A stretch of DNA of 64,000 nucleotides from Verrucomicrobiota bacterium (GTDB lineage: Bacteria; Verrucomicrobiota; Verrucomicrobiia; Chthoniobacterales; SZAS-18). Location of the stretch: positions 5,618-69,617 of the forward strand of contig JAFEGM010000032.1 of assembly GCA_018240025.1 (NCBI GenBank), read 5' to 3'. The position numbers and the translations under genes were made by a program. Below the pieces are notes generated by a model. That model was not told the DNA's origin and made no database searches. It saw nothing but the letters and a program-made list of their open reading frames with translations. Each line of letters starts with the position of its first letter. The stretch's first letter is position 1. Below are positions 1 through 64,000 of the stretch, piece after piece.

Positions 1-1973
1 GCGTCGTTCACGCCGTCGCCAACCATGGCGACCGATCCGTATTTGGAGACCAGCTCTTTGACGCGCGCGGTCTTGTCGTCGGGTAAGAGATCGCCCTTGG
101 CGTCATCGATTCCGACCTGTTTGGCGATGGCCGAAGCCGTCCGCTGGTTGTCGCCACTGAGCATCTCGACATGCTCGATTCCAGCCTCGTGCAAGGCCTT
201 GATGGCGTCTGAAGCATTCGAGCGAATGGCGTCGCCCACGGCAAAAATGGCGAGCGCAGTGGCCGCGCGGCTGCCGTCGGCGAATTCACCCAGCACTACG
301 ACGGAGAGTGCGCGGGCCTCGATCTCGGAGAGCTGCTTTTCGAGCTCGGGCGAGCAAGCGTCTTGCTCGTGAGCGAAGCGATGGTTGCCGACGAAGAACC
401 GGCGGCCTTTCACCCGTCCTTCGGCACCGCGACCCGTGTGGGAGCGGTAGTCTGTCGCCGAGGAATAGCGGACACCTTTCTCCTTCGCGTAGGCGCAGAC
501 CGCGACGGCCAGAGGGTGGTCGGAATTGGCATCGATCGAGGCAGCCAGTTCGATCACGCGCGCTTCGTCGGCCTGGTCGAGCACCGTGACTTCCTGAACC
601 TTGGGTGTGCCCTCGGTAATCGTGCCGGTCTTGTCGAGCGCGATGGCCCGTAGTGCGCCAATGGATTCCAGGTGGACGCCGCCCTTTATCAGGACGCCGC
701 GGCGCGCCATGGCGGTAAGCCCGCTCACGACCGAGACCGGTGTGGCAATCACCAGCGCGCACGGGCAAGCGATGACCAGAAGCACTAGCGAGCGGTAGAG
801 CCAGACATTCCACGATTGGCCGGCCAAGAGCGGGGGGAGAAGGAAGACGAGCAGTGCGACGACCATCACGGCCGGCGTGTAGATGCGGGCAAAGCGATCG
901 ACGAAGCGCTGCGCCGGCGCCTTCTGTTCCTGGGCGTCTTCGACCAAGCGGATGATTTTCGAGAGTGTCGAATCCGAAGCGGGCTTGGTCACCTTCACTT
1001 CCAAGGAGCCTTCGCCGTTGATGGTGCCGGCATAGACGTCGTCTCCTTCCTTTTTCTCGACCGGCATCGATTCACCGGTGATGGGCGCTTGGTTGATGCT
1101 CGAAGTGCCCTTGCTGACCACGCCGTCCAAGGGCACGCGCGCGCCGGAGCGGATCATGATCGTGCTTTCGACGGCGACTTCGCCGACCGGCACTTCCCGG
1201 GTTTGATCGCCTTCGAGCAGGAGTGCGGTCTCCGGAGCAAGCTTGAGGAGCGAAGAAATCGCCCGGCGCGCACGAGCGACACTCCAACTCTCGAGCAGCT
1301 CGGAAAACGCAAAGAGGAAAACGACGGCGGCAGCTTCGGCGAATTCGCCGATCGCCAGCGCACCGGCCACAGCGACCGTCATCAGCACGTTCATGTCGAA
1401 CGAACGGTGCCGCAGGGCATTGACGGCCTTCGGCACAATGAGCCAGCCGCCGGCGAGAATGGCTGCGACGTAGCAGTTCGTCTGGAACAAGGGCGGCGCG
1501 AGCTTGAGCCAGCCGAGAAAGAGGCCCAGACCGGTCAGACCGCCCGATGTGCAGACCAAGATGGTGCGCCAGGACGAGGAACCTTCTTCCTCCGCCGGTG
1601 CGCCGGCCTCGGCCGCCCGGGCCGTGAGCCCTGCGTCTGCCTTAATGGCCTTGATTAGTTTCTCGGCGTCGACTTGATCGCCGTGCTTCACGGTGACCTG
1701 GCCGGCCAAAAGGTTGACCCGAACCTCGCGCACGCCTTCGACCGGCTGGAGGGCGCGCTGGATCGAGGTGACTTCTTCCGCGCAGTCCATGCCCGAGACG
1801 GCGAGCACCGTTTCACGGTTACCCGCCGCCTTCGGGTTGAGGACTTCGGATTTCGATTCCGCAGTCCCAGCTTCGCTGCGGCACGAATCGTCTGCATGGT
1901 CGTCGTGCGAATGGTGATGTTCGCCCTGACCAGAGTGCGTATGCCGAGGAGCTGGCTTGCGTGAATCGTTCAT
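1..1973 (-). CDS. Heavy-metal P1B-type ATPase (Zn/Cd/Pb class), truncated by window edge
   Basis: Predicted inner-membrane metal exporter driven by ATP hydrolysis. The first 657 residues are present; the reading frame is open to the left edge. A His-rich N-terminus (residues 11-27) precedes a heavy-metal-associated domain with GMDCAEE at 61-67. The expected P-type motifs follow in order: TGES actuator loop, the CPC membrane motif (ACPCALVIATP), the phosphorylation site DKTGT, and GDGVND just at the edge. CPC with a His-rich, GMDC-type N-terminal domain fits the Zn/Cd/Pb group more than Cu exporters, but the ion is inferred. It is the last visible gene of a minus-strand metal operon, 13 bp after the small Cys-motif protein. 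The ATG at 1973 is the first in frame. Confidence 0.95.
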   Translation of the reverse strand, partial: MNDSRKPAPRHTHSGQGEHHHSHDDHADDSCRSEAGTAESKSEVLNPKAAGNRETVLAVSGMDCAEEVTSIQRALQPVEGVREVRVNLLAGQVTVKHGDQVDAEKLIKAIKADAGLTARAAEAGAPAEEEGSSSWRTILVCTSGGLTGLGLFLGWLKLAPPLFQTNCYVAAILAGGWLIVPKAVNALRHRSFDMNVLMTVAVAGALAIGEFAEAAAVVFLFAFSELLESWSVARARRAISSLLKLAPETALLLEGDQTREVPVGEVAVESTIMIRSGARVPLDGVVSKGTSSINQAPITGESMPVEKKEGDDVYAGTINGEGSLEVKVTKPASDSTLSKIIRLVEDAQEQKAPAQRFVDRFARIYTPAVMVVALLVFLLPPLLAGQSWNVWLYRSLVLLVIACPCALVIATPVSVVSGLTAMARRGVLIKGGVHLESIGALRAIALDKTGTITEGTPKVQEVTVLDQADEARVIELAASIDANSDHPLAVAVCAYAKEKGVRYSSATDYRSHTGRGAEGRVKGRRFFVGNHRFAHEQDACSPELEKQLSEIEARALSVVVLGEFADGSRAATALAIFAVGDAIRSNASDAIKALHEAGIEHVEMLSGDNQRTASAIAKQVGIDDAKGDLLPDDKTARVKELVSKYGSVAMVGDGVND

Positions 1974-1986
1974 AAAGGAAGCGAGG

Positions 1987-2439
1987 TTATTTCTTGGCCT
2001 TCTTTTGCTCGGCACACTTGCAGATCCACTCGGGATTCTTGCAGTCGCCGCAGACGGCTTCGTCGTAGTGCAGGCGCCCGGTCCTGCCCTTGGCCGCGGC
2101 GTCGTCCTTGAGCGTGAGGATCAGCCAGAACTCTTTGCCGTCCGGCTTGGCCACGGTCCACTTCCCGTCGACGAGCTTGGGTTCGAGTTTCTTGCCCGAC
2201 TCCTTGTGCACGATGCTCAGGGTTTGGGCGGCCGTGGCCGGCACGCTCTTTTTGGCAGCCTCGTCGTAGAGGCTGATGACGAAGTTGGTGCCCTGGAGGA
2301 CGACTTCCGCGGAAGGCGCTTTGCTGCCGAGATCGACGACGCGGCCGCCGTTGGGTCCGATCTCGACGTCGCCATGAGCGAAGGCGGCGGTGGCGGTGAG
2401 GGCGAGCACTGCGAGGGCGCTAAGGATGCGTTTTTTCAT
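1987..2439 (-). CDS. Small exported protein with His and Cys motifs, metal-operon linked
   Basis: 150-residue protein starting MKKRILSALAVLAL, a typical Sec signal peptide with probable cleavage near AFA-HGD. The mature N-terminus begins with His, and the C-terminus carries CGDC and CKC motifs in a Lys-rich tail, so a periplasmic metal-binding role is likely. I do not recognise a named family. It lies 28 bp downstream of the RND pump gene and 13 bp upstream of the P-type ATPase gene on the same strand, which supports a role handing metal between the two exporters. The frame is open 84 bp further upstream, but the signal peptide makes the 2439 ATG the better start. Confidence 0.8.
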   Translation of the reverse strand: MKKRILSALAVLALTATAAFAHGDVEIGPNGGRVVDLGSKAPSAEVVLQGTNFVISLYDEAAKKSVPATAAQTLSIVHKESGKKLEPKLVDGKWTVAKPDGKEFWLILTLKDDAAAKGRTGRLHYDEAVCGDCKNPEWICKCAEQKKAKK

Positions 2440-2467
2440 GGTGGGTTGGATGGGGTGGTTGGTTTGG

Positions 2468-5400
2468 CTAGTGAGTGGCTGGCGCATCCAGGCGGATGGC
2501 CTCCGCGGCCGCCTTGCGGCCAAAGGTGTAGAAGACGGTGGGAGTGACGCCCAAACCCAGCAGGGTCGAGGTGATGAGTCCGCCGACGATGACGACGGCC
2601 ACCGGATGGAGGATTTCCTTGCCAGGCTGATCGGCGGCGAGGACGAGCGGAATGAGGCCGATACCGGCGCTGAGCGCCGTCATCAGCACGGGGATGAGCC
2701 GCTCCTTGGTGCCGCGGATCACCATCGCCTTGGTGAAGCCCTCGCCCTCATGCCGCATGAGGTGCAGGTAGTGGGAGATCAGCATGATGCTGTTGCGCGC
2801 GGCAACGCCGGCGACGGCGATGAATCCCACCAGCGTGGCGATGCTGATATTGTTGAGCTTGAACCAGGTGAAGACGAGCCCGCCCACGAGCGCGAGCGGG
2901 ATGTCGGCAAGGACCTGGCCCGCAAAGAACGGCGTGCGAAAGTAGCCGTAGAGAAGGAAGGCGATGACGACGAAGACGACCGTCGAAAGGACCGCGATGC
3001 GCAGCGTGGCTTCCTTTTGGGCCTGGAACTCGCCTTCGTAGGAAATGAAGTATCCCTCGGGAAGCTTGACGGTTTCAGCGACTTTGCGCTGCAGGTCGAC
3101 CACCAGGCTGCTCACGTTGCGCACGCTTGGCTTGATCGCGATGGCGAAACGCCGCTGGCTGTTTTCGCGGAAGATGACGTTGGGACCCTTGGCCTGGCGG
3201 ACCTCGGCCACGAGCGAAAGCGGGATGCGCTGGACCGAGTTGTTACCGCTCGAAACCTCGATCGGCAGTTCGGCCAGGCGTTGAGGCGATTCGCGCCAGG
3301 CCGCCGGCAGACGGATCGCCACATCGACCTCGCGCTGGCCTTCACGCAGTGACGCCACGTTCTCGCCGCCCATGAGTGTGGCGAGAGTCGAGTTGAGCCG
3401 GCCAGGCGTGATGCCGTAGGCCGTTGCGCGATCGCGGTCCACTTCGATCCGCAGCTGCGGAATGACCGACTGCTGATCGAGCTTGGCGTCCTGGAATCCA
3501 GGAATCGTCTTGGCCACGTTTTGCACCTCGACGCCGATCTGGCGGAGGCGATCCAAGTCGGGCCCGAAGATCTTGACCGCCACCGGTGCTGAGACGCCGC
3601 TGAGCATGTGCCCGATACGGTCAGCCAGCGGCCCGGTGACGGCGCTAAAGGTGCCGGGGACTGAGCGGACCTTGGCGGCGACGTCGGCCAGAATTTCGGC
3701 GCGCGGGCGTGTGGCCTTGCCCTTCTCAGGCACCCGGAAGTCGATGTCGAATTCGGCCGTCGATACTGGCACGACGTGATCGCCTCGCTCCGCGCGACCG
3801 ATCCGCCGACCGACCTTGCGAACCTCCGGAATTGCGAGCAGCAGCCGCTCGATCACGTCGCCGATCTTGTTCATCTCCTCGAGCGAGGTGCCCGGCGCTG
3901 CCGTGGTCGACACGAGCGCGGTTTCTTCGCGGAACGCCGGCAGGAAGTCTTTGCCCATGCGCGGGTAGAGCGAAAACGCTGCGATCACGATGAGGGCGAC
4001 CGGAATGAGGAGCAGCGCCGGCTGGTTGAGTCCCACGCGCAGGAGCGTCCCTTCGAGGACGCGTTTCATGGCCCGCGCGAGCCAGCCGTCGCCATGTTCC
4101 TCGCCGGCCTTGGGCTTGAGCAGGAGCGAGCAAAGGACGGGGATCAGCGAAAGCGAGACGATGAACGACGCCAGCATGCTGATGATCGTGGCGACCGCGA
4201 TGGGCGAGAAGAGGCGGCCCTCGACGCCGCTCAGGCCCAAAAGGGGCATGAAGACCAGGATGATGAGGAGCGTCGCGTAGAGGATCGAATTTCGGACTTC
4301 GCCCGAGGCGGTCGCGATGACCTCCAGGGTGGGCTTGGGCGCGCCTGCGGCCGCGTTCTCGCGCAGGCGGCGATAGACGTTTTCGACGTCCACAATCGCG
4401 TCGTCGACCACCATGCCGATGGCAACGGCCAGGCCGCCCAGGGTCATCGAATTCACCGAGACGCCCATCCATTGGAAGGTCAGGAGCGTGACGGCAAAGG
4501 ATGCCGGCATGGCCATGAGCGTGATGAAGGTCGTCCGCACGCTCAGCAGGAACAGGAAGATGACGATGGTCACCATGACCGCGCCCTCGGCGATGGCGCT
4601 CTTGAGGTTGCCGACGGCGTTCTCGATGAAATCGGCCTGGCGGAAGAGCAGCGTGGCTTCTACGCCGGCTGGCAGCCCGCGCTGCAGCTCGGAGATCGCG
4701 TCCTCGACGCGCTTGGTCAAAGAGAGCGTGTCGAAGCCCGGCGACTTCGTCACGCTCATGATCACGCCACGCTTGCCGTTGACGCTGCCGTCGCCGCGCA
4801 TGGGCTCCACGCCCCAGGTCACCTCGGCGACGTCGCTGATCATGATGGCCCGATCGCCCAGGCGTTTGATCACCGTGCGCGCGATGTCCTCAAGCTGCAC
4901 GCTCATGGCGAGATTACGCACCATGATCTCCTGCGAGCCCGAGGTGATGAAGCCGCCCGTGGAATTGCTGGCCGCTTCCTTGGCCGCGGTCTGCAGCTCG
5001 CCCAAGGTCACGTCCATGGCCGCCATGCGGTTGGGATCGGGAAGGACCTGGATCTGCTTGATGCCGCCGCCCATGTTGAGGACTTCGGCGATGCCCGGGA
5101 TGCTCTGCAGGCGGGGGCGAATGACCCAGTCCGCCAACGAACGCACGTCGCGCGCCTCCATCTTGCCGTCGCGCGAACTCACGCCCACGAGCACGATCTC
5201 GCCCATGAGCGAGGCCACGGGTGTGAGAAACGGCTCCACGCCTTGCGGCAAGAGCGAGCGGGCTCCGGCCAAGCGTTCTTGGACCAATTGGCGGGCGCGG
5301 TAGATGTCCGTGCCCCAACTGAGTTCGACGTAGACCAAGGAGAGCGCGACATCGGAATTCGAGCGAAGTCGCGTCAGTCCGGAGACGCCCAGGAGCGCTC

Positions 5401-5611
5401 GCTCGATGGGCTGGGTGACGTTGATTTCGACTTCCTCCGGAGCCAGACCTGGCGCTTCGGTGAGCACGACCACCGTCGGCTTGGTCAGATCGGGCAGCAC
5501 CTCCACGGGCAGCTGGGTCGCCACCTGCGCTCCTGCGAAGAGGATGAGGAGCGTAAAGGCGATGACCACCGCGCGCTGCGCGAGGGCAAATCGAATGAGG
5601 CGATTGAGCAT
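2468..5611 (-). CDS. Heavy-metal efflux RND pump (CzcA/CusA family)
   Basis: 1047-residue inner-membrane proton/metal antiporter, normal length for HME-RND pumps. It begins MLNRLIRFALAQRAVV (TM1) and continues with the usual periplasmic porter sequence. TM4 holds the charged proton-relay residues in GMVVDDAIVDVENV (about 399-412: D403, D404, E410). This differs from the DFG...DGAVV motif of CzcA and from the single-Asp motif of CusA, so the substrate group is not certain. The second half repeats the fold, ending with a TM10-12 block containing GVAARNSIMLISHY. It is preceded by its membrane fusion protein (22-bp gap) and followed by the small Cys-motif protein. I chose the ATG at 5611; the extra upstream frame is Pro/Ser-rich and unlike the family. 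Confidence 0.95.
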   Translation of the reverse strand: MLNRLIRFALAQRAVVIAFTLLILFAGAQVATQLPVEVLPDLTKPTVVVLTEAPGLAPEEVEINVTQPIERALLGVSGLTRLRSNSDVALSLVYVELSWGTDIYRARQLVQERLAGARSLLPQGVEPFLTPVASLMGEIVLVGVSSRDGKMEARDVRSLADWVIRPRLQSIPGIAEVLNMGGGIKQIQVLPDPNRMAAMDVTLGELQTAAKEAASNSTGGFITSGSQEIMVRNLAMSVQLEDIARTVIKRLGDRAIMISDVAEVTWGVEPMRGDGSVNGKRGVIMSVTKSPGFDTLSLTKRVEDAISELQRGLPAGVEATLLFRQADFIENAVGNLKSAIAEGAVMVTIVIFLFLLSVRTTFITLMAMPASFAVTLLTFQWMGVSVNSMTLGGLAVAIGMVVDDAIVDVENVYRRLRENAAAGAPKPTLEVIATASGEVRNSILYATLLIILVFMPLLGLSGVEGRLFSPIAVATIISMLASFIVSLSLIPVLCSLLLKPKAGEEHGDGWLARAMKRVLEGTLLRVGLNQPALLLIPVALIVIAAFSLYPRMGKDFLPAFREETALVSTTAAPGTSLEEMNKIGDVIERLLLAIPEVRKVGRRIGRAERGDHVVPVSTAEFDIDFRVPEKGKATRPRAEILADVAAKVRSVPGTFSAVTGPLADRIGHMLSGVSAPVAVKIFGPDLDRLRQIGVEVQNVAKTIPGFQDAKLDQQSVIPQLRIEVDRDRATAYGITPGRLNSTLATLMGGENVASLREGQREVDVAIRLPAAWRESPQRLAELPIEVSSGNNSVQRIPLSLVAEVRQAKGPNVIFRENSQRRFAIAIKPSVRNVSSLVVDLQRKVAETVKLPEGYFISYEGEFQAQKEATLRIAVLSTVVFVVIAFLLYGYFRTPFFAGQVLADIPLALVGGLVFTWFKLNNISIATLVGFIAVAGVAARNSIMLISHYLHLMRHEGEGFTKAMVIRGTKERLIPVLMTALSAGIGLIPLVLAADQPGKEILHPVAVVIVGGLITSTLLGLGVTPTVFYTFGRKAAAEAIRLDAPATH

Positions 5612-5633
5612 AGGAATGCGGGCGCTGCTTGGA

Positions 5634-6794
5634 CTAGGCGCTGAGGGTGTCGGCCTGGCCGGCGGGCGAGGCACCGCCTTCGGAATCGTTGCGCCGCCGC
5701 ACGAAGAGGAAGCCCACGAGGAGCGCGTTGGCGGCGAGTGAGAGGATGGTCAGCAGCGACATGCCTTCGCCTTGCGAATGGTCGTGCCCGCCGGCGCCGC
5801 CGGCCCGGGCAGCCTTCTGCTCAGCGGTGACCTCCGTGCCGTCTTCGTTGTGTTCATGGCCATGCGCCGCGTCCAACGCCGCCTTGAGGCTCACGCTGCC
5901 TTTGCCGGCGAAGGCCAGAGAATAGGCGCCCTGCGTGACGACCTGGTCGCCCGGCACCAGACCGAAAACGATCTCGACGTAGCGGTCGTTCATCATGCCG
6001 ACGCGCACGGCCGTCTTCACGTAGGCATTCTTGAGTTCGTAGTCTTTGACGTAGACGAAGCGATCGAGGTTATCGCCTTGGAGCGCCGCGCGCGGCACCG
6101 TCATGACGCCGTCGCGCTGCGCGAGCACGATCGAGAACTCGGCGCGCATCCCCGGCCGCAGGCTCGTGCCGCGGCTCGCGAAGCGGAAGACCGCGTCGAC
6201 CGTGCCGCGCTCGCGATCGGCCGAGGTGCCAAATCGGATCAATTCGCCTTCGAACGTTTCGCCCGGCACCGCCGAAACTCGGATGTGCGCCTTGCTGCCG
6301 ACCGAGAGGCGCGCGGTCTGGTGTTCGGGTACGCGCGCAATCGCCAGGACCTGCGTGAGGTCAGTGATCTCCATGATCACCTTGTCGGGCTCAATGGGTT
6401 CGCCCTGGCGTGCTTCGGTCACCGTGACGATGCCGGCATTGGGAGCGCGCAGCGAAACGACCGGCGGCGGATCGCCGGGCTGCCGACTTTCCAGGCGCGC
6501 GACGATGTCGCCCGCAGCGACGCGATCTCCGGCCTGCAGCTTTAGCTCTATGAGCCGGCCTGGGATGCGGCTTGTGACCACGCTGCGGCGCAGCGGTTCA
6601 GGCTCGATGCGGCCGAGAGCAAAGACCGTCTCTTCGAAGGCCTGCTCTTCCACCTCGGAGGTCGCCAGGCCCAGGTTGGCGACGCCGTTTTCGTCGAGCA
6701 GGACCGTGTTGGCGACTTTTGCCGGATCGGGTTTGGCCGCGAGGCTGCCAAGAGCCAAGGCTAGGAGCGGGAGCAGGAGCAGGGAGCGATTCAT
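5634..6794 (-). CDS. RND membrane fusion protein (CzcB/CusB-like)
   Basis: 386-residue periplasmic adaptor linking the RND pump to the outer-membrane factor. The signal peptide is MNRSLLLLPLLALALGSLAA. Barrel-sandwich (lipoyl-like) halves surround residues 75-140, with GRLIELKLQAGDRVAAGD and APNAGIVTVTEARQGE. The usual intermediate hairpin is very short, as in some CzcB-type adaptors. The C-terminal part is unusual: a His-rich segment (HGHEHNE and HDHSQGE) leads into a single hydrophobic helix (SLLTILSLAANALLVGFLFV) and a basic tail, which would anchor the C-terminus in the membrane. The start ATG overlaps the stop of the upstream TolC-like gene by 4 bp (ATGA), so the two are translationally coupled. 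Confidence 0.92.
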   Translation of the reverse strand: MNRSLLLLPLLALALGSLAAKPDPAKVANTVLLDENGVANLGLATSEVEEQAFEETVFALGRIEPEPLRRSVVTSRIPGRLIELKLQAGDRVAAGDIVARLESRQPGDPPPVVSLRAPNAGIVTVTEARQGEPIEPDKVIMEITDLTQVLAIARVPEHQTARLSVGSKAHIRVSAVPGETFEGELIRFGTSADRERGTVDAVFRFASRGTSLRPGMRAEFSIVLAQRDGVMTVPRAALQGDNLDRFVYVKDYELKNAYVKTAVRVGMMNDRYVEIVFGLVPGDQVVTQGAYSLAFAGKGSVSLKAALDAAHGHEHNEDGTEVTAEQKAARAGGAGGHDHSQGEGMSLLTILSLAANALLVGFLFVRRRNDSEGGASPAGQADTLSA

Positions 6795-8032
6795 TTGGAA
6801 GGACGACGGGTGGGAGAGGGCGGAACGTCAGCGCTGGTGGCTGCCAGCAGACGGGCACGGGCGAGCTGCCGGTCACGCAGCGCTTCGAGCCGCTGGGCCT
6901 CGAGCTCGAAGCGCTTGCCGCGGGCGCGCAGCACCTCGACGAGCGAGGTCTGGCCGGAATTGAAGACGCTGTTGAGAAGCTCCTCGATCTTGCGGGCTGA
7001 AGGGATCAGGTCGGTCTCGAAGGCGTTGACGACACGGTTGGCCGCCGCCTCCTCTTGCTGCGCCGTGGTGATCTCGTTGGGAACACGGGCATTGAGCGCG
7101 TCGAGCTCCAAGGTCGTGCGTCGCAGGGCGGCATCCGCAGTCAGCACCCGGCCCAGGCCTTGGTTCCAAACGGGCAGGGGAATGCCGATTTTGAAGGAAA
7201 GGCCGCTTTGGCGATCGAGCCCAAAGGGGGCGTCTTCGGAGCGAGCGCGTTCGAGTCCAAAGCCCAAAGAAAAATCGCCCCACCGCTCTGCGCGCGCGAG
7301 CGCGGAACCTTGAGTGGCTGCTTCCACGCGGGCCGAGCCGGCCTGCAGGTCGCCTCGCTGGCGATAGTCACCATGGCGGCCGCTGGGCAGCGCCTCGAGC
7401 GAACCCGCGACCTGCAGCGGACTATTGCGGGCGAGCCCAAGCAAGATCCGAAGTTCGCCGCCGAGCGTGGCCGACTCGTAGTCCAGCCGGCCGGCTTCGG
7501 TCATCAACTGCCTGGCCTCCAGGTCTGTCTGGAGCGTATCGATTTGAGAGGCCTCGCCCAAGCTCAGGCGGCGCTGGGTAAAGGAGGCAAGTTCACGGCT
7601 GTTTTGGAGTTGGCGTTCGCGCAGCTCACGCAGCGACTGCAGCGCCAAAAGTCGGATCGCTGCCGTGCGCGCCTCGAGAGCCAAGCGCCGCGCTCCGTCG
7701 GCCACCTCTGCCTCGGCCGCGGCGAGTTCTGCGCGTGCCACCGCTCGTTCCAAGGGCAGCCGCGCCGTCAGAGGAAAGCGCTGCGTCAGCGCGACGTTGG
7801 CCGTGAATTCCCCCGTGCGCCGGGTGCGGCTGTACGAATACTCGAGCTCCGGATTGGCGAGGCGCCCGGCATTGACCACGCGTCCCCGCGCTTCTTCGAT
7901 CCGCCAGCGGGCCGCGCGCAGCGATGGGTTTTCGCGCAGCGTCTGCGCCACGATCTGGTCGACGCTGAGCGTCGCTGCAGAGGCGGAAGCGAGGGAAAAA
8001 AGGGAAAGGAAGAGAAGAGAGACGAGCCGCAT
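6791..8032 (-). CDS. TolC-family outer-membrane efflux factor
   Basis: 413-residue outer-membrane channel of the tripartite metal efflux system. The signal peptide is MRLVSLLFLSLFSLASASAA, followed by DQIVAQTLRENPSLRAARWRI, the typical start of the first OEP repeat. Long amphipathic helices rich in Ala, Glu, Arg and Leu, with the second repeat near PEITTAQQEEAAANRVVNAF-type sequence, fit the family and its length. It is the first pump gene of the operon and its TGA overlaps the ATG of the membrane fusion protein. The frame extends 60 bp upstream, but 8032 is chosen for the signal peptide. No strong Shine-Dalgarno is visible, as for most genes in this window. Confidence 0.93.
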   Translation of the reverse strand: MRLVSLLFLSLFSLASASAATLSVDQIVAQTLRENPSLRAARWRIEEARGRVVNAGRLANPELEYSYSRTRRTGEFTANVALTQRFPLTARLPLERAVARAELAAAEAEVADGARRLALEARTAAIRLLALQSLRELRERQLQNSRELASFTQRRLSLGEASQIDTLQTDLEARQLMTEAGRLDYESATLGGELRILLGLARNSPLQVAGSLEALPSGRHGDYRQRGDLQAGSARVEAATQGSALARAERWGDFSLGFGLERARSEDAPFGLDRQSGLSFKIGIPLPVWNQGLGRVLTADAALRRTTLELDALNARVPNEITTAQQEEAAANRVVNAFETDLIPSARKIEELLNSVFNSGQTSLVEVLRARGKRFELEAQRLEALRDRQLARARLLAATSADVPPSPTRRPSK

Positions 8033-8144
8033 GAAAGAGCAGAAGCCACACGCAGGAAGGGCGGTGCGTGTATCCGCCGGGCGAGAAACCAACCAGGTCT
8101 CGCCGACCGTTTTTTGGGCTCCGCTCGCGCTGCGAGCAGGTTCC

Positions 8145-8516
8145 CTAGCCGAGGAGATTTGGACCGCGTGCCGGCAGGCAGCGTGTCGACGTTCGTCGCA
8201 GCCAACTGATCAGTGCCGGATCAGGGGGCGGATAAGTTTGTGGCAATTGCGCGAGAACAAGAGGCGCCCGGCTTTCGGTCCAGACGACTTGCCAGTCGGC
8301 TGCGAATTCTTGGCACACGGGCGGCTGCGGCACGCCGTTCTCGGCCACCACATCGACCGGCGTGGCACAGCCGGCGCAGGCTTGGTCCTCCTCACCGGCG
8401 CATTTGTCGGCGCAGGCCACCTCGGCCAGATGCTCGCCAAGAATGAGGCAGGCTTGGGAACTCCCCAGAAACGCCAGCAGCCCGATGAGGGCGATGCAGA
8501 GGCGGAGGAGTTTCAT
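8145..8516 (-). CDS. Small exported Cys-rich protein at head of metal operon
   Basis: 123 residues: an N-terminal signal peptide (MKLLRLCIALIGLLAFLGSS) and then a Cys-rich stretch with CADKCAGEEDQACAGC (about residues 34-49) and further Cys residues at QPPVCQ and RCLP. The clustered cysteines directly upstream of a metal efflux system suggest periplasmic metal binding or sensing, but this is inference and I recognise no family. It sits 112 bp upstream of the TolC-like gene. A longer in-frame start exists upstream, but that part is basic and low-complexity, so the ATG at 8516 is preferred. Confidence 0.65.
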   Translation of the reverse strand: MKLLRLCIALIGLLAFLGSSQACLILGEHLAEVACADKCAGEEDQACAGCATPVDVVAENGVPQPPVCQEFAADWQVVWTESRAPLVLAQLPQTYPPPDPALISWLRRTSTRCLPARGPNLLG

Positions 8517-8673
8517 GTGAGTTCTACAACGACGACCTTTTGCCGATCCCTCAAAACTCCTTCGAAAATCTTCCATGGGACCGGTGGCCTGAGTGAAGGC
8601 TGCCGCTCCGCAGCCGGCAAAAGGTGGAGCCGGCTGGGTTTTCGGAGCGGCAGCAAGGCGAATGCACCGCGGG

Positions 8674-8913
8674 CTAGCCGCCGCTGCCCTTAGACGCCAT
8701 CCTTTCCTGCCACGTCTGCTCGGGCTCAGGCCTCGGCTTGGGCACCGCTTCGGCGCGCACGCCCGGGCGGACGCGCGGGACACGAGCGTGCAGGCAGCAC
8801 TTGGGTGCGTCGCAGCTGGGGACTTTGGCTTTACGGTTGGGCTCGCGAGCCGAGGCCTCGGAAGCCGGGAGAAAGGTGGCAGCGAGCGTGAATGCGATGA
8901 GGAGCGGTTTCAT
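8674..8913 (-). CDS. Short exported protein with WQE...G-GG tail (paralogue A)
   Basis: 79 residues with a clear signal peptide (MKPLLIAFTLAATFLPASEASA). The mature part has CDAPKCCLHARVPRVRP, then a Pro-rich stretch and the tail TWQERMASKGSGG. A second gene at 9692-9922 on the opposite strand has the same plan and a matching tail (SWQEMWASLGRGG), which is good evidence that both are real genes. Function unknown; Cys residues and the position at the start of the metal operon suggest metal handling. It lies 157 bp upstream of the next Cys-rich gene on the same strand. Confidence 0.65.
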   Translation of the reverse strand: MKPLLIAFTLAATFLPASEASAREPNRKAKVPSCDAPKCCLHARVPRVRPGVRAEAVPKPRPEPEQTWQERMASKGSGG

Positions 8914-9044
8914 GGTTTGGGGTCGAGCAATGCTCTGTCTCCCAAACGCCCGGCGGGCCGCTTGCCCCTCATCGATAGGCTCTGCGTCGCCAATCGAATC
9001 GTCTTGCCAAGGTCTAAGAGTGCCCGGTTTGTTCCCTCACTCCC

Positions 9045-9419
9045 ATGCCCGCTCCAGACGAAATTCGCTTCGCCAAGAATCGTCTCCACCTCAACGACCT
9101 GCTGGTGGAATGCATGCACACGCTCGACGCGTGTTTAGGGCTCGAGTGGAAATCGATTGGGGGCCATCTCGACAGCTTCACTGGCCGCCTGCTCGAACAC
9201 ACGATCGCCAATCAGCATTTGAGCCACGAGCGCGTCTACCTCAACGGGGAAAAGGTTGGCTTCATCATCGGTGCCGATCCAAAATGGAACCCCGTGGTCT
9301 TCGTCACGACCTCCCGTGCAGACCCTGCGCTCTTTGAACTGGACGCGGACCTGGACGGATACGAGCGCGTTCGAGCGGCGATGGTCGCCGCGCTCAGGGC
9401 CGTGCGAGAGCGTTCATAG
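9045..9419 (+). CDS. Hypothetical cytoplasmic protein, 124 aa
   Basis: Starts MPAPDEIRFAKNRLHLNDLL and has no signal peptide or membrane helix. The composition is that of a folded protein: an N-terminal helix with CMHTLDACLGLEW, a central hydrophobic beta segment (GEKVGFIIGAD, then WNPVVFVTTS) and an acidic C-terminal helix. I do not recognise a family. It is divergent from the metal operon, 131 bp from the start of the first small gene. The ATG at 9045 has no clear Shine-Dalgarno. The reverse strand across the interval reads as basic low-complexity sequence, which supports this strand. Confidence 0.55.
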   Translation: MPAPDEIRFAKNRLHLNDLLVECMHTLDACLGLEWKSIGGHLDSFTGRLLEHTIANQHLSHERVYLNGEKVGFIIGADPKWNPVVFVTTSRADPALFELDADLDGYERVRAAMVAALRAVRERS

Positions 9420-9691
9420 GCCTCCGCCAGATTTGGCCTCAAGCGGCCCGTCGGAATGACCACCTCGCCATTTTGTTCCGGTTGGTCGAGATGCGAACGC
9501 CTGGAGCCAAATCGGTGGTCCCAGCGCCTCCGAACTCCGTGGGGGTTTGAGTACCCTGCAGCGTGGTGTGAAGCGCGTCGACGGGACCAAAAACCGGACT
9601 GCGGCAGGCTGCAGAAGTGCAGACCCAATTTTCGTGAGGGTTGCAAGGCTAGGGGACCGTTATGCCGAAAGACCCCACAGCCCGCCCTGCT

Positions 9692-9922
9692 ATGAAGAAG
9701 CTCCCGTTCGCTTTCGCTCTCCTGGCGGGCACGTCTCTCAGCCTTCCGGCCGGCACCTTGAGCAAATTTTCCATGGCTTCAGCCGGGTGTGAACCGACGC
9801 GGTGTTTGCACGTCTCGGTCGAGCGACCGCGCCAATCTGCCGATGCTCAGCCGGTGCCGCCGGCCAAATCACCGGACCGGAGCTGGCAAGAAATGTGGGC
9901 TTCGCTCGGCCGTGGAGGTTGA
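9692..9922 (+). CDS. Short exported protein with WQE...G-GG tail (paralogue B)
   Basis: 76 residues: signal peptide MKKLPFAFALLAGTSLSLPAG, then GCEPTRCLHVSVERPRQ, a Pro-rich linker and the tail SWQEMWASLGRGG. It matches paralogue A at 8674-8913 in layout (signal peptide, C-x-x-x-x-C-L-H-type motif, Pro-rich linker, W-Q-E tail), although the two are on opposite strands 780 bp apart. Start chosen at the MKK rather than an upstream in-frame ATG (9662) because the signal peptide begins there. The 270 bp before it show no convincing gene. Confidence 0.6.
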   Translation: MKKLPFAFALLAGTSLSLPAGTLSKFSMASAGCEPTRCLHVSVERPRQSADAQPVPPAKSPDRSWQEMWASLGRGG

Positions 9923-10103
9923 ACCGAGTCTGTCCACCACCAGCCGCCGCTCCCGAAGACATGCACAGCGATTCCAGTGCATGCCCAAGGGGGCGGCGGT
10001 CTCTGCTTTCCGAACTCTTGATCCCCCAATGAGCAAACAAGGAATCACCCGAACAGGCACTGATATTTCCACGACGGCCAGGATAGCCTCGGAGGAAAGC
10101 TGC

Positions 10104-10142
10104 ATGGATCGACGAGCGCTACCAATCCATGAGCGCGCTTAG
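10104..10142 (+). CDS. Possible 12-codon leader peptide overlapping the receiver gene
   Basis: ATG at 10104 follows one of the best Shine-Dalgarno sequences in the window (GGAGGAAAG at 10091-10099, 8 nt spacing). The frame encodes 12 residues (MDRRALPIHERA) and stops at 10140-10142, inside the start of the receiver gene (ATG 10129), in another frame. The overlap would allow the ribosome to reinitiate on the receiver start, which has no Shine-Dalgarno of its own. Function is inferred from position only. Confidence 0.3.
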   Translation: MDRRALPIHERA

Positions 10143-10518
10143 CACCGATCAGTGGATCCTGCTGGTCGAAGACGAGGAAGCCGTTCAGGTCATTCTGAGC
10201 CGCTACCTGCGGAATCTCGGATTCGCTCCATGCGTGGCCGCTAACGGGCAGCGAGCTTTCGATATCCTGGCCAGTCGCTCAGATAGCGGGTTGGTCGCCA
10301 TCTTTGTCGATGGCCAGATGCCTGTCATGGATGGCAGCCAGTTCCTTGAAGAGCTCAGCCGCAGGCGGCCCGCGCTCCTACGAAAAACCATTTGGATTTC
10401 CGGCTGCAATCTGGCGGAACCTACGGGGCGAGCAGCGGCCTCGGTGCCAAAGCCGCTGTGGCCCAAAACGATCAGCGAGGCGCTCGCGAAAATTGGGGCC
10501 CTGATCCCAGCTGCTTGA
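10129..10518 (+). CDS. Stand-alone response-regulator receiver (CheY-like)
   Basis: 129 residues, a single REC domain with no output domain. The conserved residues are present: the acidic cluster in LLVEDEEAV (about 12-17), the phospho-acceptor Asp in AIFVDGQMPVMDG, the Ser in IWISG at the switch position, and the Lys in SVPKPLW. It therefore should accept a phosphate and act by protein-protein contact. No kinase is adjacent; the hybrid kinase at 34613 is too far to link by position. It ends about 600 bp before tnsA and may lie just outside the transposon or belong to an outer, left-extending element. Confidence 0.85.
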   Translation: MSALSTDQWILLVEDEEAVQVILSRYLRNLGFAPCVAANGQRAFDILASRSDSGLVAIFVDGQMPVMDGSQFLEELSRRRPALLRKTIWISGCNLAEPTGRAAASVPKPLWPKTISEALAKIGALIPAA

Positions 10519-10903
10519 GGCTTCAAGCGCTGCCGGCGGTTTCGGAGTCGGTCCCCATTTTCAGCAACCGCTGCAATGTGGGCGTAGACGCGAAATCACC
10601 TTGCAAACATAGGCAAGATGTGATATATTTGCTAATTGGTTGTTTCGTAAATGACCATTTAGAAATATATGAATAAACAATACTACCCAAACTTAAACAA
10701 AAAGTCCGCCAAAAGACCAAAAACCAGCCTGAGTGACCCGCACTGCCTGCCGGTTGGCCTGCAAGATGCGCTTCCCGTGCGCAAGCAAACGGGAGAAACC
10801 CAAGAACAACTCGATCAGGCCGATATGATCTCGGAGGTGGCCGACAAAGCCTGGTTGACGTCTCAAGGCTGCTTCTAGAAGCAAATGGGCGCTGAGCGCC
10901 TCG

Positions 10904-10932
10904 CGACAGCGGACACACGATGTCCGCTGTCG
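10904..10932. repeat. Perfect 12-bp inverted repeat with 5-nt loop
   Basis: CGACAGCGGACA (10904-10915) and its exact complement (10921-10932) flank CACGA. There is no T-run, so it does not look like an intrinsic terminator. It lies 180 bp before tnsA, so an operator or an end-associated structure is possible. Confidence 0.7.
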
Positions 10933-11047
10933 TGAGAAGCTTCCGAGCCCCTGTTCGGTGGATCGAAGAAAATTGAATTCATTTTTGAGGGCAACTACAG
11001 CCCCTCGAAGTCGACCGGTTCGTCGCACCGCGTTACCCGCAGGTAGC

Positions 11048-11070
11048 GCGATTTTGAAAAGTGATACAGC
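11048..11070. promoter_or_regulatory. Possible left-end TnsB-type site
   Basis: GCGATTTTGAAAAGTGATACAGC resembles, in inverted orientation, the right-end repeat that reads GCGAAAGTTTCCAGATACTGC on the minus strand. The shared core is GCGA, a T-rich spacer and GATAC-GC. Only one site is seen, so this is weak. Confidence 0.25.
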
Positions 11071-11113
11071 TGAGCGAATTGGCCTATGCTTTGTCGCAAA
11101 GCTCTCACGCCCA

Positions 11114-11842
11114 ATGCCCGCGCGCCGCATCCGCCCCAGCCACACGAGTTTCACCGGCCAATACGCGATGAAGCGCGTCGGCGCTTCCGTGGAGTTCGAG
11201 TCCTTGATCGAGCGCAATTTCATCACGCTCATGGATTTCGATCGCGACGTGGTCGCGGTCGATGCCCAGCCGCTGACCATCGACTGGAAGGACGCGAGCG
11301 GGAAGGCGCATCGCTACGTGCCGGACTTCTTGGTCAATTTCTGCCACCCCTCCGAGCTCTACATCCCCTGGACCCCGACCAAGCTGAGGCCCTGGCTCGT
11401 GGAGGTGAAATCCAAGGAGATGCTGCAGAAGCGCTGGAGCGAATATCAGCCGAGGTTTCGGGCTGCAGCCAAGTTTGCCGCCGAGCGGAACATCCGTTTC
11501 CGCATCTTCCATGAAGGCCGCATTCCAAACATCCTTTTGCAAAACGCTCAGTGGCTGCTGCGATTCATGCACCTGCCGGTGGACTTGGCTCGGAAGACGG
11601 CGCTCATGGAGACGCTCGCTGGCGCCGATGAACTCACGGGCAATCAGCTCATCGCCGCGATCTGCAAGGATCCAATCAATCAGCGCATGCTCTTGCCGGA
11701 ACTCTGGCGCCTGATCGCCTGGCGCGTGATTTCCGTCGATTTGGCGAGTCCGGTCACCATGAATTCACCGCTTTGGATCGAACAGTGGAGCGCTGGCATC
11801 CCTTACGCCGAGGAGCAACCCGACGATGATGAACTCAACTGA
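11114..11842 (+). CDS. tnsA: TnsA-like transposon endonuclease
   Basis: 242 residues (Tn7 TnsA is 273). It makes the 5'-strand cuts at transposon ends and works with TnsB for cut-and-paste movement. The restriction-endonuclease fold residues are visible: FESLIER (E29), RYVPDFLV (D71) and LVEVKSK (E97, K99), followed by the C-terminal helical domain. The open frame extends 52 codons upstream of this ATG, but that part is low-complexity. The degenerate copy at 28658 begins matching at codon 8, consistent with a start here. Its TGA overlaps the tnsB start by 17 bp. Confidence 0.9.
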   Translation: MPARRIRPSHTSFTGQYAMKRVGASVEFESLIERNFITLMDFDRDVVAVDAQPLTIDWKDASGKAHRYVPDFLVNFCHPSELYIPWTPTKLRPWLVEVKSKEMLQKRWSEYQPRFRAAAKFAAERNIRFRIFHEGRIPNILLQNAQWLLRFMHLPVDLARKTALMETLAGADELTGNQLIAAICKDPINQRMLLPELWRLIAWRVISVDLASPVTMNSPLWIEQWSAGIPYAEEQPDDDELN

Positions 11843-13712
11843 GATTGACCTCTACCCGGGGGCCGTCGTGACGCACAAGGGGCGACGCTGCCGAATCAAG
11901 CTGGAGCTCGACCTACGCCAAGTGCTGTTGGAGCCGCTGGATGATCCTGGCGAGCCGTTCAGAGCTGACATTTGCGATCTGCGCCCCGGCGTGGAGACGC
12001 GCGCGGACGAGCAGAAGAGGGCAGAGGATGTTGCTTCATTCGCTGGCGAACCCCTCGCCATCGCCCAGGCGCGAATGGCGATCATTCTGCCGTTGTTAAA
12101 GGGCGGCCCCCGTTCGTTGGCCGAGATCGCCAAGGAACATAATGTTGATTGTTCCACCATCTATCGATGGCTTGCCACTTATCGAAAGAAGAGGCGGCTC
12201 TCCGCATTGATACCGCGCTACGCAGAGCGCGGACACCCAGGTGATCGTCGGCTCAACGCCGACACTGAGGCTGAGATCGAAACGACAATTAAGGATGTAT
12301 ATATGACGGCGGAAAGGCCGTCGATTTCAAAAACGGCGAAAACAGCGGCGGACGCCTGCAAGGCGAAGGGTTACCCGATACCCAGCCTGACGGCGGTGCG
12401 CGCCCGTATTCTAGCGAAGGACCCGAGACGATTGGCTGAGGCGCGCGACGGCGCCAATGCGGCCATGAAACTGGATTCTTCCGGCAAGTCGCTTCCCGGC
12501 GCTGAGCACCCTTGGGCGATCGTCATGATGGATCACACGCCGCTGGACCTCGCCATCGTCTCCCGGGACACGCGTCTGCCGATTGGCCGGGTCTACGTGA
12601 CGATTGCGGCTTGCGCCTACACCCGCATCTGCCTGGGCATCTACCTCTCACTCGATCCACCGAGCGCTAATTCGGTCGGCATGTGCCTGGCTCGCGCCAT
12701 GCTGCCCAAAGAGCAGTGGCTCGCCCACCTTGGCATTCCGGGTGATCTGCCGGTTTGGGGAAAGCCGGAAGTACTTTTGGTCGACAACGCAAAGGAGTTT
12801 CGAAGCAAAATGCTGCGGCGGGCCTGCGAGGAGTTTGGGATCACCCTGCAACATCGTCGCGTCCGGAAGCCCAAGGATGGCCAGCGTGTCGAGCGGATGT
12901 TCCTGACCATTGCGCACGAAGTCCATACCCTGCCGGGCACCACGTTCAGCAATTCTGAGGATCGCGGCGAATACGACTCCGAGAAGAACGCGGTCATGAC
13001 GCTCGACGAGCTCGAGCGCTACCTGGTCGATTGGATCGTGAACATCTATCACCAGACGCCGCATGCCGGCCTCAATGGCCGTCGCCCGATCGACGTTTGG
13101 AACGACGAGTCGCTGCGCTTCTCACGCGAGACCGGACTCGGGCTGCCTCCCCGCCCGGTCGACGAGCACGCCATTCGTCTCAGCCTACTGCCCATGGAGT
13201 TGCGGACCGTGCAGTGGTACGGCGTGTCCTGGGATGGCATCCAATATTGGAGCGAAGATATTCGGCGCTGGATCGACGCGCGCGAGCCAGACAGCCGGAA
13301 GCGTCGGCGGAAGTTCATCGTCCGGCGTGACCCGGACCGGATCGATCGGATCTACTTCTATGATCCCAAACTCAAGAAGCATGTCGAAGCCCCCTACAGG
13401 GACGCGACCAGGCCGCCGATCAGTCTTTGGGAGCTAAGGGTGGTGCAGCGGCACCTGCACGCGCAGAACAAGAAGAGGGTCGATGAAGCTGCGCTTTTTG
13501 CTGCACGCGAGCGGTTGCGAGCCAGTGTTGTCCAAGCGACCGAGGAGACCAAGCGCACGCGTCGGGAACGGGAGCAGGAAGAACGGCGTCGTGAGCAAGC
13601 CGAGCGGCGAGCGAAAGGCAAGCCCACCCCGCCGCCAAAAGCCCGGCAACTCGACAACCAAAAACCCGAGGGACAAGTGGACTATGAACCGTTTGATGAC
13701 GTAGAAAACTGA
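11826..13712 (+). CDS. tnsB: TnsB-like DDE transposase
   Basis: 628 residues. It binds transposon ends and joins 3' ends to target DNA (Mu/TnsB/retroviral integrase family). A helix-turn-helix near 98-120 (LAEIAKEHNVDCSTIYRW) and a second DNA-binding segment precede the catalytic core. DDE residues are D236 (MMDHTP), D320 (LLVDNAKEF) and E356 (GQRVERMF). The Mu-type beta barrel follows, then a charged coiled-coil-like stretch and an acidic tail ending DYEPFDDVEN. The tail is what TnsB homologues use to contact TnsC; the same role is inferred here. It starts at tandem ATG codons (11826, 11829) inside the end of tnsA and stops just before tnsC. Confidence 0.95.
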   Translation: MMNSTEIDLYPGAVVTHKGRRCRIKLELDLRQVLLEPLDDPGEPFRADICDLRPGVETRADEQKRAEDVASFAGEPLAIAQARMAIILPLLKGGPRSLAEIAKEHNVDCSTIYRWLATYRKKRRLSALIPRYAERGHPGDRRLNADTEAEIETTIKDVYMTAERPSISKTAKTAADACKAKGYPIPSLTAVRARILAKDPRRLAEARDGANAAMKLDSSGKSLPGAEHPWAIVMMDHTPLDLAIVSRDTRLPIGRVYVTIAACAYTRICLGIYLSLDPPSANSVGMCLARAMLPKEQWLAHLGIPGDLPVWGKPEVLLVDNAKEFRSKMLRRACEEFGITLQHRRVRKPKDGQRVERMFLTIAHEVHTLPGTTFSNSEDRGEYDSEKNAVMTLDELERYLVDWIVNIYHQTPHAGLNGRRPIDVWNDESLRFSRETGLGLPPRPVDEHAIRLSLLPMELRTVQWYGVSWDGIQYWSEDIRRWIDAREPDSRKRRRKFIVRRDPDRIDRIYFYDPKLKKHVEAPYRDATRPPISLWELRVVQRHLHAQNKKRVDEAALFAARERLRASVVQATEETKRTRREREQEERRREQAERRAKGKPTPPPKARQLDNQKPEGQVDYEPFDDVEN

Positions 13713-13713
13713 T

Positions 13714-14577
13714 ATGGATCACTTAAACGAACAAGCGATTCGAGACCTCGATCTCCCGATGGCTGACCGAGTCAACAAGATCAATTCGCAAATCTGGATC
13801 GGCTATCCGCGCGCGCAGCAGATCAACGCCCGGCTCGAGGATCTTTTGGTTCATCCGCAGGTAGCACGCATGCCCTGCATGCTGCTCTACGGCGACTCCA
13901 ATGTCGGCAAGACCCGTCTCATCCGCCACTTCGCGGTGAAGAAGGTTCGATCCACCGATGAGGACGAGACCCCGACCTTGCCTGTCTTCATGACGCTCGC
14001 GCCTTCCAAGCCTGACGAGCACGAGCTTTACTGCGAATGTTTGCGTCAGCTCAACAGTCCGCACCGGCCCAGTGCCAGCGCCGGCGCTTTGCGCGACCAG
14101 CTCTGCTCTTTGCTCAAGGATTTGCAGACCCGGATGTTCGTCATCGACGAGATCCACAACATGGTCGCGGGCGCTCCCGTCAAGCAGCGCATCTTCCTGG
14201 CCGCACTAAAATCGATGAGCAACAAGCTGCAGATCCCGATTGTGGCCGTCGGTACGACTGACGCTTTCAACGCATTCTCGATCGACTCGCAGATTTCGAG
14301 CCGCTTCGAGCCCGTGGCTTTGCCACGCTGGACCGATGGCGTCGATTTCCGACGCCTGCTGGCCACGTTCGTCAAAGCCACCCCGCTGCGCGAGCGCTCC
14401 CTGCTGTCCTCCGATGACGTGGCGGCGAAGCTCCTTAAGATGAGCGAGGGTCTGCTCGGAGAATTGGCTGAAGTCATTCGGCGATCGGCGATCGCCGAGA
14501 TCAAGGCGGGCCGTGAGTGTATCACGATGGAGACCCTCACGGGACTCGACTGGACTCCACCCAGCGAGCGCAGATAG
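13714..14577 (+). CDS. tnsC: TnsC/TniB-like AAA+ ATPase
   Basis: 287 residues. This is the ATP-dependent regulator that links target selection to the transposase. Walker A is GDSNVGKT (60-67), Walker B MFVIDE (141-146) and sensor-1 VAVGTTDAF, all in the expected order for TniB/TnsC ATPases. It is close in size to TniB and shorter than Tn7 TnsC (555), so it is the compact type. The ATG follows the tnsB stop after one base and precedes tniQ by 20 bp, making a tight operon. Confidence 0.93.
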   Translation: MDHLNEQAIRDLDLPMADRVNKINSQIWIGYPRAQQINARLEDLLVHPQVARMPCMLLYGDSNVGKTRLIRHFAVKKVRSTDEDETPTLPVFMTLAPSKPDEHELYCECLRQLNSPHRPSASAGALRDQLCSLLKDLQTRMFVIDEIHNMVAGAPVKQRIFLAALKSMSNKLQIPIVAVGTTDAFNAFSIDSQISSRFEPVALPRWTDGVDFRRLLATFVKATPLRERSLLSSDDVAAKLLKMSEGLLGELAEVIRRSAIAEIKAGRECITMETLTGLDWTPPSERR

Positions 14578-14597
14578 ACTGACGCGCATCGTTCTCG

Positions 14598-16103
14598 ATG
14601 CGACGCCGCCTGCCGATCCCCCTCAAGCCATACCCCGAGGAACTGATCTCCTCATGGATACTTCGGCTGGCGGACGCCCATCATGTCGGTCCTCGGACGT
14701 TCGGGCGGCACGTGCTCGGGCGGACCTTCGAGTTCAATCGCGACTGGGACAGCGAGCCTGGAGCAGAAATGATTCGCGCCTTGGCTCAGGCGACCGGGCA
14801 CGAAGAAGGCGTGCTACGGCAGGGGCACTCGCTGTTGGCTTGGGAAGGCCTGCTCTTCGACAGCGCCTCGGCGACTCATTCAACGCGTTGGGTCCTGCCG
14901 CGGGGAATTATCGGCGCACGTCGGCCGCATCAGCAATTCTGCCCGCTCTGCCTAATGGACGCGCCGTTTTACCGCCGGCATTGGCGGCTTTCGCTCTTTG
15001 CCGTCTGCCCGACTCACCGCGTGCAGCTCTGCGTCTCGTGTCCGCAGTGTTCTTCGGCCCTCGAATTCCTTCGGTGCGCCGCCGCCCTGGGACCACGCTC
15101 GCTGCATAGGTGCTACAGCTGCGGCTTTGATCTGCGGTGCACCGAACCGCTGGAAGCGCCCGAGCGCGACGTCCGCATCGCTCGTGAGCTCGGAGGAATT
15201 CTCTGCGGTGAGATCACTGCTCGACCCCTCGAGTTGGGAGCCAGGGAGTTCTTCTTCACGCTGTCGCAACTCAGTGCGCGGCTGCTCAGCCGCGGCAGAA
15301 AGATGCAGCTGTGGCGGCGTCTCGTTTCGCAGCTGGCTGGCTGCATCGTGCCGCAGGCCTGCTCGTTTCGAGCGCCAGTGAACATGGACGCGATGTATCC
15401 CCCGATCGGAAGAATGGCGATCTTGCGCGGCGCGATGTGGCTCCTGGGTGACTGGCCCAATCGATTTTACCTCATGCTCAAGGGCGGAGGTATCGACTTC
15501 AGTGACGTCTTTCCTCAGCCCTTTCTCTACGCGCCGGCGGTGGTTGCAGCCTCGCGGTGGCCGGCTGGGCCGCCGGCGCAGCGCGAGACATCGGCCGGTC
15601 GAAAATGGATTGCGCGACTCAACGAATTCCTCCTCTCCCGACGTGTAGACTGGTCCCCATCAAAGATGCCAAGGCTGCTACGACGGCTGCGGGCAGCCGG
15701 CTTCTTCGCACCGCGAACAGCCCCCAGCCAAATCGAGCGCTCGATCCGGCGACGCATCGAGGCGTTGAGGCACGCTGGTCGCGACTACCGCAACGCGAAC
15801 GTCCGCAAGGCCGAGCGAAGCGGCGAGGAATGGAGCCGGCTGCTGCTGCGTGCGAGACCATATCGGAAGATTCACTGCACGTCGGCCGAGATTCTGCGAC
15901 GAGGTATTCGCCTGCTCTGTGCTGATCGCTTTTTGAGCGCGCAGGACCTGGGCGCCTTGCTTCATCGCAGCCCCGAGGCGCTTCGCGCCGCGCACCTCAG
16001 TCCTATGCTGGCGTTAGGCCAACTGGAGGTGCTTCACGCGAAGCGAAATCGCGAAGGCTACCAAGCGCACCCCCAGCAAGCCTATCGGAGCGCGCCGACT
16101 TGA
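14598..16103 (+). CDS. tniQ: TniQ/TnsD-like target-site selector
   Basis: 501 residues, the size of TnsD/TniQ proteins that recognise a fixed attachment site. The N-terminal TniQ motif is PEELISSWILRLAD. Two zinc-binding clusters follow: CPLC (115-118) with CPTH (137-140), and CPQC (148-151) with CYSC (172-175). The C-terminal half is Arg-rich and helical, fitting DNA binding, with helix-turn-helix-like pieces near 455-475. Because the element family sits in comM (see 29058-29284), the simplest inference is that this protein targets comM, but the direct neighbour of this copy's right end is a tnsA fragment, not comM. Confidence 0.9.
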   Translation: MRRRLPIPLKPYPEELISSWILRLADAHHVGPRTFGRHVLGRTFEFNRDWDSEPGAEMIRALAQATGHEEGVLRQGHSLLAWEGLLFDSASATHSTRWVLPRGIIGARRPHQQFCPLCLMDAPFYRRHWRLSLFAVCPTHRVQLCVSCPQCSSALEFLRCAAALGPRSLHRCYSCGFDLRCTEPLEAPERDVRIARELGGILCGEITARPLELGAREFFFTLSQLSARLLSRGRKMQLWRRLVSQLAGCIVPQACSFRAPVNMDAMYPPIGRMAILRGAMWLLGDWPNRFYLMLKGGGIDFSDVFPQPFLYAPAVVAASRWPAGPPAQRETSAGRKWIARLNEFLLSRRVDWSPSKMPRLLRRLRAAGFFAPRTAPSQIERSIRRRIEALRHAGRDYRNANVRKAERSGEEWSRLLLRARPYRKIHCTSAEILRRGIRLLCADRFLSAQDLGALLHRSPEALRAAHLSPMLALGQLEVLHAKRNREGYQAHPQQAYRSAPT

Positions 16104-16140
16104 AACGGTCGAGGCACCCAGCGCTGCACGTCTCCAGGGC

Positions 16141-17001
16141 ATGGTGCAGCTTCCGTACCGGCATTTCCTGAGCGAGATACTCAAAGTGCGCACGTTGATT
16201 ATCGGCGACCTGCACCACCAGACGTGGATCGCGGATGCGATACTTGCTCATGAGCCGCACGAGGCGGTGATCTTTCTGGGGGACTATTTCGACGCTCATT
16301 CCGACACCCCCGCCATGGCGCGAGAAACGGCGCTTTGGGTTCGAGCCCAGCTCGAGCGACCGCATTCCACGCTGCTACTTGGCAATCACGATTTGGCCTA
16401 CGCGTTTGATGCGCAGGAGTTCCCTTTCGTCATGTGTTCGGGTTACCAGGCCGAAAAGGCGGCTGCCATCGCGCAGGTGTTGGGTGCCGGAGACTGGGCA
16501 CGAATGCATCCCTTCGCCACCGTTGGCCCCTGGCTGGTCTCCCATGCGGGATTCCATCGCGACCTGCTCTGCAACGACTTAGTCCGCAACCAGCTGACGC
16601 TGCTTGAACGCTGCCAGGCGGCCATCGAAGCGCTTCGGAATCGTTGCCCCGACCCGATCTTTGCCCCGGGCCGCGCGCGAGGGGGCAGGGCGCTGGTTGG
16701 TGGAATCACCTGGTGCGATTGGAAGTGGTTTGAGGGAATCGAAGGCGTTCACCAGATTGTTGGTCACACTCCGAGCAAGGCAGATGCCCTGCGCCATTGG
16801 TCGCCCTCGTGGAGCACCAATTTTTGCATCGATCACTGCAACGGGCACACCTATGCGGTCGTCACCGATGAGCTCACGGCGTTTCGTTGCTTCAAATCGG
16901 CGAGCGAGGAGTCGCTCGAACTCGAAACGGTTCAGCACGGACCGCTCTGGCGTTCACGGGAGCGATTTGGTGCACCTCGTGAGGGACGCTGCCCGGCTTG
17001 A
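16141..17001 (+). CDS. Calcineurin-like metallophosphoesterase (cargo)
   Basis: 286 residues. All metal-ligand blocks are present in order: GDLHH (22-26), GDYFD (47-51), GNHD (81-84), SHAGFH (H135) and VGHT (H209). It should be an active di-metal phosphoesterase; the substrate is unknown. Proteins of this kind can be bis(5'-nucleosyl)-tetraphosphatase- or PP-like. It starts 37 bp after tniQ on the same strand, so it may be co-transcribed with the transposition genes. An internal start at VRTLIIGDLHH would also be possible. Confidence 0.85.
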   Translation: MVQLPYRHFLSEILKVRTLIIGDLHHQTWIADAILAHEPHEAVIFLGDYFDAHSDTPAMARETALWVRAQLERPHSTLLLGNHDLAYAFDAQEFPFVMCSGYQAEKAAAIAQVLGAGDWARMHPFATVGPWLVSHAGFHRDLLCNDLVRNQLTLLERCQAAIEALRNRCPDPIFAPGRARGGRALVGGITWCDWKWFEGIEGVHQIVGHTPSKADALRHWSPSWSTNFCIDHCNGHTYAVVTDELTAFRCFKSASEESLELETVQHGPLWRSRERFGAPREGRCPA

Positions 17002-17023
17002 TGCGGGAGCCTCGCAGGAGTCC

Positions 17024-17419
17024 CTAGAATTCTTCAACGGTGTCTCGATGGACCTCATTCGTGAACGCGAGGACCAAGACTTCCTCCTCGAGCACGACGT
17101 GGAAGGGAATCCTCACATTGTGGTCGTAGTGATTATCCAGGTCTCTGCAGCCGTAGTGAGCTGACTCTTCGAAGTCCAGCCAGACCGCGCCAGCCAAACC
17201 CGGACCGAGCTCGACGCCGTCGTGAGCTACCTTGATGTCGCAGCTGTCGATGGTGCCGCGCTCATCCTGCCGGTAGCCCGAAAGCATCGGCTCAAAATTT
17301 TTACACTCATCGGCGATCGCGAGACCAACCTCGTCGAGCAGCACTTGGTCGGCCTCGCCGCCACCGAGCGCGCGCAGTTTGGCGATCAACTCAGCTGAAA
17401 GGGGGATTCGTTCGTCCAC
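17024..17419 (-). CDS. Hypothetical acidic protein, 131 aa (cargo)
   Basis: GTG start, sequence beginning MDERIPLSAELIAKLRALGGG. Strongly acidic, no signal peptide or membrane helix. A central stretch (GLAGAVWLDFEESAHYGCRD) and a hydrophobic beta pair near the end (HVVLEEEVLVLAFTNE) suggest a small globular fold. No family recognised. It starts 8 bp after the stop of the gene at 17427, so the two probably form an operon facing the metallophosphoesterase. Confidence 0.6.
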   Translation of the reverse strand: MDERIPLSAELIAKLRALGGGEADQVLLDEVGLAIADECKNFEPMLSGYRQDERGTIDSCDIKVAHDGVELGPGLAGAVWLDFEESAHYGCRDLDNHYDHNVRIPFHVVLEEEVLVLAFTNEVHRDTVEEF

Positions 17420-17426
17420 AGTCCGA

Positions 17427-17834
17427 TCAAGGTTCGATGAGGCTCAAGTCGGTCGGCGGAATGAGCCGTGCGACATACGTTGTCTCGGCAATCGAACTGG
17501 CAGCCAGGGTGAGTGGAATCAGGCCCTTCGCCGAGAAGATCACGAGCGATCGTCGCACACCAAAACGGCGAGGAACAAAGGATACAATCTTCCGGTTCGC
17601 GGAGCGTAGAACTTCAAAATCTGCTTCAAAGGTGGAATCGAAAGCGAGGTCGGCGATTTCGTCAGGAACGATCACCGTGGTTGTGAAGTCCGGATGCGTC
17701 GTGACGAGGTAGTGGCCGTCCGCGAAGGGGACGCTGCGGAAAGGAAAGCTCGGCCTCGGTCGTGGCGCATCGGCGGCGGCATGCGAGAGAAAGGCAAATG
17801 CTGCTGCTGCTCCAAAGATGAGGATCTTCCACAT
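17427..17834 (-). CDS. Exported beta-rich protein, 135 aa (cargo)
   Basis: Signal peptide MWKILIFGAAAAFAFLSHAAA, then a beta-rich mature domain with HYLVTTHPDFTTTVIVPDEI and RRSLVIFSAKGLIPLTLAASS. The pattern of a Thr-rich strand followed by a Val-rich one recalls beta-sandwich N-domains such as those of TrbG/VirB9-type proteins, but the similarity is only visual. It shares an operon with the gene at 17024 and is divergent from the methyltransferase with a 138-bp gap. An exported protein is unusual among defence-type cargo. Confidence 0.6.
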   Translation of the reverse strand: MWKILIFGAAAAFAFLSHAAADAPRPRPSFPFRSVPFADGHYLVTTHPDFTTTVIVPDEIADLAFDSTFEADFEVLRSANRKIVSFVPRRFGVRRSLVIFSAKGLIPLTLAASSIAETTYVARLIPPTDLSLIEP

Positions 17835-17946
17835 TCTCGACCGTAATGATCTCGAGGCCTCCGTTCAACCGCGCTTCCCGAGAAGTCCTCAGCCTCAGAA
17901 CAGGTTCGACCGGGTGTCTGGACAGTCGTCCGGGAGGTCTTGACTC

Positions 17947-17966
17947 CCCTGTCAGTTTTGACAGGG
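17947..17966. promoter_or_regulatory. Perfect inverted repeat covering the methyltransferase ribosome-binding site
   Basis: CCCTGTCA (17947-17954), loop GTTT, TGACAGGG (17959-17966). The 3' arm contains the only candidate Shine-Dalgarno (CAGGG) for the ATG at 17973. As RNA it would hide the ribosome-binding site; as DNA it is a good operator. Either would limit methyltransferase synthesis. Confidence 0.55.
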
Positions 17967-17972
17967 TGAAGC

Positions 17973-19715
17973 ATGCGTTTCCCTGGCGGTAAGAACCAAG
18001 TCGTCAAGCGTCTGATCAATCTGGTTCCGCCCCATGATCGATACGTGGAGGCATTCTTGGGCAGCGGGCCCATTCTCCGTCGCAAGGTGCTTGCGAAGGA
18101 GGACATTGGTATCGATATGTCGGACGCCGTCATCCAAGCGTTTGGAGTGCGTGCGGGCGTCCGACTAGTCTGCGGAGACGCCCTGGAGGTTCTGCCCACG
18201 CTTGGACTGCAGGAGCGTGATCTGGTCTACTGCGACCCACCCTATCTGCGCGCGACTCGCCGCTCTAAACGACGCCTTTACAAATACGATCTGGGAGAAG
18301 CCGGGCATGAGGCCCTGATCGACCTCGTGCGGTCGCTGCGGTGCCAGGTCATGATTTCTGGCTATCCCAGCGCGCTGTATGCGAGCGCGCTCGCCGATTG
18401 GCGGCAACTGCAATTTGGTGGCACCTCACATCGCGGCCGCACCGTGGAATGTGTTTGGTTGAATTTTGAGCCCGGGTTGCTGCACGACCCCTCGGTTCTT
18501 GGCGAGGATTGGTCGACCCGGCTAGCCTTCCGCCGGCGGCGGCAGCGCTGGTGCGAGCGCTTCGAATCCCTGGGTTTGCCGTTTCAGCAGTCGATCCTGC
18601 TGGCGCTTTCGCACTCGTTTCACAAGCGGCTGACTCCAGCGCAGCGCTCCACGTTCGCGCTGCAGCTTCCTCTCAAAGAAGAGATCTCCCATGTGCGTCC
18701 CGATCATCGGGCACCTGCGGTCGCCCGAGCGAAACGGAACACCTCTGTAGTTCGGCCGACGGTCATCGATCTCTTCGCCGGCGCCGGATTTTTCGGGCAC
18801 GCTTTCGCCGCAGAAGGATTTCGTGTCGAAACCTCGTTTGAGGCGGACGCAGCAGCGTCTGAAGTCAATGCGCTCAATTCCCGCGCGGAAGTCCGGCTCT
18901 GCGATCTACGGGACGTGCGCCCCTTCGGACGGGCAGACGTCATCATCGCAGGACCTCCCTGCCAAGGTTTCTCCTCGTTGGGGCCGCGCCTGAAGCGCGA
19001 TCCTCGCAACAACCTCTGCCTGCTCGTGCCCAAATGGGCTGAGGTAGTCCGGCCAAAGCTCGTGGTCGTCGAAAATGTCCCCCAATTCTTGCTGAGCGAA
19101 CCCTGGAAAATCATGGCCAGCGAGTTCCGCACCTTGGGATTCGAATGTGCTCATTGGGTCCTGAACGCCAAGCACTACGGAGTGGCTCAGAATCGCAAAC
19201 GCTCGATTACCGTGTTTGCGCGGGGACTACTGCCGGACATTTCGGCTGAGCCGAAGGAACTCGGCCGAACAGTCCGCGACGCCTTTGCGGGCTTGCCGGG
19301 CTTTCCCGACCGCTCCGCGTTTCATTTCACTTTGCCTCAGTCGGAAGCCACATTGCGACGAATCAGGCTTGTGCCGGCCGGCGGTGATCTGCGCGACGTG
19401 TTCGCTATCGATCCTGAGCTGACTCCTCCCTCATGGCGGAGAGCCAAGGACAAGGTCGGTGCAATCTGGGGCCGATTGCCGTGGGACGGCCATAGCAACA
19501 CCATCCGCACGGGGTTCATTCACCCTTCCCGCGGCAGGTTTCTTCATCCGGAGGAAGATCGTCCCATTTCATTCCGTGAGGCGGCCCGGCTGCAAAGCGT
19601 TCCGGACGAGTTCCAGTTTCAAGGCTTTGCCGAGCACGTTGCCCGGCACATCGGAAACGGTGTTCCCATTGGTCTCGGGCGCATGATCGCCCGAGCGGTG
19701 GCGGCCGCCCTTTAG
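17973..19715 (+). CDS. Fused adenine-N6 (D12 class) and cytosine-C5 DNA methyltransferase
   Basis: 580 residues with two complete-looking methyltransferase domains. The N-terminal domain (about 1-240) is D12/Dam class: FPGGK (3-7), EAFLGSG as the AdoMet motif (26-32) and catalytic DPPY (88-91). The C-terminal domain (about 262-580) is a C5-cytosine enzyme: DLFAGAGFFG (266-275), GPPCQGFS with nucleophile C330, ENV (367-369), QNRKR (406-410) and HIGNGVPIGLG near the end. The target-recognition region of the C5 half is short (about 410-520). It should methylate both A and C, presumably in one or two sites. It ends 11 bp from the convergent GHKL gene. Both halves have all key residues, so this is a functional fusion, not a frameshift artefact. 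Confidence 0.92.
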   Translation: MRFPGGKNQVVKRLINLVPPHDRYVEAFLGSGPILRRKVLAKEDIGIDMSDAVIQAFGVRAGVRLVCGDALEVLPTLGLQERDLVYCDPPYLRATRRSKRRLYKYDLGEAGHEALIDLVRSLRCQVMISGYPSALYASALADWRQLQFGGTSHRGRTVECVWLNFEPGLLHDPSVLGEDWSTRLAFRRRRQRWCERFESLGLPFQQSILLALSHSFHKRLTPAQRSTFALQLPLKEEISHVRPDHRAPAVARAKRNTSVVRPTVIDLFAGAGFFGHAFAAEGFRVETSFEADAAASEVNALNSRAEVRLCDLRDVRPFGRADVIIAGPPCQGFSSLGPRLKRDPRNNLCLLVPKWAEVVRPKLVVVENVPQFLLSEPWKIMASEFRTLGFECAHWVLNAKHYGVAQNRKRSITVFARGLLPDISAEPKELGRTVRDAFAGLPGFPDRSAFHFTLPQSEATLRRIRLVPAGGDLRDVFAIDPELTPPSWRRAKDKVGAIWGRLPWDGHSNTIRTGFIHPSRGRFLHPEEDRPISFREAARLQSVPDEFQFQGFAEHVARHIGNGVPIGLGRMIARAVAAAL

Positions 19716-19726
19716 GGTCGCGTGAC

Positions 19727-22024
19727 CTACGGCGCACCGGCCGAAGCGCCGCCCGCGCGGCGATAAACTTCCAGCAGTTCGCGGTGAGCAGCCCTGGTCC
19801 GATCGAGAACCTCCAAAATATCCAATACCTGCCAAGGAGTGGTCGGATGCATATCTTCGGCAATCCTACGCTTAAGACGAACAACTTTCTCGCCCTGTTT
19901 GGTCAGCTCTTTTGAACCGACCAGGATTCCCTCGACGCGGAAGCCCTCGCCCACGTTGAGTTTGAGCCACTCGCGCGCATCTCCCATGTAATCGGTGAGT
20001 TGGTCCAAATGATCGGAGTCGAGCGGAAGATTCGGGGCCTTGAACTCGATGATGACAAATCGCTTCAGCGAACCGTTGCCGATCAGAAATGTCAGGTCGG
20101 GACGCTTGGCCTGATCCATCGTGGCAGGGGCATGGACGTCGATCTCGAGGTGTTTGGCCAGGCGGCCGGACAATTCCTTCTCCGTGACTTCCGAACTCAA
20201 GAATTCGAAAAACGTCGGATCCAACAACCACGCGTTGTTCTTGAAGAGTGAGTGCAACGGTTTTTCATTTTTTGGCGCCCTGAAATCCACTTGGTCGGCA
20301 ATCTTGGCGAGCGCCTCGATGGCCTTCAGGCGCCCGTGGACGATGGAGAGGAAGTCATCGAACTCGAGTTTCGTCAGGCGTGTGATCTCAGCGATTACCG
20401 ATGGCAGATCCGGCGTATCTGCTTTGGCCAGCTCGTAGAGCGACGAGATGATCTGGCCGCTGCCAAGACCGCTGATGACATTAGGAAGAACGGACTGATA
20501 AAATTCACTATCCAGCACGTTGGGGTCTTTGCCCGCCAGCACCTTGGCGATCTGCCACGCGGTTTTTTCCCGATGCTTGGGCAGGTGCCCGGAATTGATT
20601 GCGTCCTGGGTGAACTGGTGATTTTTGAGTTCGTCCTCGAGTTTTTCGGCTAGAAGATCGGCATACCTTCCCACCGCGCGCGACATCTCGTCGGTCAAGA
20701 ATTGCCGCAGCCGGCTCAGCAGTGGAGTCTCCCAGCGTAGCGTCTGCCGATCCGTCGAGATGTAGTCCGTGGACAGTTCATCGAGAAAGTCCGCGACGAC
20801 GACGCCTTCCAGGTAGCTCGTGTATTTGAAGCCATGGGTGTTCGTGCTGAGGTCGAGCAAATCGGGCACCGAGGCCAAGCGGTGATGGGCATACACCCGC
20901 ACGCCGCGCTGCTTGGCCGGCAGCTGACCCTTCTCTCCGCGAAAACGAAAACGGTAGCTGAATGGGATCGAGGGGAGGAATTCGTTGCCCTCGATCGTGT
21001 GCGTGACCAACTCGTCGACTCCCACACCTTCCACCGGAGGATGGGCATAGGCGTAGTTGCCTTTCATGGTCTCGACGGCGACCACGTCGATCGAGGTGTT
21101 GATCGTGATCTTGAAGTCTTTGGGCGAGATTCCGAAAAAATTCTCGGCTAGCGAGTGCGATAGATTGTGCACAACGCTACCTTTCACGCCCTCGTAGACC
21201 AGCCTGTTGAGAATGATCCGGGTGCCGCGGGTGGCAATGCCTCCACCGTCCTCCAGACGCTCGGCGACCACCGGGACGCTGTGATCTACGGAAATCGGCG
21301 TGTCGCTGCCTGCAGCAGGTTCGTTCGGGGTGATCTCGGGTGCCGATGCACCGGGCGATGCCGCTTCAGCGTTTGACGCAGCTGATGGGGCTGATGGTGC
21401 CGCGGGCTTGCCGGCTGTGGAGGCGGGCGAAGGGGACGCCAAGAGTTTGTCCAGATCCAGCACGATCCGGGTCGCATGAGACTCGCCAGCCACCCGCGTG
21501 ATGACCTCGATCCGTCTGGCGATGCCGAAACCTGCCAGCTTTCCCAACCCTTTCCGTCCCATGATGGGTCTGGCCTTTTCCGCTGTGCGAACCTTCTCTT
21601 GGCCCTTGCGCCGCCTCCGGCCGACGACGAGGAACTTGTCTTGGAGATCGTCGCGGCTCATCCCGCTTCCCGTGTCGTGGACCTCGACCGTGATCGAATC
21701 GGGGAGTGCGCGCTCATCGAGCGGTTTGATCGCTTCGAGCCGGGCCATCGCCTTGTCGTATTCCGCGGTGTTGCCGACACGCTTGGCGGCCTCGGCCGCT
21801 TGCGCGGCGTCCTTTTTCTCTCGCCTAAAATTGGTTTTTTCGTGTTCTAGCGCTTGGTCGATCGCGTTCTGATTGAACTTGATCTCCACGCTGTCCGCAT
21901 CGGCGTCATAGGCGTTGGCGACAAACTCCACCAGGGCCTTCGCGACGGAGGTGTAGAGGTTGACCCCCAGATCCTCGAGCACGTGAGGAGCGAAGGTGAA
22001 GTTCAAAGTGTCGGGTCTGTCCAT
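19727..22024 (-). CDS. GHKL-type ATPase with C-terminal nuclease-like domain (cargo)
   Basis: 765 residues from the chosen ATG. The N-terminal GHKL ATPase shows ALVEFVANAYDADAD (N box), HDTGSGMSRDDL (G1) and GRKGLGKLAGFGIA (G2), interrupted by a charged insertion after the N box and an Ala/Pro-rich linker near 210-260. The middle is helical. The C-terminal domain reads LHSLFKNNAWLLDP ... RPDLTFLIGNG ... FVIIEFKAPN, a PD-(D/E)XK-type nuclease pattern (PD ... EFK) resembling the DUF4263/Shedu C-domain; that match is by eye. GHKL proteins related to MutL/MORC are known beside restriction-modification genes, and this one converges on a methyltransferase. Longer starts exist at 22078 (ATG) and 22105 (TTG). 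Confidence 0.85.
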   Translation of the reverse strand: MDRPDTLNFTFAPHVLEDLGVNLYTSVAKALVEFVANAYDADADSVEIKFNQNAIDQALEHEKTNFRREKKDAAQAAEAAKRVGNTAEYDKAMARLEAIKPLDERALPDSITVEVHDTGSGMSRDDLQDKFLVVGRRRRKGQEKVRTAEKARPIMGRKGLGKLAGFGIARRIEVITRVAGESHATRIVLDLDKLLASPSPASTAGKPAAPSAPSAASNAEAASPGASAPEITPNEPAAGSDTPISVDHSVPVVAERLEDGGGIATRGTRIILNRLVYEGVKGSVVHNLSHSLAENFFGISPKDFKITINTSIDVVAVETMKGNYAYAHPPVEGVGVDELVTHTIEGNEFLPSIPFSYRFRFRGEKGQLPAKQRGVRVYAHHRLASVPDLLDLSTNTHGFKYTSYLEGVVVADFLDELSTDYISTDRQTLRWETPLLSRLRQFLTDEMSRAVGRYADLLAEKLEDELKNHQFTQDAINSGHLPKHREKTAWQIAKVLAGKDPNVLDSEFYQSVLPNVISGLGSGQIISSLYELAKADTPDLPSVIAEITRLTKLEFDDFLSIVHGRLKAIEALAKIADQVDFRAPKNEKPLHSLFKNNAWLLDPTFFEFLSSEVTEKELSGRLAKHLEIDVHAPATMDQAKRPDLTFLIGNGSLKRFVIIEFKAPNLPLDSDHLDQLTDYMGDAREWLKLNVGEGFRVEGILVGSKELTKQGEKVVRLKRRIAEDMHPTTPWQVLDILEVLDRTRAAHRELLEVYRRAGGASAGAP

Positions 22025-22206
22025 GGAGGGATGCCAGTATCGGGTAACCTCAGACGCGCCCACGAGAGGGACGGACATCGGCGCGCTGTCCAAGCGACCG
22101 ATCAATCGTACCGCCGGACGGGCTTCTTTAGGCAGGGCTGGAGGCGCTGGAAAGCCTTTTCTTGCGGGGCACAGACCGCAGAACCTCAGGGTCTATCGAT
22201 GATATT

Positions 22207-23022
22207 CTACGATCTAACACGATACTTGATTCGGTATTCATCGAAGGTGGAGTAGTTCTTGATGCCCTTGCTCTTGTTGATGCTTCCAAGTTGAGTGCGA
22301 TCAATTCGCTCCTGCAGCATCTCGCAGAGCTCCGCGAAGTGCTCGATGTTGATGAGTTCCCATTTGTCGACTCCGAACCTCTTCTCGATGTTCACGTAAA
22401 TCACCGAGTGTTTGAATCCCACGCGCCCTCGCTGCTTGGGGGCGAATGAATTGTAGCGCTTAATCAGGTGCTTGATGTAGTTGCGCTCGGCCAAGTGGCT
22501 TCCAATAGCCTGCGCAGGCGCTTCGACCGGCCTCCGCCCTTTGCTCGGTGCGGCATTGTGAATGGTCGCGTGGGCTGCTTCTAAACGGCCGATGTAGATC
22601 TGGCTAGCCTGGAGGTAGATGTCCCGATAGCTAATCAACAGGTTCGTGATGTTCTTTCCGTCCTGGACCGAGAGATCGTTTCTGGCCGGCTCTTGATGCG
22701 CCTGCTTCATCTCCCGGAGACGCTCGACGGTGTAAAGCTTCGGCTCTGAATCGATTACCTTGCTGTGCCTTCCACAGAGGAGGATGAGGTTGTCGAAGTC
22801 GTGGCGTTGTTCGTCGGTCTGCTTTGAATCGTAACGTGGGCCGCCCTTGCTGCGAGCGCAGATGTGACAGATGATGCCCGTGACCGTACCGGTTAGCTCA
22901 ACGATCGGCAGGTCACAGGCAGGAAATGCACAACGGTTGTGTGAGACCGCATACAGTCTTTTTACCGTGGTGCGAGAGGGTTCCGAGGGCTGAGTGGCAG
23001 CGCCTGCTTTAGGTGTGGGCAT
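22207..23022 (-). CDS. HNH endonuclease family protein (cargo)
   Basis: 271 residues. The N-terminal HNH/zinc domain has RCAFPAC (C31, C36), ICHICARSKGG (H53, C55), HDFDNLILLC (N78, C83) and GRHSKVID (H86), giving the His-Asn-His set plus zinc ligands. The remaining 180 residues are helical and basic with no recognised motif, perhaps a target or partner domain. DNA here is clearly more AT-rich than the surroundings, a sign of separate origin. It is transcribed towards the GHKL gene (about 180-bp gap) and is divergent from the gene pair at 23114 (91 bp). A restriction or defence role is inferred. Confidence 0.85.
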   Translation of the reverse strand: MPTPKAGAATQPSEPSRTTVKRLYAVSHNRCAFPACDLPIVELTGTVTGIICHICARSKGGPRYDSKQTDEQRHDFDNLILLCGRHSKVIDSEPKLYTVERLREMKQAHQEPARNDLSVQDGKNITNLLISYRDIYLQASQIYIGRLEAAHATIHNAAPSKGRRPVEAPAQAIGSHLAERNYIKHLIKRYNSFAPKQRGRVGFKHSVIYVNIEKRFGVDKWELINIEHFAELCEMLQERIDRTQLGSINKSKGIKNYSTFDEYRIKYRVRS

Positions 23023-23113
23023 TGTTTCGACTGTTGAGGGTTGCTAACCGTTCTCAGCGTATTGGAATAGACATTCTCGATTTTCCCGGGAAGAAATATC
23101 GTTCTAATCGCAT

Positions 23114-24415
23114 ATGGCCGACTCTCCTCTGACACCGTCGCTTCTAGCCGCACGCTGCGCTGAAATTCAGGAATGTTCGACTAACGTCGAGGTCGGGGAG
23201 TTCGAACGCATCCCAGAGATTGGCATGGCGCTGAGGATGGCCTTGCACATCCAAGGCTGTCCGGCGGTAGATTTTGAAAGCTTGAAGCTGGTTTCCATCT
23301 ACCTGCTCAAGTTCCCGCGCTTGGTCGTAGAACGGATTGTGCGGCTACTGGCCGAGGTTGAATTCGTTCGCCTGCAGACTGAGGGCCAGACCATCAAGAC
23401 GGTCGTTCCGACGGTACCTTATTACAACCAGATCTACTCGGACCTCGGAGCGTACGCAGCGGACCGCAAGTTCACCGAAGTCGAGCAACTAGCGCTCGCC
23501 ATGACCGAGCGTTTGGCGAAGAGTCCCGAAGAAAAGGAAAGGCTATTTGCTGCGCTGGGCGGGGAGCGCGCGGCGCTGGAAGGCTTGGTGGAAATCGGTA
23601 AGCAAGGGGGCTTCCTCTGGCAAGAGCGTGCGCGGGGCAGGGTCATCCTAGGCAACCCGTCCTATTTTTCCGAGAACTGGGACGTGTTTGCCGACCATGT
23701 TGCGGGTCTCGGTTCTGCCAGCGTCGGTCGTGTGCTGGATCTAGTCCGCAGATACCAAGGTTGGCCACTCGCGCTCATCGAGAGGGATTTGAAGATCGGC
23801 GACCGCGAGGTGAGCGCGGAAGACGCCAGACTCCTTCGTCAGCTGGCTGAATTTGGGGCGGTCAAACCACCCTGCATCCAGACCAAGCACGCCGGCGAGA
23901 ACCAGTTCATCTTCACGCCAGTGCCGTTCGGCGTGAAACTCAATCCGATCCGGCACGACATCTTCGAGCGGGCGCTGGCCATCGTTTCGGCAGTTCGTCA
24001 GGGCCAACTCTTGCCCGAAGCGTTTCGAATCCGCAGCCCATTAGCCGTTTTGAGCAAAATGCGCTCCCACAAGCGGCTGGGCAAAGCGACCCAGGAATTT
24101 ACCCAGCAATACCGCAAGCTCGTACACATGCGCATCGCCAAGCTTGTGCCTGCAGGGAACGACTATTTCGAGTTTCACTTGATCGACACGGAGACCAACA
24201 TCGAGGCGTTGAACATTGCTTACGATTTGGTTGCCACCGGCGAGAGCCAAACTTTGGGAGTGGACACGGACGCCATTAACGCCCTGCAGATGGACAGTCA
24301 GTATCTGGAATCGCGCATCAGCCGGGCTGAAATGGCCAGGAACAAGAACACCGTCCCGCTGTCGCGCGAGAACCAGGAGCTGGCTGACCAACTTCTGCTC
24401 AGGCTCGCCCCATGA
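23114..24415 (+). CDS. Unknown protein, first gene of a two-gene cargo unit
   Basis: 433 residues, no signal peptide or membrane helices. The N-terminal 130 residues look like a winged-helix arrangement (SIYLLKFPRLVVERIVRLLAE, then EFVRL and a beta pair), with a second similar stretch around residues 250-330. The C-terminus is helical and acidic. I recognise no family. Its stop overlaps the next ATG (ATGA, 24412-24415), so the two proteins are made together, probably as partners. Being in the cargo of a Tn7-like element, next to an HNH and a GHKL nuclease, a defence role is a reasonable guess only. Confidence 0.75.
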   Translation: MADSPLTPSLLAARCAEIQECSTNVEVGEFERIPEIGMALRMALHIQGCPAVDFESLKLVSIYLLKFPRLVVERIVRLLAEVEFVRLQTEGQTIKTVVPTVPYYNQIYSDLGAYAADRKFTEVEQLALAMTERLAKSPEEKERLFAALGGERAALEGLVEIGKQGGFLWQERARGRVILGNPSYFSENWDVFADHVAGLGSASVGRVLDLVRRYQGWPLALIERDLKIGDREVSAEDARLLRQLAEFGAVKPPCIQTKHAGENQFIFTPVPFGVKLNPIRHDIFERALAIVSAVRQGQLLPEAFRIRSPLAVLSKMRSHKRLGKATQEFTQQYRKLVHMRIAKLVPAGNDYFEFHLIDTETNIEALNIAYDLVATGESQTLGVDTDAINALQMDSQYLESRISRAEMARNKNTVPLSRENQELADQLLLRLAP

Positions 24416-25725
24416 AGGCCAAAGGAAAAAAAACACCGGCTCCGGCGCAGTCTCCGGGGATGCTCGATCGCGCCCAAAAACAAAAAGTTCTCCAATACTC
24501 CATCGCCCGACGGTGGTTGCCTCAGCTCGAACTCGATGTGGCACCCTTGGTGGCAACCGGTGAAGCGCAGACGCTCATCACCGATGTCGACGTCTTCGCC
24601 TCCGTGCCCGATGAATTCGAGGGCTACCGGCAGGTCCTTTTCGATTGCAAATCGGGTTCGCGTGAATCGGCGATCGGGCGCGCGCTCTGGCTGCGCGGCT
24701 TGATGCATCGCCTTGGAGCTGCCCGCGGCATTTGCATCCTCAAGGGAACGATCGGCATGGACCACCGGTTGGCGGCCGCGGGGTTCGACGTCACGCTCGT
24801 TCAAGAGGATGAGTTGGCCGCCTTCGCCACGGCCACCGGCGGTGCCGGCCCGGTCGACGGCAGCTATCTCGCCAAGCTCGAGAACTGGGATCGGCAAAAC
24901 GCTTTGGCTAAGCAAAGCGAGGCGATGGCCGATCTCGTCCTTTTTTCACGCGCTCGGTTTTGGGGGGCTGGTTCGGCCTCGCTGGCGAGTCGGCAGTGTA
25001 TCGCGCTGCTTCTGCGGCACCGGGGCGATCTCGATCCGGCGAAACCGCTGCACCTGGGAATTTTCGGCGACATTTGCGCGCTTTTCCTGCACGCACTCGC
25101 AAGGGTCGCCGTAAGCGTTTTCTACAGCTACATCCACCCTCGGACGCAGGAAGATTTGGCAGACAGCGTCCGTTATCTGCTCTACGGCGGCCGCGAGAAC
25201 TACAACCTGCTCAACTCGCTGCGCCAGCGGATTGCTCCCACGGCCGAAGGGACTTCCGAGGACTTGACCGTTCCGCAGTGGGACAAGTTCCTCAACCTGC
25301 TGCGGCAATCGCTCAACAGCCCCCGTGACGCACTGCGTAGCGCGCTTGTCGCCCGGGAGGTGGCCTGGAGCTATTTCGACGCTGGAAGGGCTCAGCCGCT
25401 GACCTTTGCGGCGGAACTGGCCAAGGAAGCGCCGCATGCCGCCAAGATCTGCCTTCTGGCTGCGGAATACCTGAGTCGGGCGGCTCGGTTGTCTCCGGAG
25501 TTTGGGAAGACTTTCTCGGAAGCCTTCGTCGCACTGGTTCCAGCTGTGGGGGCGCTACCCGCGGCCGTTTCGCTGCCTGCAGCGGTCGTCGCTGCAGCTG
25601 CACCGGCCCATGAAGCAGCTGCTGTTGCCGATCCCAATCCGTCAGCCGCTGCGCTGGTTGCGCCGCCGCCTGAGACTCCTGGGGAGGGTCCGAAAGAACC
25701 CGTGCTGCCCGGCTTTGGGACTTAG
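24412..25725 (+). CDS. PD-(D/E)XK nuclease-like protein, second gene of the two-gene unit
   Basis: 437 residues. The N-terminal domain carries TDVDVFA (D58, D60) followed after about 17 residues by VLFDCKSG (D78, K80), the D...DxK spacing of restriction-endonuclease folds, and then GRALWLRGLMHRLGAARGICIL, a helix-strand as in that fold. The middle (about 150-340) is helical. The C-terminal 60 residues are Ala/Pro-rich and look disordered, ending EPVLPGFGT. It overlaps the upstream gene by 4 bp. The nuclease call rests on motif spacing alone. No known defence system with this pair comes to mind. Confidence 0.75.
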   Translation: MKAKGKKTPAPAQSPGMLDRAQKQKVLQYSIARRWLPQLELDVAPLVATGEAQTLITDVDVFASVPDEFEGYRQVLFDCKSGSRESAIGRALWLRGLMHRLGAARGICILKGTIGMDHRLAAAGFDVTLVQEDELAAFATATGGAGPVDGSYLAKLENWDRQNALAKQSEAMADLVLFSRARFWGAGSASLASRQCIALLLRHRGDLDPAKPLHLGIFGDICALFLHALARVAVSVFYSYIHPRTQEDLADSVRYLLYGGRENYNLLNSLRQRIAPTAEGTSEDLTVPQWDKFLNLLRQSLNSPRDALRSALVAREVAWSYFDAGRAQPLTFAAELAKEAPHAAKICLLAAEYLSRAARLSPEFGKTFSEAFVALVPAVGALPAAVSLPAAVVAAAAPAHEAAAVADPNPSAAALVAPPPETPGEGPKEPVLPGFGT

Positions 25726-25740
25726 GGCGCGATGAGGATT

Positions 25741-26283
25741 TTAGATGACCACCCCGCCCAGGCGCGCGGACTTGAGAAAGTAGTTTCGGAGGTCGACGGC
25801 GATCGCGCTTCGCTCGTGTGGACTTGCGCCGGCGCATTGAGCCAAGGCATCCGCCTGTCCCAGGTGCTGTTCAATTACCTGTGCGAGGCCGTGACCGAGT
25901 AGCCGGACCTGAGTCGCGGCTCCGATCCTGATGAGCTCTACGTCGTCCAGGAGCGCTACGCTCAACGTCCACAGCGCGGGGAGTCGAAGGCTGAAAAAGT
26001 AGCCCCAGTAGGGAAATGCGCTCAGGAGTTCTTGCGCGAAAACTCGAGTCTCATCGTCGATGCATGGCGTCCAGCCCATGAGGCCGGATTCGGGTAGCTG
26101 AAGCCCGACCGAATGGCGCAGGGCCATGAGGCTGCTGGGGGTGCGTTGCGACGGGCAGAAGTGGGCGAGCAGGCGCGCGAAGTTGTGAGAGCAGAACTCG
26201 GACCGTGAAAACTGAAAGATCGTCGGCGGATACAAAGGATCGCCCTGTAGGTTACAAGATGGCCGAAGTGGCAGATTCTTCAT
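25741..26283 (-). CDS. Hypothetical protein, 180 aa (cargo)
   Basis: Starts MKNLPLRPSCNLQGDPLYPP. The C-terminal two thirds look like a folded domain with ETRVFAQELLSAFPYWGYFF and ALLDDVELIRIGAATQVRLL followed by helices. No signal peptide or recognised motif. It is convergent with the two-gene unit (15-bp gap) and divergent from the GNAT gene (111 bp). A start at the internal MALRHSVGLQ is also possible. Moderately confident it is a gene because the opposite strand offers nothing better. Confidence 0.5.
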   Translation of the reverse strand: MKNLPLRPSCNLQGDPLYPPTIFQFSRSEFCSHNFARLLAHFCPSQRTPSSLMALRHSVGLQLPESGLMGWTPCIDDETRVFAQELLSAFPYWGYFFSLRLPALWTLSVALLDDVELIRIGAATQVRLLGHGLAQVIEQHLGQADALAQCAGASPHERSAIAVDLRNYFLKSARLGGVVI

Positions 26284-26394
26284 TGGGGAGGGGGAGGTTG
26301 GAAGCTGATCAGCTCGATCAACGCCAACACAGACTGAGCCAATCGGCAGTCCGCGCGCATTGACGCGAAAGCGACGACCAACATAGCTTGTAGC

Positions 26395-26889
26395 ATGAAT
26401 CTTCCCGAAACGGACTCGCTAGCCGCCAAGGTGCGACTCGCAGAAGAGTTTCTGGATCCGCTTCTTCACGTCGAGGGGTTCATCGGCAAGACGCCCGTGG
26501 GCGTTGCGACCGGGGTTTATTTCGCGGCCGAGCGCTCGATGCTGCTCAGCGACCTGCAGGTCTACGACTTCTCGCAGAAGCCATGGACGCTTCGGCGCTT
26601 CTTCGATCTGGGCAGCCGCCGGAGGCTGCGTGGCTTCGGGATCGGCTCCCGGTTGCTCGACAGGTTCCTCGAAATGGCCAAGCAGCTGGGCGTGATCGCG
26701 GTTCATGGGTCGGTGACACATGGCGACCTCTTGAAGACTCCCCGGCTCATCGAATTCTACGCCAACCGTGGCTTTCGGAGGCTGCCAGCCGGGCCCGATG
26801 AACTTCTCGGCGCCATCTGCCGGGTCGAGTGGAACCTGGGGAGCGCACTCAGCCAGCCGCTTCCGGCGGCTGCTGCAGCAGCTGTTTGA
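26395..26889 (+). CDS. GNAT-family acetyltransferase-like protein (cargo)
   Basis: 164 residues. The acetyl-CoA motif A is RRRLRGFGIGSRLLDRFL (R-x-x-G-x-G/A form), preceded by a beta strand (MLLSDLQVYDF) and followed by VIAVHGSV and EFYANRGFRRL, the motif B strand-helix. The substrate is unknown. The gene ends inside the 3' end of the convergent TnsE-like gene (41-bp overlap), so it is the innermost cargo gene at the right side. A role as toxin or modifier is possible but unsupported. Confidence 0.75.
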   Translation: MNLPETDSLAAKVRLAEEFLDPLLHVEGFIGKTPVGVATGVYFAAERSMLLSDLQVYDFSQKPWTLRRFFDLGSRRRLRGFGIGSRLLDRFLEMAKQLGVIAVHGSVTHGDLLKTPRLIEFYANRGFRRLPAGPDELLGAICRVEWNLGSALSQPLPAAAAAAV

Positions 26890-28573
26890 AGGCCCGCTCG
26901 AGCTTCAGTGCGTGAATTCGGACCGCCTTGAATTGCGGATCCGCCTGCAGAGGCTTGAACAGGTGGCGAACGGTCCGGATCTTCCAGCGTTTGCCGCCGG
27001 CGGCGCCGACAATCTGAGCGCGGAATCCAGCCTCCTGCAGCAGTTGGACCAATTCGCCAGTCGCTGCGCCCGCATCGACGCGCAGAGCGGCGATGGATGC
27101 GGTGCGCGCACGCACGAGTTTCTTGGGATGTTTGACCTCGCAGACGAAACCCAGCACCTCACCTCGTTGCACTTGGGCGACCAACACCGTTGGGAGATCG
27201 GCGTCATCAGATTCCTGCGGGCGGGAAAGTTCGCCCAGATAGCCGCAATCGGGGCGCGAGACTTGGAATCCAAGCGTTCCCAATTCGGCCAGGACTCCGA
27301 CGAAAAACGTGAACCCCTCCATGTTGCCGATCGTCGTCAGTTCGTCGTCCAATCCTTGCGGGAGGGTGAACTGCAGTTTGAGCGGAGGGACTGCGTCCAT
27401 TCCGCTCGACGCAGCTCCGATACCAACTTGGTCTTGCAGCGAGACATCCGGCCTGGGCCTTGCAGGCGGTTCGGCATTCGCCCGCGGGCGTCGCTTCGGC
27501 CACTCGATTTCAAGGCCGGGCAGCAGCTCCGTCGCCCCAGGAAGACGCCATTCCGTCGGCAACTGCCATTTGCGAGGCGGCTGATCACCCAGCCTGGCCC
27601 CGGTGTTGGAGGTTGACCCGAAGAGCGGCGGATTTCGTCCGCTGCGCAGGTGCTCGATGTAATCGTAGATCGACTCAGGGCTGGCCCCGGGGTTTTCTCG
27701 CTCGAGTTCGAGGCGCCTGAGTCCCTCAGGCTGGTAGTCGCACGAATCGATGGCTTGGACGAGGAAGCGGTCGGCCTCCATTTGTCCGCGGCACTTGATC
27801 GTGCAGGGCCGGCTAAACGGCAGCCGCACCTTGAGGTGCGACTCGGTTTTCCCGGCTGGAGCTTCGATATTTGTCGCTCCGGCTTGCCGGCTTACTGACC
27901 GTTCGATCTCCATCGCGGCCTCGCGGGCCTTTTTCTCGAGGAACCACCAGACTAATGGCCGACACCCTTCGCTATCGACCCACTTGCTCAAACAGAGTCT
28001 GAGCACCCCATCCTTGAACTCCGAGCGACGAGGACCAAATAGCTCGTTTTCAAGCCAAAACCTCCTGGCCCAGGGAAGCCCGTCGATTCTCGAAAACAAC
28101 GCCATCAGGACCTCAGGCGACGGCGCGTACAGCGATGTCAGCAGGGTCGGGCACGCGGCGACCACCTGCACCGGCTTGCCGTCAAGAATGCCTTCAACCG
28201 TTGAGAACCACCCACCGCGGTAAACTTCCTTGGGAAGCAGATGGTGCCGCAAAAGGAGCCGGCTGATTCCCTTGTCGTCAGCCCTGACGATCTTCGAGCT
28301 GCCGGTAAGGGTGATGGTTCTCTGGTTGCTTAGGTGTCTTTGCCCGCGGTATTCGCCCTCAACCCAGAGGGAACCTATGCGGAATGCTCCCAGGGCGGCT
28401 ACGGGAACGCTGATCTTCTCGAATCTCGTGGCAAGAAAACCTGCCGGCGACGTCAGGAATACCTCAATCAGATGGTCTGTGGAGTTGTCGCGAAGCTTCA
28501 GGCAACCGATCGCGCTCACCATCAAGTGGCCCTGGGGGACCGGACGCCCGTTGAGAATGTGCGCGAGCTTCAT
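26849..28573 (-). CDS. TnsE-like transposition protein at the right transposon end
   Basis: 574 residues (Tn7 TnsE is 538). The C-terminal 150 residues have a pattern like the TnsE C-domain: LVAQVQRGEVLGFVCEVKHP resembles the V-x-R-N-G-x-EFVLLEV strand pair of TnsE, followed by RARTASIAALRVD and two helices. The N-terminal region is beta-rich, the middle (about 300-390) Pro/Arg-rich and probably flexible. It starts 84 bp from the transposon terminus and reads inward; the relic element has the same start at the same distance, showing that this gene-end arrangement is a fixed part of the element. In Tn7, TnsE directs insertion to replicating DNA. The match is by eye, so family assignment is moderate. 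Confidence 0.6.
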   Translation of the reverse strand: MKLAHILNGRPVPQGHLMVSAIGCLKLRDNSTDHLIEVFLTSPAGFLATRFEKISVPVAALGAFRIGSLWVEGEYRGQRHLSNQRTITLTGSSKIVRADDKGISRLLLRHHLLPKEVYRGGWFSTVEGILDGKPVQVVAACPTLLTSLYAPSPEVLMALFSRIDGLPWARRFWLENELFGPRRSEFKDGVLRLCLSKWVDSEGCRPLVWWFLEKKAREAAMEIERSVSRQAGATNIEAPAGKTESHLKVRLPFSRPCTIKCRGQMEADRFLVQAIDSCDYQPEGLRRLELERENPGASPESIYDYIEHLRSGRNPPLFGSTSNTGARLGDQPPRKWQLPTEWRLPGATELLPGLEIEWPKRRPRANAEPPARPRPDVSLQDQVGIGAASSGMDAVPPLKLQFTLPQGLDDELTTIGNMEGFTFFVGVLAELGTLGFQVSRPDCGYLGELSRPQESDDADLPTVLVAQVQRGEVLGFVCEVKHPKKLVRARTASIAALRVDAGAATGELVQLLQEAGFRAQIVGAAGGKRWKIRTVRHLFKPLQADPQFKAVRIHALKLERAFKQLLQQPPEAAG

Positions 28574-28657
28574 AGCTCGCTTCCAGAGTGTTTCGCAGTA
28601 TCTAAAAACGATTCATGCAGTATCTGGAAACTTTCGCGCCTTCCAAGAGTTGTCGCA
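28574..28657. repeat. Transposon right end, copy 1 (intact element)
   Basis: 84 bp between the tnsE-like start and the terminus. Read from the outside on the minus strand it begins TGCGACAACTCTTGG and contains two similar sites, GAAAGTTTCCAGATACTGC and GTTTTTAGATACTGC, plus an outer pair TGCGACAACTCTTGG / TGCGAAACACTCTGG. These are candidate TnsB-binding sites. The same segment recurs 400 bp to the right with about 90% identity. Confidence 0.8.
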
Positions 28658-28889
28658 CCAGTCACACGAGTTTTACCGGCCAATACGCGATGAAGCGCGT
28701 CGGCGTGTCCGTGGAGTTCGAGTCGTTGATCGAGCGAAATTTCATCACGCTCATGGATTTCGACCGCGACGTGGTCGCGGTCGATGCGCAGCCGCTGACC
28801 ATTGATTGGAAGGACGCGAGCGGCAAGGCGCACCGCTACACCCCGGACTTCTTGGTCAATTTCTGCTATCCCACCGATCTCTACATCCC
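28658..28889 (+). pseudogene. tnsA fragment of a second, related Tn7-like element
   Basis: 232 bp matching tnsA at 11136-11367 in the same orientation, codons 8 to about 84. The encoded peptide is nearly the same (for example FESLIERNFITLMDFDRD is identical) but the DNA differs at many third positions, so it is a diverged relative, not a recent copy. It lacks a start and the C-terminal half including the ExK motif. Its left edge is exactly the terminus of the intact element. Confidence 0.85.
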
Positions 28890-28973
28890 GCGCAACTTTA
28901 CACAGCCGATCGCGCTCACCATCCAGTGGCCTCGGGGCACGGGGCGCCCGTCGAGAATGTGCGCGAGTTTCAT
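28890..28973 (-). pseudogene. tnsE-like 5' fragment of the second element
   Basis: First 28 codons of a second TnsE-like gene, starting at an ATG at 28971-28973. The peptide begins MKLAHILDGRPVPRGHW, against MKLAHILNGRPVPQGHL in the intact gene. It joins directly to the tnsA fragment, so everything between tnsA and tnsE of that element has been deleted. Confidence 0.8.
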
Positions 28974-29057
28974 GGCTCGCGTCCAGAGTGTTTCGCATTA
29001 TCTAAAAACGATCCTCGCAGTATCTGGAAACTTTCGCGTTTTCCAAGAGTTGTCGCA
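28974..29057. repeat. Transposon right end, copy 2 (relic element, next to comM)
   Basis: 84 bp matching copy 1 with a few substitutions and ending in the same TTGTCGCA. The next base is comM coding sequence, which fixes the insertion point of the older element in comM. Confidence 0.8.
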
Positions 29058-29284
29058 AGGTCGGCCGGCGCCAGGTTCACCAGGGTGTATCCATCCGGCC
29101 ACCGCAGGCCGGAGTTGCGGATCGCCGTCGTCACCCGGTCGCGGCTTTCGCGTACCGCCGCATCGGGCAGACCGACGACGACGATGCTATTCTTGTTCTC
29201 GTTGGAGGGGGCGTTATTGACCTCGACCTCGACCGAAACGGCCTCCACCCCCACGACAGCGGTCGAAAAGACACGCGCAAACAT
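29058..29284 (-). pseudogene. comM: comM (yifB) 5' fragment, interrupted by the Tn7-like element
   Basis: Codons 1 to about 75 of the Mg-chelatase-like ATPase ComM/YifB, which acts as a branch-migration helicase in natural transformation. The N-terminus MFARVFSTAVVGVEA, the motif IVVVGLPDAAVRESRDR and VNLAPADL are family hallmarks. The frame runs straight into the transposon end, and Walker motifs and the rest (about 430 residues) are absent from the window. comM is a recorded target of Tn7-like elements of the Tn6022/AbaR type. The N-terminal insert NNAPSNENKN is longer than in E. coli YifB. Confidence 0.85.
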
Positions 29285-29325
29285 GTCTCACGTGGACAAA
29301 ATGTCCCAAATTTCGCGTCTAATGA

Positions 29326-29346
29326 TTGAGCGTGCCGGACGCTCAA
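29326..29346. repeat. Perfect 8-bp inverted repeat between comM and the sigma gene
   Basis: TTGAGCGT (29326-29333) and ACGCTCAA (29339-29346) around GCCGG. It lies in the divergent intergenic region (29285-29522, no gene) and could be an operator for either gene. No T-run follows. Confidence 0.6.
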
Positions 29347-29522
29347 CTGTCGGAGAGAGGAAGGGCGCTGTCACTGATTGGACACGCCGGATGATGAAGA
29401 TTCGAGATTTTTTTCGCACGTCAAGCGGGTTTAGTATGAAATTTGCTTCGTGATTCATATTCCCCGCGCTGCGTTGCAGCGCCGGGACAACACCACCAGC
29501 TAAAACCTAGACATTACACGAT

Positions 29523-30371
29523 ATGGGCGCCGAAGACAGCGATAGTGGAATTAAAATTTATCTGCGGGAAATCGGACAGATCCCGCTCCTGACGCCGCAG
29601 GACGAGATCGACCTGGCGGCGAAGATCAAGAAGGGCGACAAGGAGGCCCGTTCGCTGATGATTCGGTCCAATCTTCGCCTCGTGGTGAAGATCGCGCACG
29701 ATTACGCCAATCTCGGGTTGCCGCTGCTGGACCTCATTTCCGAGGGCAACATCGGTCTGATGAAGGCGGTGGAGCGTTTCGACCCGGCCAAGGGCGGTAA
29801 GCTCTCCACGTATGCGGCCTGGTGGATCAAGCAGAGCATCAAGCGCGCACTGGCGAATCAGTCGAAGACGATCCGCCTGCCCGTCCATCTGGTGGACAAG
29901 ATCTCCAAGATGCGCCGGGTGGCGCTGCAGATGAGCGAGGAACTGGGCCGCGAACCCACGGACGACGAACTCGCCGAGGAGATCGGTTTGGCGAGCGGCA
30001 AGGTGTCGCAGCTGAAGACCGTCTCCATCCGCCCGGCCTCGCTGGACGCTCCGATCAGCGACGACGACTCGACCGAATTCGGCGAAATCGTCGGCGACGA
30101 GGACGCCCAGACGCCGTTCGAGTTGCTACGCGACAAGAATCTGCGCGACGAGGTGGATGGCCTGCTCGAGGTGCTCGATGAGCGCGAGAAGAAGATCATC
30201 TTCTCCCGCTTCGGGCTCGACGGCGGCAAGCCGAAGACCCTCGAAGAGGTCGGCAAGAAGTTCGGGGTCACCCGCGAACGCATTCGCCAGCTGCAGAACA
30301 TCGCCCTTTCCAAGCTCCGCCGGGCCCTCAGCAAGAAGGAGCGTCCGACGGACCTCCTCGCCGAGGTCTGA
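29523..30371 (+). CDS. Primary-type sigma-70 factor (short RpoD/SigA-like)
   Basis: 282 residues. Regions 1.2 to 4.2 are present: GIKIYLREIGQIPLLTPQDE (1.2), RLVVKIAHDYANLGLPLLDL and ERFDPAKGGKLSTYAAWWIK (2.1-2.4), RLPVHLVDKISKM (3.0), and region 4 ending VTRERIRQLQNIALSKLRRA. Region 1.1 and the long non-conserved spacer of E. coli RpoD are missing, giving the short form seen as principal or group 2 sigma factors in many phyla. The ATG follows a region without clear Shine-Dalgarno. An intrinsic terminator lies 29 bp downstream. Confidence 0.93.
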   Translation: MGAEDSDSGIKIYLREIGQIPLLTPQDEIDLAAKIKKGDKEARSLMIRSNLRLVVKIAHDYANLGLPLLDLISEGNIGLMKAVERFDPAKGGKLSTYAAWWIKQSIKRALANQSKTIRLPVHLVDKISKMRRVALQMSEELGREPTDDELAEEIGLASGKVSQLKTVSIRPASLDAPISDDDSTEFGEIVGDEDAQTPFELLRDKNLRDEVDGLLEVLDEREKKIIFSRFGLDGGKPKTLEEVGKKFGVTRERIRQLQNIALSKLRRALSKKERPTDLLAEV

Positions 30372-30399
30372 GTGGTCTGAGCATCGGAACCATCAGCGA

Positions 30400-30427
30400 C
30401 GCGAAGCGGTTCTCCGCTTCGCGTTTT
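30400..30427 (+). terminator. Intrinsic terminator after the sigma factor gene
   Basis: Perfect 10-bp stem CGCGAAGCGG (30400-30409) / CCGCTTCGCG (30414-30423) with a 4-nt loop TTCT, followed by TTTTGCTTT. Confidence 0.85.
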
Positions 30428-30462
30428 GCTTTGGGAGCGGGCGAAGTCGGGCGGCACCCGGT

Positions 30463-31206
30463 TCAGGAGTCCAGCAACACCCGGCGCAGGTAGCGCATTT
30501 CGTCCTCCACTTCACCAGGGTCGGCCACCGTCAGTGCCACCCGGGCGCGGATGGCCTCGCGGAAACGGCGGCGGTAGCGCTCCATGGCCTTGCGCGCCGT
30601 GGCCGGCTCCATGCCGAGCTCAGCGGCGAGCGCGCCCGGCGATTCTCCCGCCTCTCCCGGCCGATTCTGGGGCGAGAGGAGGTTGAAGATGCGCACCTGG
30701 CCTTCCAGGACATAGCGCTCGCGCAGCCGCTCGAGCGCCGCCTCGACCACCGTGGAGGCCCAGACGCGGTCGAACTCCAGCGCCTGCGGCCCCGGCTCTT
30801 CCGAATCGTGGCCCATGGGTACGTGATGCTCGTTGATCTCGATGTGCTCGGCGTGCGCGCCGCGTTTCTGCGCACCGCGGCGCCGATACTCGGTGATCAT
30901 GAAGTTCTCGGCCCCCTTGCGCAGCCAGACTCGGAAGCGGGCGCCGTCTTCGTTGAGTCGCGCCAGGCGTCCGCCAGTTAAAATGTGCTGAAAATATTCC
31001 TGGGCCACATCTTCGGCATCGTGCCGGCTCAGGCCGCGGGCCCGCAGGAGGGCGACCACCGGCTTCCAATAGCTGCGGCACAATTCCTCCCGGGCCCGCT
31101 GGATGGCGGACTCCTCGCCAGAGCCACCGGCTTCGCGCACCACCGTCCACGAGGTCGTGTGAAAGTGGGCACCCCCGCCGGCCGTAGATTGGTAGGGCAG
31201 TCCCAT
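30463..31206 (-). CDS. ECF-type sigma factor (planctomycete/verrucomicrobial style)
   Basis: 247 residues. The N-terminal FHTTSWTVVREAGG and CRSYWKPVVALLRARGLSRHD are typical of large ECF families of Planctomycetes and Verrucomicrobia, followed by DAEDVAQEYFQHIL (region 2) and a region 4-like C-terminus with PGALAAELGMEPATARKAME. Region 2.4 RFRVWLRKGAENFMITEYRR is clear. The frame is open another 99 codons upstream but those are low-complexity, so 31206 is chosen. Convergent with the sigma-70 gene; divergent from the gene at 31502 with a 295-bp gap that holds no gene. Confidence 0.8.
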   Translation of the reverse strand: MGLPYQSTAGGGAHFHTTSWTVVREAGGSGEESAIQRAREELCRSYWKPVVALLRARGLSRHDAEDVAQEYFQHILTGGRLARLNEDGARFRVWLRKGAENFMITEYRRRGAQKRGAHAEHIEINEHHVPMGHDSEEPGPQALEFDRVWASTVVEAALERLRERYVLEGQVRIFNLLSPQNRPGEAGESPGALAAELGMEPATARKAMERYRRRFREAIRARVALTVADPGEVEDEMRYLRRVLLDS

Positions 31207-31501
31207 GGACCGGCAAAAGCTGCCCGTGAAACTCCATGCAGGCGAGTCTTTTTCCACGACCCGGGTTCGTCTGGCAGGGAGCACGCCTTGACCGCAGGTG
31301 GAGTTGCTGGGGCGTGGACGCGAGATTTGGGCGGTCTGGAAGAGGTTCGGCAAACCTACAGACGGAGCGCACCCCCCGCCCGCGCAGGGAAAGCAGCTGC
31401 CAAACGATCTCGAAGGGCCACGGCCAGCGGCTGGCCGACTCCGTCTGAGCTCAAGCTCGCTGCCGCTTGCCAGGGGAGGGGAGCTTGGCTTAACGCAGGG
31501 C

Positions 31502-32134
31502 ATGCAGGAGCCGCCCCCTGAGTTCCGGGAAGAATTCGTCGCCTTGCGCGAACATCTTGAACAGTCGCTCGCTCAGGCCGAGGACACGGAGGAGCGCATC
31601 GCCGAAGCCCGCCGGACGGTGGCGCTGTGGACGGCCTTTTTCGGGCGCTGGCAGAAGGTGCTCGAACTGTTCCCGGAGCCGGCCGCCCAACTGGAGCCGC
31701 TGCGCGGGCACGTGGAAGCCCTGGGACGGGCGGTGGAGGCGCTGCATTTGTCCGAATTGATCGAGGTGGTCGGCGCCCGGCGCACGGCCGAGGGCGCGGA
31801 GCGCCTGTTCCGGGCGCTGGTGCCGTTTATTCAGGCCATGACCCGGGAACCGGCTTTCCGAGCGGAAGTGCTCGCGGAACTGGCCGCGGAGACGGGCGAG
31901 GAGACCGATCCCGAGCGGATGTTTCGCGAATCGGAGGCAGCGGCAGCCGCAGAAGAGCGCAACTACCGGGAGTTGCTCGAGCAGTTCCGACAGCACTGGC
32001 CCGAGCGGGTGGAACCGGCCCTGCAGGCGCGACTCGAGACGAGTGATCCGGCGCAGCTGCAGGCCTGGCAGGAGGAACTCCGGGCGTCGCTGACCCACCT
32101 GCAGGGCGAGGATTGGCCGCCTGCGGCGGCTTAG
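31502..32134 (+). CDS. Hypothetical Glu-rich helical protein, 210 aa
   Basis: Starts MQEPPPEFREEFVALREHLEQ. Almost entirely helical and Glu/Ala/Arg-rich with long heptad-like stretches (for example LAQAEDTEERIAEARRTVAL), so a coiled coil is likely. No signal peptide. Divergent from the ECF sigma gene, so it may be its target or partner. An in-frame extension to 31298 is possible but has the composition of intergenic GC-rich DNA. Function not recognised. About 240 bp of gene-poor sequence follow it. Confidence 0.6.
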   Translation: MQEPPPEFREEFVALREHLEQSLAQAEDTEERIAEARRTVALWTAFFGRWQKVLELFPEPAAQLEPLRGHVEALGRAVEALHLSELIEVVGARRTAEGAERLFRALVPFIQAMTREPAFRAEVLAELAAETGEETDPERMFRESEAAAAAEERNYRELLEQFRQHWPERVEPALQARLETSDPAQLQAWQEELRASLTHLQGEDWPPAAA

Positions 32135-32376
32135 TCGGCTCGGGGCCGAGCAGATTTGACGAGGTGGCGAACAGCCCCGCCGGCTGCGAAGACGCGCCGG
32201 TCGAGCGCGCCCGTTCGGTCCAGGCCTGCGGAGAGTGCTTCTCTGGAGCGTGGCCGTTCGGCGGGCGCGACGGAGGAAAGCGAGAAAAATCAGGGGCAAT
32301 TTCGGCAGGGCATCTGCGGAAACTGCGGGCTTCCGCGGGGTGCGCGAACGCGGTCGACGCCTCGAGGCATTGACGC

Positions 32377-33108
32377 TTGAACACCGGCATGGCTTTCCCC
32401 TCCCGCTGCTTCCTCGCCTGGGCGCTGCTCGGCCTCTGCTCGGCCGCTGCGTCCGAATTACCCCCGGCCCGTTGGGAAGGCGTCCTGCGTCTGCCTCGGC
32501 GCGAGATTTCCCTCGTGCTCGACTTGGCGCGGGACGGCGACCAATGGCGCGGCTCGATCACGCTGGTCGGGCTGGGGCTGAAAGGAGCGCCTTTGGCCGA
32601 GGTGCGGGTCCGCGAGGGAGAATTCTCCGCCGTACTCGCCGATGCGTTGGTGGACGCGCAGCACGGGCCGGCCCGACTGCAGGCCAAACTGCAGCCCGAC
32701 GGTCAGCTGAGCGCCGAGTTCCAGCAGGGAGGGAACACCGCGGCGCTCACGCTTCGTCGGACGGGCGAACCCTTGGTCGAACGCGCGCCGGCAAGCACCT
32801 CGGTGGCGCGGGGCTTCGAGGGGGATTGGCAAGGCGATTACGAGTTATTGGGCTATCCCCGCAAGGTCACGCTGAAGCTCCAGAACCAGCCCGGGGCGCC
32901 AGCCCGCGCGGAGTTCGTCATCGTCGGGCGGCGCCGCAACGAGGTGCCGGTCAGCAGGCTGGTGCAGCAGAGCGAGTTCCTCACGCTCGAAGCCCGCAGC
33001 TTTGGTCTGACCTTCGAAGGTCGGTTGGAGCCATCCCGGGGCGAGCTACGCGGCGTCCTCCTGCAGGGACCGCTCGAAATTCCGCTGACGCTGCGGCGCC
33101 CGCATTGA
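32377..33108 (+). CDS. Exported beta-rich protein, 243 aa
   Basis: Signal peptide MNTGMAFPSRCFLAWALLGLCSAAAS. The mature part is beta-strand-rich with W-E-G-V-L-R-L-P and two similar halves (about 28-125 and 145-240), each with a W-x-G strand start (PPARWEGVLRLP and FEGDWQGDYELL). This resembles the N-terminal domain found before alpha/beta hydrolases in related secreted proteins, but no hydrolase follows. The next gene starts 10 bp later on the same strand, so the two are likely an operon. Confidence 0.7.
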   Translation: MNTGMAFPSRCFLAWALLGLCSAAASELPPARWEGVLRLPRREISLVLDLARDGDQWRGSITLVGLGLKGAPLAEVRVREGEFSAVLADALVDAQHGPARLQAKLQPDGQLSAEFQQGGNTAALTLRRTGEPLVERAPASTSVARGFEGDWQGDYELLGYPRKVTLKLQNQPGAPARAEFVIVGRRRNEVPVSRLVQQSEFLTLEARSFGLTFEGRLEPSRGELRGVLLQGPLEIPLTLRRPH

Positions 33109-33118
33109 TCCCCCTCGC

Positions 33119-34429
33119 ATGAATGCCTCCCTCGTTCTCCTTCTGCTCGGCGTGGGCCTCGGCGCCTGCGCCAACGTCTGTCCGGCTCAGACCATGTTTC
33201 GCGGCGGGCCGACCCATCCGGGCACGGTCGCCGTCAGCGCTCCCCGCCAGTTCACGCGCGTGAAGTGGAAGTTTGCCACGGGCGATCGTCTGGTGGGCTC
33301 GCCGGTCCTGAGCGACGGCGTCCTCTACTTCGGCAGCGACGACCATCACCTCTACGCCATCGAGGCCGAGACCGGCCGCCAGCTTTGGAGATTCGCCACG
33401 CGGGGACCCGTGCCCAGCACGCCGGCGGTGGCGGACGGGCTCGTCTTCGCGCCCAGCTACGACGGCGGGTTCTACGCGCTCGATGCTCGCGACGGCTCCC
33501 TGCGCTGGAAGTTCGCCACCGGGGGCGAGCGCCGTTTCGAGGCGCGCGGCCTGCACGGGCAGCAACCGCGCACGCAAACTTATGCGGACGTCTTCGATGT
33601 GTTTCTGTCCAGCCCGGCGGTCGCGGGCGGCACCGTCTACTTCGGGAGCGGCGACACCCACGTCTACGCTCTCGACGCGGCCAGCGGCAGACTGCGCTGG
33701 AAATTCAAGACCGACGACGTGGTGCACGCCTCGCCGGCCGTGGCCGACGGCGTCGTGTACATTGGCAGCTGGGACAGCCGCTTCTACGCGTTGGACGCGG
33801 CCACCGGCGCTGAAAAATGGCGCTTCCAGGCCGGTCGCGACGACCTCCTCCACAATCAGGTGGGATTCCAGTCCTCCCCGGCGGTGGCGGACGGAGTCGT
33901 CTATACGGGCTGCCGCGATGCCCATCTCTACGCTCTCGAAGCGGCCAGCGGCCGCGAGCTCTGGAGGTTCAACAACGAAGGCAGCTGGGTCATCTCCTCG
34001 CCCGCGGTGGCGCATGGCCGGGTGTATTTTGGGACCTCCGACTCGGCCCTCTTTCACGTGGTCGATGCAGGCACCGGCAAGTCGCTGGTGAAGCAGAAAT
34101 CGAAGTCCTTCATGTTCTCGTCGCCCGTGGTGGCCGGGGACGTGGTGTTGATCGGTGTGCTCAACGGCACCCTCGAGGCGAGGGATCTCTCCACGGGCGA
34201 ACTGCTTTGGACCTTTCAGAGCCCGGCCGCGCGCGAGAATCCCTATTGGGCCCTGACGTCGGAGGGACGGTTGAACGGACCGATGATCTTCCAAGGCAGC
34301 TGGCGGGAGGCGACCACGCTGGGCTTTGACCGGCAGGTCAGCGTCGGGTCGATCTTCGCGACTCCGCTGGTGGCCAAGGGCGTCGTGTATGTGGCCAGCG
34401 CCGACGGCCATCTTTACGCGTTGGAATAG
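33119..34429 (+). CDS. PQQ-like beta-propeller lipoprotein (BamB-like fold)
   Basis: 436 residues. The signal peptide ends in a lipobox (VGLGAC), so it is probably lipid-anchored. At least seven propeller repeats with the pattern W-F-T-G / YALD / G-x-V-Y-F-G-S are visible, such as WKFATGDRLVGSPVLSDGVL and VYFGSGDTHVYALDAASGRL. Proteins of this fold act as scaffolds (BamB) or as quinoprotein-like domains; no catalytic signature is seen. Nothing in the neighbourhood points to beta-barrel assembly. Confidence 0.85.
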   Translation: MNASLVLLLLGVGLGACANVCPAQTMFRGGPTHPGTVAVSAPRQFTRVKWKFATGDRLVGSPVLSDGVLYFGSDDHHLYAIEAETGRQLWRFATRGPVPSTPAVADGLVFAPSYDGGFYALDARDGSLRWKFATGGERRFEARGLHGQQPRTQTYADVFDVFLSSPAVAGGTVYFGSGDTHVYALDAASGRLRWKFKTDDVVHASPAVADGVVYIGSWDSRFYALDAATGAEKWRFQAGRDDLLHNQVGFQSSPAVADGVVYTGCRDAHLYALEAASGRELWRFNNEGSWVISSPAVAHGRVYFGTSDSALFHVVDAGTGKSLVKQKSKSFMFSSPVVAGDVVLIGVLNGTLEARDLSTGELLWTFQSPAARENPYWALTSEGRLNGPMIFQGSWREATTLGFDRQVSVGSIFATPLVAKGVVYVASADGHLYALE

Positions 34430-34612
34430 GCTGACTACACGGTCGGTCGAAGGCGCGATTTCCGGCTGCCGGGCTTGGCGACGCCGCCGCCCCCCGGTAG
34501 CCTGCGCCCCAATGTCACCCCGGCGCGCGCCAAGTGCCTCCCGAGCGACCGTCTCGCCTGGGCTTCTGCGCGCACGGGTCATGGAACCCGGTTGTCCGCG
34601 CCTTCCGCTTTC

Positions 34613-36832
34613 GTGAGCTTCCGCCTCAAGCTCTTCGCCGCGATCATGTTCGCCGTTTTGACGGTGGCGACGCTCACCTTGTATCTGGCGGATCGGAACG
34701 CGACCGAAGAAGTCAGGCGCAATGCCGACCGGCAGTTCCGCGACGCGTTCACCGCGCTGCGCGAGCCGCGCAAAGTCCGGCAGATGCTGCTGGCCGACCG
34801 CTGTCGGAATCTGGCCAAATCCGTCCGCATTCGAGCCGCACTGGAGGAGTCGAGCGCCGAGGATGTCTACGCCAGCGCGACGGCGGAAATGCGCGGGGTG
34901 CTGGCTGGGCAGCCAGGTGGCGAACATCCCGGGCGTTCGCTGCAGGCCAAGTTTTTTCGCTTTCTCGATGCCCGCGGCGCCGTGCTGTCCCCTCCGCCGG
35001 ACGGGCCGGCTGTGGGCTTCCTGGGGGAGAACGAGCGCAGATTGGGTGGGCGCGGTGCGCCGGAGCGGCAGGAGATCGGCTACCTCGTGCTGCCGGACGA
35101 GTTCGGTCGCGGGCAGGTCTGCGAGGTCATCGCCACCCCGATCGTCGCCGGCGAGCCCCAGAAACTCATCGGGGCGATCGTCCTTGGCTTCACGCCGCTC
35201 GGTCTGGCCCGCGAAGTCCAGGTGGAGGGACTGAGCGCGGGTCTCTGGGTCAACGACGAGTTGCTGCTCCCCACGCTCGGTGTGGAGGCGCGCGGCGAAC
35301 TGGCCGGGCTGATGCGCCGTCTGGCGCCCACGGAGGCGCCGGAGCACGGACTCGGGGTCAGCCTGGCCGACGAACGCTATCTGCTGCGCTGGCAGCAGCT
35401 CAACCCGGCTTCGACGTTCCCTCCCGCGTACGAAGTCTGCGTCTTTCCGCTGGCCGCCTCCCTGGCGCGCCAACAGCAGTTCCGCTGGCAGATCCTCAGC
35501 GCGGCCGCGGCACTCTTGGTGATCGGCCTGGTCGCGAGCCATCTCGTCGCCTCGCGGCTCTCCGCCCCGATCGAGAAGATGGCGGTGGATTCGGCCGAGC
35601 ATCAGGCGCAGCGGGCTCGGGCGGAATCCGAGCTCGAGCGGGCCAATGCGGAACTGGTGGCCCGCAACGCTGAGCTGCAGCGCGCGCTGGCGGACTTGAA
35701 GGCCACGCAGACCAAGGTCATTCAGCAGGAGCGGCTCAGCGCACTTGGGCAGATGGCCAGCGGCATCGCTCACGATTTCAACAACGCGCTCGTGCCGATC
35801 CTGGGCTACGCGCAATTGCTCCAACTCACGCCGCAGCTGATGGCCAACGAGCAGCGTTCGCGGGAGTATCTCTCGCTGATCGAGACCGCGGCCAGCGACG
35901 CCGCCAGCGTGGTGCGGCGGCTGCAGCAGTTCTACCGGCCACGCGAGGACCGCGAGGCGCTGGCAGCGGTCGATTTGAATCGCGTGGTCGAGCAGGCAGT
36001 CCGACTCACCCAGCCGCGCTGGAAGAGTCAGGCCCAAGGTGCCGGCACCACCATCGAGGTGACGACGGAACTGGGCGTGGTTCCGGTAGTGGCCGGTCAG
36101 GAGGCGGCGCTGCGCGAGGCGCTGACCAATCTGATCTTCAACGCAGTCGATGCGCTGCCGCGGGGCGGCGCGATCACGGTGCGCACCCGGCAGATGGGCG
36201 AATCAGCACGGTTGAGTGTGTCCGATAACGGCACGGGCATGACCGAGGCGGTCAAGCTGCGCTGCCTGGAGCCCTTCTTCTCCACCAAGGGGCAGCGCGG
36301 CAACGGTCTTGGTCTGGCGATGGTCTTCGGCATCGTGCAGCGCCACGGCGGGTCGCTCGAATTGGAGAGTGAACTGGGGCAGGGCACGACTATCACCCTG
36401 GTGCTGCCGCTGCATCCGAGCCCTCCGGTCGGCGCGTCGGATTCCACTGGCGGCGCCGAGGCCAGGTCGCTGCGCGTGCTCGTGATCGAGGACGAAGCCA
36501 TGGTGCGAGATCTCCTGGTGCAGGCCCTCGAGGTCGAGGGGCACCGGGTGACGGGCGCGGAGAACGGCGAGGAAGGCATGCGCAAATTCCTGGCCGAGGC
36601 CTTCGATCTCGTGATCACCGACATGGCCATGCCTGGCATGAGCGGAGAACAGGTTGCGGCCTTGGTGAAGCAGCGCGAGTCGCAGACGCCGGTGATTCTG
36701 CTGACCGGCTTCGCGGAGTTCCTCGAACGGAAGAGCGTGCCCTCGGTCGATGTCGTGCTCTCGAAGCCGGTGGACATGCTCGGCCTGCGCAAGGCCGTCG
36801 GGAAAGCGCTCGGGGCGGCGCGGTCGGCCTGA
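34613..36832 (+). CDS. Hybrid sensor histidine kinase with C-terminal receiver
   Basis: 739 residues from a GTG start. TM1 ([21 protein letters not shown], written in part) and TM2 near 295-318 enclose a periplasmic sensing domain of about 270 residues. A coiled coil leads to the HisKA domain with [11 protein letters not shown] (His about 386), HATPase with [16 protein letters not shown] and [11 protein letters not shown], and a receiver at about 621-735 with IEDE, TDMAMPG (phospho-Asp), LTGF and LSKP. This is the class of kinases with H-DFNN phospho-boxes. The signal is unknown. The longer ATG frame to 34475 adds a Pro-rich unlikely N-terminus, so the GTG directly before SFRLKLF is preferred. 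Confidence 0.9.
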
Positions 36833-36917
36833 GAAGGCTGCTCGCCGCAGTCGTGCGGGCAGGTCGCCCGCGTGTCACGCCGGGTGCAGCCCGCCTAGGG
36901 CGTGCGAGCGTCCGGGT

Positions 36918-37913
36918 ATGATTCCGATCTCGGTGCTCGATCTCGCGCCCATCAACGAGGGCAGCGATGCCGCCCAGTCGTTCCGCCACTCGCTCGAACT
37001 GGCGCAGCATGCGGAACGGTGGGGCTACCGGCGCTACTGGGTGGCTGAGCATCACAACATGCCCGGGATCGCGAGCGCGGCCACTGCGGTGGTCATCGGC
37101 CACCTCGCGGGCGGCACGAAGACGATCCGCGTCGGCTCGGGCGGGATCATGCTGCCGAATCACGCGCCGCTGACCGTGGCCGAGCAGTTCGGCACGCTGG
37201 CCTCGCTCTATCCCGGCCGCATCGACCTCGGGCTCGGACGCGCACCCGGAACCGATCAGCCGACCGCTCGCGCCTTGCGACGCGGACTGGCCGGAGGCGG
37301 GGAGGGGTTTCCGCAGGACGTGATCGAACTGCAGGGATATTTCCGCCAGCCGCGCCCCGGCCAGGTGCGGGCGGTGCCCGGCGCGGGACTGGAGGTGCCG
37401 CTCTACATCCTCGGTTCGAGCGACTTCGGCGCGCGCCTGGCGGCCGAATTGGGGCTGCCCTACGCCTTTGCCTCGCATTTCGCGCCGGAGGCGCTGCACC
37501 CGGCGCTGACCATCTATCGCCGGCATTTCCGACCTTCGGAGCAGCTCGCACGGCCGCACGCCATGGTGGCCGTCAATCTGTTTGCGGCCGACTCCGACGC
37601 CGAGGGGCGGCGCCTCTTTACCTCTCTCCAACAGGCTTTTCTCAATCTCGTGCGCGGCCGGCCCGGTCAGTTGCCACCGCCGGTCGAGAGCATGGACGGC
37701 TTGTGGAGCGAGCTCGAGGCGGCCCACGGCGAAAGCCGCACGCGCTACGCGGCGGTCGGATCGCCCGAAACGGTCCGTCGGCGGCTGCAGGAGATCGTGG
37801 ACGAAACCGCGGCGGATGAACTCATCCTGACCGCGATGATCTACGACCAGCCGGCGCGGCTGCACTCCTTCGAACTCGGGGCCGAGATCGGCCGCACGCT
37901 GCGACGGAACTGA
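36918..37913 (+). CDS. Luciferase-like flavin-dependent oxidoreductase
   Basis: 331 residues, bacterial-luciferase TIM-barrel family (YhbW-like group). [20 protein letters not shown] at the N-terminus, [36 protein letters not shown] and [14 protein letters not shown] are group signatures. It is expected to use FMN (or F420) and is cytoplasmic; the substrate is unknown. It lies 85 bp after the hybrid kinase on the same strand, probably its own transcription unit. Confidence 0.92.
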
Positions 37914-37957
37914 GCGCAGCCGTTTGCATCGCGGGGGCCGCCGTCCCAGGATGCCGC

Positions 37958-38452
37958 GTGCGTCGCGCCCTCGCCCTGCTCTCGCTGCTGTTCGTCGGTT
38001 CCCTCGCCGCGGCCGACGACTGGCCCGGCGCGACCTTCACCACGGTGCGCGCGTACTATTACAATGCTGCCTCGGAGCACGATCGACGACTCATCGACCA
38101 GGCGGGAAAGTTCGACGCCACGGCTGTGCAGCCGGGCGTCGAGTTGAACGCCGCGCAGACGGCCCGGCTGCTCGCGCTCGTTCGCCGCGGCGCGCCGCCG
38201 CAGCCGGTGACGTCGTGCTATGTGCCACATCACGGCTTCGTCTTCACCAACGCGCTCGGCCGGCGGGTGGCGGTCTTCGAGTTTTGCCTCGAGTGCCTGA
38301 AGGCGACGCCGATGCCGAACACGGTCGGCCCGTTCTTCGACTATCCGGCGCTGGCAGAGCTCCTGCACGAACTCAAGCTGCCTATCGGCCCGAAGTTCAA
38401 GAACCCCGCCGCCTATCGGCGGTTTCACGCGCGCCGGGCGAAGAGCGGCTGA
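37958..38452 (+). CDS. Exported protein, 164 aa
   Basis: GTG start; signal peptide MRRALALLSLLFVGSLAAA. The mature protein has TTVRAYYYNA near its start, a CYVPHHGFVF segment and FEFCLECLKATPMPN with a C-x-x-C pair, which could bind metal or form a disulfide. No family name recognised. It ends at the base before the stop of the convergent HxlR gene. Confidence 0.65.
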   Translation: MRRALALLSLLFVGSLAAADDWPGATFTTVRAYYYNAASEHDRRLIDQAGKFDATAVQPGVELNAAQTARLLALVRRGAPPQPVTSCYVPHHGFVFTNALGRRVAVFEFCLECLKATPMPNTVGPFFDYPALAELLHELKLPIGPKFKNPAAYRRFHARRAKSG

Positions 38453-38968
38453 TCAGGCGCGAGACGACGCCTTGCGCGCCGTTCGGCGGGGCCGCGCCCT
38501 CAAGGCGCCAGGCCCGGGCGTGGCGTAGGTCTCGCGGGCAGTCAGCGGACCGTGCCCGTGCGTGCAGCGGATTTCAGCCCGCACCGGCGCATCGCAGCCG
38601 AGGTGCCGGACGATGAGCGGCGGCCGCTCCGGCGCGCCTACCCAGCGGTCGCCCCACTGCAGCAGCGCGATCAGGATGGGCGCCAGTTCGCGGCCTTTGT
38701 CCGTCAGCCGATACTCCAGTCGCTCGCGCTGGCCGGCCTCGCGATAGGGCAGGGGCACGAGCACTCCGGCCTCGACCAGGCGCTGCAGGCGCAGGGTGAG
38801 CAGATTGCGCGCGCAGCCAATGGCCTGCCGGAACTCCTCGAATCGCCGCAGCCCCAGAAAGGCCTCGCGCACGACCTGCAGCGTCCATTTCTCCCCCAGC
38901 AGCGCAAGCGCTCCGGTCAGCGAGCAATTGGCCGCGCTGTAGTCGAGTCGATGGAGGGACTTGGCCAT
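38453..38968 (-). CDS. HxlR-family winged-helix regulator
   Basis: 171 residues. The HxlR signature CSLTGALALLGEKWTLQVVRE and RFEEFRQAIGCARNLLTLRL, then LVEAGVLVPLPY and YRLTDKGREL, are clear. The leading Cys (YSAANCS) is the conserved Cys of the family, which can sense reactive electrophiles. The C-terminal 50 residues extend beyond the usual domain with EIRCTHGHGP. It is divergent from an alpha/beta hydrolase, its likely target, with a palindrome between them. Confidence 0.9.
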   Translation of the reverse strand: MAKSLHRLDYSAANCSLTGALALLGEKWTLQVVREAFLGLRRFEEFRQAIGCARNLLTLRLQRLVEAGVLVPLPYREAGQRERLEYRLTDKGRELAPILIALLQWGDRWVGAPERPPLIVRHLGCDAPVRAEIRCTHGHGPLTARETYATPGPGALRARPRRTARKASSRA

Positions 38969-38986
38969 GATGCAGAATAAATTCTG

Positions 38987-39003
38987 AGTTGCGAATCGCA
39001 ACT
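38987..39003. promoter_or_regulatory. Palindrome in the HxlR/hydrolase intergenic region
   Basis: AGTTGCGA-A-TCGCAACT, perfect 8-bp arms, 18 bp upstream of the regulator start. A half-site (TTGCAACT) lies at 39027-39034, just before the hydrolase start. This is a good HxlR operator candidate. Confidence 0.55.
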
Positions 39004-39038
39004 TATCGCCCAGGCTGAGTTCCCATTTGCAACTCAGC

Positions 39039-39881
39039 ATGTCCACTCCCGCTTCGCCCGCTTCCCTTCCGTTGCCCGCCTGGCAGCGGCGCGCCTTCGA
39101 TCTGCTGAAGAAGCCGTTCTTCGGGCGCTTCCAAAGGCCCTGGCGCTTTCCCGATGGGCATCGGCCGGAGGACTACGAGCGTTTCGAGACGCGCAATCCG
39201 CACGGCGGTCGGCTGCAGGGTCTGCTGCGGCTCGCCGAAGGTCCGGCGCGCGGGGTGCTGCTGCTGGCGCATCCGATGGGCTTCGCGGCCAAGGGCTTCT
39301 TCGTGAAATACGGCCATGTCGACCTCTTCCGCGGCGCCGGGTATCATTGCGTGAGCTTCGATTTCAACGGCTTCGGCGAGAGCGAATCGACCTCCTTCGA
39401 GTATCCGCTCGACCTGCTGGCTGTGGCACATTGGGCGCGGGCCCGCTTCCCTGCGCTGCCGCTGGCGGCGGTCGGCGCGTCCTTCGGGGCGATGCGCGCC
39501 ATCGAGGCCGCGGCGGACCCAGGATGTCCGTTCGACGTCGTGGTGGCCGAGGCGGCGGCTGCTTCGCTGCCGGAATTCTGGCGGCGCTATCCGGTGCCCT
39601 ATGCGGTCCTGCGGGCCATGCAGGTGGTGCATCCGCGTGGCGAGCGTCGGCTGCGCCCGGAGGCGCAGATCAGACAATACGCCCCCGGGCGTCGGCTGCT
39701 GCTCATCCACAGTCGAACGGACGAGCTCACTCCGCCCACTCAGGGCGACAAACTCCAGGCGGCCGCGCCCGACCACGTGCGGGTGGAGCGGCTGGTGGTG
39801 GATCGCGCCGAGCACACGCATGTCTTTCGCGATGCCCCGGCGGAGTATTCGCGCACTGTGCTGTCGTTTCTGGAGCGTTGA
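39039..39881 (+). CDS. Alpha/beta hydrolase
   Basis: 280 residues from MSTPASPASLPLP. Nucleophile elbow GASFG, acid in SRTDEL and His in AEHTHVF give the triad. LLLAHPMGFAAKGFF supplies the oxyanion strand-turn. No signal peptide. It is divergent from the HxlR regulator and probably controlled by it. The substrate is unknown; detoxification is a guess based on the regulator type. Confidence 0.88.
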   Translation: MSTPASPASLPLPAWQRRAFDLLKKPFFGRFQRPWRFPDGHRPEDYERFETRNPHGGRLQGLLRLAEGPARGVLLLAHPMGFAAKGFFVKYGHVDLFRGAGYHCVSFDFNGFGESESTSFEYPLDLLAVAHWARARFPALPLAAVGASFGAMRAIEAAADPGCPFDVVVAEAAAASLPEFWRRYPVPYAVLRAMQVVHPRGERRLRPEAQIRQYAPGRRLLLIHSRTDELTPPTQGDKLQAAAPDHVRVERLVVDRAEHTHVFRDAPAEYSRTVLSFLER

Positions 39882-39972
39882 CGAGCACCGCAGCTAAGGG
39901 GTGCCCGCGAAGGAGGGCTGCGATCCGCCCGCGAGCTAGACGGATCGTGGCCGCGGCGGCGTTCCTCCGTCG

Positions 39973-41013
39973 ATGCGACCATCTCCTCTGCCCCGCTGGC
40001 TCGGCCGGATTGCCCTATTCCTCCTCGCTTCCGCCTTGTCGGCCCAAGCGCCACCGACCGAGGCCGATCTCGCCGTCAAACCGCTTGGCGCCGAGGAGCG
40101 TCGCCAGGTCATCACCGAACTCGCACGCGAATTGGAGGCGCGGTTCGTCTTTCCGGAGGTAGCCAGGGCCTACGCGGAGATGCTCCGCCGGAAGCTGACG
40201 GAGGGCACCTACGAACGGCTGACGGACCCGCGCGAGTTTGCCCGGCAGCTGACCGACGACCTGCAGGCGGTCTCGCCGGATCGTCACCTCCGCGTGAGCG
40301 TCGGCGACGGCGTGCCGCCCGGAATGCGGCGAGGCCCGGGCGCGCCCGCCGGGGCGGGGTTGGAGGAGGCGCGCATGCTCGGGCGGGTGGCCTATCTGCG
40401 CTTCAATCTCTTCCCGGACAGCGAGGAAGTCGCCGCGCGGGCCCGGCAGTTCCTGCTCGATCACGCCGACGCCACGGCGGTCATCCTCGATTCGCGCACG
40501 AACCGCGGCGGGACGGCGCGCGTCATGGATGCCATCCTGCCGCTGCTCTACGCCGAGCAGCGCGAGTTGGTTCGCATGGATACGCGCGCCGCGGCCGCCG
40601 CCGGCGCGCCGCCGATGGATGCTCCCAGCATGGTCCTGCGGCCCTCGCCGCCGGAGATCGTGCGGCGCGATCACGTGGTCATTCCCGACCAGCAGGAGCG
40701 GCGCCTGCAGAAGGTGCCGGTCTTCTATCTCACCTCGAAGCGCACCGGCTCGGCAGCCGAGCATCTCGCGCTCGCCTTCAAGCGCACCGGCCGGGCCACG
40801 CTCATCGGCGAAACGACCGGTGGCGCCGGGCACTACGGCGGCGTCACGCGGCTGGGGGAACGCTTTGCTGTCTTCATCCCCATCGGCCGCACCTATTACG
40901 TCGACACGAACCGTGGCTGGGAAGGGACCGGCGTGGTGCCCGATGTCGCAGTGCCGGCCGAGCAGGCACTCGAAGAGGCGCTCCGCCGCGCCGGAGCCGC
41001 CGCCGCCCCGTGA
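39973..41013 (+). CDS. S41-family (tail-specific) peptidase
   Basis: 346 residues with signal peptide MRPSPLPRWLGRIALFLLAS. The N-terminal helical S41 domain (VITELARELEARFVFPEVA) is followed by the peptidase core with AVILDSRTNRGGTARVMD, LTSKRTGSAAEHLAL (catalytic Ser in TGSAAE) and IGETTGGAGHYGG. There is no PDZ domain, the short tricorn/IRBP-like type. Periplasmic. It starts 92 bp after the hydrolase. Confidence 0.9.
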   Translation: MRPSPLPRWLGRIALFLLASALSAQAPPTEADLAVKPLGAEERRQVITELARELEARFVFPEVARAYAEMLRRKLTEGTYERLTDPREFARQLTDDLQAVSPDRHLRVSVGDGVPPGMRRGPGAPAGAGLEEARMLGRVAYLRFNLFPDSEEVAARARQFLLDHADATAVILDSRTNRGGTARVMDAILPLLYAEQRELVRMDTRAAAAAGAPPMDAPSMVLRPSPPEIVRRDHVVIPDQQERRLQKVPVFYLTSKRTGSAAEHLALAFKRTGRATLIGETTGGAGHYGGVTRLGERFAVFIPIGRTYYVDTNRGWEGTGVVPDVAVPAEQALEEALRRAGAAAAP

Positions 41014-41071
41014 CGCGCCGTCGGGCGAATCGGCTTGGGTTCCAGCCCGGCTCCGGGCAGGCTCGGGTCCG

Positions 41072-41806
41072 ATGAAACTCCCGGCGCTTGGCGCATCCGC
41101 CAGCCTTCTCCTTCTGCCAGCGGCCTTCGCCGCATCCAGTCCCACCGCCACGCCCCGGCCCACCCCGGTCCCGACTGCGCGACCGACACCGCAGCCCACG
41201 GCGCGGCCGACTCCCGCACCGACCGCCCGGCCGACGCCGGTGCCGACGCCGCGTCCCACCGTCGTGCCCACCGCGATTCCGACGGCCCGCCCGACGCCCC
41301 AGCCGACGCCGACGCGGGCCCCAACCGCGACGCCGCGCCCGACGGCGACTCCGCAGGCCACGCCGTCGCGAACGCCCACTCCGACGCCCTCGCCGACCAC
41401 CGTCTTCTTCAACGGAGGCCCGCGGGAGCTGGATCGGATCACCGAGCGCGATGCCAGCGGGCGCACGCTCGGGTCGGTCGACCGCCGCGGTGAGACCGCC
41501 ACCCGACGCGATGCCAGCGGGCGGGTTGTGAGCGTGGCCACGGACAGCAGCGACGGCCGCCAGACCACAGTGCGTGACGCCAGCGGGCGCCTCGTCGGCA
41601 CGGTCGAGCGCTCGGCCGATCTCCGCAGTGAAACGGCCCGCGACGCCAGCGGTCGCCTGCAATACACTGCGACCACAGATTCGACCGGCGTCACGACCTA
41701 CCGCGACGCCAGCGGCCGGATGATCGGAACCCGCACCCGCTCGTCCAGCGGCGACTACACCTATCGGGACGCGAGCGGCCGCCTGACCGGGCCCGACTTC
41801 CGCTAA
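41072..41806 (+). CDS. Exported proline-stalk protein with DASGR repeats
   Basis: 244 residues: signal peptide MKLPALGASASLLLLPAAFA, then about 85 residues of Pro/Thr repeats (PTPxPTxRPTP), a rigid extended stalk, then six DASGR units spaced 19-24 residues apart (RDASGRTLGSV, RDASGRVVSVA, RDASGRLVGTV and so on), ending YRDASGRLTGPDFR. The units recall YD/RHS-type or similar short beta repeats. Probably envelope-exposed. The DNA repeats are coding, not CRISPR. It follows the S41 peptidase by 58 bp on the same strand. Confidence 0.75.
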   Translation: MKLPALGASASLLLLPAAFAASSPTATPRPTPVPTARPTPQPTARPTPAPTARPTPVPTPRPTVVPTAIPTARPTPQPTPTRAPTATPRPTATPQATPSRTPTPTPSPTTVFFNGGPRELDRITERDASGRTLGSVDRRGETATRRDASGRVVSVATDSSDGRQTTVRDASGRLVGTVERSADLRSETARDASGRLQYTATTDSTGVTTYRDASGRMIGTRTRSSSGDYTYRDASGRLTGPDFR

Positions 41807-41876
41807 ATGCGAGCGACTCCGGTCGTTTCGGATTGACACATCATCATATCTTGATGGATAGATGGGTTGTTTCTCC

Positions 41877-42758
41877 ATGCCCTCCATCGCGCTCGTCACC
41901 TGTGAAAAGTTCCCCTCGCTCTACGGCGGGGAACAGCTCCTCCCTCCCGCGCTCCAACGCGCCGGAATCGCCGCCCAAATCGTCGCCTGGACCGCTGCGG
42001 ACGTCGACTGGTCGAGGTTCGACGCGGTGGTCCTGCGCACCACCTGGGACTATTTCGAGCGCTACCCCGAGTTCTGCGCCTGGCTGGACCGCCTCGAAGC
42101 GATGGGCGCGCGGGTGTTCAATCCGCTCGCCACGGTGCGAGCGAACTCTGACAAAGTTTATCTCCAGACGCTGGAGCGGCTGGGGGTCGCGACCGTGCCG
42201 ACCTGCTGGGTCGCCCCGGGCACCGCGCCTGCAGAGGTCCAGCGCCAACTCGCTGACCTGATCTGGCCGGAGGTGGTCATCAAACCCTCGGTCTCAGGCG
42301 GCGCCTTTCGGACGGAACGGCTCTCGCTGGCCGATCTCCGGGCGCGATGTGAGCCCCTGGCGGAGATCCTGGTCGACTCCCATGCTCTCGTGCAGCCGTT
42401 CCTGCCGGAGATCGCCTCCGCGGGTGAATGGTCCTTCCTGTACTTCGGCGGGACCTTCAGCCACAGTGTGCTCAAGCAGGCGAAAGCGGGCGACTACCGG
42501 GTGCAGATGACCCACGGCGGCCGGCATACGCTGACGACCGCCCCTGACGAATTGCGGGCGCAGGCGGACGAAGTGCTGCGGCTCTGCCGTGGTCTGCCGG
42601 GCGGCGAGCAGGCGTGGCTCTACGCCCGGGTCGATGGCGTGTCCCTGGCTGGTCGTTTCGTCGTCGTGGAGGTTGAACTGATCGAGCCCTACCTGTTTCT
42701 CGACGAGGATCCGCCCGCGGCGGATCGCTTTGCGGCCGCGCTGCAGCGCATACTGTGA
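41877..42758 (+). CDS. ATP-grasp family ligase-like protein
   Basis: 293 residues. MPSIALVTCEKFPSLYGGEQ begins a Rossmann-like N-domain; VVIKPSVSGGAFRTERL is the ATP-binding lysine strand, LVQPFLPEIASAGEWSFLYF the second, and VVVEVELIEPYLFL the Mg-binding acidic strand. It resembles the RimK/glutathione-synthetase side of ATP-grasp enzymes (for example DcsG-like). It would join an acid to an amine at ATP cost; the substrate is unknown. A possible longer start exists at 41862. TTGACA at 41833-41838 may be a -35 element but no good -10 follows. Confidence 0.85.
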   Translation: MPSIALVTCEKFPSLYGGEQLLPPALQRAGIAAQIVAWTAADVDWSRFDAVVLRTTWDYFERYPEFCAWLDRLEAMGARVFNPLATVRANSDKVYLQTLERLGVATVPTCWVAPGTAPAEVQRQLADLIWPEVVIKPSVSGGAFRTERLSLADLRARCEPLAEILVDSHALVQPFLPEIASAGEWSFLYFGGTFSHSVLKQAKAGDYRVQMTHGGRHTLTTAPDELRAQADEVLRLCRGLPGGEQAWLYARVDGVSLAGRFVVVEVELIEPYLFLDEDPPAADRFAAALQRIL

Positions 42759-42762
42759 TGGC

Positions 42763-43179
42763 TCAATCCGGCAGGCCCCAGATCCGGGGGGAGGCCATCT
42801 CCAGGCTGTTCCCCGCGGGGTCGCGAAAGTAGATCGAGCGCCCCCCGCGCGGCCATTTCACCTCGGCCTCGATGACCACGCCGGCCTGCTCGAGACGAGC
42901 GCGCCAGGCCTCCACCTCGTCGTCGGCGATGCGGAAGCACATGTGTCCCTGGCCCGTCGTGCCGTGCATCGGAATGCCCACGCCATCGACGTGGGTGCGC
43001 ACGTTGGCCGACTGCTCGGCCACGAAGACCAGCAGGACATCGTCCCCGGCCCGGAAGAACACCTGCCGCGGCGGGCCGTCGACCAGGATGTCGAGCCCGA
43101 GCACGCGGGTGTAGAAGTCACGCGCCGCGTCGAGGTCTGCGACGTAGAGCGCCGTTTCGAGGATGCCGCGGATGTGCAT
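42763..43179 (-). CDS. VOC-family (glyoxalase-like) protein
   Basis: 138 residues. Two beta-alpha-beta-beta-beta modules: ILETALYVADLDAARDFYTR with LGLDILV, and HMCFRIADDEVEAWRARLEQ with SIYFRDPAGNSLEMASP. The last part is the usual metal-site strand with a Glu. Enzymatic role unknown. It is convergent with the ATP-grasp gene (4 bp). A longer open frame upstream has no similarity to the fold. Confidence 0.9.
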   Translation of the reverse strand: MHIRGILETALYVADLDAARDFYTRVLGLDILVDGPPRQVFFRAGDDVLLVFVAEQSANVRTHVDGVGIPMHGTTGQGHMCFRIADDEVEAWRARLEQAGVVIEAEVKWPRGGRSIYFRDPAGNSLEMASPRIWGLPD

Positions 43180-43361
43180 GGGACAGCCTGTGCGAGGATT
43201 GCCCGGGCGGGAAGGGGATCTTGCCGCCGGGACGCGGACAAACCTGGTTCGCGCCGCGCAGGTGGAATCAGCTCGGCCCCCAAGGCTGGAGGCCGCCGAG
43301 AGGCGCGCGGACCGCGCTCTCGGCGTTTTCTGGCTGCGATGTCTCCGTCCGATCCGACCGA

Positions 43362-45929
43362 CTACTTCGCCCAGGTGATGAGCCGCAGTTCGTGCTCCTG
43401 GATCATGTTCGGATGCGTCGGCACCACGCGCACGCTGAAGCCGAAGGCGCCGGACTCCGTGCTCGGGATCAGGCCGCGGTACACGAAGTTCCCGTTGTCC
43501 TTGTTCGGTTGGGCCTCGGCGAGCTGGAGCTCGACCACCTTGGGCTTGGCGATCTCGTTGTCGCGGTTTTCGCCGAAGTAGGCCTGCACGCGGACGTGCT
43601 CGGGGCCGACTTCGCCGAGATACACCTTGGCATTCACCTCCAGCGAATCGCCGACGGTGATGCGCTGGCGGTCCGGGTGGGTGAGCTGCACGTCGTAGAT
43701 GTTGATGACGGGCCACTTGGCGCGCATCCAGTTCTTCCACTCGGCGAGATGGCTGGCGGGCTCGCAATCGTGCGCGCTCAGCTTGGCGTGGCCGGCGGAA
43801 GCGGAGGCATACATCCGCTGGTGATACTCCATCACCATGCGGTGCGTGTTGTAGACCGGCGTGACGCTGCGGATCGACTCGCGCATCAGCTGAATCCAGG
43901 CCAGCGGGAGCTTGCCGTCCGGCTTCGCGTAGTAAAGCGGCACGATCTGCGTTTCGAGCACCTGGAAGAGCGATTCGGCATCGACCTCGTTTTGCAGGTC
44001 GGTCGACCCGCTCGTGATCTCCGGGCCGATCGGCCAGCCGTTCTTGCCGTTGTAGCCCTCGCACCACCAGCCATCGAGCACGCTGAGGTTCAAGCCGCCG
44101 CTGGGCGGCAGCTTCATCCCGCTGGTGCCGCTGGCTTCGAGCGGACGGAGCGGATTGTTCAGCCACAGGTCGACGCCCTGATACAAACGGCGACCGACGT
44201 GGGCGTCGTAGTCCTCGAGGAAGACGACGCGCCCTTCGAGCTGTTTCTGCCGCGTGTAGTTGTAGACCTCCTGAATGACCTTCTTGCCGGGCTCATCCTT
44301 CGGGTGCGATTTGCCCGCGAAGATGAACTGCACCGGACGGTCGGCGTTGTGGATCATCTGCAGCAGACGCTCCAGATTCTTGAAGAGCAGGCTGCCGCGC
44401 TTGTAGGTGGCGAAGCGGCGGGCGAAGCCGATGGTCAGGATCTCCGGATTGAGGAGGTCATTGACCGCGCGCAGCTGGGCCGGAGTTTCGCCGAGTCGGG
44501 CGCGCTGGGCGCGGATGCGCTCCCGGGCGAAGCCGATCAAGCGCTGCTTCAGCATCTGGTGGGTCTCCCAGATGACCTCGTCGGGGATGTCGATGACGCG
44601 GCGCCAGTAGTCGCGATCGGTGAGATGATCCTCCCAATCCTCCCCGAGGTAGCGCTCGTAGAGCTCCATGAACTCCGGGGCGGCCCACGTCTTGGTGTGG
44701 ATGCCGTTGGTGATGCTGGTGATCGGCACCTCGTGCTGCGGCACACCCGACCAGACGCCCTTCCACAGCCCCTTGCTGACATCGCCGTGCAGCGCGCTGA
44801 CGCCGTTGGCGTGGCGGCTCGTGCGCAGGGCCAGGATGGTCATCGAGAAGTCGTCCGTACCGCCGCCGGTGGGCTGCCCGAAGGACATGAACTCGTCGAA
44901 GCCGATGCCCAGCTGCACCGGGAACGTGCCGAAGTAGCGCTTCATCAGCGCGGTAGAGAAGGCATCGTTGCCCGCCGGGACCGGCGTGTGGGTGGTGAAG
45001 ATGTTGCTGGCCGCGACCACCTGCAGCGCGGCGCGGAAGGTCAGGTCCTTCGAGTGAACCAGTTCGCGGATGCGCTCCAGCGCGAGGAAGGCCGCGTGGC
45101 CCTCGTTCATGTGGTAGACCGTGGGCTGCAGGCCGAGGGCGGCCAGCGCGCGCACGCCGCCGATGCCCAGGACCATTTCCTGCCGGATGCGCATCTCGGT
45201 ATCGCCGCCGTAGAGCTGCTCGGTGATGACGCGATCCTCGGCCGAGTTCTCCAGGATGTCGGTATCGAGGAGGTAGAGGTTGATCCGGCCGATGGCCAGT
45301 CGCCAGACCCGCGAGAAGACCGTGCGGCCGAGAATCTCGACGCCCACGCGGATCGGGCGTCCGTCGGCACCAATGCACTCCACCACCGGCAGATGGAAGA
45401 AGTTCTGGTTGAGGAGCACCGCCTCCTGCACGCCTTCGCGATTGATCTGCTGCTTGAAGTAGCCGTGGCGGTAGAGAAGGCCGACGGCGACGAAGTTGAG
45501 GTCGAGGTCGGAGGCCGATTTGCAGTGATCGCCCGCCAGAATGCCGAGGCCGCCGGAGTAGTTCGGAACCGACTCGTGGAAGCCGAACTCGGCCGAGAAA
45601 TAGGCGGTCAGCGTGGCATGCGGACCCTTCTGCTTGGCACCGTACGTGTCCTTCCGCGCCATGTAGTCACGGAATTTTCCGTGCACCGTGATCATCTCCC
45701 GGAGGAAGTCGTCATCGGCACCCAGTTCCTCCAGCCGGGCCTGGCTGGAGGCCTGCAGCATGCGCAGCGGGCTGTGGTTGGTCTGGTCCCAAAGGACCGT
45801 GTCGATGTCGCGGAAGAGCTTGCGGGCCGCCGGCTCCCAGGACCACCAGAGGTTGTGCACGATCTCGCGGAGCGGTTCGAGAGTGCGGGGAAGCTTCGGG
45901 CTGATGTGAAAGGTCTGCAGCGGCTGCAT
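43362..45929 (-). CDS. glgP: Alpha-glucan (glycogen) phosphorylase, GT35 short form
   Basis: 855 residues. It phosphorolyses glycogen or maltodextrin to glucose-1-phosphate. The N-terminal DUF3417-type segment FHISPKLPRTLEPLREIVHN is followed by YFSAEFGFHESVPNYSGGLG, YHMNEGHAAFLALERI, HTPVPAGND and the PLP region EASGTSGMKLPPSGGLNLSV with DGWW. C-terminal DUF-type domain ends LITWAK. This is the bacterial short form lacking the allosteric N-terminus of muscle enzyme. ATG at 45929 chosen, since earlier codons are low-complexity. Confidence 0.95.
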   Translation of the reverse strand: MQPLQTFHISPKLPRTLEPLREIVHNLWWSWEPAARKLFRDIDTVLWDQTNHSPLRMLQASSQARLEELGADDDFLREMITVHGKFRDYMARKDTYGAKQKGPHATLTAYFSAEFGFHESVPNYSGGLGILAGDHCKSASDLDLNFVAVGLLYRHGYFKQQINREGVQEAVLLNQNFFHLPVVECIGADGRPIRVGVEILGRTVFSRVWRLAIGRINLYLLDTDILENSAEDRVITEQLYGGDTEMRIRQEMVLGIGGVRALAALGLQPTVYHMNEGHAAFLALERIRELVHSKDLTFRAALQVVAASNIFTTHTPVPAGNDAFSTALMKRYFGTFPVQLGIGFDEFMSFGQPTGGGTDDFSMTILALRTSRHANGVSALHGDVSKGLWKGVWSGVPQHEVPITSITNGIHTKTWAAPEFMELYERYLGEDWEDHLTDRDYWRRVIDIPDEVIWETHQMLKQRLIGFARERIRAQRARLGETPAQLRAVNDLLNPEILTIGFARRFATYKRGSLLFKNLERLLQMIHNADRPVQFIFAGKSHPKDEPGKKVIQEVYNYTRQKQLEGRVVFLEDYDAHVGRRLYQGVDLWLNNPLRPLEASGTSGMKLPPSGGLNLSVLDGWWCEGYNGKNGWPIGPEITSGSTDLQNEVDAESLFQVLETQIVPLYYAKPDGKLPLAWIQLMRESIRSVTPVYNTHRMVMEYHQRMYASASAGHAKLSAHDCEPASHLAEWKNWMRAKWPVINIYDVQLTHPDRQRITVGDSLEVNAKVYLGEVGPEHVRVQAYFGENRDNEIAKPKVVELQLAEAQPNKDNGNFVYRGLIPSTESGAFGFSVRVVPTHPNMIQEHELRLITWAK

Positions 45930-46111
45930 GTCGATTCCTGAGTCCTTGGAAGTGGCGATATGGGTGAGGCCGTGATGGACCGCGATCCATCCCCGGGCGC
46001 CGAGGCTAGCAGGGAAATCCGCCCGGTCATGTGGCGGATTTTCGCTCGCGGTCGGCCCGGCGTGCCGCGAATTCGGCTTGCCACCCTGGAAGGCCGGGTA
46101 GTGGATGCCTG

Positions 46112-46612
46112 ATGCGCCTATTCCAACTCTGTCTGAGCCTCCTGGCACTGACCACCAGCCAGCTTGCCGCCCAGTCGGAACCGAGCCCCAAACCTAGTGC
46201 GCCGGCGGCGGAGCCGCTCATCACCGAGCAGATGGCCCGGCGGGCGATCGCGCGCTTCCGGGCGGATCCCACCAGTCAGGATGGACGCGAGGCCGCGTTG
46301 GAGATCATGCGGTTCGCCGACAAGAGCCCGCTGGTGAACGTCATCATCTCGCCCAAGTCGGTTCCCTGGATCGGCGAGAAGATCGAGATGAAGCACAACT
46401 CATTGCTTCTGGCGGCGTTCGTGGCGGGCAATGTGCGCTCGCAGATGGACAGCGGGAACCGCAAGGACGATCCGGTGGCCGGGGTGCGGCAGGCGCTGGA
46501 GACCTATCGAAAGATTCGCGAGCAGGTGCCTGACTTCCGCGTCGCTTCATTGGAGAAGTTTGCCGAACTGGAAGCGACCGGGAAGCTGACGGAATACCTG
46601 GCGGAGAAGTGA
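46112..46612 (+). CDS. Exported hypothetical protein, 166 aa
   Basis: Signal peptide MRLFQLCLSLLALTTSQLAAQ, a Pro-rich linker, then a helical domain with EQMARRAIARFRADPTSQDG and VPWIGEKIEMKHNSLLLAAF. It ends DFRVASLEKFAELEATGKLT. Unknown function. It is divergent from glgP (182-bp gap) and precedes rsmI by 66 bp. Confidence 0.75.
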   Translation: MRLFQLCLSLLALTTSQLAAQSEPSPKPSAPAAEPLITEQMARRAIARFRADPTSQDGREAALEIMRFADKSPLVNVIISPKSVPWIGEKIEMKHNSLLLAAFVAGNVRSQMDSGNRKDDPVAGVRQALETYRKIREQVPDFRVASLEKFAELEATGKLTEYLAEK

Positions 46613-46678
46613 GCCTCGGCTCCGTGCTCTTGGGCAGCCCGTGCTTGCTCCGAGGCCGGCTCCCGCCAACTCTGCCCG

Positions 46679-47410
46679 GTGCTCTTTCTCGTCCCCACGC
46701 CGATCGGCAATCTGCGCGACATCACCCTGCGGGCGCTCGACACCCTGCGCGAGGCCGACGTCATCGCGGCGGAGGACACCCGCCATTCGCTGATCCTGTT
46801 ACGCCACCACGGCCTGGAGCCGCGCGAGTTGATCAGCCTGCACGAGCATAACGAAGCGCGCCGCACGCAGGAACTCGTCGAACGCCTGCGCCAGGGGACG
46901 AAGGTGGCCTTGATCACCGACGCCGGCCTGCCGGGGATCTCCGATCCGGGCGCCCGGCTCATCCGCGCCTGTCACGAGCAGGGGCTGCCGTTCACGATCC
47001 TGCCCGGACCGTCCGCGGTACCGCTGGCCGTGGTGGGAGCCGGCTTCGACCTCGACTCCGGCTGGTACTTCGGGGGGTTCCTACCCCCGAAATCGGGCGG
47101 CCGGGAGCGCGAACTGCGCGCGGCGCTGGGGCGGGGAAGCGTCAGCGCCTTCTACGAATCGCCCCACCGGCTCGGGCGCACGCTCGACCTCCTGGCGGAA
47201 CTGGAACCGGAGCGGCGGGTCTGCGTGGCGCGCGAACTGACCAAGCATTTCGAGGAGTACCGCCGGGGTCCGGCCCGGGAGGTCGCAGCCCACTACGCCG
47301 CCCAGCCGGCCAAGGGGGAAATGGTCGTAGTCATCGAAGGCGCCAACCGGGCCATGCTCAAGGCGGCGCAGGCGGCAGCGAACTCAGGCGACCACGGGTT
47401 GGGCGAGTGA
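46679..47410 (+). CDS. rsmI: 16S rRNA (cytidine-1402-2'-O)-methyltransferase
   Basis: 243 residues, SAM-dependent tetrapyrrole-methylase fold. Starts GTG at MLFLVPTPIGNLRDITLRAL, with AAEDTRHSLILLRHHG, ALITDAGLPGISDPGARLI and FTILPGPSAVPLAVVGAG, all characteristic of RsmI. FYESPHRLGRTL and VCVARELTKHFEEYRRG complete the family pattern. It modifies the 30S decoding site. About 30 residues shorter at the C-terminus than E. coli RsmI. Confidence 0.95.
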   Translation: MLFLVPTPIGNLRDITLRALDTLREADVIAAEDTRHSLILLRHHGLEPRELISLHEHNEARRTQELVERLRQGTKVALITDAGLPGISDPGARLIRACHEQGLPFTILPGPSAVPLAVVGAGFDLDSGWYFGGFLPPKSGGRERELRAALGRGSVSAFYESPHRLGRTLDLLAELEPERRVCVARELTKHFEEYRRGPAREVAAHYAAQPAKGEMVVVIEGANRAMLKAAQAAANSGDHGLGE

Positions 47411-47522
47411 TTTTCTCTGGTGGCGGATTGAGAATTCGCCCGGGTGTGGGACACTGATTCCCCGGGTCGTGGCTCGAATCGAATGATTCGGCTCCGCGTG
47501 CGTCTGACTCGGGTCCTCCGCA

Positions 47523-50500
47523 ATGCCCACTCCTCCGGAAGCGCCGAAATCATCGGCATTCGTCTTTCTCGACCCCCATGGCCGCCGCTGGCCGCGCGTG
47601 CGTTGGACACTGCTCGTGGTTGGGTTGGTCGTCGTAGCCGCCACGGCGTGGTTCGTGCAATCGCTGTTCGTCACTCCGTGGCTGCGGACGCCGCCTTCTG
47701 TCAGCAAGCTGAAGGAGGAATTGAAGGGCATCCAACGCCCGGCGGAGATCATGACCGCCAACCAGGGCGTGCGCCAGCCGAACTGGCTGCGCTACAAGCG
47801 GGCCATCGAAAAGCAGGTCAAACTGGCTGGTCGGGCCCGCACCCCGGCGGAGAAGAAGACCAGCGTGGTGCAGCCTGGGACGGACATTCCGGAGGTGCGG
47901 CTGGCCTACTTTGGATCCTGGGACCAGGCCAGCATCCGCTCGCTCAGCACGCACGGGAACCAACTCACGCACGTCGCGGTCGAGCGCTATGCCATCCGCT
48001 GGCAGGGCGCCGAGTTGAAGGTGGTCGAGCAGGCCGATAGCGCCCTCGACGCCCTAGCTGCCAATCGCGGGATCATCGTCATGCCGATGCTGACCAACGC
48101 CGGCGAGGGCAACGTGCGCATTCCCGAACCGATCGAATGGCTGGCGCTGATGGCCCCGGATGCGCGGGCGGAATTCGTCCGCGGCATCGTGGAAAAGGTG
48201 ACCGCGACCAAGGCCGGCGGACTGATCCTCGACTTCCAGCAGGTAGACCCCACCCACAGCGACGCGCTGACCGCGTTTTACAGCGAACTGGCGGCCGCGT
48301 TGCGCAAGGAAGGTCGGGAGTTCTGGATGTCGGTACCGATGGGCGAAGACCTGGTATCGTACCAGCTCGACCGGCTGGCCGCCTTTACCGACCGTTTCCT
48401 GGCAGTCCTGCACGGCGAGAATTCTGACGCTGATCCCGCCGGACCGACCGCGTCGCGCGAGTGGTTCGAGGGCTGGCTCGAGACGGCGCTGGGCTACGGC
48501 GAGCCAGCACAGTGGATCGCCGTGCTGGGCACGGGCGGGTTCGACTGGACCGCGGGCGAGGCCAAGGGGCGGTACATCTCGTTCGTCGACGCCATGGCAC
48601 GCGGCGATTACGCCGGCTTGGATGAACTGCAGAAGGCCGGGCTGCGCGTGAGCGGACCCACCTTCGAACCCAATTTCACCTACCTCGATCAGAAGGGGCG
48701 CAAGCACACCGTCTGGTTCCAGGACGCGATCACCTTCAGCAATCAGGTGGCGACCGTTCGGCGCCGCGGCGTCGGGGGCATCGGCATCGACCGCATCGGC
48801 GGCGAGGACCCGGGCATCTGGGTGGCTCTGAAGTCGCCCGCGCCGCTCGCACCGGCGGCCCTGAAATCCCTCGCGACCATCGTCCCCGGCGAAGAGGTGG
48901 CGACGGTCGGCGAAGGCTGCGTGGTGCAGGTCAATACGGAGGTCGAGAATGGCAGCCGCGTTGTCGATCTCGGGGCCGACGGGCGGGTCACCTGCCGGTA
49001 CAACTCGTTCCCGGCCTACCACACGCTCTTCTGCGAGGGGCGGCCGAAGGGCGACAAGCTGGTCAATCTCAGCTTCGACGACGGGCCTGATCCCACCTGG
49101 ACGCCGCTCATCCTCGATCTGCTGAAGCGCGAGGGCGTGAAGGCGACCTTCTACATCGTGGGCAGCCGCGCGGAGCTGTATCCAGGCCTCGTCCGCCGGA
49201 TCGTGGACGAAGGGCACGAACTCGGCAGCCACACCTACACGCATTCCAACATCTTCGCCGCCACCGTCCAGCAGGTGCGCCTGGAGCTGAATGCCACCCA
49301 GCGGCTGATCGAGACGATCACGGGGCGCTCGACCCTGCTGCTGCGCCCGCCGTATCAGGCCGATTCGCGACCCACCCGCGCCGACGACATTCGCACCCTC
49401 AACCTGGTGCAGTCGATGGGCTACATGGTCGCGCTCGAGGACATCGACTCGCAGGACTGGGCCCGCGACAGCGTGGATCAGATCGTCGAGCGCGTGAAGC
49501 TCGGCCGGGCCATGGGCGGCAATGTCGTGCTGCTGCACGATGCGGGCGGCAACCGCGAGATGACGCTGCAGGCGCTGCCCCGCATCATCGACTACCTCCA
49601 GAAACGCGGAGATCGGATCGCCTTGGTGCACGAACTCCTCGGCAAGACCTACTCGGCGACCATGCCCGCGCTCGATGGCGGCAAGCAGACCATCGCCCGG
49701 CTCGTGGCCAGCGTCGGTTTCCGCGTCTTCCATTGGATCGAATCGTTCACCTGGACCTTCCTGCTCGTCGCCACCGTGCTCATCCTTGCGCGCACCGTTC
49801 TGGTCATCGGCCTGGCCAGCGCCTTCCGCTGGCGGCGTGAGCCCGACCCGACTTTCCGGCCGGCGGTCTCGGTGGTCATCGCGGCCTACAACGAGGCCAA
49901 GGTCATCGCCGCGACCATCCGCTCGGTGCTCGCGACCGACTACGAGGGCGACCTGGAATTGCTCGTGATCAATGACGGCTCCACCGACGGCACGGGCGCG
50001 ATTGTGGCCGATCTGGCCGCACGCGACCCGCGCATCCGGCTGATCGACCAGCCCAACGGCGGCAAGGCCAGCGCGCTGCAGCGGGGCTTCCGCGAGGCAC
50101 GGCACGATTTCGCGGTGCTGCTCGACGCGGACACGCAATTCCGTCCCGACACGATCGGCCAGCTGATCCAGCCGCTCCGAGACGAACGGGTCGGCGCCGT
50201 CTCCGGACACGCCAAGGTGGGCAACCCAAGTTCGCTCATCGCGCGTTGCCAGGCGCTGGAGTACATCTGCGGCTTCAACCTAGACCGCCGCGCCTACGCC
50301 CGCTGGAACTGCATCACGGTGGCACCCGGCGCGATCAGTGCCTTGCGGTTGGAGGCCGTGCGCGAGGTTGGGGGCATTTCTCACGACACCCTGGCCGAGG
50401 ACACGGATCTGACGTTGGCGCTGCACCGCTCTGGCTGGCGGATCGACTACATGCCGACCGCCCTGGCCTACACCGAGGCTCCGGAGACCTTCGCCGGCCT

Positions 50501-50954
50501 GGCGAAGCAGCGCTTCCGCTGGGCCTTCGGCACGATGCAGAGCCTCTGGAAGCACCGCGACATGACCTTGAATCCGCGCTTTGGCGCGCTGGGTCTGTTC
50601 AGCCTTCCGAGCATCTGGTTCTTCCAGATTTTCCTGGTCGCGCTCACTCCGCTGGTCGATCTCGGACTGGTGGTTTCGCTGCTGCTCGGCAACGGCGCGG
50701 CCATCCTACCGTACGTGCTGGCTTATCTGGCCGTGGACTGCGCGTTGGCGGTGGTCGCCTGCCTGCTGGAACGCGAGCCGATCTGGCGGGCCTGGGTGAT
50801 CCTGCCGATGCGGCTCATCTATCGCGTGCTCCTCAGCTACGTGGTCTGGAAGTCGATCGCCCGCGCCTTCCAGGGCGTGCTGGTCGGCTGGGGCAAGCTC
50901 GAGCGCACGGCAGGCGTGGATCTGTCGGAGCGCGATGCCGCCGCAAGATCATGA
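47523..50954 (+). CDS. GH18-like / polysaccharide deacetylase / GT2 fusion, membrane-bound
   Basis: 1143 residues in three modules. TM1 (about 28-46). A GH18-like barrel (about 120-440) whose DGxDxDxE motif reads GGLILDFQ, with D237 kept but the catalytic Glu replaced by Q239. A CE4 deacetylase (about 510-715) with SFDDGPD, HTYTH and RPPYQAD. Then TM helices, a GT2 domain (about 780-1000) with VVIAAYNEAKVI, DADTQF, EDTD and QRFRW, and C-terminal TM helices. The set parallels PgaB plus PgaC in poly-GlcNAc export, in one polypeptide; synthesis and deacetylation of a beta-linked exopolysaccharide is inferred. The stop overlaps the ATG of a GH26 lipoprotein (ATGA). Confidence 0.9.
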   Translation: MPTPPEAPKSSAFVFLDPHGRRWPRVRWTLLVVGLVVVAATAWFVQSLFVTPWLRTPPSVSKLKEELKGIQRPAEIMTANQGVRQPNWLRYKRAIEKQVKLAGRARTPAEKKTSVVQPGTDIPEVRLAYFGSWDQASIRSLSTHGNQLTHVAVERYAIRWQGAELKVVEQADSALDALAANRGIIVMPMLTNAGEGNVRIPEPIEWLALMAPDARAEFVRGIVEKVTATKAGGLILDFQQVDPTHSDALTAFYSELAAALRKEGREFWMSVPMGEDLVSYQLDRLAAFTDRFLAVLHGENSDADPAGPTASREWFEGWLETALGYGEPAQWIAVLGTGGFDWTAGEAKGRYISFVDAMARGDYAGLDELQKAGLRVSGPTFEPNFTYLDQKGRKHTVWFQDAITFSNQVATVRRRGVGGIGIDRIGGEDPGIWVALKSPAPLAPAALKSLATIVPGEEVATVGEGCVVQVNTEVENGSRVVDLGADGRVTCRYNSFPAYHTLFCEGRPKGDKLVNLSFDDGPDPTWTPLILDLLKREGVKATFYIVGSRAELYPGLVRRIVDEGHELGSHTYTHSNIFAATVQQVRLELNATQRLIETITGRSTLLLRPPYQADSRPTRADDIRTLNLVQSMGYMVALEDIDSQDWARDSVDQIVERVKLGRAMGGNVVLLHDAGGNREMTLQALPRIIDYLQKRGDRIALVHELLGKTYSATMPALDGGKQTIARLVASVGFRVFHWIESFTWTFLLVATVLILARTVLVIGLASAFRWRREPDPTFRPAVSVVIAAYNEAKVIAATIRSVLATDYEGDLELLVINDGSTDGTGAIVADLAARDPRIRLIDQPNGGKASALQRGFREARHDFAVLLDADTQFRPDTIGQLIQPLRDERVGAVSGHAKVGNPSSLIARCQALEYICGFNLDRRAYARWNCITVAPGAISALRLEAVREVGGISHDTLAEDTDLTLALHRSGWRIDYMPTALAYTEAPETFAGLAKQRFRWAFGTMQSLWKHRDMTLNPRFGALGLFSLPSIWFFQIFLVALTPLVDLGLVVSLLLGNGAAILPYVLAYLAVDCALAVVACLLEREPIWRAWVILPMRLIYRVLLSYVVWKSIARAFQGVLVGWGKLERTAGVDLSERDAAARS

Positions 50955-52042
50955 AGCGATTCCTCCTCGCCGTCTGCGCACTTGCGTTGCAACTCGGTCT
51001 GTCGGGCTGCCCCGGCCCGGCCTTGCCGCCGCGGGTGGAGGTGCCGAAGCCTTCGCAGCTGGTCATTCCCAAGAGTGGTGCCTATTGCGGGGCTTACGTG
51101 GACTTTGGCGAACGCGAGGACGCGGTCACGCTGGAGGCGATCGAAGGCTTCGAGAAGATGGTGGGCAAGCAGCAGGCCATCGTCGCTTCCTCCAGTTACT
51201 GGGGCGAGCAGAGCTTCCCGCTCGAAAACCTGAAGCTCATTGCCCGCCATGGCTCTTTGCCGCTGGTCTTTTGGTCGCCGTGGGATCGGCCTTACGAGCA
51301 GAAGCGAGGTCCCGACAAGTATTCGCTGACCAGCATCATCGAGGGGCAGCACGATGCCTACATCGACATGTGGGGCGACCGCGCCAAGGAGTACGGCATG
51401 CCGTTCATCGTCAGTTTTGCCAATGAGGCCAACGGCACCTGGTTCCCTTGGTCTGGCATCTTTTACGGAGGCGCCCGGCGCATCCCCGGCAGCGAGCCGC
51501 CGCGCTACGAAGGGCCGGAGACCTTCAAGAAGGCTTACCGGCATGTCGTCGATCGCGTCCGCGCCCGCGGGGCGAAAAACGTGCAGTGGGTCTTCCACAC
51601 GATGAACTATCCGTATCCCTTCGACCTGTGGAACCTGCAAAAGGAATACTACCCCGGTTCCGATTACGCCGACTGGGTGGGCTGCAGTGTGTACGGGCCG
51701 CAGTTCAAGAATGACGATTTCGGACCGTTCGAGCCGCTCCTGAAATGGCCGTACGAGGTCATCACCGCCATCGATCCGTCCAAACCCTTCATGGTCGTGG
51801 AATGGGGAGTGGCTGAGCTGCCGACGAAGGGAGATCGCTCCAAATGGATCCGCGAGGCCTTCGCCACCATGAGCTCGGAGAGATACCCGAAGCTCAAGGC
51901 CATGGTCTTCTGGCACGAGCGCTGGCAAAACAAGGATGGCAGCTACAGCAATCTGCGGGTCAATTCCTCGCCCGGAGCACTGGAGGCGTTTCGGGAAGGG
52001 ATCAAGTCACCCTACTGGCTGGAGCGTCCGGTCTGGCAGTGA
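50951..52042 (+). CDS. GH26-like glycoside hydrolase lipoprotein
   Basis: 363 residues. Lipobox signal ALALQLGLSGC, so membrane-anchored outside the cytoplasm. Catalytic-type motifs of GH26: SFANEANGTWFPW (acid/base Glu about 159) and FMVVEWGVAE (nucleophile about 283). The length fits a single catalytic domain. It is translationally coupled to the deacetylase/GT2 fusion upstream, so it likely trims or remodels that polymer. GH26 includes mannanases and lichenases; the substrate here is not decided. Confidence 0.88.
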   Translation: MKRFLLAVCALALQLGLSGCPGPALPPRVEVPKPSQLVIPKSGAYCGAYVDFGEREDAVTLEAIEGFEKMVGKQQAIVASSSYWGEQSFPLENLKLIARHGSLPLVFWSPWDRPYEQKRGPDKYSLTSIIEGQHDAYIDMWGDRAKEYGMPFIVSFANEANGTWFPWSGIFYGGARRIPGSEPPRYEGPETFKKAYRHVVDRVRARGAKNVQWVFHTMNYPYPFDLWNLQKEYYPGSDYADWVGCSVYGPQFKNDDFGPFEPLLKWPYEVITAIDPSKPFMVVEWGVAELPTKGDRSKWIREAFATMSSERYPKLKAMVFWHERWQNKDGSYSNLRVNSSPGALEAFREGIKSPYWLERPVWQ

Positions 52043-52072
52043 GGGCATTCGAGCTGCTGACCTGCTCCCGAC

Positions 52073-53164
52073 ATGCGATCTCCGCTCCTCGCCCGCCTCA
52101 GTGGTTTGCTGCTGACCACGACGGCGACCGCCGAATTGCTCGTCAGCAGCCATAACGACAGCCGCGTCCTCCGCTTCGACGAAGCGAGCGGCACCTCCCT
52201 CGGGGTCTTCGTAGCCAATGCCGGCGGTCAACTCTCCGCGCCGCACGGACTCGCCTTCGGGCCCGACGGCCATCTCTACGTGGCCAGTGCGGGCAATGAC
52301 AGCGTGCTCCGCTACGACGGCGTCACCGGTGCCTTCCTCGGCGCCTTCGTGCCGGCCGGGAGCGGTGGACTCGACTATCCCGTCGCGCTCGTCTTCCGAC
52401 CGGACGGCCTGCTCTACGTCAGCAGCCAGCTTTCCAACCAAGTGCTGCGCTACGATGCGACCACCGGGGCCTTCGTCGATGTCTTCGTGACCGCAGCCGG
52501 GGGAGTGAACGGTCCGTCGGACATGGTCTTTGGCCCGGATGGGTCGCTCTACGTCGTGGGCCGCTTCAACAATCGCGTGGTGCGCTTCGACGGCCAATCC
52601 GGGGCCGCGCTTGGCATTTTCGCCACCACCAATCTGCAGCAGCCGTTCGGGCTGAGGTTCGGTCCCGATGGATATCTCTACGTGGTCAGCGGCAATCGAG
52701 CCACGGTCGAGCGGTTTCACGGCGTGACCGGCGCCTGGCTCGACACCCCCGTGACGGCGGCAACGGCCGGCCTCAACTTCCCGGTGGGACTCGCTTTCGC
52801 GCCCGATGGCACCCTCCTCGTGGCGAGCTTCAGCAACTCCAAACTCGCGCGCTGCGAGGTTTCCAGCGGAGTCTATCTGAACGACCTGGTGAGCAGCGGC
52901 AGCAACGGCCTGAACGGCTCGAACTTCTTCGTTTTCCGGCCGCCGACGACACCGGTGGAACCGGCGCTGCAGGTGGCGCAGGACGGCGCCGAGGTGGTCG
53001 CTCGCTGGCCGGTGACCGCGAGCGGTTGGACCCTGCAGACGAGCAATGATCTCGCCGGGGTTTGGAGTCGATACGTCGGCCCGGTGACCCGCACGGCCGG
53101 CCAATACGAGCAGCGGCAGCCCCGCACCTCGGCCCGGGCCTTCCGCCGCTTGGTGCGGCCTTGA
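52073..53164 (+). CDS. Exported NHL/YVTN-type beta-propeller protein
   Basis: 363 residues with signal peptide MRSPLLARLSGLLLTTTATA. About six repeats of the form GLAFGPDGHLYVASAGNDSV - LRYD - TGAF are visible, such as VFRPDGLLYVSSQLSNQVLR. The C-terminus has a short Ig-like or anchoring tail (ALQVAQDGAEVVARWPV). Probably extracellular scaffold or binder. No lipobox and no PEP-CTERM motif. It starts 30 bp after the GH26 gene on the same strand and may be part of that unit. Confidence 0.85.
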   Translation: MRSPLLARLSGLLLTTTATAELLVSSHNDSRVLRFDEASGTSLGVFVANAGGQLSAPHGLAFGPDGHLYVASAGNDSVLRYDGVTGAFLGAFVPAGSGGLDYPVALVFRPDGLLYVSSQLSNQVLRYDATTGAFVDVFVTAAGGVNGPSDMVFGPDGSLYVVGRFNNRVVRFDGQSGAALGIFATTNLQQPFGLRFGPDGYLYVVSGNRATVERFHGVTGAWLDTPVTAATAGLNFPVGLAFAPDGTLLVASFSNSKLARCEVSSGVYLNDLVSSGSNGLNGSNFFVFRPPTTPVEPALQVAQDGAEVVARWPVTASGWTLQTSNDLAGVWSRYVGPVTRTAGQYEQRQPRTSARAFRRLVRP

Positions 53165-53218
53165 GGGTATGCCTTCGAAGGGGGTTGAATCTTCCGCGTC
53201 CCAGTCGAAAGGCTGAGC

Positions 53219-53806
53219 GTGCCGTCGTCCCGTTCCTCCCGCGCTGCCTCGCCCGCGGAGTCGCCGCTCCGGGTGGCGGGACGCTGGATTTCCCTTGTTC
53301 TCGCGCTGCTGCTGGTGGCTTTCATCGGCCTCTCGATCACCGGCCGACTGACCATCGCGGCGGTGCGCAGCGAGGCCATGGTGCCCACCCTCGAGAAAGG
53401 GGATCGGCTGCTGTCGCTGCGAGGCGGGCGGCCGGAGATTGGCGATATCGTGGTCTTCCGCACGCGCGGGGTGGGCAATCTGGGCGACGGCCTGCTCGCG
53501 CTGCGCGTCGCGGGCCGACCGGGAGATCGGCTGGAACTACGCGACGGCATCCTCTTCGTGAACGACGCCCCGGCGCCGCTGCAGAATGCGGCCGGCCGGC
53601 TGAAGTATCGCTCCTTCGCCACCGCGAGCTATTTGAATGCCTTCCGGCGGATCGTGACGGTGCCGTCCGAGCACTACTTCTTCCTCAGCGACCATCCCAC
53701 CAGCAACAACGACAGTCGTTTTTGGGGTTTCGTTCCGGCCGAGAATCTGCGCGGACGCGTCCGGTGGCGGCTTTGGCCGCTGGCCCGCTGGGGCGCACCG
53801 GAGTGA
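53219..53806 (+). CDS. Signal peptidase I-like protein lacking the catalytic dyad
   Basis: 195 residues, GTG start. One N-terminal membrane helix (about 22-42), then the S26 fold with RSEAMVPTLEKGDRLL (box B), GDIVVFR (box C), LRVAGRPGDRLEL (box D) and SDHPTSNNDSRFWGFVP (box E). In active enzymes the box B motif is SxSM; here it is SEAM, so the catalytic Ser is Ala53. The catalytic Lys of box D (K-R-x-x-G-x-P-G-D) is Leu95. It is therefore a likely inactive relative or has another function. Located 54 bp after the propeller gene. Confidence 0.85.
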   Translation: MPSSRSSRAASPAESPLRVAGRWISLVLALLLVAFIGLSITGRLTIAAVRSEAMVPTLEKGDRLLSLRGGRPEIGDIVVFRTRGVGNLGDGLLALRVAGRPGDRLELRDGILFVNDAPAPLQNAAGRLKYRSFATASYLNAFRRIVTVPSEHYFFLSDHPTSNNDSRFWGFVPAENLRGRVRWRLWPLARWGAPE

Positions 53807-53906
53807 CTGCCCGTTTTTGGAGGAATCATGAGCCGCGGGGTTGACGTCGCGCCAACGCGGGCGAGGCGGTGGGATTCGCGGCGCGGTGCCGCGAAATTCC
53901 CCAACC

Positions 53907-54284
53907 ATGATGAAGCGTTCCCTCCAAGTTCTCCTCTGCTCGACCCTGTTCGCCTTCGCAGCGATGACTGCCCAGGCCCAGACGGCCACGGCGCCCAAGA
54001 GCGTCATTCACATCGTCACCGTGTCGTGGAAAGCCGGCACGACCGAAGCCCAGATCCAGGCGGCTCTGGACGGCGCCGCCGCGCTGCCGAGCAAATACAA
54101 AGGCATCACCCGCGTCTGGACGAAGACCATCAAGAAGCAGGGCGAGCGCACCCATGCCATCGTGATGGAGTTCGCCGACGAAGCGGCCCTGAAAGCCTAT
54201 TCCGACAGCGAGGCGCAAAAGGAGTGGTACAAGGTCTACACGCCCATTCGCGAGCGGAGCACCACCTTCGACGTCACGAACTGA
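53907..54284 (+). CDS. Exported Dabb (stress-responsive A/B barrel) domain protein
   Basis: 125 residues. Signal peptide MMKRSLQVLLCSTLFAFAAM, then VIHIVTVSWKAGTTEAQIQA, ITRVWTKTIKKQGERTHAIV and DEAALKAYSDSEAQKEWYKV, the pattern of a dimeric alpha/beta barrel. Function unknown. The second Met (53910) is an equal candidate start. A GGAGG-ATG pair at 53818-53830 is in another frame and does not serve this gene. A strong terminator follows. Confidence 0.85.
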   Translation: MMKRSLQVLLCSTLFAFAAMTAQAQTATAPKSVIHIVTVSWKAGTTEAQIQAALDGAAALPSKYKGITRVWTKTIKKQGERTHAIVMEFADEAALKAYSDSEAQKEWYKVYTPIRERSTTFDVTN

Positions 54285-54335
54285 GCGGGACCGTGACCGC
54301 AGACTCAGGTTCGTCCTGAAGTGCCTTATCTAAGA

Positions 54336-54364
54336 GGCGCGGGTGGGTTCACCGGCGCCTTTTT
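54336..54364 (+). terminator. Intrinsic terminator after the Dabb gene
   Basis: GGCGCGGGTG (54336-54345), loop GGTT, CACCGGCGCC (54350-54359): ten-base stem with one mismatch, followed by TTTTT (54360-54364). Confidence 0.75.
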
Positions 54365-54422
54365 CGCGCCGAGCGCACAGTCTGGGAACGAGGCGGCAGC
54401 GCGCGCCGGCGTCCGGCCTGCG

Positions 54423-55658
54423 TCAGGGTGTCGAGCCGAGCTTGAGCCGCCGGGCCGGAGCGGCCGTTTCGTCGCGCGTCTCGCCGTCCACGTACTGTTC
54501 GGGATCGCGGCGCAGCGTCTCGAAATAGTTGTCGCGATCGCGCTCGAGGATCTCGTTGAGCTGCTTGGAGGCCGGGCGATGGGGATTGTCGATCGCCCGC
54601 ACTTGCACCGTGATAACCTCATCGCCGCGCCGCACCTTCACCGGCACGCGATCGCCGCCGGAGAGGAAGAACGAGACGTCCACCATGTCGGACGGGCGCT
54701 TGAAGGCGACGCCGGCGACCTCCAGGAGCACATCGCCTTCCTTGATACCCGCTTTGGCCGCGGGAGAATTGGGCGGCATTTCGCCCACCACGGCCTCGGT
54801 GCCTTCCTTGTTGAAGGCCTCGCCTGCCGCGCTGATTTGAACTCCGATCCAGCCGGGCCGGGGAGCGCCGAAGCGTTCGTAGTCCAAAAACACCTTCCGC
54901 GCGGCGGTGATGGGGAGAGCGAAGGCCGTGCCTTTGCCGTCATCCATGCGGGCCACCAGGATACCGACCACCTCGCCTTTCAGATTGAGAATCGGCGAGC
55001 CCTGCTCGCCGCGATGCACCGGGATGTTGGCGCGCAGGTGCGTGGTGCTGAGGAAGCCGCCCTGGTATTTGCGATCGAACCCAGCCACGTAGCCAACATT
55101 AGGGGTCGCCGGCAGGTCCATCGGGTAGCCGATGGAAACGAGCGGCGAGGCGACGTTCAGTTCGGAGGGCTTGCCAAACGGGAGGAAAGGCGTGCTGACG
55201 GAGGCTTCCTTGAGGATCTTCAGTACCGCCAGGCCGCTGTGGGCGTCGGCCACCAGACGCACGGCGGAATACGTCTTGTCGCCGAGCTCGATGTTCAGGT
55301 TCCAGCTTTCGCCGGCGACCGAATAGGTCGTGAAGATCGTCCCGTTGGGATTGACCAGAAACCCCGTGCCGCAGAGCTGACCGTGTTCGTCATCCGCCGT
55401 AATGCGCACCACGGCGGGGTGTGCCTTGGCGAAGATGCCCGCGACTTCCTCGGAAATTTTGCTGGGCGGGGCCGGCTCGGCCGAAGACGGCTTGGTGGCT
55501 TCCTTTTCGACGGGAGCCGGAGCGGAGCTCTCAGCGCGCAACGCGCCTTGGAGGACGAACCCCCCAAGCACGGCGAGCGTGAGCCCAGCCCGTCTACCTA
55601 GCGAACGCTTGGTTGCAGGCGAGAGGCGTCCAGAGCTAGAAGCTGGCAGGTGCTGCAT
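54423..55658 (-). CDS. HtrA-like trypsin-fold protein with PDZ, catalytic triad lost
   Basis: 411 residues. Membrane helix or signal near 21-41, a trypsin-like domain (about 70-280) and a PDZ domain (about 285-380, with SPAAKAGIKEGDVLLEVAG). Alignment by eye to DegS/DegP: TNNHVV is TTYSVA (His to S113), TDLAVLK is SGLAVLK (Asp to G142), GNSGGxL is GEQGSPI (Ser to Q219). All three catalytic residues are gone, but the fold-specific Gly and strand residues are kept. It follows a sigma/anti-sigma pair (start overlaps the end of the 55636 gene by 23 bp), as a sensor of envelope stress without protease activity might. Confidence 0.85.
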   Translation of the reverse strand: MQHLPASSSGRLSPATKRSLGRRAGLTLAVLGGFVLQGALRAESSAPAPVEKEATKPSSAEPAPPSKISEEVAGIFAKAHPAVVRITADDEHGQLCGTGFLVNPNGTIFTTYSVAGESWNLNIELGDKTYSAVRLVADAHSGLAVLKILKEASVSTPFLPFGKPSELNVASPLVSIGYPMDLPATPNVGYVAGFDRKYQGGFLSTTHLRANIPVHRGEQGSPILNLKGEVVGILVARMDDGKGTAFALPITAARKVFLDYERFGAPRPGWIGVQISAAGEAFNKEGTEAVVGEMPPNSPAAKAGIKEGDVLLEVAGVAFKRPSDMVDVSFFLSGGDRVPVKVRRGDEVITVQVRAIDNPHRPASKQLNEILERDRDNYFETLRRDPEQYVDGETRDETAAPARRLKLGSTP

Positions 55659-56205
55659 AGCTCACAGGCCGCGAATCCAGCACGTAGCGGGGGGATTTGG
55701 GGGCAGTGCCGCGAAGCGCGGCCCGACGAGTCTCCTCGAGGGAGGGAAGCTCGACGTCATTGAGGAAAACCACCGGATTGCCGGGCAGCACGCGCAGGGG
55801 TTGGGCGGTGCGATTGAGCGGGAGACTGACCGAGGCAAAGCTATCTCCACCGCTGGAAACCGGAGTCGCCACGCGCAGAGAACCCGGATTCGTCACCTGT
55901 GGCGTGACCGCCACCGTGGCCACGGTCGGCTCCGGCGCGGGGCTGCGGAGAATCTGGTTTGAAGCCGCCACCGCGGCGAAGAGCGCCACGGCGCAGGCGG
56001 CCGCGTAGCCGAGCTGCGGCATCTCCGTCGGGGCCAGGGAGGCACTCAGACGATCCCAGACAATGCGCCAGAGCGGGAGCTTCACCAGCTCCTGACGCTG
56101 ACGCGCCTGGAACTGCTGCAGGAAGTTCTCGAAGTACTCGGGCGGGGGAGCCTCGTAGCGCTTGAGCCGCAGGAGTTTTTGCAGGTCGCTGAAGTTGTCG
56201 TCCAT
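55636..56205 (-). CDS. Membrane protein of anti-sigma type, 189 aa
   Basis: MDDNFSDLQKLLRLKRYEAPP at the N-terminus is a cytoplasmic helical domain, a single TM helix lies at about 66-82 (YAAACAVALFAAVAASN), then a Pro/Thr-rich extracytoplasmic stretch. The position directly after an ECF sigma gene (89-bp gap) and before an HtrA-like gene, and one TM helix with a short cytoplasmic N-domain, fit an anti-sigma factor, but no zinc-binding HxxxCxxC is present, so the family is unproven. Confidence 0.75.
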   Translation of the reverse strand: MDDNFSDLQKLLRLKRYEAPPPEYFENFLQQFQARQRQELVKLPLWRIVWDRLSASLAPTEMPQLGYAAACAVALFAAVAASNQILRSPAPEPTVATVAVTPQVTNPGSLRVATPVSSGGDSFASVSLPLNRTAQPLRVLPGNPVVFLNDVELPSLEETRRAALRGTAPKSPRYVLDSRPVSYAAPASF

Positions 56206-56294
56206 GATGCGGTGGGAGTACTTACGCGCCGGTTTGCCGGGAAACGTGGGAGGGGAGGAGAGGAAGTAAAGCGGGGAGAGTCGCCGAGGTGCAT

Positions 56295-57035
56295 TCAGCG
56301 CCGGAATTCCTCCAGATAGTTCTGGAGCTGGCGGTGAGCGTAGAAGAGGCGGGAGCGGACCGTGCCCTCGGAGACGCCCAGGATGGCGGCGATCTCGGCA
56401 TGAGGCATGCCCTGCACATCGAACATCGTGACCACGGCGCGGTGGTCGGCCGAGAGCTTCTGCATGGCCTCATTGATGCGCCGCTGCAGTTCGTTGAGAT
56501 TGGTCTCGCGCACGGGATCGCCCGCGCCGGTCGAGGTGACCTCCAGGAACTCCTTGTCGTTCTGAATGCCGGAATCGACGTCGTCGAGGCTGAGGTGATA
56601 ACGACGGCCGCGCTTCTTGACGAAGTTGATCGTCATGTTCAGGCCGATCTGATGCAACCAGGTGTAAAAGCTGGCCCGGCCCTTGAAACCGCCGATCGAG
56701 CGGTAGGCCTTCGAAAACACGTCCTGCATCAGGTCGTTCGTGTCCTCGTGGTTCGAGGTCATGTTGTAGATCAGTCCGTACAACCGCGGGCTGTACTTGA
56801 CCACGAGCTGATCGAACGCCGCTGCGTCGCCGGTCTGCGCACGGGCGACCAGCTCCTCATCCGTGACTTCGGCGGCGGGGGCGGCGGCCGTCTTCTCCAT
56901 GGGGGCGTCCGTCACCCTACTCGCCCGGCCCACCAATGCTGGAGAAATCTTCCGAGCAGCCTCGGAAACAGCGGAGGCCATGCGGTCAATGGTGGTGTTG
57001 AGCAACGGCCACGATACGGAAGAAGGGGTCGCCAT
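56295..57035 (-). CDS. RpoE-type ECF sigma factor
   Basis: 246 residues from the ATG chosen (a TTG at 57074 and ATG codons at 56981 and 56900 are alternatives). Region 2: AAFDQLVVKYSPRLYGLIYN, DTNDLMQDVFSKAYRSIGGF and SFYTWLHQIGLNMTINFVKK. Region 4: LQRRINEAMQKLSADHRAVV and MPHAEIAAILGVSEGTVRSR. The N-terminal 60 residues before region 2 are extra for this family. First gene of a three-gene operon with the anti-sigma-like and HtrA-like genes. Confidence 0.9.
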   Translation of the reverse strand: MATPSSVSWPLLNTTIDRMASAVSEAARKISPALVGRASRVTDAPMEKTAAAPAAEVTDEELVARAQTGDAAAFDQLVVKYSPRLYGLIYNMTSNHEDTNDLMQDVFSKAYRSIGGFKGRASFYTWLHQIGLNMTINFVKKRGRRYHLSLDDVDSGIQNDKEFLEVTSTGAGDPVRETNLNELQRRINEAMQKLSADHRAVVTMFDVQGMPHAEIAAILGVSEGTVRSRLFYAHRQLQNYLEEFRR

Positions 57036-57135
57036 CGGAGAAGCTTCAGACAGCGGAGCGGGTCTGTCGTTCAAAGAGGGGACGCGGAAATTGTGACTTT
57101 TTTAAGAACAGCCCGCCTCACTCTGGAGCCGGGGC

Positions 57136-58044
57136 TCACTTGCCCTGCGAGTCCGCCGTCGGTAAGGCGTGGAGCGCATGGGCCATGGCGATCATGTCTT
57201 CCTCGGCATGTCCGAGTCGGACGGTCTCGCGGAGCAGATCGAGCGTTCGCTCGGTGAGAGGGAGGCGGCAATCCCGCTCCGCCGCAGCTGCGCCCGTGCG
57301 CCCGAGGCTGTCGAGCACATTGCGAATGGCGGAGTGGGGCGAAAAGTCCCGCTCGGCCAGCTTGGCGGAGCGGATCCGGACATTGTCGCTGCCAAGCTGC
57401 CCGTTGGAGACCACCTCGGCGACCTTCCGGCGGTCCAGTCCATGGGCGTCAGCGAAGTGCATCATTTCCGCCAGGGCGGCCACGCTGTTCACGAGCAGGA
57501 TGTTGGTGGCGAGCTTGGTCAGGGTGCCGTTTGGCACGGGGCCGCAGTCGATCGCCTGTCGCGCGAGCGGGGCAAAGAGCGGGGCAACCTGCGCCACCGC
57601 GTCGGGCTCTCCGGCCAGCATGGCGATGAGGGTGCCCGCCTCGGCCGGCTTCCGACTGCCCGAGACGGGCGCCTCGACAAAGCGCGCTCCGGCCGACCTC
57701 AAGGCTTGCTCGAGGCCGTGGGAGTAATCCGGCGAGACGGTGGCGCAGTTGACCAGCAGCCGTTCGCGGACCGCGCCGAAACCCGGCGTGCCACGCTGCA
57801 GCACGGCGTCGGTCGCGCCGCCATCCGCAAGCATGAGGAAGACCACCGGGCAGGCCGCGAGCACTTCGGCGGGCTCGGTCGCCACCGTGACATGAATGCC
57901 AGCCTCAGCGGCGGCCGCGAGCAGCGGCTCGGCCTTGGCGGCGGTGCGATTCCAGACCTGCAGCGAGTGCCCGGCACGCAACAGACGCAGGGCCATGACC
58001 TCGCCCATGGTGCCAAGCCCCAAAAAACCGAGAGGATGCGACAT
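57136..58044 (-). CDS. 3-Hydroxyisobutyrate dehydrogenase-family oxidoreductase
   Basis: 302 residues. NAD(P)-binding GFLGLGTMG at residues 5-13, substrate motif EAPVSGSRKPAEAGTL, and the catalytic Lys in GTLTKLATNILLV. Normal family length. The family reduces or oxidises small beta-hydroxy acids such as tartronate semialdehyde or succinic semialdehyde; the substrate cannot be set. Start ATG 58044; upstream frame has no family similarity. Confidence 0.92.
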   Translation of the reverse strand: MSHPLGFLGLGTMGEVMALRLLRAGHSLQVWNRTAAKAEPLLAAAAEAGIHVTVATEPAEVLAACPVVFLMLADGGATDAVLQRGTPGFGAVRERLLVNCATVSPDYSHGLEQALRSAGARFVEAPVSGSRKPAEAGTLIAMLAGEPDAVAQVAPLFAPLARQAIDCGPVPNGTLTKLATNILLVNSVAALAEMMHFADAHGLDRRKVAEVVSNGQLGSDNVRIRSAKLAERDFSPHSAIRNVLDSLGRTGAAAAERDCRLPLTERTLDLLRETVRLGHAEEDMIAMAHALHALPTADSQGK

Positions 58045-58117
58045 TGCGCGACGCTCGGAGTCGTCGCAGAGGCGGTCAATCCGAGCGTCCGGTGTGACGC
58101 AGGGAGTCTCCCGCAGC

Positions 58118-58747
58118 TTAACGCCGACGGCGCCAGCGCCAGCCAAGAGCTCCAACCGCCAGGACGCCGGCCGCCAGCGTGGCCGGCTCCGGCACGGCGT
58201 ACACGGCGAATCCGTACGAGAAGGTGTTCGGCGACCAACTCGTCTCGTCCTGAATGAAGGAGCCGAGCGGCCCGGTATTGGACCGATTCCAAACGTAGAC
58301 CGAATTGGGCGCACCGCGCAGGACGATCCAGTACGTCTGGCCCGCGTCGAGCTGCGGGAAGGAGGTCAGCGGCACGAAGGGCGCCTCGTAGCCCGAGCCG
58401 AGCATGGTGCCGGTATCGACGGCTCCCAGCGGAACCGCCCGGGCGTCGTCCGGCGCTCCGCTGCCGTTGTCGGGCGCGAGCGAGACGAACACGCCTCCGC
58501 CGCCAAAGAGGTTGGAAATCGTCACCTGGACCGCGCCGAGTTGGGCGGTGGAGGCCAGCGTGAAGGGAATCGCCTGGCGCGAGACGAAAAAGAAGGGCGA
58601 GGGGTTGCCCGTGAAAGTCGCGCCCGACCCGTTCACGATCCCTGAGCCATCGCCGATGTTTCCGGCGAGGAGGAAGGAACTTTGGGCGGCGGCAGAGGCC
58701 GAGAAAAGGACGACTCCCGCGAGGACGAGCAGGCCAGACGCTTTCAT
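58118..58747 (-). CDS. PEP-CTERM sorted exported protein
   Basis: 209 residues. Signal peptide MKASGLLVLAGVVLFSASAA, a beta-rich body, and the C-terminal sorting signal VPEPATLAAGVLAVGALG followed by WRWRRRR. Such proteins are cut and attached by an exosortase (EpsH/XrtA type) and are common in exopolysaccharide-forming Gram-negative bacteria. It implies an exosortase elsewhere in the genome. Lies between the dehydrogenase and a lipoprotein gene, all on the minus strand. Confidence 0.9.
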   Translation of the reverse strand: MKASGLLVLAGVVLFSASAAAQSSFLLAGNIGDGSGIVNGSGATFTGNPSPFFFVSRQAIPFTLASTAQLGAVQVTISNLFGGGGVFVSLAPDNGSGAPDDARAVPLGAVDTGTMLGSGYEAPFVPLTSFPQLDAGQTYWIVLRGAPNSVYVWNRSNTGPLGSFIQDETSWSPNTFSYGFAVYAVPEPATLAAGVLAVGALGWRWRRRR

Positions 58748-58827
58748 GCGCTCATTTTGCACCAGCCAGTCCTGGGGTGTCCACTCAAACCACGGCTCCG
58801 CTCAGCGTGCTGCTTTGCGGTCTTAAA

Positions 58828-59274
58828 TCAGAAATTCTTCCGCCAAGCGCGCCCCTCCAGCGCCGAGAGTTCAGGCCCGAGCTTCCAGACGAGGATCTTG
58901 CTCGAACTGGAACCGTCAATGTACCCGCCGCCAGGGAAGGGATTCGGGCCCTTGGCGATCATCAAGCCCCCGAGTTGCGCCCGCGGCATCCAGTTTTCGG
59001 TCGAGAGCTCCGAGAACTGCAGCGGGGCCGGAGCCCGGAAGTACCAGTAAGATGCATCCTCCGCCTCGAGGACATAGGTGCCGGGCGGAAACGCGATCGT
59101 CCGGGTGCCGCCCGCCCGGCTGTCGAAACTGAGCGCACGTCCGACGGTCAGCGTGCGGCCCACGTTGCCCACGCGACTGACGGAACGGGATTCGGAGACG
59201 ATGGGCCCCAGCACTGCGCTACAGCTGGACAGCAAGAGCAGGGCGAGCGGAGCGAGCAGGCGGAAGAAGGACAT
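58828..59274 (-). CDS. Lipoprotein, 148 aa
   Basis: Signal peptide with lipobox (LALLLLSSC), so an acylated Cys at about residue 18. The mature domain is beta-rich with GTRTIAFPPGTYVLEAEDAS and ends WRKNF. No family recognised. It sits 40 bp before the MoaD-like gene on the same strand. Confidence 0.8.
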   Translation of the reverse strand: MSFFRLLAPLALLLLSSCSAVLGPIVSESRSVSRVGNVGRTLTVGRALSFDSRAGGTRTIAFPPGTYVLEAEDASYWYFRAPAPLQFSELSTENWMPRAQLGGLMIAKGPNPFPGGGYIDGSSSSKILVWKLGPELSALEGRAWRKNF

Positions 59275-59314
59275 CCACCATCCTGAGATCGCTCCGGCGA
59301 CTGGCAAGCGTTCG

Positions 59315-59617
59315 TTACCCGCCTGCCATCGCCCCGATCACCAGCAAGGGCTCCTCGCCGCGCACGACGGCCTCCGGCAATGGCGTGTCGAGCGGCTCGT
59401 GCGAGAGGTCCTCCTTGCAGGCGAAGTAGCGGATGAAGGCGCGTCGCTGCAACGTCTGCGGATCGCGGAAGGTGCCGCGCAGGGCCGGATGCTCGCGTTC
59501 CAGCGCCGCCAGCGTCTGACCCAGGGTCACCGGCTCGGCGAGGTCGAGATCCACGCCGTCGCCGACGATCCGCGCCAGCGTCCGCAGATGGTAGGGAAGA
59601 ACGACGTGGATGCGCAT
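59315..59617 (-). CDS. MoaD/ThiS-like ubiquitin-fold protein
   Basis: 100 residues, starting [20 protein letters not shown] and ending [10 protein letters not shown]. The C-terminal Gly-Gly is what sulfur carriers of this family use for activation. [15 protein letters not shown] is the usual helix. It is paired with a BNR-repeat protein (29-bp gap) instead of molybdopterin genes, so its sulfur-carrier role is not confirmed by context. Confidence 0.85.
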
Positions 59618-59646
59618 CTCACCGAGCACTCCGGGATGGACGGGCT

Positions 59647-60762
59647 TCAGCGCAGCGTCTGCACTTCGACGGAATACACCGCCGGCAGATCGCGCACGAT
59701 GGGTCGCCATGAGTCGCCACTGTCGCTCGAGCAGTAGACTTGGCCCCCGGTGGTGCCGAAGTAAATGCCGCATTCGTCCAGGGTGTCGACTGCCATGGCG
59801 TCGCGGAAGACGTTCACGTAACAATGCTCCTGCGGCAGGCCGCGCGTCAGCGCCTCCCACTCGTTGCCGCCGGTCCGGCTGCGATAAACGCGCAGGTTGC
59901 CGTCGGGCGGGAAATGCTCGGAGTCGCTCTTGATCGGAATGACATAGATCGTCTCCGGCTCGTGCGCATGGACATCGATCGGGAAGCCGAAATCGCTCGG
60001 CAGATTGCCGCTCACGTCCTGCCAGAAATCGCCGGCATTGTCGCTGCGCAAAACGTTCCAGTGCTTCTGCATGAAGAGCGTGTCGGGGCGGGAGGGATGC
60101 AGCGCGATCCGATGCACGCAGTGGCCGACGTCCGCGTCGGGATCGGGGATTTCGTAGCGCGACTTCAGCCCGCGATTGATCGGCGCCCAGGTGTCGCCGC
60201 CGTCCTCCGAGCGAAATGCGCCGGCCGCCGAGATGGCGATGAAGAGGCGCTGCGGATTCTTGGGGTCGATGAGGATGGTGTGCAGCCCCATGCCGCCCGC
60301 GCCCGGCTGCCAGAGCCGTCCCTTCACCTGCCGCAGGCCGGGGCTCTCCGCCCAGGTTTTGCCGCCGTCGGTGGATTTGAAGAAGGCCGCGTCCTCGGCC
60401 CCGGCATAGACGAGATCGGGGTCGGTCAGCGACGGCTCGAGATGCCAGATGCGCTTGAACTCCCACGGATGCTGCGTGCCATCGTACCACTGGTGCGTGG
60501 TCGTGCCGCCTTCATACTGGAAGTCGTTGCCGACCTGCTCCCACGTTTCGCCGCCGTCGTTCGAGCGCTGGATCTGCTGACCGAACCAGCCGCTCGTCTG
60601 GGAAGCGTAGATGCGGTTCGGGTCGGCGGGGGAGCCCTTCAGGTGAAACATCTCCCAGCCCGCAAAGTGCGGGCCGGAGACCTTCCAATCCTGGCGCTGG
60701 CCATCGGCGGAGAGAATGAAGGCACCCTTCTTGGTGCCGACGAGGACGCGGACGCGGCTCAT
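59647..60762 (-). CDS. BNR/Asp-box repeat beta-propeller protein
   Basis: 371 residues, no signal peptide. Six Asp-box motifs are visible, [40 protein letters not shown] and SSDSGDSW, evenly spaced as in six-bladed sialidase-like propellers. Catalytic sialidase residues are not evident. Proteins of this type are often next to MoaD-like genes, as here (29 bp). The VOC gene upstream is 6 bp away, so three genes form one operon. Cytoplasmic by sequence. Confidence 0.88.
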
Positions 60763-60768
60763 GGCGAT

Positions 60769-61188
60769 TCAGTTCGGCTTGGCCTCGACGTTGATCATCC
60801 AGCAGAGGCCGAACTTGTCGACCACCAGGCCGAAGAGCACGGCCCAGAAGGTCTTCATGAGCGGCATGTCGACGCGGCCGCCTTCGGCCAGCGCGTTGAA
60901 GTACTGATGGGCTTTCGCTTCATCCGTCAGGTTGATGGAAAGCGACAGATTGGTGAAGCCGGTTTCGCTGCCTTTGCAGCCGCCGTCCGAAGCCATGATG
61001 ATGCTGTCGCCGATCTTGAAGGACGAGTGCATCACCTTGTTGCCGGGGGTCGGGTTGCCGTCCGGACAGGGCTCGGGATTGTCCTTGTGCCGCATCAGCA
61101 TCAGGACCTCGGCGCCGACGGCTTTCTTGTAGAACTCGAGCGCTTCTTCGGTGCGGCCGTCGTAGTTGAGATAGGGTTGAACAGTCAT
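60769..61188 (-). CDS. VOC-family protein, PhnB-like
   Basis: 139 residues. Begins MTVQPYLNYDGRTEEALEFY, with GNKVMHSSFKIGDSIIMASD and FTNLSLSINLTDEAKAHQYF, as in the PhnB/3-demethylubiquinone-type glyoxalase-fold group, which is usually of unknown activity. Ends WMINVEAKPN. It is in one operon with the BNR and MoaD-like genes and lies 236 bp downstream of gltB on the same strand. Confidence 0.9.
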   Translation of the reverse strand: MTVQPYLNYDGRTEEALEFYKKAVGAEVLMLMRHKDNPEPCPDGNPTPGNKVMHSSFKIGDSIIMASDGGCKGSETGFTNLSLSINLTDEAKAHQYFNALAEGGRVDMPLMKTFWAVLFGLVVDKFGLCWMINVEAKPN

Positions 61189-61364
61189 GGTAGGAGAGGG
61201 CGTTTTCGTTGGGTGTTTCATCAGCCGACGAACGGGGCGCGCCCGTCCGGACAGCGGAACGAAAGATTCCGCATCCTGCCGTCGGCGTGCGACCTCCGAC
61301 CAGCCGAAAGGCGAGTCGGACCAGCCGAAGGCCGAGAATTGGCAACCGAGGCGGGCTGGGAGCA

Positions 61365-61384
61365 GGCCGCGCGATCGCGCGGCC
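61365..61384. repeat. 20-bp perfect palindrome downstream of gltB
   Basis: GGCCGCGCGATCGCGCGGCC is its own reverse complement, in the 236-bp gap between gltB and the VOC gene. No T-run, so not a clear intrinsic terminator; a processing or pausing hairpin is possible. Two near copies of GGACCAGCCGAAGGC lie nearby at about 61297-61333. Confidence 0.6.
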
Positions 61385-61424
61385 GCCGCTCATCCCGCTC
61401 CATCTCTCGCGACCGCCGCGAGCC

Positions 61425-64000
61425 TCAGGTTCGCGCCGGCTCCGGCGCGGGCACCTCGGCCGACCGGGTGGGCGTCGGACTTACCTTTGGAGGAGGGGGC
61501 GCCTTGGGCACGATCCGCCAGAAGTTACCGCGCTGCGTCGGCCAGGCTTCCAGAAGGGCCTGGGCCCGCTCGCTGCCGGTCTGGGCCGCATGTTGTCGCA
61601 CCAGTTCCCGCAACCGTGCCTCGGCGGCGCCCTCGGAGAGTCGCTGCGCCACGATCAGCTGAGGATTGTAGCGCGTCTCGAAATCGCCGGCGGGATCGAA
61701 CACGAACGCCTCTCCGCCCGTCATGCCGGCCCCGAAGTTGCGCCCGGTCCTCCCCAGCACGACTACGCAGCCGTTGGTCATGTACTCGCAGCAGTGGTCG
61801 CCCGCACCCTCGATCACCGCGGTGGCGCCGCTGTTGCGCACCGCGAAGCGCTCCCCGGCGCGACCGTGGGCGAAGAACTCGCCGCCGGTGGCACCGTAGA
61901 GGCAGGTGTTTCCTACAATCTGATTTTCACCCGGCTCGAACTGGCGTTTTACCGGTGGGCGGACCACCAGCACGCCGCCGCTCATGCCCTTGCCGACATA
62001 GTCATTGGCCTCGCCGTTCAGCACCACCCGCAGTCCCCGCACGAGGAAGGCGGCAAAACTCTGCCCGGCGGTGCCGTTGAAGTTCAGCTCGAGCAGGCCG
62101 TCCTCGCCGAGGCCTTCGATGCCCTTCTGATACGCGATCTCGCCGCTGACCTTGGTCACCGTCGAGCGATGCACGTTGCGGATCTTGTAGTTGAGCGAGA
62201 GCGGATGGCCCCGGTTGATGGCATCGTTGGCGTCCTGCAGGATGGTGTCGTCCAGCGGGCGATCGGCGTGGGCGTCGTTCCGCTCGCGGGTGTGGTGGCG
62301 GGGCGCGTCGGGATCGTCCTTCGGCGCGACGTCGGCCAGGAGGCGTTTGAGCGAAAGGAGGTTGGCCTTCGGATGATCCGGGATGTGCCGCTGGCGGAGC
62401 GAATCCACCCGGCCGACCATTTCGTTGATCGTGCGATAGCCGAGTCGCGCCATCAGCTCGCGCACCTCGCCGGCGACCGCGTTGAAGTAGTGCACGATGT
62501 TCTCCGGCCGCCCCTTGAATTTGGCCCGGAACTTTTCGTCGAGCGTGGCGATGCCGACCGGGCAGGTGTTGAGGTGGCACATGCGGACATAGACACAGCC
62601 GCTGGCGATGAGCGCCGAGGTGCCGAAGTTGTACTCCTCGGCGCCGAGCAGGGTGGCGGCCACGATGTCGGTGCCTGTGCGCATACCGCCATCGGTGCGG
62701 AGCGTGACCCGCTGGCGGAGCCCGTTGAGCATGAGGACCTGATGCGCCTCGGCCACACCCAACTCCCAGGCGCTGCCGGCGTGCTTGATCGAACTGAGGG
62801 GGGATGCGCCCGTGCCGCCCTCGTGGCCGCTGATCAGGATGATGTCGGCGTGCGCCTTGGCCACGCCGGCGGCGATCGTGCCGACGCCCGCCTCGGCCAC
62901 CAGCTTCACGCAGACCCGCGCGCGCGGATTCACCTGCTTCAGGTCGTGGATCAGCTGGGCGAGATCCTCGATCGAATAGATGTCGTGGTGCGGCGGCGGT
63001 GAGATGAGCGTCACGCCCTCGGTCGCATTGCGCAGACGCGCGATGAGCGCGCTGACCTTGTGCCCGGGCAGCTGGCCGCCTTCGCCGGGTTTGGCGCCCT
63101 GGGCCATCTTGACCTCGATCTCCTTGGCGCTGGCCAGGTAGGTCGCGTTGACGCCGAAGCGCGCGCTGGCGATCTGCTTGATCGCGCTGTTTGCGAGATC
63201 GCCATTCGGACGCCGATGGAAGCGCTCGGGGTCCTCGCCCCCTTCGCCGGAATTGGATTTGCCGCCGATCCGGTTCATCGCGATGGACAGGCACTCGTGC
63301 GCCTCCGGCGAGATGGCGCCCAGGCTCATCCCGGCAGTCGTGAAGCGGCGGCGGATTTCCTCGATCCCTTCGACCTCGTCGATCGGCACCGCGCCGCTGG
63401 GCGCCGGCACGAACTCTAACAGATCGCGCAAGGAGAGCGGACGCTGCGCCAGCGCGGCCTGCACGTAGCGACCGTAGTCCTCCGGCGCATTGCTGCGCAC
63501 GAAGGTGTGGAAGTTCTTGATGAACGGCGGATTGACCGCGTGCATCTCACCCCGCGTGCGGAAACGGTAGTGGCCGAGATCGGGCACGCTCTTCAGCTCC
63601 TCCGCGCCGTAGGCGACGGTGTGCCGCTGCAAGGTCTCGCGCGCGATCTCCGGCAGGCCGATACCCTCGATCTGCGAGGACGTCCCCGTGAAGCAACGCT
63701 CGACCAGCTTGCTGGAGAGCCCGATCGCCTCAAAGACCTGCGCGCCGCGGTAGCTGCCGAGCACGCTGATGCCCATCTTGGACATGATTTTGAGCAGGCC
63801 GGCTTCGAGCGCACTGCGGTAGTTGATGCGCGCCTGGCCGAGCTCGAATTCGCCGCTCGAGCGCTCACAGATTTCGCGCACCGTCTCGTAGGCGAGCCAC
63901 GGGTGAATGGCGCTCGCGCCGAAGCCGATGAGGCAGGCGAGTTGATGGACGTCGCGCATTTCGCCCGTATCCGCGACCAGACTGACCTTCATGCGTTTGC
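61425..64000 (-). CDS. gltB: Glutamate synthase large subunit (C-terminal 857 residues; 5' end outside window)
   Basis: Makes glutamate from glutamine and 2-oxoglutarate with GltD. The frame is open across the right edge. Visible parts: the central domain end (SLVADTGEMRDVHQLACLIG), the FMN/synthase domain with GAKPGEGGQLPGHKV, SGHEGGTGASPLSSIKHAG and the 3Fe-4S cysteines in CVYVRMCHLNTCPVG, and the C-terminal beta-helix with NDYVGKGMSGGVLVV. The N-terminal amidotransferase (Cys1) lies outside. The last 25 residues are a Pro-rich tail. Confidence 0.97.
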   Translation of the reverse strand, partial: KRMKVSLVADTGEMRDVHQLACLIGFGASAIHPWLAYETVREICERSSGEFELGQARINYRSALEAGLLKIMSKMGISVLGSYRGAQVFEAIGLSSKLVERCFTGTSSQIEGIGLPEIARETLQRHTVAYGAEELKSVPDLGHYRFRTRGEMHAVNPPFIKNFHTFVRSNAPEDYGRYVQAALAQRPLSLRDLLEFVPAPSGAVPIDEVEGIEEIRRRFTTAGMSLGAISPEAHECLSIAMNRIGGKSNSGEGGEDPERFHRRPNGDLANSAIKQIASARFGVNATYLASAKEIEVKMAQGAKPGEGGQLPGHKVSALIARLRNATEGVTLISPPPHHDIYSIEDLAQLIHDLKQVNPRARVCVKLVAEAGVGTIAAGVAKAHADIILISGHEGGTGASPLSSIKHAGSAWELGVAEAHQVLMLNGLRQRVTLRTDGGMRTGTDIVAATLLGAEEYNFGTSALIASGCVYVRMCHLNTCPVGIATLDEKFRAKFKGRPENIVHYFNAVAGEVRELMARLGYRTINEMVGRVDSLRQRHIPDHPKANLLSLKRLLADVAPKDDPDAPRHHTRERNDAHADRPLDDTILQDANDAINRGHPLSLNYKIRNVHRSTVTKVSGEIAYQKGIEGLGEDGLLELNFNGTAGQSFAAFLVRGLRVVLNGEANDYVGKGMSGGVLVVRPPVKRQFEPGENQIVGNTCLYGATGGEFFAHGRAGERFAVRNSGATAVIEGAGDHCCEYMTNGCVVVLGRTGRNFGAGMTGGEAFVFDPAGDFETRYNPQLIVAQRLSEGAAEARLRELVRQHAAQTGSERAQALLEAWPTQRGNFWRIVPKAPPPPKVSPTPTRSAEVPAPEPART

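What the first reader, a model, noticed from the sequence alone, without database searches (positions are those of the whole stretch)
17973..19715. Single protein carrying a D12-class adenine methyltransferase and a C5-cytosine methyltransferase
Both halves keep their catalytic motifs (FPGGK/DPPY and GPPCQGFS/ENV/QNRKR/GNG) in one 580-residue frame. m6A plus m5C in one chain is rare. It is in transposon cargo, converging on a GHKL nuclease, so it may protect against a dual-modification-sensing nuclease. Motifs are seen directly; function is inference.
Basis: partly seen in the sequence, partly recalled or inferred. Interest (0 to 1): 0.75.

Follow-up and report, generated by a model that had tools for sequence, protein, structure and literature searches.

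The report
Fused adenine-cytosine methyltransferase in transposon restriction system
A mobile DNA element carries a restriction (DNA-cutting) defence whose protective enzyme, normally one cytosine methyltransferase, here has a second, phage-type adenine methyltransferase fused to its front; this union was seen in no other genome we searched, although the general idea of one protein marking both bases is already known.

Summary
One open frame, 17973-19715 (+), encodes 580 aa: a compact D12 (Dam-like) adenine MTase (about aa 1-220), a linker, and a C5-cytosine MTase (about aa 260-580), all catalytic motifs intact. The convergent gene (19727-22105, -) is a MORC-like GHKL ATPase plus PD-(D/E)XK nuclease, a divergent relative of the BbrUII/HgiDII restriction enzymes. 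The cytosine half plus this nuclease is an old restriction-modification pair: the five closest stand-alone cytosine relatives all sit beside a homologous GHKL nuclease and have no D12 gene in the DNA I could read. The adenine half belongs to a different pool, stand-alone ~220-240 aa enzymes of prophages and plasmids. So m5C alone probably protects against the nuclease, and the adenine domain is an added activity, not half of a dual-modification code. No other protein with both halves was found. The locus is cargo of a Tn7-like element inserted in comM (5-bp target duplication found). Precedent: M.Esp3I/M.BsmBI are already m6A-m5C fusions, but with a gamma-class m6A half and Type IIS partners. 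New variant of a known kind. Site specificity is unknown; activity is inferred, not shown.

The parts
17973..19715 (+). Fused DNA methyltransferase, 580 aa
   Evidence: single open frame; PF02086 + PF00145; TIGR00675 dcm 9.5e-31 above its cut-off
17973..18630 (+). N-terminal compact D12 (Dam-like) adenine MTase domain, about aa 1-219, no target-recognition insert between motif I and DPPY
   Evidence: stand-alone homologues 35-42% identity; AlphaFold model pLDDT 88; EcoDam Z 17.3, T4Dam 16.7, DpnM 16.6
18631..18753 (+). Linker, about aa 220-260, between the two MTase domains
   Evidence: outside the homology of both halves; coding-like codon-position GC
18754..19712 (+). C-terminal C5-cytosine MTase domain, about aa 261-580
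   Evidence: stand-alone homologues L050, L051, L052, L023 at 42-45%; motifs IV, VI, VIII, X intact
19727..22105 (-). Convergent partner nuclease: MORC/Hsp90-like GHKL ATPase plus C-terminal PD-(D/E)XK-type nuclease (invariant R668, D670, E687; K689 in the close relatives), 792 aa
   Evidence: NF050001 restrict_BbrUII 5.4e-64, 216.9 bits; conserved residues; model pLDDT 77, MORC3 Z 20.4 over aa 37-487
22207..23022 (-). HNH nuclease gene just upstream of and on the same strand as the GHKL nuclease; possible accessory
   Evidence: PADLOC PDC-M68A 6.7e-28; homologue near the related pair in L051
10958..16103 (+). Tn7-like transposition genes: TnsA-like, TnsB/TniA-like, TnsC/TniB, TniQ
   Evidence: PF08722/PF08721, Mu-transpos_C, TniB 4.5e-65, TniQ 7.1e-24
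28992..29056 (.). Right end region of the Tn7-like element, with a 19-nt repeat shared with its other end on contig C99
   Evidence: TCGCATTATCTAAAAACGA at both ends; GACCT at both junctions
29057..29284 (-). First ~76 codons of the interrupted target gene comM; the rest lies on contig C99

Best explanation
This is the modification enzyme of a mobile restriction-modification system of the GHKL-nuclease kind (relatives: BbrUII/HgiDII). The cytosine half methylates the recognition site of the convergent GHKL/PD-(D/E)XK nuclease and is enough to protect host DNA; the nuclease uses ATP to act on unmodified incoming DNA. The compact D12 domain fused in front is a second, independent adenine methyltransferase taken from the phage/plasmid pool; it adds m6A at its own, probably short or relaxed, site, giving the element's and host's DNA a second mark that can shield it from other restriction systems. 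Shown here: the fused frame, intact motifs, the conserved cytosine-MTase/GHKL pair, the separate origin of the D12 half, the Tn7-like carrier. Inferred: both activities, which half protects against the nuclease, and the purpose of the m6A mark.
For: The five closest stand-alone cytosine relatives (L002/L050, L027/L051, L028/L052, L030/L053, L023) each sit beside a GHKL homologue of 29-47% identity; a search of viral contigs that started from the GHKL protein found a cytosine MTase beside it in 16 of 18 loci. No D12 ORF lies within 3 kb of the cytosine MTase in any GHKL locus except the window's own. D12 relatives are stand-alone and mobile: plasmids and 80 viral contigs. Catalytic residues are conserved in both halves. 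The cytosine target-recognition region is alignable with relatives lacking D12. The modelled D12 fold matches Dam enzymes.
Against: No activity, site or methylome is known for any part. Identity to relatives is only about 45% and 27-42% in the target-recognition region, so the cytosine site may differ. Only one example of the fusion exists, so conservation of both activities cannot be tested. Absence of D12 beside related pairs was judged only within the fetched flanks (about 7 kb at most, less at contig ends; L053 is a 4.8-kb contig). Fusion could imply that both marks serve the same nuclease, as in M.Esp3I.
Confidence: 0.6

Rival explanations
1. Both halves modify the same site: the nuclease recognises an asymmetric or altered sequence and the fused enzyme puts m6A on one strand and m5C on the other, as in the Type IIS Esp3I/BsmBI systems. 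Both marks are needed for protection.
For: Precedent for m6A-m5C fusions protecting asymmetric sites (PMC3874165; Eco31I as two separate enzymes, PMC4659465). Fusion couples the two activities 1:1. GTCGAC, the site of the HgiDII relatives, contains both A and C.
Against: Homologous nucleases are paired with a cytosine MTase alone. The D12 family is not otherwise linked to this nuclease. The adenine half is D12/Dam-like, not gamma-class.
Confidence: 0.2
2. The D12 domain no longer methylates usefully; it serves as a DNA-binding or stabilising module of the cytosine MTase, or is a neutral passenger.
For: It lacks the target-recognition insert of Dam enzymes (143 residues of EcoDam 2g1p align); only one fusion is known.
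Against: All MTase motifs and family-invariant residues (P19, H21, E26, G30, D88, P89, Y91, H112, W143, W162, R183) are kept; stand-alone relatives are equally compact.
Confidence: 0.12
3. Assembly or sequencing error: two neighbouring genes joined by a false indel or lost stop.
For: Only one assembly, a draft genome (121 contigs, 4.24% contamination). A +1-frame stop lies at 18631, about where stand-alone D12 proteins end. An in-frame GTG at 18693 with a purine-rich stretch upstream could start the cytosine MTase (seen). Compact D12 and cytosine MTase genes are sometimes adjacent in phages.
Against: Frame-0 homology reaches codon ~216-219, so the error would have to fall in a few bases; codon-position GC is uninterrupted; no internal stop.
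Confidence: 0.05

Closest known systems
BbrUII/HgiDII-type restriction-modification systems (NCBIfam NF050001; M.HgiDII methylates GTCGAC, PMC5867850)
   Same: GHKL-family nuclease beside a C5-cytosine MTase
   Different: nuclease scores 216.9 bits against a cut-off of 550, so not a member of the curated family; the MTase here carries an extra adenine domain; site unknown
M.Esp3I / M.BsmBI (PMC3874165)
   Same: one polypeptide with an m6A and an m5C MTase inside a restriction-modification system
   Different: their m6A half is gamma-class and they protect asymmetric Type IIS sites; here it is a compact D12 enzyme and the nuclease is GHKL-type
M12.MhoVII of Mycoplasma hominis (PMC12898733)
   Same: two MTases fused, one of them D12-like, protecting against a linked nuclease
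   Different: both halves make m6A, on GATG/CATC
Compact stand-alone D12 adenine methylases of prophages and plasmids (e.g. L009, L024, L026, L160-L218)
   Same: 35-42% identity over the whole N-terminal half, same compact layout
   Different: about 220-300 aa, not fused, no linked GHKL nuclease
paraMORC GHKL proteins in restriction-modification operons (PMC2292703)
   Same: GHKL + S5 ATPase next to DNA methylases, nucleases, sometimes HNH genes
   Different: most of the operons described there also carry helicases; I found no fused m6A-m5C enzyme mentioned in the passages read

Membership tests
BbrUII/HgiDII family restriction enzyme (NF050001) | score at or above the curated cut-off (550 bits) | tested here: not met
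   216.9 bits, E 5.4e-64: a relative, not a member
BbrUII/HgiDII family restriction enzyme (NF050001) | GHKL ATPase with intact ATP-binding motifs plus a nuclease domain | tested here: met
   invariant E60, N64, D144, G146, G148, MGRKGxGK; RxDLxFL...ExK; model MORC3 Z 20.4 over aa 37-487; strand-strand-helix-strand at 671-731
BbrUII/HgiDII family restriction enzyme (NF050001) | adjacent C5-cytosine MTase | tested here: met
   11 nt between the convergent stops; same pairing in relatives
BbrUII/HgiDII family restriction enzyme (NF050001) | cleaves GTCGAC | not testable with these tools
   needs biochemistry
C5-cytosine DNA MTase (PF00145/TIGR00675) | motifs I, IV (PCQ), VI (ENV), VIII (QxRxR), X (GN) and curated score | tested here: met
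   149.8 bits vs 22; 107.6 vs 100.65; motifs in alignment
D12-class adenine MTase (PF02086) | score over the cut-off, GGK, motif I and DPPY | tested here: met
   42.7 bits vs 22; motifs
Dam subfamily (TIGR00571) | curated score 114.85 and target-recognition insert between motifs I and IV | tested here: not met
   31.7 bits; about 56 residues between motif I and DPPY; 143 residues align to EcoDam 14-270
M.Esp3I-type m6A-m5C fusion | gamma-class m6A half | tested here: not met
   D12 class
M.Esp3I-type m6A-m5C fusion | asymmetric Type IIS site | not testable with these tools
   no methylome
Tn7-like transposon | TnsA, TnsB, TnsC, TniQ genes; ends with shared repeats; 5-bp target duplication | tested here: met
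   GACCT and a shared 19-nt repeat at both comM junctions; the element spans two contigs

The most novel reading that the evidence does not exclude
A single modification enzyme with two unlinked specificities, where one half immunises the host against its own GHKL nuclease and the other writes a broad m6A mark that shields the transposon from other restriction systems in new hosts: defence and counter-defence in one polypeptide carried by a Tn7-like element.
Probability: 0.3. Interest if true: 0.65.

Novelty: new variant of a known kind. Interest (0 to 1): 0.42.

Why it matters
If both halves work, it shows how a restriction-modification system on a transposon can gain a second, independent DNA mark by gene fusion, and it offers one small protein for writing m6A and m5C together. 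The GHKL nuclease family itself has little biochemistry that I could find, and this locus gives a compact pair to test how its ATPase and nuclease work.

Tried and rejected
Searched for other fusions: 38 relatives, 213 genomes of the order and 387 of the phylum with the whole protein; GTDB contig pattern scan (two D12-only hits); phages and plasmids by tblastn, no record covering 80%; viral contigs with both halves and the GHKL protein. In 261 loci 155 ORFs matched the D12 profile and 179 the cytosine profile, and only copies of the window's own ORF matched both. Long D12 ORFs (454 aa or more) among the listed hits in 268 genomes: none has cytosine-MTase motifs; some hold two D12 stretches. 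A mixed alignment of all homologues to the whole fusion misaligned the two Rossmann domains and was not used for folding. The hairpin over the ribosome-binding site is weak (z -1.8) and not claimed. The weak SduA_C match of the nuclease (E 0.031) was not taken as Shedu membership.

Full report
Observation. The ORF at 17973-19715 is open for 580 codons from an ATG. Pfam finds a D12 adenine MTase and a C5-cytosine MTase, and NCBIfam scores the second half above its Dcm superfamily cut-off. There is no sign of a frame break in codon-position GC or in frame-0 homology, although a +1-frame stop at 18631 lies where stand-alone D12 proteins end, so a resequencing check is worthwhile.

Cytosine half. 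Its nearest relatives (42-45% identity) are stand-alone C5-MTases. Each of the five closest has a GHKL-nuclease homologue next to it: L050, L051, L052, L053 and the Rhizobium daejeonense plasmid L023, in three of the five tail to tail as here. Starting instead from the GHKL protein in viral contigs, 16 of 18 loci carry a cytosine MTase beside it. The target-recognition region is alignable with these relatives, 27-42% identity. So the cytosine MTase and the GHKL protein are an old, conserved pair.

Nuclease. The 792-aa GHKL protein hits the BbrUII/HgiDII restriction-enzyme model with E 5.4e-64, though below its curated cut-off. The GHKL motifs and three of a PD-(D/E)XK-like set (R668, D670, E687) are invariant across 19 aligned proteins; K689 is invariant in the closer set of six. 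The model (pLDDT 77) matches MORC and Hsp90/MutL ATPase modules, best MORC3 at Z 20.4 (298 residues, 3.3 A) over residues 37-487; the C-terminal part was not searched alone. M.HgiDII is a characterised m5C enzyme for GTCGAC (PMC5867850), and GHKL proteins of this sort have been placed in restriction-modification operons (PMC2292703).

Adenine half. Residues 1-219 match compact D12 enzymes on plasmids (Methylomonas L024, Xanthomonas L026), in genomes (L009, L010, L054, L055) and in 80 viral contigs. They lack the target-recognition insert of Dam: only about 56 residues separate motif I from DPPY, and the model (pLDDT 88) aligns 143 residues to EcoDam residues 14-270 with Z 17.3 at 2.3 A. A helical pair follows at residues 180-219. 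It is the only PF02086 protein found in this genome.

Uniqueness. No other ORF carrying both domains appeared in the 600-odd genomes, phages, plasmids, GTDB pattern scan or viral contigs searched, nor among the long D12 ORFs listed for 268 genomes. In several phage contigs the two kinds of gene lie side by side, for example 38 and 65 bp apart in L205 and L183, which offers a route to fusion (inference). The samples are finite and mostly from the host's phylum.

Carrier. tnsA, tnsB, tnsC and tniQ homologues lie at 10958-16103. The right end is at about 29056, followed by the first 76 codons of comM (29284-29057, minus). The next part of comM begins on contig C99 at about 5143, and the two junctions share a 5-bp GACCT and a 19-nt end repeat. 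The element therefore spans at least two contigs, and the MTase is cargo. Restriction-modification modules are the commonest defence cargo of Tn7-like elements (PMC8649781).

Mechanism. Best reading: m5C protects against the GHKL nuclease; m6A is an extra, independent mark. Main rival: both marks on one site, as in M.Esp3I, the published m6A-m5C fusion (PMC3874165). The comparative evidence favours the first because the nuclease's relatives manage with a cytosine MTase alone, but nothing here measures activity.

Verdict. A real and, in our searches, unique domain fusion in an otherwise recognisable restriction-modification system; new variant of a known kind.

Noticed in passing
window 29057-29284 and contig C99:5143-5799, C99:60107-60745: comM is split into three pieces, so a second large insertion (about 54 kb) interrupts it near codon 288 as well.
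   Followed up: partly
window 28489-29057: A decayed second copy of the 5' part of tnsA (28654-28889, 92% to 11132-11367) is flanked by two 169-nt repeats, 87% alike; probably a remnant of an earlier related element.
   Followed up: partly
window 22207-23022: HNH nuclease gene upstream of the GHKL nuclease, related to PADLOC PDC-M68A and to HNH parts of CBASS effectors; a homologue lies near the related pair in L051.
   Followed up: partly
window 17947-17966: Perfect inverted repeat CCCTGTCA-GTTT-TGACAGGG ending on the ribosome-binding site of the fused MTase; could be an operator or a translation hairpin, support is weak.
   Followed up: partly
window 23114-25725: Two adjacent unknown cargo genes (433 and 437 aa) with no confident Pfam, NCBIfam or PADLOC match.
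   Followed up: no
window 26849-28573: 574-aa cargo gene with no family match in Pfam, NCBIfam or PADLOC.
   Followed up: no
L205, L183, L228, L229, L235: Viral contigs where a compact D12 adenine MTase gene lies directly next to, or overlaps, a cytosine MTase gene.
   Followed up: no

Follow-up and report, generated by a model that had tools for sequence, protein, structure and literature searches.

Analysis of the window, i.e., the whole stretch of 64,000 nucleotides studied here from a Verrucomicrobiota bacterium, points to a two-gene, Type II-like restriction-modification (R-M) module carried by a Tn7-like element, in which a D12 adenine methylase domain has been captured and an adjacent HNH gene is an independent neighbor (probability of about 0.7). 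Three open frames make up the locus, in the arrangement that an earlier note on this DNA had described. The fused methylase gene (17973-19715, + strand, 580 aa) and the GHKL gene (19727-22105 or 19727-22024, - strand) are convergent, their stop codons being separated by exactly 11 bp (19716-19726), and the HNH gene (22207-23022, - strand, 271 aa) lies upstream of the GHKL gene on the same strand. The GHKL product would count 792 aa from a TTG codon or 765 aa from the ATG at 22024, and the latter start fits the homologues better than 22105. The HNH stop and this ATG are separated by 182 bp. A scan for promoters and terminators returned nothing above shuffled sequences.

The product of 19727-22024 (- strand) is a GHKL-S5 ATPase fused to a PD-(D/E)xK nuclease of the Shedu type, and a putative restriction enzyme, on the basis of the NCBIfam model NF050001, the phylogenetic tree and the AlphaFold2 and Foldseek results. 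Its ATPase domain (21425-22024) matches HATPase_c_3 in Pfam (E 7e-15), and the motif residues E33, N37, D40, D117xGxG121 and GRKGxGK162 are either invariant or conserved at 90% or more among 52 homologues. In the nuclease domain (aa ~584-735, 19820-20275), the residues E587, D643, E660 and K662 of the E-D-ExK motif are conserved at 90% or more in 52 sequences, and both sets of motifs are intact in the window protein. The PF14082 SduA_C model matches 17 of 20 homologous C-termini (best value 8e-6), the window copy itself giving 0.004, below the Pfam cut-off, while a profile of the nuclease domain found no match among PDB sequences. The AlphaFold2 model of the protein (pLDDT 84.6), a prediction that the earlier note had proposed, consists of a GHKL-S5 body and a separate nuclease domain, whose order of helices and strands fits PD-(D/E)xK. 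Whole-chain Foldseek matches, which are dominated by the ATPase half, were to Hsp90/TRAP1 and MORC2/MORC3 over ~500 aligned columns with modest TM-scores (0.3-0.5), and the alignment of the model includes an S5-like second domain as in MORC and Hsp90. The MORC-related ATPase and the nuclease domain similar to DUF4263 (Shedu), both read earlier from the sequence, were thus borne out.

This core is of a known kind. The paraMORC3 proteins combine an N-terminal GHKL domain, an S5-like domain and a C-terminal RE-fold with E-D-ExK, and their gene neighborhoods contain cytosine methylases and Vsr nucleases (Iyer, Abhiman, Aravind 2008, PMC2292703); the same architecture is now called Shedu type I-D (PMC12137116). 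The window protein shares all these domains and has a cytosine methylase as neighbor. Its locus differs in the D12 adenine methylase fused to that cytosine methylase, in the absence of a Vsr gene and in the adjoining HNH gene. Likewise, VcSduA of Shedu type I-D joins a GHKL ATPase and a DUF4263 PD-(D/E)xK nuclease in one chain, and it restricts phage in a manner requiring both the ATPase and the nuclease residues (PMC12137116). Unlike the methylase-free VcSduA, the window nuclease gene is faced by a C5 methylase gene. The pair further resembles BbrUII/HgiDII in combining the GHKL-nuclease architecture with an m5C methylase partner, here convergent at 11 bp; M.HgiDII and M.BbrUII are m5C methyltransferases, the former acting at GTCGAC (PMC5867850). 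Indeed, NF050001, the BbrUII/HgiDII model, matches all 52 aligned homologues. The window protein scores 217 bits (E 4e-64), far below the cut-off of 550, so that it is no more than related to the validated restriction enzymes. The tree pairs it with its closest relative (L091, 53% identity; support 99/98). Both fall in an 11-member clade (100/99), itself part of a 33-member clade (100/100) separate from the bona fide BbrUII type. The GTCGAC site shows no clear avoidance in the window, occurring 31 times against 36.8 expected, which says little in a methylated host. The view of the earlier note that no named system has this composition does not hold for the two-gene core: it matches a described kind of R-M system, the GHKL nuclease being covered by paraMORC3, Shedu type I-D/VcSduA and BbrUII/HgiDII, and pairing with a C5 methylase is the norm.

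This norm is illustrated by the neighborhoods of the relatives. Each of the 32 same-clade loci with enough flank has a C5 methylase no more than 1.5 kb from the GHKL gene, and in 20 of them the two are convergent as in the window. Methylase and nuclease genes are thus linked across lineages, as is expected of a Type II R-M system. A Vsr gene occurs in 14 of these loci. The closest relative mentioned above is a bare convergent two-gene pair with 4 bp between the stops. At more distant GHKL loci, a C5 gene was found nearby in 27 of 47. All these counts are approximate: search score decided which loci were grouped as close and middle or as far, near-duplicates account for a few of the loci, and C5 genes were detected by single-sequence searches. 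The clade spans alpha-, beta- and other proteobacteria, planctomycetes, and Verrucomicrobiota and their kin, and its firm tie to a dedicated C5 methylase is relevant to the question of whether Shedu type I-D nucleases act as restriction enzymes that discriminate by methylation or as sensors. The GHKL protein could be a stand-alone, VcSduA-like Shedu sensor nuclease to which the adjoining methylase is incidental. VcSduA defends alone, with no methylase (PMC12137116), standalone paraMORC3 genes were noted as early as 2008 (PMC2292703), and some of the distant homologues have no C5 gene nearby. Given the unbroken linkage within the window protein's own clade, such a reading is nonetheless unlikely.

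The methylase partner carries two complete domains in a single frame, and its earlier description as a fused methyltransferase was correct. The D12-class (Dam-like) N6-adenine methylase domain (aa 1-~215, 17973-18617, + strand) shows the FPGGK, EAFLGSGP and DPPY motifs and matches PF02086 (E 7e-11), while the C5-cytosine methylase domain (aa 262-580, 18756-19715, + strand) shows the FxGxG, GPPCQGFS, ENV, QNRKR and GNGVP motifs and matches PF00145 (E 2e-43). The D12 half resembles standalone enzymes of ~230 aa from plasmids, phages and chromosomes; it shares 35-43% identity with four such plasmid and chromosomal methylases, with invariant catalytic residues. The C5 half is 41-53% identical to the C5 methyltransferases that adjoin GHKL relatives, including the target-recognition stretch, which is conserved with relatives lacking a D12 domain. 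The C5 half alone could also start from an in-frame GTG at 18694, behind AAGAAGAG. That the fusion might be a recurrent, known architecture was considered and rejected, since none of the collections searched contained a fused relative: the fusion was absent from 72,556 plasmid records (no place covering at least 80% of the query), from 50,697 phage records, from 286 class and 241 phylum genomes, which are overlapping samples, and from 70 viral loci. The two types occur as neighboring genes, D12 followed by C5, in a few viral contigs (L188, L206). From these comparisons, the fusion is a small new variant, unlike all relatives searched.

Some Type IIS sites, such as those of Alw26I, Eco31I and Esp3I, are protected by a combination of m6A and m5C methylases. 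The fusion could similarly protect an asymmetric site, each domain modifying one strand, and the two motif-intact domains in one frame are consistent with this, as are the tandem genes of the viral contigs. Nevertheless, none of the 32 same-clade neighborhoods contains a D12 gene, and the conserved target-recognition stretch of these D12-free relatives points to a symmetric site protected by the C5 domain alone, making a Type IIS-like arrangement improbable. A bolder and quite improbable proposal is that of an evolved two-base modification, in which one chain would write both m6A and m5C and the GHKL nuclease would check for both marks or for an asymmetric site. In this proposal, the HNH protein would act as a recruited, non-catalytic DNA-binding partner.

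The HNH protein consists of an HNH domain (aa ~16-113) and a helical C-terminal domain, as seen from PADLOC, PDB and alignment results. PADLOC models of CBASS-effector-type HNH proteins match it (best PDC-M68A, E 7e-28), and Cap5 HNH in the PDB matches it by both sequence and fold; these matches fall on the HNH portion (mostly aa 15-168). Unlike Cap5 (CBASS HNH-SAVED) and PDC-M68A, whose HNH domain it shares, the protein ends in a small helical domain rather than SAVED and lacks the third His of the motif. The possibility of a Cap5-like CBASS effector was rejected owing to the absence of SAVED after the HNH domain. While H53 and N78 are kept, the third motif His is replaced by Ser87, so that the H-N-H triad is incomplete; a His is found at this position in 12 of 13 aligned family members and in most Cap5-type HNH sequences. 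Because this His is missing from one solved relative (8ysq) too, the inactivity of the window protein is not certain.

The earlier note had regarded the locus as a possible restriction-type cassette in which three effector-type genes surround one bifunctional modifier. The restriction-type module stands with two genes, and the HNH gene finds no support as a conserved third component, a role rejected because the same family was found in only 1 of 32 same-clade loci and is solo elsewhere. Its members usually adjoin catalase-like, conjugation-type or other unrelated genes (identities assigned by eye), and the three genes were not found together elsewhere as a contiguous cassette, whereas the C5-GHKL pair recurs. 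A three-part system, with HNH and GHKL nucleases as two effectors (nick and cut, or sensor and cutter) served by one bifunctional methylase, would fit the position of the HNH gene directly upstream of GHKL. This position, on the same strand, also means that the two could be co-transcribed, which counts against the two-gene explanation. So does the one same-clade locus with a same-family HNH gene (G238/L047), ~3 kb from a GHKL-C5-Vsr cluster; there, an integrase-like gene intervenes. According to a rough class-sample estimate, this proximity is above chance, and clustering of defense genes explains it equally well. A further point in favor of a three-part system is another locus (G205/L082), in which an HNH gene of a different family (7130-7879, - strand) starts 13 bp past the GHKL stop, directly downstream on the same strand, with a divergent C5 methylase. 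Taken with the solo occurrence of the family, its single case among the relatives, the 182 bp gap and Ser87, a three-part system has a low likelihood, and the window HNH protein is probably a neighbor rather than part of the pair and may be inactive.

Besides, within L047 (7841-15097) the HNH gene and the Vsr-C5-GHKL cluster each have integrase-like genes, similar to one another, as neighbors, which gives the impression of two cargo units carried by integrases, and its GHKL protein also occurs on an IMG/VR contig (L171). On a Halorussus plasmid (L008, 5989-7761), a C5 methylase gene converges on, and overlaps, an HNH endonuclease gene, which represents a different two-gene pair.

Under the preferred two-gene explanation, the C5 half of the 580-aa protein would methylate cytosine within a sequence motif of the host DNA, and the GHKL-S5/Shedu-type nuclease, probably acting as an ATP-clamped dimer on DNA, would cleave DNA without the mark in an ATP-dependent manner, giving the module a presumed role in defense. 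The D12 half would be a captured adenine methylase of the phage or plasmid type adding a second mark, and it is probably dispensable for basic protection because all relatives have, next to their GHKL gene, a C5 enzyme of the same kind without D12. The HNH gene would stand apart from these activities. Since VcSduA works without a methylase, the window nuclease might instead sense something other than methylation. In this regard, the D12-C5 fusion offers a natural test of the mark read by the nuclease.

A Tn7-like element carries the cassette as cargo; its tnsA, tnsB, tnsC (tniB) and tniQ genes were identified by Pfam at 10958-16103 (+ strand). GC3 is 0.67-0.72 in the cassette and the tns genes versus 0.85 in the flanking host-type genes. 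R-M modules are common cargo of such elements (PMC8649781), and other GHKL-C5 pairs adjoin transposition genes as well (L006, L113, L121). The window holds the first 76 codons of comM (29057-29284, - strand), the gene being cut where the 169-nt end repeat of the element stops. Its remaining part is found as two pieces on another contig (C99:5158-5799 and C99:60107-60763), the latter beside a second Tn7-like tns set (TnsB 44% identical); hence comM appears to have been interrupted twice. At 28489-29057, two copies of the 169-nt repeat (87%) flank a 92% copy of part of tnsA (11132-11367), an arrangement that resembles a second, deleted element copy. A 574-aa protein (26849-28573, - strand) had no match in Pfam, NCBIfam, PADLOC, PHROGs or PDB; it is perhaps TnsE-like, as a 25% homologue adjoins tniQ in the second element (L182). 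Finally, a two-gene unit encoding proteins of 433 and 437 aa (23114-25725, + strand) is divergent from the HNH gene; the 437-aa protein was found in 2 of the 235 other genomes of the class and contains, by eye, a possible PD-(D/E)xK-like stretch.
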